IMG/VR virus record: IMGVR_UViG_3300047359_000709
Span: 1 to 40,788 of that record
Strand: one strand, 5' to 3'
Source: a virus
DNA: 40,788 nucleotides
Shown here: piece by piece, positions 1 through 40,788 of the stretch
Layout: the number at the start of each line of letters is the position of its first letter
Numbering within the stretch: the stretch's first letter is position 1
Program-made: the position numbers and the translations under genes
Notes under the pieces: model-generated
What the model was told of the DNA's origin: nothing
The model's input: the letters and a program-made list of their open reading frames with translations, nothing else
The model's database searches: none

Positions 1-2
1 CC

Positions 3-1379
3 GATGAGTATTTGCCAGTAATGCTCAAGCACTTAAAACCTTGCGCCCTTAAAGTGGATGCGTTTCAGCAGGCATCAAGGCAAACATTAAGTTCAGATAT
101 AGAGCCTGATATTGAAGAAGATTCCTTTATTGATTTTAAGGTACATCCAATCACAATCGGCACCGATAGAAAGAAGTGTATTGATATGAACACTTCAGCA
201 AACCTAAAGGGAATTTATCCAAAAAATATTGGCAATAATGTAGAATGGAATGGCACAGATATGGTTGGCCCAGGGGGTGGACATAAAGTAAATCTTCTTA
301 GAGAATACATAAAAGACTTACCTGATTGGGATGTTGTTTTATTTACTGATGCTTATGATGTTTTGTATAACGATGATCTCGAATCAATAGCGCGAAGATA
401 TATTGGATTTAATTCTAAGATTGTTTTTGCCGCAGAAGCTGACTGTTGGCCAGAACCTGAATTAGCTGAACAATTTGAAGCCATCCCAAGAGAAGGAGTT
501 CAAGATACCAAATACAAATATCTTAACAGTGGTTTATTTATCGCGCAGGTTGGTGAGTTGAAAGCAATGCTCGATGCTGGCGAGGTTGATGATAGCGGTG
601 ATGATCAGTTGTTTTATCAGAAGCTGTTTCTGACTAGAAAATATGACATAAGACTTGACTATGAAGGATATTTGTTCCAATGTCATGAACCAGAAGTCAC
701 TTTCAATGGTAGTGGTCAGTTCTATAATCCGATTACCAACTGCTGCGGGTGTATTTATCACGGAAATGGTGGAGATTCGGCTAAACAGAAATATGATTCA
801 TTAAGCACAGCTATAAAACAAACTTCACCTATGTTATATCTTCCTGTTTATGATAGAATTGATTTCATAGATAGGGATATGTTTGTTGTTGATTTCATGA
901 CGCAATCACAATGTGAGGATATGATAGATATTTCCGATAGGCATGGTGGTTGGGGCAGTTTGTCTTATGATAAATTCCCAGCTCAGGAAATACGGCTAAA
1001 AGAGCTTGGTTTCTGGGAATCTATGGTGAAACATTGGCAAGAACATATCAACCCAGTGGTCGAAAGAATTTGGCGCCCAATGGAAATGTATGGTCTGCGA
1101 GATGCCTTTGTTATGAGATATTCTGTCGACACGCAAAAAGAGTTGGCTTTACATACTGATGCCAGCCTTGTAACTGGTTCGGTGAAATTGAATGACGATT
1201 ATGAGGGCGCTGATCTTGTGTTCCCAAGACAGAATATAAGCAATAAAAATATTCCTGTCGGCAGGGCAATTATTTTCCCAGGAATGGTGACGCATGGGCA
1301 TGAATGTACCGAATTGACAAAAGGGACAAAATATAGTTTAACTATGTGGACTTCAAGATATTCGGGCGATCTGATCTAG
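3..1379 (+). CDS. PLOD-like glycosyltransferase / 2OG-Fe(II) dioxygenase fusion, 5' end outside window
   Basis: The frame is open to the left edge, so the N-terminus is missing; an in-frame TTG at 12 has no ribosome site. Counting from it, residues ~40-260 resemble the glycosyltransferase domain of procollagen-lysine hydroxylases (PLOD/LH3): a metal-binding DAYD at 113-116, LNSGLF, DDQLF and a closing HGNG at 250-253. Residues ~280-455 resemble the lysyl/prolyl hydroxylase oxygenase domain: HTD at 381-383, distal His in THGHE near 428-430, then KGTKYSLTMW. In LH3 and the mimivirus L230 enzyme these domains hydroxylate and glycosylate collagen lysines. Here the substrate is unknown; a virion fibre or adhesin is the natural guess. 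It precedes the neck genes and could end a tail-fibre region. Fold confident, substrate inferred. Confidence 0.8.
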   Translation, partial: DEYLPVMLKHLKPCALKVDAFQQASRQTLSSDIEPDIEEDSFIDFKVHPITIGTDRKKCIDMNTSANLKGIYPKNIGNNVEWNGTDMVGPGGGHKVNLLREYIKDLPDWDVVLFTDAYDVLYNDDLESIARRYIGFNSKIVFAAEADCWPEPELAEQFEAIPREGVQDTKYKYLNSGLFIAQVGELKAMLDAGEVDDSGDDQLFYQKLFLTRKYDIRLDYEGYLFQCHEPEVTFNGSGQFYNPITNCCGCIYHGNGGDSAKQKYDSLSTAIKQTSPMLYLPVYDRIDFIDRDMFVVDFMTQSQCEDMIDISDRHGGWGSLSYDKFPAQEIRLKELGFWESMVKHWQEHINPVVERIWRPMEMYGLRDAFVMRYSVDTQKELALHTDASLVTGSVKLNDDYEGADLVFPRQNISNKNIPVGRAIIFPGMVTHGHECTELTKGTKYSLTMWTSRYSGDLI

Positions 1380-1421
1380 CGAGCATATCAATTTAAAAGA
1401 AATAATGGGTTATCCAGCTTT

Positions 1422-1429
1422 TATAAATA
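1422..1429 (+). promoter_or_regulatory. T4-type late promoter for the neck/terminase genes
   Basis: Exact TATAAATA, the late -10 element recognised by gp55-family sigma factors, about 35 bp before gene 13. It lies in the 84-bp gap after the fusion gene. Confidence 0.85.
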
Positions 1430-1463
1430 GAGTCAGAAATCTAATAATTTTGAGACTCTTAAC

Positions 1464-2207
1464 ATGGCAAACCCCACAACAAGAACAGAACTAAAAAAAT
1501 ATTGCCTGCGCCGACTTGGCGCTCCTGTCGTTGAGATTAATGTTGACGACGATCAAGTCGAAGATAGAATTGACGATGCCTTAGAATTTTATAGAGATTA
1601 CCACTATGATGGTTCTGAGCGCACATTCCTAAAACATGAAATAACAGAATCAGACCGCACCAATGGATATATTACCGTCCCATCAAATATTATGGGAGTG
1701 ATAAATGTATTTCCGTTGGGAACTGGATTACAAGCAAATAATCTTTTCAATTTAAGATATCAAATCACACTCAATGAAGTTCACGACTGGGCGAGCGAGA
1801 AGATACAACATTATGTCGCATCGATGGAAAGAATTGCCCTTCTTGAAGAAATTTTAGTCGGCAAACAGCCTTTACGATTTAGTAGACATACCGACAAATT
1901 GCATATTGATATGGACTGGGAACTCAGAACAACTGTTGGTGAATATATAATCATAGAATGCTACGCAGTATTAGACCCAGACACTCACACTAGCGTTTGG
2001 GGAGATTGGTGGTTGCGGCAATATACCACTGCTTTAATTAAACGGCAGTGGGGAGAAAATATGAAAAAGTTTGAAGGAATGCAGCTTCCAGGTGGCGTGA
2101 CATTTAATGGTCAAACTATTTGGCAAGAAGCCAACGAAGAAATACTTAGACTTGAAGAAGAAGTGCAAAAGAAATTCTCCATGCCAGCCATGGATATGAT
2201 AGGCTAA
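1464..2207 (+). CDS. 13: Neck protein gp13 (head completion)
   Basis: The 247-residue protein has the N-terminal pattern of marine T4-like gp13 (TRTELKKYCLRRLGAPV, then an acidic DDDQVEDRIDDALEFY). In T4, gp13 and gp14 form the neck that seals the DNA-filled head and receives the tail. It is shorter than T4 gp13 (about 309 residues), as is usual in marine relatives. The ribosome site is weak. It begins the conserved order 13-14-15-16-17, which supports the call as much as the sequence does. Confidence 0.85.
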   Translation: MANPTTRTELKKYCLRRLGAPVVEINVDDDQVEDRIDDALEFYRDYHYDGSERTFLKHEITESDRTNGYITVPSNIMGVINVFPLGTGLQANNLFNLRYQITLNEVHDWASEKIQHYVASMERIALLEEILVGKQPLRFSRHTDKLHIDMDWELRTTVGEYIIIECYAVLDPDTHTSVWGDWWLRQYTTALIKRQWGENMKKFEGMQLPGGVTFNGQTIWQEANEEILRLEEEVQKKFSMPAMDMIG

Positions 2208-2211
2208 AAAT

Positions 2212-2949
2212 ATGCCAACAACAAATTTGTATTTTAATAATTATAAGTTCACACAAGAGCAGAACTTAATTGAAGATTTGATCATCGAATCAATTAAGAT
2301 TTATGGCATTGAATGTTACTACATGCCAAGAACTCTTGTGAGTGAAGATTTAATATTTGGCGAAGATACCTTATCTAAGTTTGACCACGCATACCCAATA
2401 GAAATGTACATCAAATCTGTTGATGGATTTGAGGGAGAAGGCGATTTCTTATCCAAATTTAATATTGAAATACGAGACGAGATGGTTCTTACAGTTTCTC
2501 AGCGAAGGTTTGGTGAGGAAATATCTGATACAGATACAACTGAACAGATCGGCAGACCCGCAGAAGGGGATTTGATTTATTTCCCACTTAATAATAAAGT
2601 ATTTGAAGTTAAGTTTGTTGAACACGAAGCAGTGTTCTATCAAATGGGTTCTTTACAAACATATGACCTTCGTTGTGAATTGTTTGAATACAGCCACGAA
2701 AGGTTGGATACTGGAATTGCTGCTATTGACGCAATTGAAGAAACTTATGGTGGCGACACTCTCAATGAATTTCTACTTGAATCTGGGTTCCTTCTTCTTA
2801 ATGAAGATGGCTCGCCACTTGACCTTGAAGATTCCAAAACGCCAGAGGATAGCGACAAAGGGGCAGCTAATGAGCAATTTAAGTCTAGCGTGATAGATTT
2901 TATTGACTTCAGCGAAATGAACCCATTTAGTGAAGGAGGAGATTGGTAA
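2212..2949 (+). CDS. 14: Neck protein gp14 (head completion)
   Basis: The 245-residue protein matches gp14 of marine T4-like phages in its start (NLYFNNYKFTQEQNLIEDLI) and in the PRTLVSEDLIFGED and SQRRFGEE stretches. It partners gp13 in the head-tail connector. It starts four bases after gene 13 ends, and its TAA overlaps the ATG of gene 15 (TAATG), implying translational coupling. The acidic, low-complexity C-terminus (residues ~200-245) looks flexible. Confidence 0.85.
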   Translation: MPTTNLYFNNYKFTQEQNLIEDLIIESIKIYGIECYYMPRTLVSEDLIFGEDTLSKFDHAYPIEMYIKSVDGFEGEGDFLSKFNIEIRDEMVLTVSQRRFGEEISDTDTTEQIGRPAEGDLIYFPLNNKVFEVKFVEHEAVFYQMGSLQTYDLRCELFEYSHERLDTGIAAIDAIEETYGGDTLNEFLLESGFLLLNEDGSPLDLEDSKTPEDSDKGAANEQFKSSVIDFIDFSEMNPFSEGGDW

Positions 2950-3788
2950 TGTTTGGAACTCACTATTACCATGGTGCGATTAGAAAATATATCATTATGT
3001 TTGGCTCGATGTTTAATGACATCGATGTTGTTAGATATGACAACAATGGCATCAGGACTCAAGGCATTCGTGTTCCGATTGCATACGGTCCAAAGGAAAA
3101 GTTTCTTGCTAGAATAAATCAAGATCCTGGATTGGATCGTGCTGTGGCAACTCAGTTACCAAGAATGTCATTTGAAATTACCGACATGTCATATGCGCCT
3201 AATCGCACATTAAATAAACTACAGAGAAATACAAGTATTGGTGAAACCAATAAAACGATGGCTTCTCAGTTCACGCCTGTTCCTTATGATATAAGCATTA
3301 CATTATCGGCTATGTTTGCTAATAATGAAGATGCGGTTCAGGTAGTTGAACAAATACTCCCTTACTTTAGACCAGAATTTACACATAGTATGAAATTGGT
3401 TCCCGAGACTGGTGAGTATTTTGACATTCCAACAGTTCTACAAGGAATGACAATTGAAGACACTTATGAGGCAGACTTTCAAACTCGCAGAGCTATTATA
3501 TACTCTTTTAACTTTGTCGTCAAGGGTTATATCTTTGGTCCAGTTTCAAATAAGGGAACTATTAAGAGAACTGTCATTGATATCACCATTCCGACAGGCG
3601 AGAATGGAACTCCAACAGAAGGTCCACAGAAAAAGATTACACTTACTCCTGGGCTACTTGCTAATGGCTCTCCGACATCAAACTCATCAGCAAGTATAGC
3701 AATAACAAATATAAACGCTAACACAAATTATGGGTATGCGTTTGATAGTCTTGACTTTTTTGATGGAAAAGAACGACATGAGCATTAA
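2949..3788 (+). CDS. 15: Proximal tail sheath stabilisation protein gp15
   Basis: 279 residues resembling gp15, the ring that caps the tail and joins it to the neck. The opening MFGTHYYHGAIRKYIIMFGSMF and the PRMSFEITDMSY segment are typical of this family. I take the ATG inside the TAATG overlap with gene 14, because the AGGAGG at about 2935-2940 is correctly spaced for it; an in-frame TTG two codons earlier is less likely. The Ser/Thr/Asn-rich C-terminus is probably flexible. Confidence 0.88.
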   Translation: MFGTHYYHGAIRKYIIMFGSMFNDIDVVRYDNNGIRTQGIRVPIAYGPKEKFLARINQDPGLDRAVATQLPRMSFEITDMSYAPNRTLNKLQRNTSIGETNKTMASQFTPVPYDISITLSAMFANNEDAVQVVEQILPYFRPEFTHSMKLVPETGEYFDIPTVLQGMTIEDTYEADFQTRRAIIYSFNFVVKGYIFGPVSNKGTIKRTVIDITIPTGENGTPTEGPQKKITLTPGLLANGSPTSNSSASIAITNINANTNYGYAFDSLDFFDGKERHEH

Positions 3789-3790
3789 TT

Positions 3791-4225
3791 ATGAAAAATA
3801 TAGTAACAGACAACTTGAACGAAATATTTGATGTAGAATCTGAACTGGTTGATGATGAACCAAAATCATTAGCCAAACCAGTTTCTGATGAAAGATCTCA
3901 AAACCATTCCGATGATATATCTAATGATTACAGATATGCTAGAGAAAATCTGTATGATGTTATCGAAAAGGGTTCCCACGCTCTTGAAGAATTGCTTAAT
4001 TTAGCCAAGGCGAGCGAACACCCAAGAGCGTTTGAAGTAATCTCTCAACTTACAAAAACTTTGGTTGATGCTAACAAAGATTTGCTCGATATTCAGAAAA
4101 AGGTTAAAGAACTCCGCAAAGAAGAAGAAACTCAAAAAGGTCCAAATAATGTTACCAACGCTTTATTTGTTGGTAGCACTTCAGAGCTACAAAAGCTGAT
4201 TAATGGTGAAAAAGAAGATGTATGA
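3791..4225 (+). CDS. 16: Terminase small subunit gp16
   Basis: A 144-residue acidic, helical protein in the gp16 position just before the large terminase. The central part (residues ~50-115) has the gp16 arrangement of helices with a conserved run near HPRAFEVISQLTKTLVDANKDL. gp16 forms a ring that regulates gp17 during DNA packaging. The C-terminus (NNVTNALFVGSTSELQKLI) is also typical of marine homologues. Its stop overlaps the following nuclease gene. Confidence 0.85.
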   Translation: MKNIVTDNLNEIFDVESELVDDEPKSLAKPVSDERSQNHSDDISNDYRYARENLYDVIEKGSHALEELLNLAKASEHPRAFEVISQLTKTLVDANKDLLDIQKKVKELRKEEETQKGPNNVTNALFVGSTSELQKLINGEKEDV

Positions 4226-4664
4226 TTATAAATGTAAGATAGTAAAGGTGGTTGATGGTGATACGGTTGATGTCGACATTGACTTGGGATTTGGCGTTTG
4301 GTTAAACGACGAGCGAGTGCGGATTATGGGAATAGATACGCCAGAATCCAGAACGAGAGATAAAGTCGAAAAACAATTCGGTTTAGCTGCGAAAGAAAGA
4401 CTCAAAACCTTACTCGGAAAAACAGCAGTCCTCAGAACGCAAGTGAGTAAGTCTGGTGAGGACATGAAGGGCAAGTTTGGTCGTATTTTAGGCGATTTTG
4501 ATGTTTACGATTCTAAGACTGATTCCTGGAGACCAGCGACTAAAGTGATGATCGAAGAAGGTCATGCTGTAGAATACCATGGTCAAAATAAAACAGAAAT
4601 CCAAGAAGCGCATTTAAAGAATAGAGAAAGGCTGATTTCCGAAGGGGTCGTTTCTCTTGGCTAG
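4218..4664 (+). CDS. Thermonuclease-like (SNase-fold) nuclease
   Basis: 148 residues with the staphylococcal nuclease (TNase, PF00565) pattern: VVDGDTVDVDIDLGFGVWL, then ERVRIMGIDTPESRT, with the family's catalytic Asp, Arg and Glu, and a later GKFGRILGDF containing the second catalytic Arg. The family cleaves DNA or RNA with Ca2+. No signal peptide is seen, so it should act in the cytoplasm. Start: ATG at 4218 gives the family's usual N-terminus; ATG at 4203 would add five Lys-rich residues. It sits between the terminase subunits, overlapping both neighbours, which suggests a role in packaging or in degrading host DNA (inference). Confidence 0.85.
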   Translation: MYDYKCKIVKVVDGDTVDVDIDLGFGVWLNDERVRIMGIDTPESRTRDKVEKQFGLAAKERLKTLLGKTAVLRTQVSKSGEDMKGKFGRILGDFDVYDSKTDSWRPATKVMIEEGHAVEYHGQNKTEIQEAHLKNRERLISEGVVSLG

Positions 4665-6300
4665 TGAAACATATAATGGTAATCAGCTTCTAAAGCGCAA
4701 AGGCGTTCAGATACAGTGGACGCACGATCAAGTTACAGAATTTGTTAAGTGTTCTCGAGATCCAATTTATTTTGCTGAAAAATACATACAAATAGTACAT
4801 GTTGACCATGGGTTAATCCCCATGCAGTTATACGATTATCAGCGAGAGATTATTGAAAAGATCACAAACAATAGGCGTGCTGCTGTTGTTACTTCTCGTC
4901 AGGCTGGTAAAACCACAACAGCTGTTGCTGTTATTCTGCACTTTATATTGTTTCAAGAGCATAAAACTGTAGCACTACTTGCTAACAAGGGCGATGCTGC
5001 TCGTGAGATTCTTGATCGAATTAAGATAGCATATGAGGCTCTACCGCAATGGATGCAGCAGGGCGTTGTTGAATGGAACAAAGGTTCTGTACAATTTGAA
5101 AACGGATGTAAGATTATCGCTGCCGCAACTTCTTCTTCTGGTATTCGTGGTAAATCGGTATCCTTTCTGTATATTGACGAAACTGCGTTTGTTGAAAATT
5201 GGGACGAGTTCTTTGCTTCTGTATTCCCGACTATTTCATCTGGCGACACCACTAAGATTTTGTTGACATCAACTCCTAACGGTCTTAATCATTTCTATAA
5301 GACATGCGAGGGCGCTCGAGAAGGAACAAATGGATATGAGTTTGTGGAAGTTTTTTGGAGTGATGTTCCTGGGCGTGATGAAAAGTGGAAACTCGAAACG
5401 CTACAATCTATGGACTTTGATCATGAGAAATTCGCACAAGAATATGAGTGCCGATTCATTGGTAGTTCTGGTACACTAATTGAAGGTAACAAACTCAAAG
5501 CGTTGGTGCCTAGAGAACCTTTAATTCAAAACGGTGGAATCACTATGTACGAACGACCCAATGACGATGGAATAGATGCTTGCGTTGTTGATGTTTCTCG
5601 CGGTAAAGGGTTGGACTATTCGGCATTTCAGATAATTGATATAACAAAAATGCCATATAATCAAGTTTGTGTCTATCGAGATAACTATATCACTCCAGCT
5701 GAATATGCTGAAGTAATATATAGAACGAGTAAATCATATAACGATGCTACCGTATTAGTAGAAATTAATGACATCGGTGAACAGGTGTCAGAATTGCTAC
5801 ATTTTGACTTTGAGTATGAAAATATTTTATTCACAGAAAGTGCTGGTAGATCTGGCAAAAGAATATCTGCTGGATTTAGTAAAAGGTGCGATAAGGGAAT
5901 ACGAACAACAAAAACAGTAAAATCAGTTGGCTGTTCAATTTTAAAACTATTAATTGAGCAGGATCAGCTGATTATTAATGATTTTCAGACAATACAAGAA
6001 TTATCTACCTTTTCAAGAAAAAGGAATTCTTATGAGGCTGAATCGGGAGCGCATGATGATTTGGTTATGTGCCTTGTTTTGTTTGCTTGGTTATCAGATC
6101 AAGCATATTTTAAAGAAATGACAGATATAAACACTTTGATACAGCTCAGAGAAAAGTCTGAGCAAGAAATGATGGAAAACTTATTACCTTTCGGCTTCTA
6201 TGATGACGGAATGCCAGAAGAAAATGTAATAGAAATGCCCACGCAGAACCCATTTGACGATCATGACTTCATTACTGCTGGGAACTTCGATCAATACTAA
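4657..6300 (+). CDS. 17: Terminase large subunit gp17 (packaging ATPase-nuclease)
   Basis: 547 residues with both gp17 domains. ATPase: Walker A S80-RQAGKTT (K85), Walker B LYIDE with D174-E175, then the STPNG coupling motif. Nuclease: RNase H-like fold with metal-binding acids at D312 (VVDVSRGKG), D372 (EIND) and D467-D468 (GAHDD). It drives DNA into the prohead and cuts the concatemer. I accept TTG at 4657 as the start: GAAGGGG lies upstream, the frame overlaps the nuclease stop, and no in-frame ATG precedes the conserved region. Confidence 0.95.
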   Translation: MASETYNGNQLLKRKGVQIQWTHDQVTEFVKCSRDPIYFAEKYIQIVHVDHGLIPMQLYDYQREIIEKITNNRRAAVVTSRQAGKTTTAVAVILHFILFQEHKTVALLANKGDAAREILDRIKIAYEALPQWMQQGVVEWNKGSVQFENGCKIIAAATSSSGIRGKSVSFLYIDETAFVENWDEFFASVFPTISSGDTTKILLTSTPNGLNHFYKTCEGAREGTNGYEFVEVFWSDVPGRDEKWKLETLQSMDFDHEKFAQEYECRFIGSSGTLIEGNKLKALVPREPLIQNGGITMYERPNDDGIDACVVDVSRGKGLDYSAFQIIDITKMPYNQVCVYRDNYITPAEYAEVIYRTSKSYNDATVLVEINDIGEQVSELLHFDFEYENILFTESAGRSGKRISAGFSKRCDKGIRTTKTVKSVGCSILKLLIEQDQLIINDFQTIQELSTFSRKRNSYEAESGAHDDLVMCLVLFAWLSDQAYFKEMTDINTLIQLREKSEQEMMENLLPFGFYDDGMPEENVIEMPTQNPFDDHDFITAGNFDQY

Positions 6301-6312
6301 ACATTGAGTTTT

Positions 6313-6320
6313 TATAAATA
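6313..6320 (+). promoter_or_regulatory. T4-type late promoter for gene 18
   Basis: Exact TATAAATA in the 65-bp gap between genes 17 and 18, 45 bp before the tail sheath ATG. Confidence 0.88.
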
Positions 6321-6365
6321 TCATCGTTGAATAACTATAAAAACTCTATTTTAAGGAGAATAGCA

Positions 6366-8255
6366 ATGCCTTTCCAAGTAAGTCCTGGAGTTAATGTAAG
6401 CGAGATCGATCTTACAACGGTAGTTCCTGCTGTTTCCACCACAGAAGGTGGTTTCGCAGGTCAATTCCGTTGGGGTCCAGCTAATACTGCTGTATTAGTC
6501 GACTCAGAAGATCGCCTTGTAAACATTTTCCAAAAACCAAATTCAGACAATGCGACTGATTTCTTCACCGCAGCAAACTTTTTAGCATATGGCAACGCAC
6601 TTAATGTGGTTCGAGTTGTCGGTTCTGGAGCTTTAAATGCTGCTGAATCAACTGCTGCTTTAATTGAGAATGAAGATTCTACTATACCAACCACTGACAA
6701 TTTCTATGCGAAATATGCTGGTGTTTTGGGTAATTCTTTAAAAGTTTCTGTTTGCCCAGACGCTACTGCGTGGCAATCAACAGTTTCGCTTCCATATGCA
6801 ATTTCTCGCAATAGCGACCAACTCGCAATTACTTCTGCGAATACTGCTCAAGTAACAGCAGCATTTAATGTTGGTGATATTGTTGATCTTGGACCATCAA
6901 GCGATAAGCGCAAAATACAAACTATCGGTTCAAGCGCAAACGCAACTCATGTAATCATCACACTAGAAAGCAAATATTCTGGCGCTGATGCTTCCGGAAG
7001 CAGCGTTGTTCGTAACTGGGAGTTCTCAGGAAACTTCGATGAAGCGCCAACTACTACTACCAACGGAACAGCTCTTGGAGCAACTGGTGATGAAATTCAC
7101 ATTGTTGTGGCTGATGAAGATGGCCTGATCACTGGAACTAAAAATGCTGTTCTAGAATCTTATGCGAGCGTATCTCTTGGTACAGACGCTAAAACTGAAC
7201 AAGGTGCTATAAATCACTTCGCTGATGTGATCAATCAACAGTCTGCCTATATTGCTGCTTCCACTAAAGCGCTATTAGGCTCTACAACTTTGTCGGGAAC
7301 AACTTTCAGCACTGGCGGTGTTGTAAGAAACAGTTCTCTGGTTAATGGTGCTGATGGTTCAAATATCACAAGCGAAAACAAAATTATCGGCTATGATCAC
7401 TTTGCCTCTGCTGAAGATATTGACATTTCTTTCTTGTTGGGTGGAGATGCCAATGCTACTTTGGCCACGCATTTGATCACCAATATCGCAGAAAGTCGTA
7501 AAGACTGTATCGCAGTTCTTTCACCTGAGCGTGCTGATGTTGTTAAAAATAATTCATACGCTGGTAAAGAGCGTGATGATATCATCGCATTCCGCGACAC
7601 ACTACCATCATCTTCATATGCCGTCTTGGATTCTGGCTGGAAATATCAGTACGATAAGTACAACGATGTTTATCGCTATGTTCCCTTAAATGCTGATACC
7701 GCTGGTCTCATGGTTCAAACTGATTTGACTCGTGATCCTTGGTTCTCGCCTGCTGGTTACAACCGTGGTAATGTTAAGAATGCTATCAAACTTGCTTATA
7801 ACCCAAGCAAAGGCGATCGCGATCAGCTCTACAAGAAAGGAATCAACCCTGTTGTAACATTCCCAGGACAAGGTACTGTATTGTTTGGCGACAAAACTTT
7901 GTTGTCAAAACCATCTGCCTTTGACCGAATCAATGTTCGTAGATTGTTTATCGTTTTAGAAAAAGCTATCTCTACTGCTTCTAAATTTACTCTGTTTGAG
8001 TTCAATGATGAGTTCACCCGAAGCCAGTTTACAAATTTGGTAGTTCCATTCTTGCGTGATGTACAGGGTCGTCGAGGCATTACTGACTTCCAAGTTGTTT
8101 GTGATTCCACTAACAACACTGGCGAAGTGATCGACCGAAACGAATTTGTTGGTGACATCTATATCAAACCAGCTCGTTCCATCAACTTTATTCAGTTGAA
8201 TTTTGTAGCCGTGAGAAGCGGTGTAGAATTCTCTGAAATAGTTGGTCGCGCGTAA
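6366..8255 (+). CDS. 18: Tail sheath protein gp18
   Basis: 629 residues opening with PFQVSPGVNVSEIDLT, the standard N-terminus of contractile sheath proteins, and ending with a typical sheath C-terminal domain (DFQVVCDSTNNT, IYIKPARSINFIQLNFVAV). It forms the contractile cylinder around the tail tube. The ATG at 6366 follows AAGGAG at 6353-6358; the 13-codon upstream extension would cross the ribosome site and promoter leader, so it is excluded. Length is close to T4 gp18 (659). Confidence 0.95.
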   Translation: MPFQVSPGVNVSEIDLTTVVPAVSTTEGGFAGQFRWGPANTAVLVDSEDRLVNIFQKPNSDNATDFFTAANFLAYGNALNVVRVVGSGALNAAESTAALIENEDSTIPTTDNFYAKYAGVLGNSLKVSVCPDATAWQSTVSLPYAISRNSDQLAITSANTAQVTAAFNVGDIVDLGPSSDKRKIQTIGSSANATHVIITLESKYSGADASGSSVVRNWEFSGNFDEAPTTTTNGTALGATGDEIHIVVADEDGLITGTKNAVLESYASVSLGTDAKTEQGAINHFADVINQQSAYIAASTKALLGSTTLSGTTFSTGGVVRNSSLVNGADGSNITSENKIIGYDHFASAEDIDISFLLGGDANATLATHLITNIAESRKDCIAVLSPERADVVKNNSYAGKERDDIIAFRDTLPSSSYAVLDSGWKYQYDKYNDVYRYVPLNADTAGLMVQTDLTRDPWFSPAGYNRGNVKNAIKLAYNPSKGDRDQLYKKGINPVVTFPGQGTVLFGDKTLLSKPSAFDRINVRRLFIVLEKAISTASKFTLFEFNDEFTRSQFTNLVVPFLRDVQGRRGITDFQVVCDSTNNTGEVIDRNEFVGDIYIKPARSINFIQLNFVAVRSGVEFSEIVGRA

Positions 8256-8261
8256 TAAATA
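8254..8261 (+). promoter_or_regulatory. Possible degenerate late promoter before gene 19
   Basis: AATAAATA, one base off TATAAATA, overlaps the gene 18 stop and lies 28 bp before gene 19. The tube gene could equally be read from the gene 18 promoter. Confidence 0.35.
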
Positions 8262-8288
8262 TAAAATATAGAATCGGGAGATACAATA

Positions 8289-8837
8289 ATGGCTTTTAAT
8301 GTAAATGAGTTTTCTGGTGCTTTGAAGGGGGGTGGCGCAAGAGCCTCTCTCTTCCAAGTTCAGATAACTAATCCAATCAACGGTGTGGCTGATGCGCAAG
8401 TACCATTTATGGTTAAGGCTGCTCAGATTCCTGCCTCAACTCTTGGAGTTATCGAAGTTCCTTACTTCGGTCGGCAGGTAAAAATTGCTGGGAACCGCAC
8501 TTATGCTGAATGGTCACCTACAATTATCAATGATGAAGACTTTGCTGTTCGTAATGCGATGGAGCAATGGTCAAACGCAATTAACACCGCTCAAGGTAAT
8601 GTGACTACAGCTGGAGGCTCTGCTCCCAGTTTGTATAAGTCAAATGCTCAAGTTACTCAATATGGTAAAGACGGAGCTATTCTTCGTATTTACAACTTTG
8701 TTGGTATTTACCCAACAGAAGTTGGCGCTATTGACTTGGCTTGGGACAGCGAGGCTATCCAAGAGTTCCCAGTAACATTCCAGTATGATTATTGGGAAGT
8801 TTCTGGCGGTACTACTGGCGACGCTGGCGGGATTTAA
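8289..8837 (+). CDS. 19: Tail tube protein gp19
   Basis: 182 residues, with T4 gp19 at 163. It has the tube-fold signature of T4-like phages: FSGALKGGGARASLFQVQI, VPFMVKAAQIPASTLGVIEVPYFGR, WSPTIINDEDFAVRNAMEQW, and a final FPVTFQYDYWEV. It polymerises into the inner tail tube through which DNA is injected. It follows the sheath gene and precedes the portal gene as in T4. A GGGAG lies shortly upstream of the ATG. Confidence 0.95.
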   Translation: MAFNVNEFSGALKGGGARASLFQVQITNPINGVADAQVPFMVKAAQIPASTLGVIEVPYFGRQVKIAGNRTYAEWSPTIINDEDFAVRNAMEQWSNAINTAQGNVTTAGGSAPSLYKSNAQVTQYGKDGAILRIYNFVGIYPTEVGAIDLAWDSEAIQEFPVTFQYDYWEVSGGTTGDAGGI

Positions 8838-8853
8838 TCCTATAGTTGATCAT

Positions 8854-8884
8854 GGGGTGTCCATATAAATAAGTATGACACCCC
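8854..8884 (+). repeat. Inverted repeat with a late promoter in its loop
   Basis: GGGGTGTC at 8854-8861 and GACACCCC at 8877-8884 form a perfect 8-bp stem around a 15-base loop that contains the late promoter. There is no T-run after it, so it is not a standard terminator. Transcripts coming through from gene 19 would carry the whole hairpin; transcripts started at the late promoter would have little or none of the left arm. Confidence 0.7.
8864..8871 (+). promoter_or_regulatory. T4-type late promoter for gene 20
   Basis: Exact TATAAATA, 38 bp before the portal ATG, lying in the loop of the surrounding inverted repeat. Confidence 0.85.
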
Positions 8885-8908
8885 AATTATTATGAGGATA
8901 ATAGCATA

Positions 8909-10399
8909 ATGGCTATCGAATTATTCGGATTTCAGATAGGGCGTAAAGAAGATGCGTTGCCACCAACGGTGCAATCTTTTGCCCCACCACCAAATACAGA
9001 CGGAGCATTAAATGTCACCGAAGGTGGTGCTTTTGGCACAACTGTCGATTTAGACGGAACAGCCAAAAGTGAAGCAGCATTAATAACTCGCTATAGAGAA
9101 ATGACGCAACAGAGCGAGTGCGATAAAGCAGTTGATGATGTCTGCAACGAAGCAATTGTTTTTAATGAAGATGGACAATCCATAAAAATTGGTTTGGATG
9201 ATATTCAGCAACCACAATCAATAAAAAATAGAATTCGAGAAGAATTTGAATTGGTTTTGGGTTTAATGAATTTCAATAATCAAGGATACGATATATTTAG
9301 AAACTGGTATGTCGATGGAAGATTGTATTATCATATAATGATTGATACAAAAACGCCAAGAGATGGCATTAAAGAACTACGCTATGTAGATCCTCGAAAA
9401 ATCAAAAAGATGAGAATTGAAAAGCGTGGTGACCAGAGCCTCTCTGGCAATAAGCAGGTTATGGCTAAAAAATATGATGAGTATTTTGTATATTCATCAA
9501 GAGGCGTTTCTGCTGGAAATCAAGGAGTTAAGATATCTCCTGATTCAATTGCTTTTGTTCACAGCGGTGTGATGGACGAAAGAAATAGCATGATTTTGAG
9601 CCATTTAAATAAGGCTGTAAAACCACTTAATCAGTTGCGTATGCTTGAAGATGCGACTGTTATTTACCGTCTGGCTCGAGCGCCAGAGCGTAGAATTTTT
9701 TATATCGATGTGGGTAATTTACCAAAGGCAAAAGCCGAACAATACCTACGAGATATGATGGTTAAGCATAAGAATAAATTAGTGTATGATGCTAATTCAG
9801 GTGAAATACGGGATTCAAGAAAACACCTGACTATGCTTGAGGATTATTGGCTTCCTCGTCGCGAGGGTAGCAGCGGAACTGAAATCACCACTCTTCCAGG
9901 TGGGCAAAACCTTGGAGAAATGGATGATGTTGAATACTTCCGAAGAAAATTGTATGAATCATTAAATGTGCCAGTATCAAGATTAGAAAGTGATGGGCAG
10001 TTTAATGTGGGAAGAGCTTCCGAAATTACAAGAGATGAGGTTAAATTTTCTAAATTCATCTCTAGGCTGAGAGGTCGTTTCTCTGAGTTATTTTATATTC
10101 TGCTAGAAAAACAGCTACTATTGAAGGGCGTTATAACTAAGGATGAGTGGGCTGACATTAAAAAGGATATAAATTTTGATTTTGTTGAAGACAACCACTT
10201 CACCGAACTCAAAGAAGCTGAAGTTTTAAGAGAAAGATTATCACTTTTACAAGATGTTGATCAATTTGTTGGTAAATATTATTCAGAAGCTTGGATACGA
10301 AAAAATGTATTAATGCAGTCTGAAGATGAAATTGAGAAAATTGAACAAGAAATTTCTGATGAAGGTGGTAATGAAGAAGAAGAAGATTCTGAATTTTAA
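8909..10399 (+). CDS. 20: Portal vertex protein gp20
   Basis: 496 residues, T4 gp20 being 524. Family features include YREMTQQSECDKAVDDVCNEAIV, the GRLYYHIMID and LRYVDPRKI stretches, YRLARAPERRIFYIDVGNLPK, and GQNLGEMDDVEYFRRKLY. It forms the dodecameric ring through which the terminase pumps DNA, and it nucleates head assembly. An AGGATAATAGC leader precedes the ATG. The very acidic C-terminus (last ~20 residues mostly Glu and Asp) is typical. Confidence 0.96.
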   Translation: MAIELFGFQIGRKEDALPPTVQSFAPPPNTDGALNVTEGGAFGTTVDLDGTAKSEAALITRYREMTQQSECDKAVDDVCNEAIVFNEDGQSIKIGLDDIQQPQSIKNRIREEFELVLGLMNFNNQGYDIFRNWYVDGRLYYHIMIDTKTPRDGIKELRYVDPRKIKKMRIEKRGDQSLSGNKQVMAKKYDEYFVYSSRGVSAGNQGVKISPDSIAFVHSGVMDERNSMILSHLNKAVKPLNQLRMLEDATVIYRLARAPERRIFYIDVGNLPKAKAEQYLRDMMVKHKNKLVYDANSGEIRDSRKHLTMLEDYWLPRREGSSGTEITTLPGGQNLGEMDDVEYFRRKLYESLNVPVSRLESDGQFNVGRASEITRDEVKFSKFISRLRGRFSELFYILLEKQLLLKGVITKDEWADIKKDINFDFVEDNHFTELKEAEVLRERLSLLQDVDQFVGKYYSEAWIRKNVLMQSEDEIEKIEQEISDEGGNEEEEDSEF

Positions 10400-10400
10400 G

Positions 10401-10408
10401 TATAAATA
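10401..10408 (+). promoter_or_regulatory. T4-type late promoter for the scaffold genes
   Basis: Exact TATAAATA immediately after the gene 20 stop, 16 bp before the gp67 start. The spacing is tight, so the leader would be very short and the GGAG ribosome site would lie close to the likely transcript start. Confidence 0.75.
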
Positions 10409-10423
10409 TATTTGGAGATGATT

Positions 10424-10633
10424 ATGAGTGAAGAACAAGAAGTACAAGTAACAGCTGTTGATGCTGTTAATATGGCAGCAAGCGGTGATGTAAATGGATT
10501 TAAGTCAGCTGTTAATGACTTACTTATGGATAAAATATCCGATGCTGTAGAATTAAAGCGAGTTGAAGTTCAAAACAACTTTATGCCTGCTGAAGTAGAA
10601 ACTCAAGAAATAGAAAATAAAACAGAGGAATAG
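10424..10633 (+). CDS. 67: Prohead core protein gp67
   Basis: A 69-residue acidic protein in the gp67 position between genes 20 and 21. The pattern AVDAVNMAASGDVNGFKSAVNDLL followed by an acidic tail matches small prohead core proteins of marine T4-like phages. In T4, gp67 is part of the internal scaffold and is degraded by gp21. The ATG at 10424 is set by GGAG at 10414-10417; upstream in-frame TTG and ATG codons overlap that site. Assignment rests largely on position. Confidence 0.7.
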   Translation: MSEEQEVQVTAVDAVNMAASGDVNGFKSAVNDLLMDKISDAVELKRVEVQNNFMPAEVETQEIENKTEE

Positions 10634-10635
10634 CA

Positions 10636-11184
10636 ATGGCTGTCAAAAGATTTAAAGCATATGTCTCAGAAGCTGCATCAGGCGCTCGTCCGCAGGATAG
10701 TAAAGTTGAGGGAGATAAGTTAGAGCCAAGAGCTAAAGGCGAGCAAGATTTTAAAGCCAAGCACAAAATGACTGTAACCAAACACCCTGTTGCTGGTGAT
10801 CATCAGTTTGATGGCGACCGTGCTGAAATTACTGAAGCCAGTTGCCCATCTGATAAAAAGAAAACCAAAAAAGAAAATACTTGCCCAGAGTGTGAGGGTA
10901 AAGGTGAAGACTGCGAATGTCCTGAAGATGATGAGGATGAGGAGTCCGATTTATCTGAAGGAAAAGTTGTAGATCAGCTCCAAGATATTGTAAAAAGAAA
11001 AGCTGCAAAAAAAGTTAAGTTTGGCAACGGTAAGAGCGAAGAACTCGATATGACTACTGCGTCAGCGTTGCTAAATATGTTAGATAAACTCAAGCCAGCT
11101 AATAAAGCAAAGGCTGAGAAAATGTTGGAAAAATCACCTGAGGGCATGTTCCAACTGTTAGATGTTGCTTTTGGAGGCAAATAA
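10636..11184 (+). CDS. Probable prohead core protein (gp68 position) with Cys-rich motif
   Basis: 182 highly charged residues, rich in Lys, Glu and Asp, in the place of T4 gp68 between gp67 and the prohead protease. The N-terminus (KRFKAYVSEAASG) resembles core proteins of marine T4-like phages. Unusual is CPECEGKGEDCEC at about residues 76-88, a CxxC-xGxG-xxCxC pattern like one zinc repeat of DnaJ, set in a low-complexity acidic stretch. A helical region rich in Lys and Ala follows (residues ~110-170). Good GAGGA ribosome site. A scaffold role is inferred from position. Confidence 0.5.
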   Translation: MAVKRFKAYVSEAASGARPQDSKVEGDKLEPRAKGEQDFKAKHKMTVTKHPVAGDHQFDGDRAEITEASCPSDKKKTKKENTCPECEGKGEDCECPEDDEDEESDLSEGKVVDQLQDIVKRKAAKKVKFGNGKSEELDMTTASALLNMLDKLKPANKAKAEKMLEKSPEGMFQLLDVAFGGK

Positions 11185-11435
11185 TGAAGGTATTAGGTTC
11201 TGCTGTACAATTAGCTGCAGCAACTACAAAACTAGATACTGCTGCTGCTGTTCATATTGGTAATACAGCTGATAGTGTTCTAGCAGTAACAATCAGAAAT
11301 GCTGCTGATGATGCTGATGTAGGTTCTGTTTATGTTGCAGCCAAAGGTCAAATACAATTGACACTAGGTGGTGGTCTTGGTATTAGAGGCGCTACTACTT
11401 TTTATGCGACTCCGATAGCATTATCTGGAATTTAA
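11184..11435 (+). CDS. Small protein of the head-assembly cluster, unknown function
   Basis: 83 residues, rich in Ala, Val, Thr and Gly, with no Cys and no clear membrane segment. Alternating hydrophobic residues (SVYVAAKGQIQLTLGGG) suggest a small beta-sheet domain. Its ATG overlaps the previous stop (TAATG) and follows GGAGG, so it is almost certainly translated. Lying between core and protease genes, it may be a minor virion or decoration-type protein, but I do not recognise the family. Confidence 0.6.
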   Translation: MKVLGSAVQLAAATTKLDTAAAVHIGNTADSVLAVTIRNAADDADVGSVYVAAKGQIQLTLGGGLGIRGATTFYATPIALSGI

Positions 11436-11450
11436 TTTAAGGGCACTAAG

Positions 11451-12107
11451 ATGAAACTAATCTGCGAAGTAAACGAAGATATCAATTATCTGACAGAAGC
11501 CAAAGACGACAAGGGGGGCAAATCCTACTTCATTGAGGGCGTTTTCCTACAGGGCGATATTAAAAACAGGAACGGTCGTGTTTACCCTGCAGAAGTTTTG
11601 GATAAAGAAATTCAAAGATACACTAAAGAGTATGTAGATAAGAACCGCGCGTATGGCGAATTAGGTCATCCTCAAGGTCCAACTATCAACCTAGAGCGTG
11701 TATCTCATATGATTACAAAATTGCAGCGTGATGGTTCAAATTTCATGGGTCGTGCAAAAATTATGACTGAGACTCCATATGGCGCGATTGTTAAGTCGCT
11801 TATGGATGAAGGCGCTCAATTGGGCGTATCTTCACGAGGTATGGGTACAGTTAAACCAAATGGAAAAGGCGTGGCAGAAGTGCAAAACGACTTTTACTTA
11901 GCAACTGCAGCTGACATTGTGGCGGATCCATCTGCTCCAGATGCTTTTGTTCAAGGTATCATGGAAGGGAAAGAATGGGTTTGGGAGAACGGAATCATCC
12001 GTGAAGCGACCATAGCCGATTATAAAAATGAAATTAAAACTTCCTCTAGAAAGGAGCTTGAAGAAGCGAAATTAAGAGTGTTCGAAGATTTCATTTCTAA
12101 ATTATAA
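11451..12107 (+). CDS. 21: Prohead protease gp21
   Basis: 218 residues, T4 gp21 being 212. The serine-protease family (U9, herpesvirus assemblin-like fold) is shown by GELGHP with His73, LGVSSRG with Ser127/128, and ADIVADPSAPDAF, which normally carries the third active-site region. It matures the prohead by cleaving scaffold proteins and capsid N-termini after (I/L)xE motifs. It lies directly before the scaffold gene 22, as in T4. Confidence 0.93.
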   Translation: MKLICEVNEDINYLTEAKDDKGGKSYFIEGVFLQGDIKNRNGRVYPAEVLDKEIQRYTKEYVDKNRAYGELGHPQGPTINLERVSHMITKLQRDGSNFMGRAKIMTETPYGAIVKSLMDEGAQLGVSSRGMGTVKPNGKGVAEVQNDFYLATAADIVADPSAPDAFVQGIMEGKEWVWENGIIREATIADYKNEIKTSSRKELEEAKLRVFEDFISKL

Positions 12108-12112
12108 GTTTT

Positions 12113-12120
12113 TATAAATA
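12113..12120 (+). promoter_or_regulatory. T4-type late promoter for gene 22
   Basis: Exact TATAAATA in the context GTTTTTATAAATA, right after gene 21 and 41 bp before gene 22. Confidence 0.88.
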
Positions 12121-12160
12121 AATGCGTCAAACTAATTAATATTGTACAGGAGATTATCCT

Positions 12161-13237
12161 ATGTCTGAACAAGACTTAAAAGAGCTAGACGAAACTATTG
12201 CCGAAGAGCAAGAAGTCGTTGAAGCTGTTAAAGCTGAGGATGAAGTAGATGGTGAGAAAGCTGCTGATGAAGTTGCTGCCACTGTTAAAAAGTCCGCACC
12301 CGCAAAAACATCTTTACCTAAAACAAAAGCTGGCATGATTAACGCGATGCTTGATGCTGTTAAAGGTAAGAAGAAAGACGAACTGGCTGCTTCTTATGAG
12401 TCAATCATGGCTGCTATGAAAGTTGAGGGCTTTGAAGTTCCAGCTGAAGAAGTTGTTGAAGAAGCCCAATCTATTAAAGAAATTCGTCAAATTAGTTCTG
12501 AAGACATTTCTGTAGCTGAAGATGTAGAAGCTATGTTTGGTGGTCAAGATCTTTCCGAAGAATTTACCGCTAAAGCAACTACTATTTTTGAAGCTGCTGT
12601 AGTATCTAAAGTGAACGAAATCCTTGAGTCTGTGACTGTTGACTTCGAATCTGAGCTTGAAGCTGAGAAAGTTCAAATCACTGAATCCATCTCTGAGCAA
12701 GTAGACTCTTATCTTGAGTATGTTGCTGAAGAGTGGATGAAAGAAAACGAACTAGCTGTTGAGCAAGGCATCCGTGCTGAGATTGTTGAAAACTTCATGA
12801 CTGGACTTCGCGGTTTGTTCTCTGAAAACTACATCGATATTCCAGAAGAAAAGGTTGACTTGGTTGACGAGTTGGCTTCTAAAGTTACTGAACTTGAATC
12901 TTCTATTAATGAAGAAATGGAAAGAAACATCGAACTTCGTAAGGAGTTGGTAGAGGCTAAGAAATCAGCCATTCTAACTTCTGCTTGTGAAGACATTACT
13001 GAGTCTCAAGCTGCTAAGTTGGCTTCTTTGTCTGAAGGCGTTGAGTTTGAAGATGAAGATTCTTATTCTGCTAAGCTGGAAACTCTGAAGGAAAGCTATT
13101 TTCCTAAAGAAGAAATTGTAGCTGAAGAAGTAGTAATCGATGACGAGCCTCTTGAGTTGACCGAAGAGGAAACGCCAGTTGCTGATCCTAGCATGGCTGC
13201 ATACTTGAATGCCATTTCAAAAAGCATTAAAAAGTAA
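12161..13237 (+). CDS. 22: Major prohead scaffold protein gp22
   Basis: 358 residues, strongly acidic and rich in Glu, Ala, Val and Lys with long predicted helices and coiled coil. The segment KAGMINAMLDAVKGKKKDEL near residues 55-75 resembles gp22 of marine phages, and the protein ends in a Lys-containing helix (NAISKSIKK) typical of scaffold C-termini that touch the capsid. It forms the core removed by gp21 during maturation. Position between 21 and 23 is diagnostic. The leader carries AGGAG. Confidence 0.88.
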   Translation: MSEQDLKELDETIAEEQEVVEAVKAEDEVDGEKAADEVAATVKKSAPAKTSLPKTKAGMINAMLDAVKGKKKDELAASYESIMAAMKVEGFEVPAEEVVEEAQSIKEIRQISSEDISVAEDVEAMFGGQDLSEEFTAKATTIFEAAVVSKVNEILESVTVDFESELEAEKVQITESISEQVDSYLEYVAEEWMKENELAVEQGIRAEIVENFMTGLRGLFSENYIDIPEEKVDLVDELASKVTELESSINEEMERNIELRKELVEAKKSAILTSACEDITESQAAKLASLSEGVEFEDEDSYSAKLETLKESYFPKEEIVAEEVVIDDEPLELTEEETPVADPSMAAYLNAISKSIKK

Positions 13238-13242
13238 CATTT

Positions 13243-13250
13243 TATAAATA
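13243..13250 (+). promoter_or_regulatory. T4-type late promoter for gene 23
   Basis: Exact TATAAATA, 41 bp before the major capsid ATG, in the same spacing as the gene 22 promoter. Confidence 0.9.
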
Positions 13251-13291
13251 AACTGTAATAATAAAAAGGTCTTATTAAAGGAGAACCTAAA

Positions 13292-14653
13292 ATGTATCAA
13301 ACTGACGAACTTCAAAAGAAGTGGCAACCTGTGCTTGAGCACGCTGATCTTCCCGAGATTACTGATGCTCATAAGCGTTCAACAGTAGCCACATTGTTAG
13401 AAAACCAAGAACGATCTGCAGCTGAACAAGCTGCTCAAAGCGGTGGCGCTCACAGCCCCACTCTTTTGGGTGAAGCTGCTCCTGCTAATGTATCTGGCGG
13501 TGTCGATACTTTCGACCCTGTACTGATCAGCTTAGTGCGTCGTTCCATGCCAAACCTGATTGCTTATGACATTGCTGGCGTACAGCCAATGACTGGACCT
13601 ACTGGTCTGATCTTCGCAATGAAATCTCGCTACAGCACTCAGTCTGGAACTGAAGCTCTGTTCAACGAAGCTGATGCTTCTTTCTCTCGCAGCCGTCCTG
13701 GTAACACTGCTTCTCAGGTTGCTGCTAACGCATCTGTTGGTGCTGCTCAAACTGGAACTGATCCTAGCGATCGTTCTGCTTCCACAACTGGTGGTGGCTA
13801 TAATGTTCACACTGGTATGACTGCTGCTCAAGCTGAATCTTTGGGTGGAGCTGCTGGCGATCACTTCAACGAGATGGCTTTCTCAATCGAGAAAATCTCT
13901 GTTACTGCTGTAAGCCGTGCTCTGAAAGCTGAGTACACTATGGAACTGGCTCAAGACCTGAAAGCTATCCACGGTCTGGACGCTGAGCAAGAACTAAGCA
14001 ATATTCTGTCTTCAGAAATCCTTGCTGAAATCAACCGTGAAGTTGTTCGTACCATTAACTACTCTGCTGTTGCTGGTGCTACTAAGAATGTTACAACTTC
14101 TGGTACTTTCGATCTGGACACCGACTCTAACGGTCGTTGGTCTGTTGAGAAGTTCAAAGGTTTGATGTTCCAAATCGAGCGTGATGCTAACGAGATTGCT
14201 AAAGCTACTCGTCGCGGTAAGGGTAACATCCTGATCACTTCTTCTGATGTAGCTTCTGCTCTTCAGATGGCTGGTGTTCTTGACTATGCTCCTGCTCTGG
14301 CTAATAACCTGCAAGTAGATGACACTGGTAACACTTTTGCTGGTGTACTGAACGGTCGCATCAAAGTATACATCGATCCATACTTCTCTGATGCCACTAA
14401 CAACTACTACACTATTGGCTACAAAGGAACTAGCGCCTTTGATGCTGGCTTGTTCTACTGCCCATATGTGCCTCTGCAAATGGTGCGTGCGGTTGGTGAG
14501 AATACCTTCCAGCCCAAGATTGGCTTCAAAACTCGCTACGGTATGGTTGCTAACCCATTCGCTACCAATGACGGCAACGGCATCGCTGCTCGCCTTGGTA
14601 CTGGAGACGGTAACAAATACTACAGAATTGCGCGTGTTGCTAACCTTATGTAA
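13292..14653 (+). CDS. 23: Major capsid protein gp23
   Basis: 453 residues with HK97-type capsid features of the T4 family: FDPVLISLVRRSMPNLIAYDIAGVQPMTGPTG-type N-domain and a C-terminal NPFATNDG. A gp21 cleavage site is visible as L59-G60-E61 before Ala62, so the mature protein would begin at AAPANV. AAAGGAG lies upstream. Base use differs from neighbours: Leu is often CTG and C-ending codons are common, as expected for a very highly expressed late gene. It is followed at once by a strong terminator. Confidence 0.97.
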   Translation: MYQTDELQKKWQPVLEHADLPEITDAHKRSTVATLLENQERSAAEQAAQSGGAHSPTLLGEAAPANVSGGVDTFDPVLISLVRRSMPNLIAYDIAGVQPMTGPTGLIFAMKSRYSTQSGTEALFNEADASFSRSRPGNTASQVAANASVGAAQTGTDPSDRSASTTGGGYNVHTGMTAAQAESLGGAAGDHFNEMAFSIEKISVTAVSRALKAEYTMELAQDLKAIHGLDAEQELSNILSSEILAEINREVVRTINYSAVAGATKNVTTSGTFDLDTDSNGRWSVEKFKGLMFQIERDANEIAKATRRGKGNILITSSDVASALQMAGVLDYAPALANNLQVDDTGNTFAGVLNGRIKVYIDPYFSDATNNYYTIGYKGTSAFDAGLFYCPYVPLQMVRAVGENTFQPKIGFKTRYGMVANPFATNDGNGIAARLGTGDGNKYYRIARVANLM

Positions 14654-14687
14654 GATAAAAACTAGATCTGTTCTAAACAGGCGTTTT

Positions 14688-14714
14688 AAGAGGCTCTTCG
14701 GAGCCTCTTTTTTT
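14688..14714 (+). terminator. Rho-independent terminator after gene 23
   Basis: GAGGCTC (14690-14696), loop TTCG, GAGCCTC (14701-14707), then seven T. Two upstream A can pair with the first T bases. The UUCG tetraloop makes it very stable. It separates capsid mRNA from the following genes. Confidence 0.95.
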
Positions 14715-14759
14715 GTCTCAGAAATAAGTTCGGCTTTGTCAATCATTATAAACAATCCT

Positions 14760-14767
14760 TATAAATA
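14760..14767 (+). promoter_or_regulatory. T4-type late promoter after the gene 23 terminator
   Basis: Exact TATAAATA, 27 bp before the ATG of the gp3-like tail gene. Confidence 0.87.
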
Positions 14768-14793
14768 TATTGAGAAACCAAATAGGAATCGAC

Positions 14794-15318
14794 ATGGCTC
14801 TACAGGGCACACAACCAGACAATAAAAGTTTTCTATCACCGATAGGGTTTAGGTTCTCTTGCAACCGTTTACCGCATGTAAACTATTTCTGCACAGCTGC
14901 AACTATTCCTGATATATCTTTGGGTGAAACAAGTTCAATAGATAACCCATTTATCAAACTTCCAGTTCCTGGAGATAAGTTGACATTCGGCAGACTCGAT
15001 CTGACATTTCGTGTTGATGAAGACATGAAGAATTTTCAAGAAATCTATAATTGGCTAACTGCTTTGGGATATCCTGATAACTTTAACCAACGAGCAGCAA
15101 TAGGTAGAACCCAAACTTCAGTCGGCGATGTTTATTCTGACGGTTCTCTTATGGTGACCACAGCTAATATGAAACCAAATATTGAGATTGCTTTTGTTGA
15201 TATGTACCCATCATCCCTTTCTTCATTGGAGTTTGATATTGAAAACACTGATGTTGAATATCTCAAAGCAACTGTATCATTCGCTTACAGGAAATATAGT
15301 TTGACTACCCTTTCATAG
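14794..15318 (+). CDS. 3: Tail completion/tube-like protein (probable gp3)
   Basis: 174 residues; T4 gp3 is 176. The sequence has the feel of a tail-tube fold: LPHVNYFCTAATIPDISLGE near the start, PGDKLTFGRLDLTFRVDEDM, NWLTALGYP, and a closing VEYLKATVSFAYRKYSL. In marine T4-like phages a gp3-annotated gene lies between 23 and uvsY, as here. gp3 caps the tail tube at the neck. Start: ATG at 14794; an in-frame TTG eight codons upstream overlaps the late promoter leader. The exact T4 equivalence is less sure than the structural role. Confidence 0.65.
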   Translation: MALQGTQPDNKSFLSPIGFRFSCNRLPHVNYFCTAATIPDISLGETSSIDNPFIKLPVPGDKLTFGRLDLTFRVDEDMKNFQEIYNWLTALGYPDNFNQRAAIGRTQTSVGDVYSDGSLMVTTANMKPNIEIAFVDMYPSSLSSLEFDIENTDVEYLKATVSFAYRKYSLTTLS

Positions 15319-15329
15319 TATAGTATAAT
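15301..15329 (+). promoter_or_regulatory. Sigma70-type promoter for uvsY-uvsW
   Basis: TTGACT at 15301-15306, a 17-bp spacer, TATAAT at 15324-15329. The -35 element lies inside the end of the gp3-like gene. It would drive early/middle expression of recombination genes by host-type RNA polymerase. Confidence 0.8.
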
Positions 15330-15362
15330 ATATTATTTTATTTTTGTTTTTGGAGATGTGAT

Positions 15363-15794
15363 TTGAATATTGAAAGTATAGTAAAGGAATGGGACAAGGA
15401 TTGTAAAATTGATGAAACAGAACTTGGTCGAGAAAGCACCAAGATACCCGAAGTCCACAACAAATACATCAAGATTTTCATGGGTGAACGAATCATTCTG
15501 TTCAGGCTCAGAGCAGAAGCAAAAAAGGTTCGCAAAACTTTGATGGAATATTATCTTGGTGAGTTGGATAATGAGGAACTGGCAGAGCTTGGTCGAGATC
15601 AATTCTATAAGAAATTATTGAAGAATGAAGTTGATACCTATATAGAAGCAGACGACTTGATGATTGAGACCAATTTAAAGCTCGGGATGCAAGAGGAGAA
15701 AATATCATATCTCGAAGCGGTTATTAAGAATATTAATAATCGAGGGTTCCAAATTAAGTCAGCGGTTGACTGGGCGAAATTTACAACAGGATAA
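15363..15794 (+). CDS. uvsY: Recombination mediator UvsY
   Basis: 143 residues, T4 UvsY being 137. The helical pattern, basic region RAEAKKVRKTLMEYYLGE and the C-terminus AVIKNINNRGFQIKSAVDW match UvsY, which loads the UvsX recombinase onto gp32-coated single-stranded DNA. The start is TTG with GGAGATG upstream; I see no better in-frame start. It is directly followed by uvsW, as in related phages. uvsX is not in the window. Confidence 0.88.
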   Translation: MNIESIVKEWDKDCKIDETELGRESTKIPEVHNKYIKIFMGERIILFRLRAEAKKVRKTLMEYYLGELDNEELAELGRDQFYKKLLKNEVDTYIEADDLMIETNLKLGMQEEKISYLEAVIKNINNRGFQIKSAVDWAKFTTG

Positions 15795-15796
15795 AG

Positions 15797-17281
15797 ATGG
15801 AAGAAATCCACATACATAAGAAGAACGAGGTATATCTCAAAGTAGATTGCGATCGCGGTATCGCGATGGAATTATCCAGTTATTTTGAGTTTGAAGTTCC
15901 TGGCGCTTCTTTTATGCCATCAGTTCGAAATAAAATGTGGGATGGTAAGATACGCTTGTTTAATGTAAATACCATGCAAATATATGTGGGTTTGATTGAG
16001 CGGATCAAAAAGTTTGCGAAAGGCAGGGACTATAATGTAATAGTACAAGATGGTCTTGAAGATACGATTGACATACCGCTAAATGGGCTTGAGAAGTTTC
16101 TAAGTGACGGTAAGTACAAACCAAGAGACTACCAGCTTCGAGCAGTTGCTCACGCAGTTCGCAATCATCGAGCATTAATTCTATCTCCCACTGCTTCGGG
16201 TAAGTCTTTCATAATTTATTGTTTGATTAAGTATTATCTTAGGAAGGAATGTCAAAAGGCTCTTATTATCGTACCGACTACTTCTTTGGTGAGCCAGTTA
16301 AACTCAGACTTCATAGACTATTCAGAAAACCTACAGTTTTATTATACCCACTTAGTCGTTGGAGGTCAAGAAAAAAATAATGAAAAAGCGAAAATAATTA
16401 TCAGCACTTGGCAATCCATCTACAAACAGCCTAAAAAGTATTTTGATCAGTTCGATTTGATCATAGGCGACGAAGCCCACTTGTTTAAGGCGAACTCGCT
16501 CACTAAGATTATGGAGAAAATGACTGAGTGTAAGTATAGGTTTGGCTTCACAGGTACGCTTGACGAGTCAGTTACCAATAAACTTGTTTTAGAGGGTTTA
16601 TTTGGTCCAGTGATGCGGGTGATTACTACTAAAGAATTGATAGACAATAAAACCTTATCTGAGTTTAGGATTAAGTGTCTTGTATTAAAGTATTCCGATG
16701 CGACTCGCAAGCAAGTAGCAAGATCAACATATCAACAGGAAATGGACTTTTTGGTTGCTCACGAAAAGCGCAACCAGTTCATAAAAAACTTGACTTTGAC
16801 GCGAAAAGGTAATACACTTGTATTATTCCAATATGTGGAAAAGCACGGCAAGCCTCTTTATGCGCAGATAGAAAAAGAAGCTGAGCAAGGTAGAAAGGTT
16901 TTCTTTGTATATGGCGGTGTTGATGCCGATACTAGAGAACAAGTCAGAGCAATAACGGAGAAAGAAAATGACGCAATTATCATCGCATCTTATGGCACTT
17001 TTTCAACAGGGATTAATATTAGAAACCTACATAATGTTATCTTCGCCAGTCCTAGTAAGTCTCGTATCCGCAATCTTCAATCTATAGGTCGTGGATTAAG
17101 AAAAGGTGACAATAAAGAAACTGCAACTTTATATGATATATCCGATGACTTGTGTCATAAGTCTTGGAAAAATCATACATTGAAGCATTTTGCTGTTCGG
17201 GTTAAGATGTATAATGAAGAAAATTTTGAGTACAAGCTGTACAATATAGGGATTGAAAATGGAAATAAACTTACAAGTTAA
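15797..17281 (+). CDS. uvsW: UvsW helicase
   Basis: 494 residues with SF2 helicase motifs: KPRDYQLRAVAHAV (Q-like region), Walker A PTASGKS (K136), DEAH at 225-228, FTGTL (motif III), then YGTFSTGINIRNLHNV and QSIGRGLRKG (motifs V and VI). The N-terminal ~100 residues correspond to the UvsW DNA-binding domain. In T4 it unwinds branched DNA and R-loops and helps the switch from origin-dependent to recombination-dependent replication. AGGA precedes the ATG just after uvsY. Confidence 0.95.
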   Translation: MEEIHIHKKNEVYLKVDCDRGIAMELSSYFEFEVPGASFMPSVRNKMWDGKIRLFNVNTMQIYVGLIERIKKFAKGRDYNVIVQDGLEDTIDIPLNGLEKFLSDGKYKPRDYQLRAVAHAVRNHRALILSPTASGKSFIIYCLIKYYLRKECQKALIIVPTTSLVSQLNSDFIDYSENLQFYYTHLVVGGQEKNNEKAKIIISTWQSIYKQPKKYFDQFDLIIGDEAHLFKANSLTKIMEKMTECKYRFGFTGTLDESVTNKLVLEGLFGPVMRVITTKELIDNKTLSEFRIKCLVLKYSDATRKQVARSTYQQEMDFLVAHEKRNQFIKNLTLTRKGNTLVLFQYVEKHGKPLYAQIEKEAEQGRKVFFVYGGVDADTREQVRAITEKENDAIIIASYGTFSTGINIRNLHNVIFASPSKSRIRNLQSIGRGLRKGDNKETATLYDISDDLCHKSWKNHTLKHFAVRVKMYNEENFEYKLYNIGIENGNKLTS

Positions 17282-17375
17282 ATTGGATACAGAAAAAGAA
17301 CAAGACATGCAAACAGTTGAGGAATTGGTTCTATTGCTCAGAGAAATCGCAGAAAAGGTTGAAAATGCAAATTAG
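17259..17375 (+). CDS. Small ORF of 38 residues between uvsW and the Sm-like gene
   Basis: It opens with MEINLQVKLDTEKEQDMQ and continues as a helical, Leu-rich stretch (TVEELVLLLREIAEKVENAN). It overlaps the end of uvsW and the start of the next gene, so the three are linked by overlaps. The reading fills an otherwise empty 80-bp gap, and the pattern of a charged amphipathic helix looks protein-like. Position recalls T4 uvsW.1, but I cannot show homology. Confidence 0.5.
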   Translation: MEINLQVKLDTEKEQDMQTVEELVLLLREIAEKVENAN

Positions 17376-17769
17376 TATGATCAAACTGGTCAGCGGAGAA
17401 ACGCTCCTCGCTGAGATTATTAATGACGGTGAGTGGGAATTGAGGATAAATAACCCAATTGCCATCACCATTAAAGTGCTACACGCTCCTATTCTTATGT
17501 CTCACATGTGGATGCCTTTTGATGATCTTGATAATCTTTTTTCGATTCGTCATGAGCACATAATAACCACAAAAGAAGTTGACAAAGATATGATTTCGTA
17601 TTATAATAATTGTATTGAAGCTATACATGAGAATATGACTTCAGAAGAAACATTCTTAATAGGCGCAAAGAAGCCCGAAAAAGAAGAAAGTGTCGTTGAT
17701 AAAATCAAAGATATCGTTGATCAAATTGAAGAACGAGCAGGATTTTCTGCTAATACTACAATACATTAA
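17365..17769 (+). CDS. Sm-like-fold candidate protein, unknown function
   Basis: 134 residues. The first ~75 residues (MIKLVSGETLLAEIINDGEWELRINNPIAI) have the alternating strands and SGE turn of small Sm/LSM-like barrels seen in many marine T4-like phages at this place between uvsW and 55. The C-terminal half is charged and helical. The ATG at 17365 is chosen because AAAGG precedes it; the upstream in-frame extension overlaps the 38-residue ORF. RNA binding is only a possibility. Confidence 0.6.
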   Translation: MQISMIKLVSGETLLAEIINDGEWELRINNPIAITIKVLHAPILMSHMWMPFDDLDNLFSIRHEHIITTKEVDKDMISYYNNCIEAIHENMTSEETFLIGAKKPEKEESVVDKIKDIVDQIEERAGFSANTTIH

Positions 17770-17779
17770 GGAATAGGTT

Positions 17780-18328
17780 ATGGCGAAAGATGCTAAAAAG
17801 AAACCATATTATGTTGACAATAAAAAGTTTTTTGCTGCAATGTGCGACTTTAAAGAGGAGGTTGTCGCTGCAGAAGAATCAGGAAATCCAAGACCAGTGG
17901 TTCCGGATTATATCGCCGAATGTATTATGAAGATAGCGACGCACCTTTCATACAAGCCAAACTTTATCAACTATACTTTCAGGGATGAAATGATTTGTGA
18001 CGGTATTGAAAACAGCTTACAGTATATTGACAACTTCAATCCCGAAAAATCAAATAACCCATTCGCATATTTCACTCAAATAATTTACTATGCGTTTCTT
18101 CGTAGAATACAAAAAGAAAAGAAGCACCTATATGTTAAGATGAAATACTCTGAGCATACTAATGTTCTTGGAGAAACTGCTGATACTCAAGATCACGATA
18201 GTGGTAAGAACTTCAATGATGATGTAAAGTATAGTGAGTGGACAGAAGAATATATGAAAGGGTTTGTCCAAGATTTTGAAGAAAATAAAAGACGAAAAGT
18301 TAAGAAGCGCAGAACTGTTGAGGACTGA
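17780..18328 (+). CDS. 55: Late-transcription sigma factor gp55
   Basis: 182 residues, T4 gp55 being 185. It carries the sigma region 2-like core FRDEMICDGIENSLQYIDNF followed by NPFAYFTQIIYYAFLRRIQKEKK, the segment that binds core RNA polymerase and the late -10 element, and a basic C-terminal tail. Its target TATAAATA occurs nine times exactly upstream of genes in this window. In T4, gp33 and the gp45 clamp co-activate it; gp45 is encoded downstream. AGGAATAGG ribosome site. Confidence 0.95.
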   Translation: MAKDAKKKPYYVDNKKFFAAMCDFKEEVVAAEESGNPRPVVPDYIAECIMKIATHLSYKPNFINYTFRDEMICDGIENSLQYIDNFNPEKSNNPFAYFTQIIYYAFLRRIQKEKKHLYVKMKYSEHTNVLGETADTQDHDSGKNFNDDVKYSEWTEEYMKGFVQDFEENKRRKVKKRRTVED

Positions 18329-18330
18329 TT

Positions 18331-18744
18331 GTGAGAGTTGGATTTACCTGTTCTACATTCGATTTACTTCATGCTGGTCATGTACAAATGTTGCGCGATG
18401 CTAAAGAGCAGTGCGATTATTTAATTTGCGCGCTTCAAGTTGATCCTAGCGTTGACCGCGCAGAGAAAAATGCACCAATACAGACTGTAGTTGAGAGGTA
18501 CACTCAGCTCAAAGCTGTTGGATATGTTGATGAGATTATTCCATATGGAACCGAATCAGACCTTGAGGATATTCTAAATTTGTATCACATCGATGTGCGC
18601 ATATTGGGTGAGGAATATCGCGATAAGGAATTTACTGGCAAAGACATATGTCGAAAGCGAGATATTGAACTGTATTTTAACAAGCGGGATCATAGATTCA
18701 GTTCTAGTGATTTGAGAAAACGAGTTTGCGAGGTTAATTTGTGA
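18331..18744 (+). CDS. Glycerol-3-phosphate cytidylyltransferase-like nucleotidyltransferase
   Basis: 137 residues with the HxGH signature of the cytidylyltransferase family (TFDLLHAGH, H14 to H17), a GEEYRDKEFTG loop and a C-terminal FSSSDLRKR equivalent to the family's ISSTxxR motif. Such enzymes join CTP with a phosphorylated alcohol or sugar (TagD type makes CDP-glycerol). It starts with GTG three bases after gene 55. It may feed a surface or DNA-modification glycosylation path, since glycosyltransferases are encoded nearby; substrate unknown. Confidence 0.85.
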   Translation: MRVGFTCSTFDLLHAGHVQMLRDAKEQCDYLICALQVDPSVDRAEKNAPIQTVVERYTQLKAVGYVDEIIPYGTESDLEDILNLYHIDVRILGEEYRDKEFTGKDICRKRDIELYFNKRDHRFSSSDLRKRVCEVNL

Positions 18745-18754
18745 AAAAAATAAC

Positions 18755-18783
18755 TTGCCTTTTGATAGTATTTAAGTTATAAT
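18755..18783 (+). promoter_or_regulatory. Sigma70-type promoter for genes 47-46
   Basis: TTGCCT at 18755-18760, 17-bp spacer, TATAAT at 18778-18783, with an A-rich tract just upstream of the -35. It opens the recombination nuclease operon. Confidence 0.8.
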
Positions 18784-18809
18784 AAAACTTTTTCAATTCA
18801 ACATTAACA

Positions 18810-18834
18810 ACCGTCACTGAGCGGTATAGGAGGG
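18810..18834 (+). promoter_or_regulatory. Leader hairpin and strong ribosome site of gene 47
   Basis: ACCGT (18810-18814) can pair with GCGGT (18821-18825) around a six-base loop. AGGAGGG follows at 18828-18834, seven bases before the ATG at 18842. The strong site fixes that ATG as the gene 47 start even though its frame soon closes. Confidence 0.5.
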
Positions 18835-18841
18835 TCTGTAG

Positions 18842-19907
18842 ATGAAAGTTGCTTTAATCACAGATACACACTTTCGGTGTTCGCAATGATAGTATTAAAT
18901 TTCTAGATTACTTTGAGAAGTTTTATGGTAAGCATTTCTTCCCTGAAATTGAAAAGCGAGGGGTTGACACCATTATTCACCTTGGAGATATAGTAGATCG
19001 CAGAAAATATATCAACTATGTCACTTTGCGTCGAATGAAAGAAATGTTCTTCGAGCCATGTAAACGACAAAATATCGATCTTCATGTAATTATTGGCAAC
19101 CACGATGTTCCCTATAAAAACACAAATGAAGTCAACTCTATGAATGAGTTGTTTGACGAGTATGGTCATTATGTCAAGTATTATTCTGAACCAACCGATT
19201 TGACTATTGATGGTCACGATATACTTCTCATGCCTTGGATTAACAATGAAAATTATGCCCAAGCCATTAAAGCTATGGAAGATACGCCTGCTCAAGTTAT
19301 GTTTGGTCACCTTGAGATTGCTGGTTGTTTGATGGATCGAGGCAATGTAAATGAGCATGGAATGAAGGTTAGTGATTTCTCGAAGTTTGATCTTGTTTGC
19401 TCTGGTCACTTCCACCATAAATCTACCACTAACAATATCGAATATCTGGGATGCCCATATGAGTTGACTTGGGCTGATTATGGAGACCCAAAGGGGTTTC
19501 ATATCTATGATACTGAAACGAGAGAACTTGAGTTCGTTCGCAATCCATACTCGATGTTCCACAAAATATTCTACAATGAAGCCGACAAGACCATGGATGA
19601 GATTCTTGATGTTGACTTTGATGGATTTGCTGATACATACATAAAAGTGGTAAGGCAAAACTGCGACAATCCATATTGGTTTGATATGTTTATTGATAAG
19701 CTATACAAAGCCAATCCAAATCATATACAGATTGTTGACGACCATATGAACCTAAATCTTGAAGAAGATGATGATATTGTAAATGAGGCAGAGGATACAC
19801 TTACAATACTGAGTAAGTACATCAAAACCTTACCAGATACCGTTTCTAAAAATAAACTTGACAATCTGGTTCGTTCGTTATATAATGAAGCATTGACTAT
19901 AGAGTGA
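18842..19907 (+). CDS. 47: Recombination endonuclease subunit gp47, with a +1 frameshift near its start
   Basis: The Mre11-like gp47 reads across two frames. From ATG the frame gives MKVALITDTHF, then stops at TGA 18887. Dropping one base in the T-run at 18872-18874 continues as GVRNDSIKFLDYF and on to the end: 354 residues, T4 gp47 being 339. Phosphoesterase motifs are DTH, GDIVD, GNHD and GHFHH. gp47 and gp46 form the SbcCD/Rad50-Mre11-like nuclease that resects DNA ends. The shift point UUU CGG could allow tRNA-Phe to slip to UUC; alternatives are an assembly error or a true mutation. Confidence 0.85.
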
Positions 19908-19920
19908 GGATACTCCAATC
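19907..19920 (+). promoter_or_regulatory. Ribosome site implying an AUC start for gene 46
   Basis: AGGA at 19907-19910 is seven bases from ATC at 19918. The gene 46 frame has no ATG, GTG or TTG between the gene 47 stop and the Walker A motif, so the Shine-Dalgarno spacing points to ATC. Confidence 0.55.
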
Positions 19921-21633
19921 GTTAAGTTCACTGAGGTTTCGTGGAAAAACTTCTTATCCACAGGAAATGTTAAAACTGTCATTCAACTTGATCGTTCTCC
20001 AAGCACAGTAATCACTGGAGAAAATGGGGCAGGCAAGTCAACAATACTTGATGCCTTGACTCTTGGGTTGTTTGGTAAACCGTTCCGGAATATCAAAAAG
20101 AATCAGCTTATAAATTCTATCAACAATAAGGGTCTTGAGGTTGAGATAAAGTTCAGCATAGGATCTGTTTCGTATGTTGTTCGTAGAGGTATGAAGCCAC
20201 ACTTCTTCGAAATAATTAAGAACGGAAAGCTGATAGATCAACCAGGATCTGTTCGGGATTACCAACTACAGCTTGAGAATCAGATACTCAAACTGAATTA
20301 CAAATCGTTTACTCAAATTGTAATATTAGGTAATGCTTCGTTTACTCCATTCATGCAGTTGACTACTCGAGATCGAAGGGAAGTGATTGAAGATTTGCTT
20401 GATATTCAAATATTCTCAACCATGAATACATTGCTTCGAGATAGGGTTTCGGATAACAAAAGAACATTGAATGATGTGTCGTACAATATCGACTTAACTG
20501 CAGAAAAGATTGAAGTACAAGAACAATATCTTCTCAAGGTTAAGTCAGATATAGAAAAGCAGATAAATGACTTAAAATCCGATATTCAGACTTATAAGGA
20601 TTCATACGGCTCCGTAGAATCGCTTCACAGCTCGTTAAGTGATGAGGTTGATACACTTATTCAATCCATTTCTACTAAAGATAAGTCTTCAGCCAAGTTT
20701 GATAAAATTAATTCGATCCTACAGAAGCTGAAAGATAAGTCGCAAAAAGCTGAGAAGCGTGCTAAATTTTATGACCAAAATGATAACTGCCCAACCTGCG
20801 AGCAAGTAATTGCGCTCGAGGTGAAAGCAGATAAGATAAAAAAGACTCAAGAAGTTATAGACACAACATCTAAAGCTATTTCTGAATTGAATCAAGAGCA
20901 AAAGTCATTAAACGAAGAATTAGAAAGAATCAAAAATGTACAATTGGCAATACAAAACAATCAAAATAAGTTGCGTGATTGTAATACTCAGATGAACTTT
21001 TATCAAAAATCTATTCGTGATGTTGAACAAAAGATTGAAGATATTGAACTTGAACAGACTGGGGATAATGACTCATCTGAAAAGTTAGTTTCGTTGAGGA
21101 AGGATTTGAGCATATACCAAGATAAGAAAAAAGAATTGGTTGAGCGTAAAGAAATGTATGATATTGCTTCGGCGATGTTAAAAGATGGTGGAATCAAGGC
21201 TAAGATAATCAAACAATATGTTCCTATCATTAACAAGCTGGTCAACAAATATCTTGCTGCGCTTGACTTCTTTGTGAACTTTGAGTTGGATGAGGAATTT
21301 AATGAAGTTATTAAAAGTCGCCATCGTGACGAGTTTTCTTATGCTAGTTTCTCTGAAGGAGAAAAGACTCGAATTGACATCGCCTTACTACTTACATGGC
21401 GAGCCGTTGCCAAACTCAAAAACTCAACAAACACTAATCTTTTGATATTGGATGAGGTGTTTGATAATTCATTGGATGTTACTGGCACTGATGAACTGAC
21501 CAAATTGCTTAATGACATGACAGGAACTAATGTATTCATTATTACTCATACAAAGGGTGATGTTTTGATGGATAAGTTCCGAAGTCAAATACGATTCGAG
21601 AAAGTGAAATCATTTAGTAGGATAGCGACATGA
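19918..21633 (+). CDS. 46: Recombination endonuclease subunit gp46 (Rad50/SbcC-like ATPase)
   Basis: 571 residues from ATC, T4 gp46 being 560. It begins IVKFTEVSWKNFLSTGN, the family N-terminus, then Walker A GENGAGKST (K40), long coiled coils around the zinc hook CPTC (C291, C294), the signature FSEGEKTR and Walker B LLILDEVFD (D512-E513). The first standard start codon would be TTG at 20056, which would delete Walker A, so the real start is upstream. ATC may be a rare start codon or a changed ATG. Works with gp47 in recombination-dependent replication. Confidence 0.9.
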   Translation: MVKFTEVSWKNFLSTGNVKTVIQLDRSPSTVITGENGAGKSTILDALTLGLFGKPFRNIKKNQLINSINNKGLEVEIKFSIGSVSYVVRRGMKPHFFEIIKNGKLIDQPGSVRDYQLQLENQILKLNYKSFTQIVILGNASFTPFMQLTTRDRREVIEDLLDIQIFSTMNTLLRDRVSDNKRTLNDVSYNIDLTAEKIEVQEQYLLKVKSDIEKQINDLKSDIQTYKDSYGSVESLHSSLSDEVDTLIQSISTKDKSSAKFDKINSILQKLKDKSQKAEKRAKFYDQNDNCPTCEQVIALEVKADKIKKTQEVIDTTSKAISELNQEQKSLNEELERIKNVQLAIQNNQNKLRDCNTQMNFYQKSIRDVEQKIEDIELEQTGDNDSSEKLVSLRKDLSIYQDKKKELVERKEMYDIASAMLKDGGIKAKIIKQYVPIINKLVNKYLAALDFFVNFELDEEFNEVIKSRHRDEFSYASFSEGEKTRIDIALLLTWRAVAKLKNSTNTNLLILDEVFDNSLDVTGTDELTKLLNDMTGTNVFIITHTKGDVLMDKFRSQIRFEKVKSFSRIAT

Positions 21634-22157
21634 TATACAAATTAGTAGATAAATATGATCCGATACTGAGTCAACCTGCTGAGAAATTTGATTTTGATAA
21701 TCCTCAGTGCGACCCAGTTGAGTTATTTGAGAATTTAAAAGAAACTATGATCGCGAATCGTGGGGTTGGATTGGCTGCTCCTCAAGTTGGGATTCCACTA
21801 GCAGTGTTTGTTGTTGGTCATCCAGATGACCCTGACAATGTATTTCCTGTATTCAACCCGAAGATTGTAGATAATAGCGGAGAGGTTTATGAGGAAGAGG
21901 GGTGCTTATCTTTTCCTGGATTGTTCATTAAAGTGAAACGGCCAGCTTCTATTCGGGCGAGATATACTACTCATAACGGTGTGACTGATACTATCAAATT
22001 TGGTGGGTTTACTGCTCGAGCTTTCTTACACGAATATGATCATATTATTGGTCGAACCTTTTTAACCAGAGCAAGTTCTTTTGCTGTCGAGCGAGCCAAG
22101 AAGCAGAAGAAAAAGCTAGACAAACTGAGGCAAAATAATTCTAAAAAAATAGTTTGA
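21630..22157 (+). CDS. def: Peptide deformylase
   Basis: 175 residues with the three deformylase motifs: GVGLAAPQ (45-52), EGCLS (90-94, metal-binding Cys92) and HEYDH (134-138, His ligands and catalytic Glu135). It removes the formyl group from nascent protein N-termini. Phage deformylases are common in marine T4-like phages and are thought to favour phage (or photosystem) protein maturation. ATGA overlap with gene 46. The Lys-rich C-terminal helix (KKQKKKLDKLRQNN) is an extension beyond the core fold. Confidence 0.95.
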   Translation: MIYKLVDKYDPILSQPAEKFDFDNPQCDPVELFENLKETMIANRGVGLAAPQVGIPLAVFVVGHPDDPDNVFPVFNPKIVDNSGEVYEEEGCLSFPGLFIKVKRPASIRARYTTHNGVTDTIKFGGFTARAFLHEYDHIIGRTFLTRASSFAVERAKKQKKKLDKLRQNNSKKIV

Positions 22158-22182
22158 CAATAAGTTTATTATGAGTTATAAT
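22154..22182 (+). promoter_or_regulatory. Sigma70 consensus promoter for the DNA-modification operon
   Basis: Perfect TTGACA (22154-22159) and TATAAT (22177-22182) with a 17-bp spacer, preceded by a run of seven A. It starts inside the last codons of the deformylase gene and faces the kinase/TET operon. Confidence 0.92.
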
Positions 22183-22188
22183 CAAAAG

Positions 22189-22320
22189 ATGTTACAGGTA
22201 TTAATGTTGGCTTGTTTATCTGGGTTGGTTGAAAACGATAACAACCTTTGGGGCATTCTTTGGTCTCTTCGTAGAACTGAAGAATTTTGGCAAGAAAGTT
22301 GTTTGGTGGAGTTGAAATGA
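22189..22320 (+). CDS. Small ORF of 43 residues leading the modification operon
   Basis: MLQVLMLACLSGLVENDNNLWG then a Trp/Arg/Glu-rich end (WSLRRTEEFWQESCLVELK). Its TGA overlaps the ATG of the kinase gene (ATGA), suggesting coupling. The ATG at 22189 lies at the expected transcript start, so the in-frame ATG at 22204, preceded by CAGG, may be the true one (38 residues). It could be a leader peptide or a small protein; no family recognised. Confidence 0.45.
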   Translation: MLQVLMLACLSGLVENDNNLWGILWSLRRTEEFWQESCLVELK

Positions 22321-22760
22321 AAATATTGGTTATGGGTCTTCCAGGTTCGGGTAAAACATACTTGTCTGAGAGAATTTCAAAATATTTAGATTGCGCTTGG
22401 TATAATGCCGATTCTGTTAGAGAGATGGCTAAAGACTGGGATTTCAGTAAAGAGGGCAGAATTCGTCAATCAAAGCGTATGCGCACCTTTGCTGATTTTG
22501 AAAGCGATAATGGTAGAACTGTTATTTGTGATTTTGTTTGCCCAACTGAACAAACCAGAGAAGAATTTAATGCGGATGTGGTTGTTTGGATGAACACTAT
22601 TAGAAAAGGTAGGTTCCAGAATACCAATATGATATTTGTTCCACCGCAAGGAGCATTTGTCGATTTTACAGTTGCAGAGCATTTGAGTGATGTTAGTATT
22701 TGGCGACTGGCTGATAGTATAATTGAGAAGGGAAGTATAATTGATAGGGGTAGTAAATGA
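22317..22760 (+). CDS. APS-kinase-like P-loop kinase
   Basis: 147 residues with Walker A GLPGSGKT at 8-15, then an adenylylsulfate-kinase-like pattern: YNADSVREMAKDWDFSKEGR, a run QSKRM, and CDFVCPTEQTREEF. Classical members phosphorylate APS. Next to a TET/JBP oxygenase, a P-loop kinase may instead phosphorylate hydroxymethyl bases in DNA, as 5-hydroxymethyluridine DNA kinases do (inference). The ATG at 22317 is chosen for its ATGA overlap with the small upstream ORF; the ten-codon upstream extension has no clear ribosome site. Confidence 0.8.
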   Translation: MKILVMGLPGSGKTYLSERISKYLDCAWYNADSVREMAKDWDFSKEGRIRQSKRMRTFADFESDNGRTVICDFVCPTEQTREEFNADVVVWMNTIRKGRFQNTNMIFVPPQGAFVDFTVAEHLSDVSIWRLADSIIEKGSIIDRGSK

Positions 22761-24115
22761 TGGTTGAGGTTATTACAGCAAAAGAATGGTTGAATTGCGA
22801 AAATCGCCTTGGTGAATACATGGAAGATTCTGACTATGACTTGTTGGTCGAGGGGGATACTGACTTTTATGCTCCACCAAAGTTCGGTGAGGAAAATGGG
22901 GAAGAAAACATAATCTTCAAGTATAGAAGAAATGTATTCACTTCTGATGAGCAAAAAGGCGCTTATGATGGGTTGCTTGAAGCAGCGCAACCAACTCAGA
23001 ATCGTGGGTTGGCAGCAGGGGCAACTCGTGGTAAGCAAGGAGGCACTTCTGATGAATCTAAAGGCGGTCGAGATTGGGTTACGGACTGTCATTTAGAAGT
23101 TCTTGATTATTTCATGAATCAGCGCCAATCTCTTTTTGACGATGGGGGCGTAGATGCTATCCTAGCCAAATATGAAGGTAAAGAAAGTGAAGACACTCGT
23201 GGTATGGTTTGGTTGAGAACTAAAGTCACAGATGCTGGATACAACTATTCAACATTTTTCCCAGCTAAAGTTGAAGAGTGGAAGGCAATGTCTTCAGCTG
23301 ATGCTGCTAAGGATGCTACTCTCATTCGTAAGACATTTATTTCAGATACGACCTATGCTAACGCAGTTAATTCTGGCATCGCAGGTTTCTTTGATCGCTA
23401 TCCTAGAATCCCATTCGGTCGAGCAACTTCATATACTGAACATCATCGTGAGCGTTATGAAAAATGCTATCCTTTCATGCGCAAACTTTCTAAGAAGTTT
23501 GAAGAGCTTCTTCCTCGGCGTTATGGTGTACAAAAATCATGCGCTGACAAGATTGACTCACGATTCCGAGTTGCTGGTGAAGATACACCGTTTACCACGA
23601 TTACTGTAAACAAGAACTTCCGAACTGCTGCTCACCGTGATGCGGGCGATTTACATGAAGGTTTCTCAAACTTGACTGTGGTTGCTAACGGTGACCAACA
23701 GTGGTCTGGAGGTTATCTAGTTCTGCCTGAGTTTAGGGTTGCGATTAATATTCGTCCAGGTGACTTGCTACTGATCAATAACCACGCTGGCATTCATGGC
23801 AACACCGAACTACTACCACCAGAAGGCAAAACACTAGCAGATATGGAGCGCATCTCTCTTGTTTGCTATTTCAGAGAAAATATGCTAAAATTAGGTAGTT
23901 GGGAATATGAATCGATTCGTAGGAAGTTTGTTGACGATCGTAGAACTAATAAAGAACATCAACTATGGAAACCTTTGTGGAATGGCGTCAGTCCTAGTAT
24001 GTGGGATTCTGACGAGTGGTATGTTTATCTCGAAGAAAAGGGTGGGCGTGATATGTTAGTACAATATCACCCTGAGGCTGTTGAAGAAAAGTCATCGTTG
24101 GAGGGTTTCTTTTGA
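22757..24115 (+). CDS. TET/JBP-family DNA base dioxygenase
   Basis: 452 residues. The C-terminal half (about 215-390) carries the TET/JBP 2OG-Fe(II) fold: ITVNKNFRTAAHRDAGD with Fe ligands H293 and D295, GFSNLTVVANGD, GGYLVLPEFRVAINIRPGD, a distal His at 343 or 347 (NNHAGIHGN), then RISLVCYFRENM with the likely 2-oxoglutarate Arg. The family oxidises the methyl of thymine (JBP) or 5-methylcytosine (TET) in DNA. The first ~210 residues are unrecognised. Tandem ATGATG start overlaps the kinase stop. The neighbours suggest that the hydroxylated base is further modified. Confidence 0.88.
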   Translation: MMVEVITAKEWLNCENRLGEYMEDSDYDLLVEGDTDFYAPPKFGEENGEENIIFKYRRNVFTSDEQKGAYDGLLEAAQPTQNRGLAAGATRGKQGGTSDESKGGRDWVTDCHLEVLDYFMNQRQSLFDDGGVDAILAKYEGKESEDTRGMVWLRTKVTDAGYNYSTFFPAKVEEWKAMSSADAAKDATLIRKTFISDTTYANAVNSGIAGFFDRYPRIPFGRATSYTEHHRERYEKCYPFMRKLSKKFEELLPRRYGVQKSCADKIDSRFRVAGEDTPFTTITVNKNFRTAAHRDAGDLHEGFSNLTVVANGDQQWSGGYLVLPEFRVAINIRPGDLLLINNHAGIHGNTELLPPEGKTLADMERISLVCYFRENMLKLGSWEYESIRRKFVDDRRTNKEHQLWKPLWNGVSPSMWDSDEWYVYLEEKGGRDMLVQYHPEAVEEKSSLEGFF

Positions 24116-24864
24116 TAGTGGTAACTGGTTCGGCAGGGTACATTGGCTCTGCTTTAATGAGAAAGATGTCAGCTCTTGGTTATGATGTTGATACATGGGA
24201 TATTCGTCAGCCGATGGAGACTCCCATGGAAAATGTCAAGTGCGTTGTTCACTTGGCAGCATTGGTCAGAGTAGGGGAAAGCGTAAAACAGCCCTTAGAT
24301 TATTATGATACAAATGTGAATGGCACTATGAATGTCATCCGTGCGTTTCCTAATGCTAAGATGGTGTTCGCATCCACGGGTGCAGCGTTTTCCCCAGACT
24401 CTCCTTATGGTCACTCTAAAGTGCTGGCTGAACAAATAGTCAAAGATTGTTGTGAGGAATATACTATATTTCGTTTCTATAATGTTGGCGGTGGTTCGCC
24501 AACCAACCCAGAAGGGTTGCCGAGCAATATTCAAAAGGCAAAGAAAACTGGAACTTTCACAATTTATGGTGGCGATTATGAAACCAAAGACGGAACTTGT
24601 GTTCGGGATTATATTCATGTTGATGATATTACTGATGCGCTTGTCCGTGCGGTCAAAGAACCAGCAGCCATGACTGATTATGAGCCATTGGGTTCGGGTC
24701 AATCATACACTGTCAAAGAATATATCAAAGCGCATCAGTCTAAATATGGTAAATCTTTTGATGTAGAAATTGGCGAAAGGCGAGATGGCGACCTGCCGAT
24801 ATCTGAAGTTCCGTTTGTATCAAAGTTTATGACACCAACCAAAACACTTGAAGAGATTGTATAA
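24112..24864 (+). CDS. NAD-dependent sugar-nucleotide epimerase (GalE-like)
   Basis: 250 residues, an extended short-chain dehydrogenase: TGSAGYIGS nucleotide-binding loop at 5-13, HLAALVRV, FASTGA, active-site YGHSK and RFYNVGG, with RDYIHVDD downstream as in UDP-glucose 4-epimerases. It is shorter than GalE (about 338). The start is TTG, overlapping the TET stop, with GGAGGG upstream. It probably supplies a UDP-sugar to the following glycosyltransferase. Sugar specificity cannot be read. Confidence 0.87.
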   Translation: MIVVTGSAGYIGSALMRKMSALGYDVDTWDIRQPMETPMENVKCVVHLAALVRVGESVKQPLDYYDTNVNGTMNVIRAFPNAKMVFASTGAAFSPDSPYGHSKVLAEQIVKDCCEEYTIFRFYNVGGGSPTNPEGLPSNIQKAKKTGTFTIYGGDYETKDGTCVRDYIHVDDITDALVRAVKEPAAMTDYEPLGSGQSYTVKEYIKAHQSKYGKSFDVEIGERRDGDLPISEVPFVSKFMTPTKTLEEIV

Positions 24865-25670
24865 TGAAGATTAATATTGCGATTCCGTCTTATAAAAGAT
24901 CAGAAACTCTGCGTGATAAAACTGCTGCTTTGTTAGCATCATATAATGTTCCTGCTGAATATGTCACTGTATTCGTTGCTGACGAAGAAGAAAAGGTTAA
25001 ATATCAACAAGCGCTTAAAGATTCGCCATATGTCGGTAATATTGTTGTTGGCGTAGTTGGCATGGGCGCTATCCGAAACTTTATCCGAGATCACTATGAT
25101 GAAGGTGAGTTTATTGTCAACCTAGACGATGATTTGACTTCATTCAAAACTAAGGATCCTGAAAATGAAAAGAAGTTCGGTGAAGTTGTAGATCCTATCA
25201 AAGAAATATTTGAGCCAATGTATCATGCCATGATTGAGAATAATAACACATTATGTGGTGTTTATGCTGCCTCAAATCCATTCTTCATGAGTTATAAAAC
25301 CAAGGTTGGCTTGTATTATTGTATTGGCTCTTGTTGGGGTAGTATAAATTCTCATGACCCAGATTTATATGTGCAGCTTGACGATAAGGAAGACTTTGAG
25401 CGTACACTACAACATTATGTGAAAGATGGTTCAGTATGTCGTCTTGATAATATCACTGTTATCTCTAAATATTATACTGAAGACGGTGGGATGCAGGTTG
25501 AGCGAACTGTTGAGCGCATTGATTTGTCAGCTGATGCTTTGGTCGAACGCTATCCCGACCTATGTACCAAATATGTTAGAGAAACCACTGGCCATGCTGA
25601 GTTGCGACTAAAAGACAGGTCGGGCGGTAAGTATGATAAGTCAGGAAATTCATTAGAATCATTTTTTTAG
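24864..25670 (+). CDS. Glycosyltransferase, probably TET-associated type (TAGT-like)
   Basis: 268 residues. GT-A-like start INIAIPSYKRSETLRDKT, a GAIRNFIRDH segment and a metal-binding NLDDD near residue 88, then an acceptor region ending RYPDLCTKYVRETTGHAELRLK. The IPSYKR/RN/DDD arrangement resembles the glycosyltransferases predicted next to phage TET/JBP genes, which attach sugars to hydroxymethylated bases. TAATG overlap with the epimerase. The alternative is a protein or lipid glycosyltransferase; the operon context favours DNA. Confidence 0.75.
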   Translation: MKINIAIPSYKRSETLRDKTAALLASYNVPAEYVTVFVADEEEKVKYQQALKDSPYVGNIVVGVVGMGAIRNFIRDHYDEGEFIVNLDDDLTSFKTKDPENEKKFGEVVDPIKEIFEPMYHAMIENNNTLCGVYAASNPFFMSYKTKVGLYYCIGSCWGSINSHDPDLYVQLDDKEDFERTLQHYVKDGSVCRLDNITVISKYYTEDGGMQVERTVERIDLSADALVERYPDLCTKYVRETTGHAELRLKDRSGGKYDKSGNSLESFF

Positions 25671-25699
25671 AATTTTGTAATAAAGCAGTAATGTTTTGT

Positions 25700-25707
25700 T
25701 ATAAATA
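25700..25707 (+). promoter_or_regulatory. T4-type late promoter for the Hsp20 gene
   Basis: Exact TATAAATA about 60 bp before the Hsp20 ATG. It suggests this chaperone is made late, during virion assembly. Confidence 0.85.
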
Positions 25708-25766
25708 AGTGCGGATGTCCGAGAGGAGTCCTACAATTACCTTGCTAAACAAACTAGGAGGTCAAA

Positions 25767-26210
25767 ATGACTAAAAACGCAATAAAAGGTATGCATGTCC
25801 CACGCTCGCTATTTCTTGGATTCGAGCATCTATTTGATGAGCTGGAAAGAATCCATGGAGCGGGGCGATCTCAAGATAATTACCCACCACACAATGTAGT
25901 CAAAGTAGATGACGAAAGGTTCGACATCGAGATGGCTGTTGCTGGTTTTTCAATGGAAGAACTTGATGTTACGGTAAAGGATGGAATTTTAGTGGTCAAA
26001 GGTGATCCGCTAGATTCTATAGAGAGGCAGTATATCCATAAAGGTATATCGTCACGCAAATTCGAGAAGAGCTTCCGAATCTCAGAATTTGTGGTAATCG
26101 ATGGTGCCGATTTGAGGGATGGGATGCTCGTGGTGAATGCCAGGATTGAACTTCCCGAAGAGCGGAGACCCAGGAAGATCGCGATACGATCTACTGGGCA
26201 TCAGGAATAG
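25767..26210 (+). CDS. Small heat-shock protein (Hsp20/alpha-crystallin)
   Basis: 147 residues. The alpha-crystallin domain spans about residues 45-135: PPHNVVKVDDERFDIEMAVAG, LDVTVKDGILVVKG, a RQYIHKGISSRKFEKSFRI strand pair and GADLRDGMLVVNA. The N-terminal FGFEHLFDELER-like segment resembles IbpA-type proteins. It should hold unfolding proteins in soluble form; homologues occur in marine T4-like phages. Strong AGGAGG. The second half is more G+C-rich in third positions than its neighbours. A small hairpin (GGAATA/TATTCC, 26204-26220) overlaps the stop. Confidence 0.93.
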   Translation: MTKNAIKGMHVPRSLFLGFEHLFDELERIHGAGRSQDNYPPHNVVKVDDERFDIEMAVAGFSMEELDVTVKDGILVVKGDPLDSIERQYIHKGISSRKFEKSFRISEFVVIDGADLRDGMLVVNARIELPEERRPRKIAIRSTGHQE

Positions 26211-26268
26211 CAATTATTCCGAAGTGAATCAGTAGGTTGTTAACCAAAACAATTTACTGGAGAGACGC

Positions 26269-26382
26269 ATGAAAAAACATGACTATCGAAAGATCGGAAT
26301 CGCAGCTGAAGCAATCATCCTAGTGAGCGTTGTTAACTTAATTGCTCCTTTCGTGATGATTTACCACGCTGCTGCTTTCTGA
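26269..26382 (+). CDS. Small membrane peptide (37 residues)
   Basis: A basic N-terminus (MKKHDYRKIGIAAEA) followed by one hydrophobic segment (IILVSVVNLIAPFVMIYHAAAF). TGGAGAG lies seven bases before the ATG, and a terminator follows. It shares the late Hsp20 transcript. A single-pass inner-membrane peptide is the natural reading; function unknown. Confidence 0.65.
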   Translation: MKKHDYRKIGIAAEAIILVSVVNLIAPFVMIYHAAAF

Positions 26383-26394
26383 TTGAAGAAAACT

Positions 26395-26436
26395 GGGGGG
26401 GGTGACATTCGTTGCCCCCATCCTTATATTTTTTAG
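26395..26436 (+). terminator. Rho-independent terminator after the Hsp20 operon
   Basis: A G-run ending at 26402, TGAC, loop ATTC, GTTG and CCCCC (26415-26419) give a nine-pair stem, two of the pairs being G-U wobbles. A six-T run follows after a short AT-rich stretch. It closes the late Hsp20 transcript. Confidence 0.75.
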
Positions 26437-26451
26437 TTATATGCATATAAC
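26436..26451 (+). repeat. Perfect 16-bp palindrome between terminator and promoter
   Basis: GTTATATGCATATAAC is identical to its reverse complement. It lies about 30 bp upstream of the -35 of the VWA gene promoter, followed by A/T tracts. An operator for a dimeric regulator is possible; so is chance in AT-rich DNA. Confidence 0.6.
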
Positions 26452-26481
26452 GAAATATTTTATAAAAAAAGAAAAAAATAC

Positions 26482-26510
26482 TTTACATTTGTCGCATTAT
26501 CGTCCATAAT
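26482..26510 (+). promoter_or_regulatory. Sigma70-type promoter with A-tract upstream element for the VWA gene
   Basis: TTTACA (26482-26487), 17-bp spacer, CATAAT (26505-26510). The 30 bases before the -35 are almost all A and T with runs of seven A, like an UP element bound by the polymerase alpha subunit. Confidence 0.8.
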
Positions 26511-26537
26511 AGCCTTGTAAATTGATAGGTATCTTAT

Positions 26538-28757
26538 ATGACTAATGTTGCTTCTAAAGAAATTCTCGCTCGACTTCTCGCTAATGAGAATATTATAGTG
26601 AATCATGATCGCGTTCCTACTCCATCTTTTAATGTGCGTGACCGAATACTAACTCTTCCTCAGTGGGATGATATGGCAACTGACACTTATGATCACTTCG
26701 TTGGTCATGAAGTTGGTCATGCCCTTTATACTCCTGAAGAAGGATGGCATGAGAGCGTATCTGAAAGAGGTCAAACCTATCGTTCGTTTCTGAATGTAGT
26801 TGAAGATGCTCGTATCGAAAAAATGATTCAAGCTCGATATCCTGGACTTCGTCGCTCGTTTATCTCATCTTATAAGCGTTTGCTTGCTGAGGGATTCTTC
26901 GGTGCCGATCTAGAAACTATTAATACCTATGGTCTGATTGACCGAATTAATACTTACTTCAAATGTGGACCTTTGGCTGGCGTTCGTATCGACAAGTCAG
27001 AAATGGCATGGGTCAAGGAGATTGAAAAGCTGGAAACTTGGGAACAAGTTGTCGATGTTACCGATCGCCTTTATGATTTCATTATGGGCGAGCAAGCCAA
27101 ACTTGATGAAGAGATTGAACAGTCAATGTCTCAAGAACCAGATGATGAGTATGGTGATGACGAAATGGAAGATTTCGGTGATCTCGAATCAGACGATGGG
27201 GAAGATGATGGTGACAGCGATGGGTTTGGTAACTATGAATCTGATGAAGATGGTGAAGAAGATGAAGGCGGTAGTTCTGGTCCAAACAATGGTGAAGAAT
27301 CTGATGAAGGTGATGACGATTCTGCTTCTGAGACTGGCTCAAACGGTGCTGGCAAAGGCGATCAAGATGACCGAATGAGTTCTAAAACTGATTCAAATCT
27401 AAGAAAATCCATCGAGCAAGAGTTCGGAGATAAATCTGATATAGCATATTCAAATATCACTCTGAATGATGCTCCAGTTGATTCGTTGATTGTTGATTAT
27501 AAGACTCTTTTAAATGAAATTCTGAGCACTACCCCAGACGCGTCTAGACCGTATAATGACCAGTGGGAATGTAATAAAAAGGCTCTAAAATCTGGTAAGG
27601 TTTATTATGATAGATTTCTAAAAAATAATAAAAGTTCTATCAACTATATGGTCAAAGAGTTTGAGATGAAGAAATCTGCTTCAGCTTATTCTCGTCAGAC
27701 GGTTTCTAAAACTGGTGTTATTGATCCTTTGAAGATGAATTCTTACAAGTTTAATGATGACATTTTCCGCAAAGTTACAACGACTCAAGATGGAAAGAGT
27801 CATGGAATGATTATGTATGTTGACTGGTCTGGATCAATGGTCGATGATCTTGTCAATACTGTTGACCAATTGTTGAACCTTGTCCACTTCTGTAGGCAGG
27901 TTAGCATTCCTTTTCGCGTGTTTGCGTTTACTGACCGATTCGACGATGCGGACTATGGAAGAGCTAAAGTTGATGTTGGCACTTCGAAATATGGTTGGGG
28001 ATTCAGGTTGGTTGAATATTTTAATAGCGACATGAAGAAAGTTGATTTCATTAAAGCGTGTCATGCGATATTGGCTATAGCCAAGTATGCCTCGTCGTGG
28101 GGTAGAAATAGTTACTATGAACTTCCTAATGTATTAGATTTGGGTGGCACTCCTCTAGATGATGCTATTGTTGCTGCCATTAAAGTTCACGAAATGTTCC
28201 AGAAAAAGCATCGTGTTGATATTGTGAACACCATCTTCCTGACTGATGGCGATAGCCACCCAATGGAAGCTCAAACAGATTGCGGTGTGGAAAGGCTGTC
28301 ATCGATGTTTGATCATAGAGGAAACTGGAGAATTTTGTATCTTAACGATCCAGTCACCAAAAAACGATATAGAGTCATGGGTCCACGAGGTCAACAAACC
28401 GCTGCATTATTGAAAATGTATCGTGACCGAACTGGTTCAACTACTATTGGTTACCGAATTGTTCCTTCCAGTTTGAGAGGATTTGTTCACTCTATGCCTT
28501 CTCAAGTTGACTATACAGATAGACATCTCCTCCATAAGGAAATGAAGAAAGCTAATTTTGTTGTTTTGCCAACTTCGCTTGGTTATGATAGAGCTTATGC
28601 TATCGCTGGCGGCAAGAATCTTAAAACTTCAAATGGCGCAATTTTGGTTGAGGATGATGCTTCTAAATCTAAAATTAGGACTGCTTTTAAGAAAGCAAAT
28701 AATTCTAGGAAAGGATCTAGAAAACTTCTGAGTGATCTCATTTCTATAGTGGCATAA
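26538..28757 (+). CDS. Zincin-like metallopeptidase / VWA domain protein (CobT-like)
   Basis: 739 residues in three parts: an N-terminal zincin-like domain with HEVGH at 57-61; a low-complexity linker (about 190-290) of Asp, Glu, Gly and Ser; and a C-terminal von Willebrand A domain with a MIDAS DWSGS at 429-433 and a second acidic site near FLTDGDS. The layout resembles CobT-like partners of MoxR-type AAA+ proteins, and such an AAA+ gene follows. Marine phage annotations often say peptidase or cobalamin-related, but no other cobalamin gene is here; remodelling or proteolysis of a protein target fits better. Own promoter. Confidence 0.8.
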   Translation: MTNVASKEILARLLANENIIVNHDRVPTPSFNVRDRILTLPQWDDMATDTYDHFVGHEVGHALYTPEEGWHESVSERGQTYRSFLNVVEDARIEKMIQARYPGLRRSFISSYKRLLAEGFFGADLETINTYGLIDRINTYFKCGPLAGVRIDKSEMAWVKEIEKLETWEQVVDVTDRLYDFIMGEQAKLDEEIEQSMSQEPDDEYGDDEMEDFGDLESDDGEDDGDSDGFGNYESDEDGEEDEGGSSGPNNGEESDEGDDDSASETGSNGAGKGDQDDRMSSKTDSNLRKSIEQEFGDKSDIAYSNITLNDAPVDSLIVDYKTLLNEILSTTPDASRPYNDQWECNKKALKSGKVYYDRFLKNNKSSINYMVKEFEMKKSASAYSRQTVSKTGVIDPLKMNSYKFNDDIFRKVTTTQDGKSHGMIMYVDWSGSMVDDLVNTVDQLLNLVHFCRQVSIPFRVFAFTDRFDDADYGRAKVDVGTSKYGWGFRLVEYFNSDMKKVDFIKACHAILAIAKYASSWGRNSYYELPNVLDLGGTPLDDAIVAAIKVHEMFQKKHRVDIVNTIFLTDGDSHPMEAQTDCGVERLSSMFDHRGNWRILYLNDPVTKKRYRVMGPRGQQTAALLKMYRDRTGSTTIGYRIVPSSLRGFVHSMPSQVDYTDRHLLHKEMKKANFVVLPTSLGYDRAYAIAGGKNLKTSNGAILVEDDASKSKIRTAFKKANNSRKGSRKLLSDLISIVA

Positions 28758-28799
28758 GTGAGAGTTATGATCAGTATAACTAAATGAAATGAAAATTGC

Positions 28800-28828
28800 T
28801 TTACATTTGTGATGAATTTTAGTATAAT
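28800..28828 (+). promoter_or_regulatory. Sigma70-type promoter for the AAA+ gene
   Basis: TTTACA (28800-28805), 17-bp spacer, TATAAT (28823-28828) in the 100-bp gap before the AAA+ gene; close in sequence to the promoter of the VWA gene. Confidence 0.85.
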
Positions 28829-28858
28829 AGCTGTATAAATTGAAAGAGAGAGATGATT

Positions 28859-30001
28859 ATGAATAGTGTTGAAGTTTTGAAATCTGCGTTAGTTGATCGG
28901 TTCGGTAATTCTGCCCTTCGCCCAGCGCAGATCAAAGAAGTTGCTAGGGAACTCGGAATGGCCGATGCTCCCAATGCGTTTTTTAAGAAAGATCTTAAAG
29001 TGGGATATGGTCTTTACAACTTGCCAGGATCTGCTCCTGCTCCAGTTGCTGAAGAGCCTGCTCCTGTTGCTGCTCTTCAACCTAATGCGTTGGTCAAAGA
29101 TCTAAATGTAGAGACCGATGGGTTTACTGAGAACTTGATTCCATCTAAAGATCCGTTGTTTGTTCCTTTCGGAAACTTCAATACTCTGAAGAAAGTTATC
29201 GGTTCCAAACTTTTCTACCCAACTTTTATCACTGGTCTTTCTGGCAATGGTAAGACATTCTCGGTTGAGCAAGCCTGTGCTCAGTTGAAGCGCGAAGTTA
29301 TCCGCATCAACTTTACCATTGAAACTGACGAAGATGACCTGATTGGTGGGTTTCGTTTGATCGATGGCGATACGCGATTCTTCAAAGGTCCAGTTATCAA
29401 AGCAATGGAGCGTGGCGCGGTTCTGCTTCTTGACGAGATTGACTTGGGTAACCCTGCCAAAATAATGTGCCTACAGTCTATTCTTGAGGGGAAAGGATAC
29501 TTTATTAAAAAGACTGGTGAGTTTATCGAACCTGCTCCTGGATTTACAGTAGTTGCTACTGCCAACACTAAAGGTAAGGGATCTGAGGATGGTCGCTTTA
29601 TCGGTACTAATGTGTTGAATGAGGCATTCCTTGAGCGTTTCCCTGTGACCGCTGAGCAGGAATATCCAACTCCTGGTGTTGAGAAACGCATCTTGAAAGC
29701 TGTGTTTAAAGATTTGGGTCTCGATGACAGTGAGTTTATTAATAAGCTGACCGACTGGGCTGATATCATCCGAAAGACTTTCTTTGATGGTGGTATTGAT
29801 GAGTTGATCTCCACTCGCCGACTGGTTCATATTGCTAAAGCCCATAAGATTTTTGGTGATCGAATGACAGCTATCGACATGTGTATCAATCGCTTCGATG
29901 AAGATACCAAAACTTCATTCCGAGATTTGTACTCGAAAATCGATGCGGATGTTGATCAAAATAATAGCAATGACGATGAACTTGCAAACGATGACACTTA
30001 A
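28859..30001 (+). CDS. cobS: MoxR/CobS-like AAA+ ATPase
   Basis: 380 residues. AAA+ core: Walker A GLSGNGKT (126-133, K132), Walker B LLLDEIDLG (D192-E193), sensor region VVATANTKG and an arginine-finger-like FLERFPV. The N-terminal ~70 residues form a small helical domain, then a Pro/Ala-rich linker. Homologues in marine T4-like phages are called CobS, a cobaltochelatase subunit; the adjacent VWA-zincin gene suggests a CobS/CobT- or MoxR/VWA-type chaperone pair instead. ATG at 28859 is chosen over 28853 for spacing to GAGAGAG. Confidence 0.85.
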   Translation: MNSVEVLKSALVDRFGNSALRPAQIKEVARELGMADAPNAFFKKDLKVGYGLYNLPGSAPAPVAEEPAPVAALQPNALVKDLNVETDGFTENLIPSKDPLFVPFGNFNTLKKVIGSKLFYPTFITGLSGNGKTFSVEQACAQLKREVIRINFTIETDEDDLIGGFRLIDGDTRFFKGPVIKAMERGAVLLLDEIDLGNPAKIMCLQSILEGKGYFIKKTGEFIEPAPGFTVVATANTKGKGSEDGRFIGTNVLNEAFLERFPVTAEQEYPTPGVEKRILKAVFKDLGLDDSEFINKLTDWADIIRKTFFDGGIDELISTRRLVHIAKAHKIFGDRMTAIDMCINRFDEDTKTSFRDLYSKIDADVDQNNSNDDELANDDT

Positions 30002-30038
30002 ATGCACTGGAAGTGAGTCTACTCCAGAAATTAAAAAG

Positions 30039-30067
30039 TTGACATTATTGGGTTTATATTGTATAAT
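30039..30067 (+). promoter_or_regulatory. Sigma70 consensus promoter for the gene 45-44-62 operon
   Basis: TTGACA (30039-30044), 17-bp spacer, TATAAT (30062-30067), with five A just upstream of the -35. No terminator is visible until after gene 62, so it may serve all replication genes that follow. Confidence 0.92.
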
Positions 30068-30097
30068 AAATGAAACGAAACGAAAGGAAAGTTATGA

Positions 30098-30952
30098 ATG
30101 AATCTTGAAATTGAATTGAGTGAGTTGCGGAAACGCAAGCTCTTTGTTGCTACTCCCATGTACGGTGGAAACTGTCATGGGATGTATGCCAAGTCTTGTG
30201 CTGAGTTGTCAAAACTTTGCGCTCTTTATGAAGTTGATCTGAAGTTCTTTTATCTTTTCAATGAATCATTAATCACGCGCGCTCGCAACTATTGCGTTGA
30301 TGAGTTTATGCGGAGCGATTATACGCATTTAATGTTTATTGATTCTGACATTGGGTTTGATGCGAATGATGTTCTTTCTTTGCTCGCTATTATGAATCCC
30401 GATGATGAAGAACCAAAAGAAATAATGTGTGGACCATATCCCAAGAAAACTATTGCTTGGGAGAAGATAAAGCGTGCGGTCGATAAAGGATTTGCTGACG
30501 AGAATCCTGGAAACCTTGAGAAGTTTGTCGGGGACTATGTATTCAATCCAACTGACAATACTACTGAAATCGCTATCCATGAGCCTTGTTCGGTTCTTGA
30601 AGGTGGTACAGGGTTTATGATGATTCATCGGTCAGCGTTTGATAAATTCGCAAAAGCATATCCTGACTACTCATACTTGCCAGATCATGTTCGGACTAAA
30701 CATTTTGATGGCTCTCGAGAAATCATTATGTATTTCCAAGCATTGATTGATGAAAAGAGTAAACGATATTTGTCTGAAGATTATATGTTCTGTCAGTGGA
30801 TGCGAGAAATTGGAGTTAAGACTTGGCTGTGCCCTTGGATGAAATTGATGCATACTGGTTCTTATACTTTTGGCGGTTCTTTATCTGATATTGCTGCGCT
30901 TGGAGCTTCAGCTACAGCTGACATTGAAGAAGTAGGAAAGATGAAGTCATGA
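30098..30952 (+). CDS. GT-A glycosyltransferase family protein
   Basis: 284 residues. VATPMYGGNCHGMYAKSC, ESLITRARNYCVDEF and a metal-binding FIDSDIGF near residue 85 mark a GT-A fold seen in many marine T4-like phages; a later EDYMFCQWMREIG looks like an acceptor/base region. It transfers a sugar to an unknown acceptor; with a TET/JBP operon nearby, modified DNA bases are one option, virion or host surface others. AAAGG precedes this ATG; the ATG four bases upstream closes after four codons. Confidence 0.8.
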   Translation: MNLEIELSELRKRKLFVATPMYGGNCHGMYAKSCAELSKLCALYEVDLKFFYLFNESLITRARNYCVDEFMRSDYTHLMFIDSDIGFDANDVLSLLAIMNPDDEEPKEIMCGPYPKKTIAWEKIKRAVDKGFADENPGNLEKFVGDYVFNPTDNTTEIAIHEPCSVLEGGTGFMMIHRSAFDKFAKAYPDYSYLPDHVRTKHFDGSREIIMYFQALIDEKSKRYLSEDYMFCQWMREIGVKTWLCPWMKLMHTGSYTFGGSLSDIAALGASATADIEEVGKMKS

Positions 30953-31263
30953 GAAATTCCAAAGAAATTAAGAAAATAGAATATAAGTTCCGCGAAGATG
31001 AACTGTTTGCTGAGTTTTCTGCCTATATTGCTTCGACCTATAATGGTCATTATGGTCAGGGAGGGTTGCAGACATCTGAAATTATTATTGATCGTGGTCA
31101 TGGTATTGGCTTCTTTTTAGGTAATGTGGATAAGTATAGTGGAAGATATGGTAAGAAGGGATCTCCTGCTGATCACCGCAAGGATTTGATGAAGATTATC
31201 CATTATGGTTTTCTTGCTCTATATGAGCATGATCGTTTGAATGATATTAACATTGAGGAATAA
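30949..31263 (+). CDS. DUF3310-like small protein
   Basis: 104 residues. The segment GIGFFLGNVDKYSGRYGKKG followed by KDLMKIIHYGFLAL resembles the DUF3310 core (LGNxxKYxxRxGKKG), found in many phages and sometimes linked to nucleotide-kinase-like proteins. The first 40 residues are charged. ATGA overlap with the glycosyltransferase gene and close to the clamp gene. Function unknown. Confidence 0.65.
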   Translation: MRNSKEIKKIEYKFREDELFAEFSAYIASTYNGHYGQGGLQTSEIIIDRGHGIGFFLGNVDKYSGRYGKKGSPADHRKDLMKIIHYGFLALYEHDRLNDINIEE

Positions 31264-31267
31264 TATA

Positions 31268-31942
31268 ATGAAATTAAGTGAAAGCACCGTTGATGTTTTG
31301 AAAAACTTTTCAACAATCAACCCATCTTTGGTATTCAAGCAAGGCAATCTGCTTCGAACAGTATCGCCACAAAAGAATATCTTAGCATCGTCTGTAGTTG
31401 CTGAGCAATTCCCTGTTGACTTTGCAATCTATGAGCTGAATCAGTTTTTGGGATTGACGAGCTTGTTTGAAAATGGGGACATTCAGTTCAATCAAAAGGA
31501 TCTTGAGATATCCGAAGGATCTAGCAAATGTAAATATACTTACACCGATCCTTCTATGGTAACAGCTCCACCCGATAAGGATTTGGTGTTGCCTTCTTCC
31601 GAAGTTAATTTCGACATGAGTAAGGAAACTCTGAAGAGGGTTGTTAATGCAGCAAACCAGCTTGGTCTTCCAGAAATTGCTGTTCGTGGTGATGGCACTA
31701 CTATTGGTTTGGTTGCGACTGATAGTAAGAACCCATCGACAAATGAGTATTCTGTTGCAGTCACATCTTCAACCGTTGAAGCTCCTTTGGAAAAGTTTTG
31801 TTTTATTTTTAAAACAGATAACTTTAAATTTATTTCTGACGACTATGTTGTACAGATTTCTTCTAAAGGAATTTCGCACTTCAAGGGCGAGAGAGTAGAA
31901 TATTGGGTTGCCACTGAAGCTGGCAGCACTTATGGCGACTAA
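31268..31942 (+). CDS. 45: Sliding clamp gp45
   Basis: 224 residues, T4 gp45 being 228. It starts MKLSESTVDVLKNFSTINPS as in T4 (MKLSKDTTALLKNFATIN), with VDFAIYELNQFLGLTSLF and a C-terminal KGERVEYWVATEAGSTYGD. It is the trimeric processivity ring for the polymerase and, in T4, the mobile activator of gp55-dependent late transcription. GAGGA sits eight bases before the ATG; the nine-codon upstream extension overlaps the previous gene and is rejected. Confidence 0.95.
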   Translation: MKLSESTVDVLKNFSTINPSLVFKQGNLLRTVSPQKNILASSVVAEQFPVDFAIYELNQFLGLTSLFENGDIQFNQKDLEISEGSSKCKYTYTDPSMVTAPPDKDLVLPSSEVNFDMSKETLKRVVNAANQLGLPEIAVRGDGTTIGLVATDSKNPSTNEYSVAVTSSTVEAPLEKFCFIFKTDNFKFISDDYVVQISSKGISHFKGERVEYWVATEAGSTYGD

Positions 31943-32507
31943 GAAGGTATTTCTAGAGATAGGCACTTGTGATTTTGACACTTGCCTGCCTTTATGCCAA
32001 GGGGACTGGCGAGGGTATATGATTGAAGCTAATCCTAGATATGCTTCTGCTATTGCCCAAGAGTGTCATGATGCTGCTGCTGACATAGAAGTCTATAATT
32101 GCGCGATCTCTGATTATGATGGTGATATAGAAATGATCACTTCTAAAACTGAGGGAATGCCTGATTGGGTGAGAGGAATTAGCCACATATCCTCAAAGAA
32201 TCATAAGGGTGCGCGATTATTGGAAAATGAGAAGAACTTAAAGTTTGCTGGAGAAAAAATAACAGTTCCGTGCATGACTTTAGATTCTTTTATTGAACAA
32301 GCTGAGATTGATCATTTAGATCTTTTGAAGGTTGATGTTGAAGGTCATGAGATGAATATTTTTGGTGATTATTCTTGGAATTTGAAACCTTCTTTGGTCA
32401 AGGTTGAACATTCTCATATTGATGAAAAGCCTCTTGTGGAAATTTTATCTCGTGAGGGATATCTTGTTTGGGTTGAACGAAATGATATTTATGGAGTATT
32501 GAAATGA
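31932..32507 (+). CDS. FkbM-family SAM-dependent methyltransferase
   Basis: 191 residues. FLEIGTCDFDTCLPLC is the SAM-binding loop, MIEANP the following acidic strand, and LDLLKVDVEGHEMNIFGDY the FkbM signature (KxDVEGxE). The family O-methylates sugars, polyketides or other small acceptors. ATG at 31932 overlaps the clamp stop by 11 bases; upstream extension is unlikely. Its place inside the clamp/clamp-loader operon is a cargo insertion; the acceptor could be a phage-made glycan (inference). Confidence 0.87.
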   Translation: MATKKVFLEIGTCDFDTCLPLCQGDWRGYMIEANPRYASAIAQECHDAAADIEVYNCAISDYDGDIEMITSKTEGMPDWVRGISHISSKNHKGARLLENEKNLKFAGEKITVPCMTLDSFIEQAEIDHLDLLKVDVEGHEMNIFGDYSWNLKPSLVKVEHSHIDEKPLVEILSREGYLVWVERNDIYGVLK

Positions 32508-32794
32508 ATATAAATGACTTGATTAAAAACCTGCAATCAGGTATAGTAGAAGTAACTTTTGAAAAAATAAACAATGGCGGTACTCGAATAATGCCTTGTA
32601 CATTGAACCCTGACATTATTTCTGAAGAAACTGGTTCAAGAATTGAAGTCAATTCCGTTGATCCTTCTTCAGATCATGTTGCTGTTTGGGGTTGTGATGT
32701 GAGGAATTGGAGGTCGTTTCGGGTGTCAACTGTGACAGGCTGGAAACCTTTGCCTGATTTTACTATGGGAGAACATCATGAAGCCACGCTATGA
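32504..32794 (+). CDS. Small SH3/Sm-like barrel protein (DUF2693/WYL_2-like)
   Basis: 96 residues. The order of strands in GIVEVTFEKINNGGTRIMPCTLN, then VAVWGCDVRNWRSFRVSTVTGW, matches small phage proteins of the DUF2693 type, predicted barrel folds that may bind nucleic acid. ATGA overlap with the methyltransferase gene. Confidence 0.6.
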   Translation: MNINDLIKNLQSGIVEVTFEKINNGGTRIMPCTLNPDIISEETGSRIEVNSVDPSSDHVAVWGCDVRNWRSFRVSTVTGWKPLPDFTMGEHHEATL

Positions 32795-32990
32795 GTTTAT
32801 CGCTCATCCTTATAAGTGTGAGTATGGGTCGTCAGTAAATACTGAAATTCGCCATACAATTTTAGATAGAGACATATCTCTCGGTGAAATTCTAGATGAA
32901 CTGACCACTTTCCTCAGAGCTGCTGGCTATCAAATTGATGAGAATTATCATTTAGATATTGTGAATAAATTTGGAGATGATGATGCTTGA
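32778..32990 (+). CDS. Small protein of unknown function (70 residues)
   Basis: RYEFIAHPYKCEYGSSVNTE followed by a helix-rich region (EILDELTTFLRAAGYQI). GGAG precedes the ATG, and the gene overlaps both the barrel protein and gene 44, so it is probably real. No family recognised. Confidence 0.55.
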   Translation: MKPRYEFIAHPYKCEYGSSVNTEIRHTILDRDISLGEILDELTTFLRAAGYQIDENYHLDIVNKFGDDDA

Positions 32991-33924
32991 AGAATTCCTA
33001 TGGGTTGAAAGATACAGACCAAAAACGGTTTCTGACACTATTCTTCCCGATTCTTTGAAGAAAACCTTCCAGACATTCGTTGATAATAATAATGTTCCGA
33101 ACCTTCTTCTGACTGGCACTGCTGGAGTTGGTAAAACCACAATAGCAAAAGCCATGCTCGAAGAGTTGGGTTGCGACTATATTGTAATCAATGGTTCTGA
33201 CGAGGGTCGATTGATTGACACTCTGCGTACAAAGATTAAGGGATTCGCATCTTCTATGTCTTTGGCTGGCGGTAGGAAGTATGTCATTCTCGATGAAGCT
33301 GATTACTTGAATGCTGAAACTGTACAGCCAGCACTCCGCAACTTTATGGAAGAATACAGCGCTAACTGCGGATTCATAATGACTTGTAACTTTGCTAACA
33401 AGATTATTGAGCCGTTGCGGTCGCGATGTTCTGTTGTTGAGTTTAAGATGACTCCTGACGACAAACCTAAACTGGCAGGGGAATTCTTCAAACGAGTTTG
33501 TGGCATTCTAACCGAACAGAATGTCGAGTTTGAAAAGGCAACTGTTGCTGAAGTGGTCAAGCGATATTTCCCTGACAACCGTAGAGTGTTGAATGAGTTA
33601 CAAAGATATGCTGCCACTGGTAAGATTGACACTGGTATTCTAGTCAATTTTTCCGATTTGAGTATGAAGCAATTAATGGAATCTATGAAAGCTAAGGAGT
33701 TCACAAAGGTTCGTAAATGGGTTGCTCAAAACTGCGATGGTGATACAACTGCAATCTTCCGTAAAATTTATGATACTGCGAATGAATTTGTAAAACCAAA
33801 TAGCGTTCCTCAACTGGTAGTCACTCTTGCCGATTATCAATACAAGGCTGCATTTGCTGCAGATCCTGAAATAAATATGATGGCGCTGATGACTGAGTTG
33901 ATGATTGACTGTGAATGGGTATAA
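32983..33924 (+). CDS. 44: Clamp loader large subunit gp44
   Basis: 313 residues, T4 gp44 being 319. AAA+ clamp-loader motifs: WVERYRPKTV, Walker A GTAGVGKTT (K51), DEAD at 104-107 (Walker B), MTCNFANKI sensor 1 and LRSRC, the SRC motif with the arginine finger. With gp62 it opens and loads gp45 on primed DNA. Three ATGs occur in a row; the last, at 32983, has the best spacing to GGAG and gives the usual N-terminus. Confidence 0.96.
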   Translation: MLEEFLWVERYRPKTVSDTILPDSLKKTFQTFVDNNNVPNLLLTGTAGVGKTTIAKAMLEELGCDYIVINGSDEGRLIDTLRTKIKGFASSMSLAGGRKYVILDEADYLNAETVQPALRNFMEEYSANCGFIMTCNFANKIIEPLRSRCSVVEFKMTPDDKPKLAGEFFKRVCGILTEQNVEFEKATVAEVVKRYFPDNRRVLNELQRYAATGKIDTGILVNFSDLSMKQLMESMKAKEFTKVRKWVAQNCDGDTTAIFRKIYDTANEFVKPNSVPQLVVTLADYQYKAAFAADPEINMMALMTELMIDCEWV

Positions 33925-33928
33925 TAAA

Positions 33929-34123
33929 ATGAAAGATACTAATATTGAAGATTCCCTTAAAGTGAGCGAAAACGAAGATGGTTCGTTCACTTTTGAATGG
34001 GATAAAGACGATCCTCGGTATGAGCACTTTAATGATATGACCGAAGAACAATTTTCATCTTATCTAAACGATTTGTTAGGAAAATACATAAAAGAACGCA
34101 TGGAAGAAAATCAAGTTGAATAG
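33929..34123 (+). CDS. Small acidic protein (64 residues)
   Basis: Very acidic (DPRYEHFNDMTEEQFSSYLNDLLGKYIKERMEEN), mostly helical in the second half. It follows gene 44 by four bases and overlaps the exonuclease start. A GGG-containing weak ribosome site precedes the ATG. The fold and function are not recognised. Confidence 0.55.
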   Translation: MKDTNIEDSLKVSENEDGSFTFEWDKDDPRYEHFNDMTEEQFSSYLNDLLGKYIKERMEENQVE

Positions 34124-34721
34124 TATAATTTACGATTTTGAAACGCTAAGTCAAAATATGATAACAGGCGCTGCTGTAAGTTTGGCTTGTCTGGAGTTTG
34201 ACACCAATCGTTATACACAGGGTGACGGTTATTCTTACGAAGAACTTTTAGAAAACGCAAAAACAATCAAGTTCAATGTAGAAGAACAGGTCAAAAAGTA
34301 TGGTAGGACAATACAGAAAAGCACCTTAGACTGGTGGAAAAAGCAGGGAGCAGAAGCGCAGAAACAGCTGCAACCTTCTGACGATGATGTTTCTATTTCT
34401 GAGTTACATAATTGGTTGACTACAAATTTTGACATACCATCAGCTAAAGCTGTGTGGACTCGAGGAAATACATTTGATCCAATATTTCTGAGGACTATAC
34501 TTGAATCTGTTGGCGATGCTGATCCCTTTACGCAATGGTGGGCGATAAGAGATACAAGGTCTTTTCTAGATGGGATGTTGTATGGTTCTGATATCAAAAA
34601 TACATTTGTCCCCGATGAACTGGGAGAAAAGTTTATAGGTCACGACCCGAAGCATGATATTGTCATGGATGTTATGCGTATGCAATACTTGGCTAGACTT
34701 GATTTTCGAGAGGATCTGTAG
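34116..34721 (+). CDS. dexA: DEDD-type 3'-5' exonuclease (DexA-like)
   Basis: 201 residues. IIYDFETLS holds the first two acidic residues (DxE); AVWTRGNTFDPIFLRTIL the second acidic motif; HDPKHDIVMDVMRMQ the last His/Asp motif, as in T4 DexA (227 residues). It should degrade single- or double-stranded DNA from 3' ends. TTG start, overlapping the previous stop, with GGAAG upstream; no in-frame ATG precedes the first motif. Confidence 0.85.
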   Translation: MNSIIYDFETLSQNMITGAAVSLACLEFDTNRYTQGDGYSYEELLENAKTIKFNVEEQVKKYGRTIQKSTLDWWKKQGAEAQKQLQPSDDDVSISELHNWLTTNFDIPSAKAVWTRGNTFDPIFLRTILESVGDADPFTQWWAIRDTRSFLDGMLYGSDIKNTFVPDELGEKFIGHDPKHDIVMDVMRMQYLARLDFREDL

Positions 34722-34725
34722 TATA

Positions 34726-34893
34726 ATGAGTAAGTGGTGGAGAATATGGGCAAAGTCTCTTGGTGAGAAAGTAGGAGAGACAGACCGACAAGCTAATGCG
34801 GTTGCTGCAATTAGAACCTTTTGGTGGATAACTCATATTGTCACTTGCTTTATGATTATTATTGGAAACGCAACAAATTTAGGTTGGTTATGA
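34726..34893 (+). CDS. Small membrane protein (55 residues)
   Basis: SKWWRIWAKSLGEKVGETDRQ then one hydrophobic helix (WWITHIVTCFMIIIGNAT). The Trp-rich, charged N-terminus and single C-terminal membrane segment recur in small proteins of marine T4-like phages. Lies between exonuclease and clamp-loader genes. Function unknown. Confidence 0.6.
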   Translation: MSKWWRIWAKSLGEKVGETDRQANAVAAIRTFWWITHIVTCFMIIIGNATNLGWL

Positions 34894-34896
34894 GTT

Positions 34897-35286
34897 ATGA
34901 ATCCGTTTGATTATATAAATTCCATCAATACGACCAAAAAGAATTTGATGGTTGGAACTGAAAATGATCAGTTAGCTGAAAAAGGATATGACCCATTCTT
35001 GACCAATCGGGCGCTTTCCTACCACAATGACACCATTGGTTTCGCCAATGAAATGAATACCCGACACTATCTTGATAAAAAGCCACAGTTCGATTTTTTG
35101 CTGAACATTGTTAGACCCAAAAAGAGATTCGCTAAGTGGGCGAAGAAACATAAAGATAGTGATGTTGATGTCATTAAAGAGTATTATGGTTATAGTGACA
35201 TCAAAGCTAGGCAGGTTTTGTCAATATTGACTGATGAAAATATAGCGGAGATACGGGAAAAGGTCGATAAGGGCGGAAAGGTATAG
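34897..35286 (+). CDS. 62: Clamp loader small subunit gp62
   Basis: 129 residues. Shorter than T4 gp62 (187) but like marine homologues: MNPFDYINSINTTKKNLM, FLTNRALSYHNDTIGFANEMN, LLNIVRPKKRFAKW and IKEYYGYSDIKARQVLSIL. It completes the gp44/62 clamp loader. In T4 it directly follows gene 44; here three small genes separate them. Confidence 0.88.
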   Translation: MNPFDYINSINTTKKNLMVGTENDQLAEKGYDPFLTNRALSYHNDTIGFANEMNTRHYLDKKPQFDFLLNIVRPKKRFAKWAKKHKDSDVDVIKEYYGYSDIKARQVLSILTDENIAEIREKVDKGGKV

Positions 35287-35289
35287 AAT

Positions 35290-35319
35290 TTGACCTCCAA
35301 TAATCTATTTTTATAAATA
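35290..35319 (+). promoter_or_regulatory. Overlapping sigma70-type and late promoter before regA
   Basis: Exact TATAAATA at 35312-35319. Its first six bases (TATAAA) also serve as a -10 for TTGACC at 35290-35295 with a 16-bp spacer. Both host-type and gp55-type polymerase could therefore start at nearly the same place. Confidence 0.7.
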
Positions 35320-35326
35320 TCGTTAG

Positions 35327-35340
35327 ACCCATGAGTGGGT
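35327..35340 (+). repeat. Hairpin at the 5' end of the regA transcript
   Basis: ACCCA, loop TGAG, TGGGT: a perfect five-pair stem about where the transcript from the overlapping promoter should begin. It could stabilise the mRNA. Confidence 0.5.
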
Positions 35341-35394
35341 GAAGAATCAGAAAGATAATTGATATAAGAAAAAGAATAGATAAAGGCGGTCGCG

Positions 35395-35784
35395 ATGCTA
35401 CAAAGCATGATAGAGGTTCATCTGAAAAATGATGACGATTTTCTAAAAGTTCGAGAGACTCTGACTAGAATTGGTGTTGCCTCTCACAAAAACAAAACAA
35501 TCTACCAATCCTGTCACATCCTTCATAAGCAAGGAAAATACTACATAGTACACTTCAAAGAGTTATTCGCATTAGATGGGAAGCCAAGTAATTTTGGCGA
35601 AGATGATATTTCTAGGCGAAACACTATCGTCAATTTATTGGCTGAGTGGGGATTAATAACTGTTGTTCAACCCACCAAAAGTAAAGAACCTGTTGCGCCA
35701 TTGAACCAAATTAAGATCCTACCATTTAAAGAAAAGAATGACTGGAATCTTGAGGCGAAGTATAATATAGGAAAAAAAGTTTAA
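35395..35784 (+). CDS. regA: Translational repressor RegA
   Basis: 129 residues, T4 RegA being 122. LKNDDDFLKVRETLTRIGVA, KTIYQSCHILHKQGKYYIVHFKELF and the C-terminal WNLEAKYNIG match RegA almost segment by segment. It binds ribosome sites of early mRNAs and represses them. ATG at 35395 has AAGGCGG upstream; ATG at 35407 would match the T4 N-terminus (MIEI) but lacks such a site. In T4 the polymerase gene 43 follows; here a MazG-like gene does. Confidence 0.93.
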   Translation: MLQSMIEVHLKNDDDFLKVRETLTRIGVASHKNKTIYQSCHILHKQGKYYIVHFKELFALDGKPSNFGEDDISRRNTIVNLLAEWGLITVVQPTKSKEPVAPLNQIKILPFKEKNDWNLEAKYNIGKKV

Positions 35785-35803
35785 AATTATTGAGGAATTG
35801 AGT

Positions 35804-36181
35804 ATGACCAATTTTATGAAAGTGAAAAAATTTATGGATACTTTTGGGCAAGAAGTGAAAAGTAAGCCAGAATATGCGGGGATTGATGTTTGTGCGTTGA
35901 GATACGAGTTAATTCGTGAAGAATTACAAGAGCTATATGATGCCATGGGTCAGAAAGATATGGTTGAAATTGCTGATGCGCTAACTGATTTATTGTATGT
36001 GGTATATGGGGCAGGACATTCTTTCGGGATCGACCTTGATGCTTGTTTTCAACATGTTCATGATTCCAATATGAGCAAGTTGGGCGAAGATGGCAAACCA
36101 ATATATCGTGAAGATGGGAAAATATTAAAAGGTCCAAATTATTGGGCGCCTGATATGAAACAATTTGTGGAGGAATCATGA
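35804..36181 (+). CDS. MazG-like nucleotide pyrophosphohydrolase
   Basis: 125 residues. An all-alpha NTP-pyrophosphatase pattern: RYELIREELQELYDAMGQKD with the EExxE metal-binding helix, then EIADALTDLLYVVYGAG with ExxD, and a tail NMSKLGEDGKPIYREDGKILKG as in PRA-PH/MazG-like phage proteins. It hydrolyses a nucleotide triphosphate, perhaps non-canonical dNTPs or (p)ppGpp. ATG at 35804 follows GAGGA. It begins the tightly packed run through the lysin and curli genes. Confidence 0.87.
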   Translation: MTNFMKVKKFMDTFGQEVKSKPEYAGIDVCALRYELIREELQELYDAMGQKDMVEIADALTDLLYVVYGAGHSFGIDLDACFQHVHDSNMSKLGEDGKPIYREDGKILKGPNYWAPDMKQFVEES

Positions 36182-36642
36182 AGTTATCAAAGAATTTTAC
36201 TCTAGCTGAGTTTACAAAAAGTCAAACTGCTGAGCGTAGAGGTATTGACAATACACCAACCGATGAGCATTTAGTGCGAGCAAGGTTGTTGTTTGAAAAT
36301 GTTGTACAAAAAGTTAGAGATCATTTTGGTCCAACTGTAATAAATAGTGGATATAGGGGTGCTGAGTTGAATGCTGCGGTTGGGGGAAGCGATCGCTCTC
36401 AACACTGTAAGGGGCAGGCTGCAGATATTGAAGTTCCAGGTGTTCCAAACTATGATTTAGCAGAATGGATTAAAGACAACTGTGACTTTGATCAGCTAAT
36501 ATTGGAAGGATATAAAGAAGGAATCCCAGACAGCGGTTGGGTTCATGTATCATATGTTGGACCTGATGAGAATAGGAAATCAATTCTAACTGCTGATTTT
36601 TCTTCTGGTAAAGTAAAATACAGTATGGGTCTACCAAAATAA
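36178..36642 (+). CDS. Endolysin, peptidase M15-type
   Basis: 154 residues. NSGYRGAELNAAVGGSDRSQHCKGQAADIE holds the zinc His and Asp (HxxxxxxD), and GWVHVSY the third ligand, as in M15 D-Ala-D-Ala peptidases and phage L-Ala-D-Glu endolysins. It should cut peptidoglycan stems. No signal peptide is seen, so it needs a holin or another route to the wall. ATGA overlap with the MazG-like gene; next come two small membrane proteins. Confidence 0.9.
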   Translation: MKLSKNFTLAEFTKSQTAERRGIDNTPTDEHLVRARLLFENVVQKVRDHFGPTVINSGYRGAELNAAVGGSDRSQHCKGQAADIEVPGVPNYDLAEWIKDNCDFDQLILEGYKEGIPDSGWVHVSYVGPDENRKSILTADFSSGKVKYSMGLPK

Positions 36643-36649
36643 AAAGAAT

Positions 36650-36928
36650 ATGGAAAGTTTTTTAGAAATCTTAGATGTTGGATTTCCTATAGCATCAGCG
36701 TTGGCTGGTGGGTTTTTCGTATTCTTGACATTAAGGTTTATTTTAGATGGAGCTTTGAGCGATATTAAAACTCAGCGAGGGTTTGTTAAATCGCTCGATA
36801 ATAGAATAAAGACCATGAATAATGAGTTAATTAGAATTGATTTATTGATAAGCCATGCTTTTGATATAAAGCCAGATCTAGATAGAATTGCTAGAGCTGA
36901 TGGTCAAAAAGACGCTAGGAAGGATTGA
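36650..36928 (+). CDS. Small membrane protein, holin candidate (first of a tandem pair)
   Basis: 92 residues: an N-terminal membrane helix (GFPIASALAGGFFVFLTLRFIL) followed by a charged helical tail with LDNRIKTMNNELIRIDLLIS. The tail resembles that of the next gene. Size, single membrane helix and place beside the endolysin fit a holin or spanin-like accessory, but homologues in marine T4-like phages are generally unassigned. Confidence 0.6.
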   Translation: MESFLEILDVGFPIASALAGGFFVFLTLRFILDGALSDIKTQRGFVKSLDNRIKTMNNELIRIDLLISHAFDIKPDLDRIARADGQKDARKD

Positions 36929-37188
36929 TGGAATTTGATATTGTCGATTTAATTAATACCTATGGATTTCCAATTATTGCTTGTATAGGGTTGGGGTATT
37001 TCATATATTACGTTTGGCAATGGGTTACTGAATCAGTTGATCCTGTGGTTGAAGAATCGCATATGACTTTGATTGCCCTGATAGACAGAGTCAGAATGTT
37101 AGATAATGATTTAATCAGAATAAAAACAAAATTAGATTTAATATTACAACAAAAAGAAAATGACAGCGATAGCGAGAGTCAAGAATAG
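36928..37188 (+). CDS. Small membrane protein, paralogue-like second member
   Basis: 86 residues: FPIIACIGLGYFIYYVWQWV forms a membrane helix; then LIALIDRVRMLDNDLIRIKTKLDLIL, which aligns by eye with LDNRIKTMNNELIRIDLL of the preceding protein. The ATG shares one base with the previous TGA. Together they may form a hetero-oligomeric membrane assembly linked to lysis, or to the curli channel genes that overlap it downstream. Confidence 0.6.
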   Translation: MEFDIVDLINTYGFPIIACIGLGYFIYYVWQWVTESVDPVVEESHMTLIALIDRVRMLDNDLIRIKTKLDLILQQKENDSDSESQE

Positions 37189-37669
37189 TTTAATCTTCCT
37201 TTTCTTCGTCTCTTCTTTGGTTGTTGGTTCAGAAATTGTTCATAAGTTTAAAAGTCCATCATTTAGTGGTATTGGTGCGGGCGCTCACTATTTGACAATT
37301 GAGAATCAAGAACACAGTAGAAAGAAAGCCATTGAAGATGCGCTCGAAGCAGCTAGGAAAGCCGCAGAAAGAGAAGCTGAAAATACAACACTTGCGAAAT
37401 TCATAAGGAATTTGGAAAGCAGGATCTACGCACAATTATCTAAACAGTTAGTTGATAATATGTTCAGCAACGAGGATGCTGTGACATTTGGTTCATTTAC
37501 TCTAGAAGGATCTGTTGTAACTTATGAAGTGCTGACCGCAGATAACGGTGAAGATTACATTCATATGCGTATTGTAGATAATCAAGGAACGGAAACTGTA
37601 ATCGAGATACCGATCGGAACAGGAAACTTTGGTACAACTGGTACTGGAGATATCGATGCGGGCGTTTAA
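37160..37669 (+). CDS. csgF: Curli assembly factor CsgF-like
   Basis: 169 residues; E. coli CsgF is 138. A signal peptide (charged start, LIFLFFVSSLVVG) is followed by HKFKSPSFSGIG, like the CsgF N-terminus FRNPNFGG that inserts into the CsgG channel. An extra Ala/Glu/Lys helical region (about residues 55-85) accounts for the added length. The end, VTFGSFTLEGSVVTYEVL then QGTETVIEIPIG, matches the CsgF C-domain (TTTIEVSGL). CsgF anchors curlin nucleation at the pore. Overlaps the membrane gene by 29 bases and csgG by 14. Confidence 0.85.
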   Translation: MTAIARVKNSLIFLFFVSSLVVGSEIVHKFKSPSFSGIGAGAHYLTIENQEHSRKKAIEDALEAARKAAEREAENTTLAKFIRNLESRIYAQLSKQLVDNMFSNEDAVTFGSFTLEGSVVTYEVLTADNGEDYIHMRIVDNQGTETVIEIPIGTGNFGTTGTGDIDAGV

Positions 37670-38510
37670 GCTACTGCCATTTTTGTTTTTGGTAGGTTGC
37701 GCTCAGATTCCGCAGTGGTCGGATCAGCCAGAACAGTGTTCTAATGATGAAGAATATCTTTGGGATAGATTTAAGTCTCGCAAATATATTTGCGTTGATC
37801 ATCCCGAAGTTGTTGAGCTGCCAGCGTATATACAATTATTGAATGTGCCACCAGCAAAAAAGAAACCAGTGGTTGCTGTTTATGGGTTTGCTGATAAAAC
37901 AGGACAAAGAAAGGCGAGGGAAGGTATAGCTGATTTTAGCACAGCGGTTACTCAGGGTGGAACTGAAATGCTAATTGATGCCCTAAAGACTGCTGGCGGT
38001 GGCACTTGGTTTAGGGTTGTTGAAAGGCAAGGGATTGATAACCTTATACGGGAGCGACAAATTATAAGAAGCGCTCGCCAAGAATATGCTGACGAGAAAT
38101 CGAAGAATGTTGGTCCACTTCTATTTGCTGGGATGATAATAGAAGGAGGTATTATTGGTTATGATTCAAACATTCAGACAGGAGGTCGAGGAGCAAGAAC
38201 ATTAGGAATTGGGTTTACTAGGCAATATCGTAAAGATGTTGTTACGGTTTCCATAAGAGCAGTTTCTGTTCTGACTGGAGAAGTTTTGTTAAATGTCCAA
38301 AGCAGAAAAACTATTTTGAGTTATGGTTCTGGTGGGGACTTATTTAGATTTTATGAACAGGGAACGCAATTGGTTGAGTATGAAGACGGAGTGGGTAATA
38401 ATGAGTCTGTGACATACGCAGTGCGTACTGCCATTGAGGCAGGCGTGCTAGAACTAATACATCAAGGGCACGATAGAGGCTTTTGGGTAGTTGATGAGGA
38501 TGTTGAGTAA
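37656..38510 (+). CDS. csgG: Curli secretion channel CsgG-like lipoprotein
   Basis: 284 residues; E. coli CsgG is 277. Lipobox FLVGC puts lipidation at Cys15. Matching CsgG segments: VVAVYGFADKTGQ, DFSTAV, WFRVVERQGIDNLIRERQIIR, IIEGGIIGYDSN, GGRGARTLGIG, TGEVLLNVQSRKTILSY, then IEAGVLELIHQGHDRGFW. CsgG forms a nonameric outer-membrane pore. At the constriction (Y51, N55, F56 in E. coli) the Phe is kept in DFSTAV, but Asn reads Asp and the Tyr position Glu or Gly. ATG at 37656 gives the signal peptide; earlier starts do not. Confidence 0.92.
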   Translation: MRAFKLLPFLFLVGCAQIPQWSDQPEQCSNDEEYLWDRFKSRKYICVDHPEVVELPAYIQLLNVPPAKKKPVVAVYGFADKTGQRKAREGIADFSTAVTQGGTEMLIDALKTAGGGTWFRVVERQGIDNLIRERQIIRSARQEYADEKSKNVGPLLFAGMIIEGGIIGYDSNIQTGGRGARTLGIGFTRQYRKDVVTVSIRAVSVLTGEVLLNVQSRKTILSYGSGGDLFRFYEQGTQLVEYEDGVGNNESVTYAVRTAIEAGVLELIHQGHDRGFWVVDEDVE

Positions 38511-38535
38511 ATATCCTCTAGGAGAAAAAAAGAAG

Positions 38536-39264
38536 ATGAATAGGTACTTAATAGGGCTGGTGAGTTTGTTTCTCACAAGTTTAGTTTTTGGTGCTGCTTC
38601 TGATGATAATGAAATTAATATAGAACAAAGCGGTGATACGCTAACAATTTATATTGATCAGGTTGGCTATGGTAACAAGATTGGTGCTGACGATTTCTCT
38701 TCATCGTCAAGCGCATCAGCTATTACTGGTTCTTCGTTGACTTTTGACATCGATCAAATCGGTAATGGAAACTTGTTGTTTGGTAGTTTGACAGCCGATA
38801 GTTCTACTTACAATATGAGTTGGACTGGCGACAGCAACTCATGGGATTGGAACATAGGTTATGTTGGTTCTGCTGATTCTACAACTGTTGATGTGGATAT
38901 CACGGGCGACAGTAACACTATGGACTTTGACCAAGGTTATGTTTCTAGCGCAGAAAGACTTGATTTAGATTTGACTGTCATCGGTTCTAGTAATGTTTTT
39001 GATGTTGATGTAGAAACTGACGATGTTACTTGGAACTTTGACATAACTGGTAGCTCTAATAATATAAACACACTTCAAAATGATGGATTCTATCAATCTC
39101 TCACAGTTGAGTTGGATGGCGATAGTGCTGATATTGATATAAACCAGATTAGTGGCACTTGTCCCACAGGCATTACCACATGTAAAGGTATTGTGACACT
39201 AGATGTGACATCTGATAATGCTACTATTCAAATCAATCAGAAAGATACAGCTAACGATAGTTAA
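38536..39264 (+). CDS. Curlin-like secreted repeat protein (first copy)
   Basis: 242 residues. Signal peptide MNRYLIGLVSLFLTSLVFGA, then degenerate curlin-type repeats of about 20-30 residues: SGDTLTIYIDQVGYGNKIG, GSSLTFDIDQIGNGN, GDSNSWDWNIGYVG, GDSNTMDFDQGYV and DSADIDINQISG. E. coli CsgA repeats are S-x5-QxGxGN-x5-Q; the Q-x-G-x-G-N core is retained in the first two. Rich in Asp, Ser and Thr, low in Lys and Arg. A Cys pair sits at GTCPTGITTCKG. Probably an extracellular amyloid-like subunit exported through the phage CsgG. GGAG upstream. Confidence 0.75.
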   Translation: MNRYLIGLVSLFLTSLVFGAASDDNEINIEQSGDTLTIYIDQVGYGNKIGADDFSSSSSASAITGSSLTFDIDQIGNGNLLFGSLTADSSTYNMSWTGDSNSWDWNIGYVGSADSTTVDVDITGDSNTMDFDQGYVSSAERLDLDLTVIGSSNVFDVDVETDDVTWNFDITGSSNNINTLQNDGFYQSLTVELDGDSADIDINQISGTCPTGITTCKGIVTLDVTSDNATIQINQKDTANDS

Positions 39265-40360
39265 TTCAATTCTACTCGTGGGAGTGGCTTCTGCTGCTCC
39301 CATTGGTGGAGTTGTAGAATCTACAGGAGTTGGTTCTTTAGAAAGAGAAACTTCTGATGTAGTTGAAGCGAAGGTTGGCGCAGAAATAAAATTAAACGAC
39401 ACTGCCCAAACAGCAAAAGGCAGGATGCTCATCAAGTTCTTAGATGACGCAGAATTATCCCTAATCGAACACACTAAAGTTTACATCGACAAAGTCTATT
39501 ACGACCCCAATCCCAGTAAATCTAAAATGGTCATGAAAATGGCGCTCGGAACTGCAAGATTTGCTTCTGGACGAATGGGTATGGTTCCCAAAAAAAATAT
39601 AGATATATCAACTCCAACTGCTACTATTGCTGTTCGTGGTACAGATTTCACAACCACAATTGACGAATTGGGAAGATCGCTGATCATTCTATTACCAGAT
39701 GAAAACGGAGAACCTTCTGGTGAAATACTGGTATCAAATGAGGCAGGTTCTATCACTCTTAAAGAAGCATATGCGGCAACTATGGTTTCCAGCATATCAA
39801 CCCCACCGACAATGAAGGTGGTGATTGAAAATATAACCCCATCAATAATTGATAATATGTTTATTGTCAATCCACCGCAGGAAGTGAGAAGGGCGATAGA
39901 AGAACAAGTTGCGGACGATCAACAATTTGATATGGGCGCTTTAGATATGGACTTTCTAGAATTTAATGAATTGGAAAAGGGCATTGATGAGTATTACAAA
40001 GATGACGAATATACAAGGTTGGATTATGATGCGCTGGGTGTTGATTTTCTAGTTGACCTTTTGGACGTTGTCGAAGAATTGATCAGAACTATGGACAATC
40101 TCGAAGATGTTCAAGAAGAATCTGGCTCTGGTGATATTAATTTAAAAGGAGCGATTTGGGGATATAATCAGGACAGTCAATACAATGTGTTTAAAGAAGA
40201 TGGCGGGATAGTATTCTATAGGAATGTTAATGGTGTTATTAATTTGAAATTTGCATCTGGGGGTTCAATAAGAGTTGATACCGATGTTGAGGGATATTCC
40301 GGAACAATTACCGCAGATGGGGGCGATGACATTCTTGTGGTCATCAAACAACAGAACTAA
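39218..40360 (+). CDS. Secreted FecR-domain protein
   Basis: 380 residues. Signal peptide (IVNSILLVGVASA, cleavage before APIG), then a FecR-type domain at about 40-190: AKVGAEIKLNDTAQTAKGRMLIKFLDDAELSL, MVMKMALGTARFASG and ISTPTATIAVRGTDFTTTI. An acidic helical stretch and a beta-rich end (INLKFASGGSIRVDTD) follow. In iron-uptake systems FecR is a sensor, but free secreted FecR domains occur in surface proteins. It overlaps the first curlin gene by 47 bases and lies between two curlin-like genes, so a role as adaptor or anchor of the fibre is inferred. Confidence 0.8.
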   Translation: MLLFKSIRKIQLTIVNSILLVGVASAAPIGGVVESTGVGSLERETSDVVEAKVGAEIKLNDTAQTAKGRMLIKFLDDAELSLIEHTKVYIDKVYYDPNPSKSKMVMKMALGTARFASGRMGMVPKKNIDISTPTATIAVRGTDFTTTIDELGRSLIILLPDENGEPSGEILVSNEAGSITLKEAYAATMVSSISTPPTMKVVIENITPSIIDNMFIVNPPQEVRRAIEEQVADDQQFDMGALDMDFLEFNELEKGIDEYYKDDEYTRLDYDALGVDFLVDLLDVVEELIRTMDNLEDVQEESGSGDINLKGAIWGYNQDSQYNVFKEDGGIVFYRNVNGVINLKFASGGSIRVDTDVEGYSGTITADGGDDILVVIKQQN

Positions 40361-40368
40361 ATATCGTT

Positions 40369-40788
40369 ATGAAGAAGTTACTATTATTTTTTATTTGCTC
40401 CTCTGTATTTGCTGATAATGAATTGACTATCAAGCAAGTGGGAGATAATTTTGATCTTACAGTGGATCAAGTCGGATATTCAAATGTAATCAGACGGTGG
40501 CAAACAACTGATACTGGTATTGATGGCGCAGATAATACTATAGAGATAAAACAATTTAAGGGTAGTGGCAGCGCAAGTGATAAAAATGTTTTAGAAATAA
40601 GAAAGATATCAGGAACTGGAAATAACTTCGCATTAGGGCAAGGATATGTTGTAGATTCGAATGGTAATTTTAGTTGGGATGGGGTTGAATACGGAGACAC
40701 ATTCGCGCATATCAATGTGACTGGCGACTACAATGATGTCACAATGCAACAAACAACAGGCGGTCAAGATCCTGGCGGTCATAGATAT
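40369..40788 (+). CDS. Curlin-like secreted repeat protein (second copy), cut by window end
   Basis: 140 residues are visible and the frame is open at the right edge. Signal peptide MKKLLLFFICSSVFA, then NELTIKQVGDNFDLTVDQVG, nearly the same layout as the start of the first curlin-like protein (NEINIEQSGD, IDQVGYGN). Later repeats: DNTIEIKQFKGSGS, NVLEIRKISGTGNN and GDYNDVTMQQTTGG. It may be the minor/nucleator (CsgB-like) or a second fibre subunit. Eight bases after the FecR gene. Confidence 0.75.
   Translation, partial: MKKLLLFFICSSVFADNELTIKQVGDNFDLTVDQVGYSNVIRRWQTTDTGIDGADNTIEIKQFKGSGSASDKNVLEIRKISGTGNNFALGQGYVVDSNGNFSWDGVEYGDTFAHINVTGDYNDVTMQQTTGGQDPGGHRY

Follow-up and report, generated by a model that had tools for sequence, protein, structure and literature searches.

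At the right end of the 40,788-nucleotide stretch analysed here (IMG/VR record IMGVR_UViG_3300047359_000709, hereafter the window), a marine phage carries a gene module that probably encodes a complete and working amyloid-secretion system deployed late in infection, with a FecR-domain protein and, expected beyond the contig end, an adenylate cyclase as putative sensors and two small membrane proteins, here called TM1 and TM2, as putative partners. The portal, sheath and capsid genes assign the source virus to the T4-like phages, and its capsid protein shares about 64% identity with those of Pelagibacter phage HTVC008M and Methylophilales phage Melnitz. Judging by its cut last gene, the 40.8-kb virus record corresponds to a genome fragment, and because the contig stops within the second curlin gene, the sequence to the right of the module lies out of view. 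A previous sequence-only reading had placed curli-type genes at positions 37160–40788. All of them were recovered there, with CsgF, CsgG, curlin repeats in two proteins and FecR passing the curated Pfam cut-offs, and the proposal that the phage encodes both a type VIII secretion channel and its substrates was thus confirmed. The reported gene overlaps of 29, 14 and 47 bases were exact on recomputation, as was the unbroken run of genes following the endolysin and two membrane proteins, with gaps of -47 to +25 nt from 35395 to the window end. Two start codons were revised, that of the first curlin to ATG 38536 behind an AGGAG motif, instead of TTG 38491, and that of TM2 to ATG 36928.

All genes of the module are on the + strand. 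CsgF (37160–37669, Pfam E-value 2e-14) contains the conserved stretch FKNPSFSG...HYLTIENQE, while CsgG (37656–38510, Pfam E-value 2e-52) matches the solved E. coli CsgG at an E-value of 3e-66 over profile positions 54–282, which covers the entire channel domain, and possesses a lipobox (FLVGC) whose cysteine is nearly invariant among relatives. The first curlin (38536–39264, CsgA/B-like, Pfam Curlin_rpt E-value 2e-4) and the second curlin (40369–40788, cut by the contig end, Curlin_rpt E-value 6e-5) both start with signal-peptide-like stretches, as do CsgF and the FecR-domain protein. In an alignment of 24 curlin sequences, many fully conserved columns correspond to the Gln, Gly and Asn residues of curlin repeats, and in the first curlin the G..N, hxhxQ and QxG..N motifs are more frequent than in shuffled sequences (p 0.002–0.004). 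Structure prediction folded this protein into successive beta strands (pLDDT 81). Foldseek retrieved no significant solved match for the model in the PDB (best E-value 0.14), so the assignment as an amyloid is based on motifs and homology. With a CsgG, a CsgF and curlins bearing signal peptides, the set is, as far as sequence allows, a type VIII (curli) secretion system. It shares the CsgG channel, CsgF and curlin-repeat substrates with the E. coli csgDEFG/csgBAC genes, but the phage module has FecR, cyclase and TM1/TM2 in addition, all in one operon, whereas CsgE, CsgD and CsgC were not seen in the window. The sequence-only reading had likewise reported CsgE and CsgD as not visible, and neither was found up to the point where the window stops inside the second curlin. 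The type VIII assignment would stand even if CsgE were missing, as these phages and Alphaproteobacterial systems have been described as lacking it (PMC9599517).

The FecR-domain protein (39218–40360, Pfam FecR E-value 4e-7) was modeled with a mean pLDDT of 73 as a signal-like helix (residues 2–20) and a FecR domain, followed by a low-confidence helical linker and a C-terminal end of six short strands. A Foldseek search with this model matched PupR, an anti-sigma regulator, at its periplasmic signalling domain (E-value 4e-4). No cytoplasmic anti-sigma domain was detected, nor any Pfam domain besides FecR, so the protein departs from the architecture of the FecR iron-citrate anti-sigma regulator and finds no support as an iron regulator, but could plausibly be a periplasmic sensor. 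This bears on the proposal (PMC7029224, PMC9599517) that the module provides an open channel through which large nutrients, siderophores or cobalamin enter the cell, with FecR as iron regulator. No CsgE gate is visible, in keeping with an open channel, yet the signal peptide and periplasmic FecR domain, without a cytoplasmic anti-sigma domain, fit it poorly, and it does not account for the conserved secreted curlins; we therefore judge it very unlikely. The C-terminal end of the FecR protein could itself be curlin-like. An [IVL]x[IVL]xQ motif followed by at most four residues terminates 108 of 114 FecR homologues, which are related and hence not 108 independent cases, against 27 of 1259 other proteins. 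A curlin profile run on the FecR C-termini gave a top score of 12.1 bits, compared with 8.2 in shuffled controls, and 16 of the 114 exceeded the 1% control level. Internal repeat motifs were not enriched in the FecR protein of the window, and we consider the resemblance as suggestive only.

To delimit the module, we turned to the 80 viral contigs retrieved by a search for CsgG relatives, which with the window make 81 gene sets. The gene order TM1-TM2-CsgF-CsgG-curlin-FecR-curlin is constant across the 80 contigs. CsgF is present in all 81 sets, TM1 and TM2 in 77, FecR in 76 and the second curlin in 54, the missing genes being mostly at contig ends. In 51 of the 80 contigs the second curlin is followed by a protein with a median length of 614 amino acids, which carries CHASE2 and class III cyclase domains. 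Among 81 cyclase homologues, the two metal-binding Asp residues are conserved in 81/81 and 81/81, the adenine-specifying Lys in 80/81 and the transition-state Arg in 81/81, the other transition-state position being occupied by Asn (58) or Ser (23). By these residues, the relatives' protein is predicted to be a class III adenylate cyclase with a CHASE2 domain. We thus define the conserved unit, on gene content and order, as TM1-TM2-CsgF-CsgG-curlin-FecR-curlin-CHASE2 adenylate cyclase, and in the phage studied here the cyclase should be the next gene to the right, beyond the contig end. Some very large viral contigs, of 357 kb (L234), 349 kb (L238) and 236 kb (L193), carry the TM1/TM2, curli and cyclase genes as well, the two largest with a capsid match just about 40% identical. 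In some relatives, proteins resembling by eye an iron-sulfur scaffold (NifU/IscU-like) and IscA adjoin the module (L025:11673-12125, L043:10473-10814).

The unit opens with TM1 (36650–36928) and its paralogue TM2 (36928–37188), both assigned to phrog_18771, TM1 having no Pfam family. Each is a single-pass membrane protein whose conserved tail is probably a coiled coil; their length is 86–92 amino acids here and about 84–107 among relatives. The sequence-only reading had grouped two membrane proteins preceding csgF with the lysis genes; the proteins are present, but their distribution in relatives places them with the curli unit and not with the endolysin. TM2 was found in 6 of 50,697 phage records, all six of which contain CsgG, and in a search seeded with TM2, 73 of 80 viral loci hold another type VIII secretion or cyclase gene, the other seven mostly ending too early to judge; at many of these loci the cyclase is on the opposite strand. 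TM1 and TM2 are absent from three bacterial CsgF-CsgG-curlin-FecR-cyclase operons. Taken together, the occurrence of TM1 and TM2 identifies them, on sequence grounds, as phage-only membrane proteins that travel with curli genes. In a previous study of pelagiphages, one or two genes ahead of csgF were labelled 'histidine kinase' (PMC9599517). No kinase family was found in TM1 or TM2 with Pfam even at an E-value of 1, including HisKA and HATPase, and the position of the published label suggests that it refers to TM1/TM2 and is probably a misannotation. The 023Pt terminase, a podovirus hallmark, was not found in 20 module-bearing records in a search run without a positive control, and MW574966 has no annotated module in the 45 kb viewed of its 59.8 kb. 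In one contig, TM1-TM2 are followed, instead of by csgF, by a probably secreted 635-amino-acid protein of unknown kind (L220:4236-6143).

In the window, an M15-peptidase endolysin (36178–36642, Pfam Peptidase_M15 E-value 2e-21) ends 7 nt before TM1. It is preceded by a MazG-like nucleotide pyrophosphohydrolase (35798–36181) and by a conserved phage protein (35395–35784), here the first gene of the putative late operon, with a homologue upstream of the module in 19 of the 80 contigs. Such a layout, with an endolysin next to TM1 in the same late operon, recalls the pinholin or lysis-pore role proposed for the Melnitz module (PMC9004378), in which CsgG/CsgF would be repurposed as a pinholin- or gated-pore-like device with TM1/TM2 as holins and the endolysin as partner. 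That role is also in line with a GH24 lysozyme upstream of TM1 in 21 of 66 assessable relatives, and with weak matches of TM2 to a holin family (phrog_4898, E-value 6e-4 over 18 residues) and to YvrJ. However, at the 66 loci with enough upstream sequence, an M15 endolysin is present in 3 (the window, L003 and L005), a GH24 lysozyme unrelated to it in 21, and neither in 42, leaving 24 loci linked to a lysis gene and 42 not. Two relatives on long contigs have their M15 endolysin at a distance of about 31 kb or more from CsgG, and in a third the lysozyme is 9 kb downstream. The endolysin thus appears to be a neighbour outside the conserved curli unit, and its loose linkage disfavours the lysis-pore idea. 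Moreover, a pore alone would leave the two conserved curlin substrates unexplained, the Melnitz proposal assumed that curlins were missing whereas record MZ577097 annotates two curlin-repeat proteins, and no annotated phage with a TM2 homologue lacks CsgG, unlike general holins. A lysis device is accordingly improbable, and TM1/TM2 as holins of the endolysin were rejected because their distribution tracks curli genes, not endolysins.

The timing of the module was addressed through the octamer TATAAATA, the T4-type late promoter, a motif also taken as late promoter in an earlier study (PMC9004378). Nine exact copies occur in the window, all on the + strand (1422, 6313, 8864, 10401, 12113, 13243, 14760, 25700 and 35312), where 2.75 would be expected on both strands, and most precede structural genes (portal, scaffold, capsid and sheath). 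The last copy (35312–35319), a match to the T4-type late consensus, is the probable start of one operon that appears to comprise both the endolysin and the curli genes. Terminator-like matches on the + strand fall within coding sequence. The earlier statement that the curli cluster lies inside a lysis operon is therefore accurate for this phage, where the endolysin is co-linear and shares the late promoter, but not as an intrinsic tie, given the 42 loci without an upstream endolysin. Among relatives, 44 of 76 loci have the octamer within the 70 bases ahead of TM1, where chance predicts about 1% per locus, or about 0.8 in total; these loci are on related contigs and are not independent events, although they include several sequence contexts and two main spacings. 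In several relatives the octamer comes right behind a terminator-like hairpin with a T run, which together with the 44 loci indicates that a separate late unit often begins with TM1. The curli module thus appears, from promoter position, to be switched on late in infection. In L015, L016, L023, L040, L067 and others, the start codon of TM1 comes 13 bases after the octamer, and the resulting mRNAs would be almost leaderless.

We propose that CsgG would form the outer-membrane channel with CsgF seated on it, and that both curlins would be exported and polymerise as amyloid on the infected cell. The pair TM1 and TM2 may act as phage-specific inner-membrane partners, while the periplasmic FecR protein and the CHASE2-type adenylate cyclase could be sensors or reporters of envelope state. 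Gene identities and order, late-promoter position, and conserved substrate and catalytic residues are read from the sequence, and from them we infer fibre production, a FecR-cyclase circuit and the gain for the phage. A more detailed scheme, in which TM1/TM2 are a pair needed for secretion and FecR, whose C-terminal end would be curlin-like, docks on periplasmic curlins and signals through the cyclase, so that cAMP reports amyloid export, is speculative and rather doubtful. What counts against a working secretion system is that neither cytograms nor TEM revealed clumping of Melnitz-infected cultures under the conditions of that study (PMC9004378), that no CsgE gate was seen, that the late promoters are assigned by consensus match, and that the cyclase is outside the window.

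The late-type promoter makes a gain near or after lysis the most likely, when amyloid could hold neighbouring hosts, debris and progeny together or hide the receptors of spent cells; a lysis pore, or a block on superinfection early in infection, would be less probable. The benefits listed in the sequence-only reading (superinfection block, cells held together, aid to lysis) are all published hypotheses. One of them, an amyloid coat that hides receptors from competing phages (PMC9599517), has in its favour that a surface coat is the expected product of the genes present, while the late promoter type argues against it. Superinfection exclusion usually acts early. Since latent periods in these slow-growing hosts are long, we regard this reading, including a late form of exclusion, as possible, though less likely than not. 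If a late amyloid coat is indeed formed on infected ocean bacteria, viruses would give free-living plankton a new stickiness, with consequences for plankton aggregation and gene exchange. The late-type promoters favour an end-of-infection role, and the details added here make the question testable, TM1/TM2, small and probably mislabelled, being a defined deletion target.

The full set is not new, as it was published for pelagimyophages (PMC7029224), Melnitz (PMC9004378) and podo- and myo-pelagiphages (PMC9599517). The statement in the sequence-only reading that csgG/csgF genes have been noted in some marine T4-like phages was correct, and the complete set with FecR and two curlins is on record (PMC9599517; Melnitz MZ577097); the possibility that it was undescribed was rejected, PMC9599517 already reporting it. 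What we add are the boundaries of the unit, its late timing, the TM1/TM2 association and two probable misannotations. The pelagiphage module has CsgF, CsgG, curlin, FecR, curlin and adenylate cyclase in identical order (PMC9599517), whereas the window phage has the M15 endolysin and MazG ahead in the same late operon and, before csgF, single-pass proteins of 86–92 amino acids without a kinase domain. Melnitz (EXVC044M, MZ577097) and HTVC008M (NC_020484) share the order and TM1/TM2, CsgF, curlin, FecR protein and cyclase, with a further protein in the second-curlin slot; they are distant, their CsgG being 41–46% identical to that of the window over the alignment, and unlike in the window no endolysin is annotated beside the module in either stretch.

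Concerning its origin, an Alphaproteobacterial source was proposed with a published tree (PMC9599517), and FecR and cyclase were described there as outside canonical bacterial operons. They do occur in some bacterial type VIII operons, as two Caulobacteraceae MAGs (L090, L091) and Hyphomonas sp. TMED17 (L092) carry them. These Caulobacterales operons, on chromosomal contigs and in bacterial surroundings, keep the order CsgF-CsgG-curlin(s)-FecR-CHASE2 cyclase, but lack TM1/TM2 and differ in curlin numbers and sizes; the Hyphomonas contig (705 kb) has TonB-receptor and metabolic genes flanking the operon. By content and order, they agree with the proposed origin. SAR11 and OM43, host groups of related phages, have no curli systems (PMC9004378, PMC9599517), as would be expected if the genes were non-functional passengers, a view made hardly credible by the intact reading frames, the order kept in 80 contigs, the conserved catalytic and repeat residues and the expression reported in metatranscriptomes (PMC9599517). 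Curli-bearing phage-like contigs were also found in MAGs labelled Sphingobacteriales, Synechococcus and Pelagibacter (L084, L086, L088 and L096), likely binned viral sequence, and a CsgG match was found in a 1499-base unannotated record of Salmonella phage S.Kent 1-2-1 (OR851715.1), possibly host DNA.
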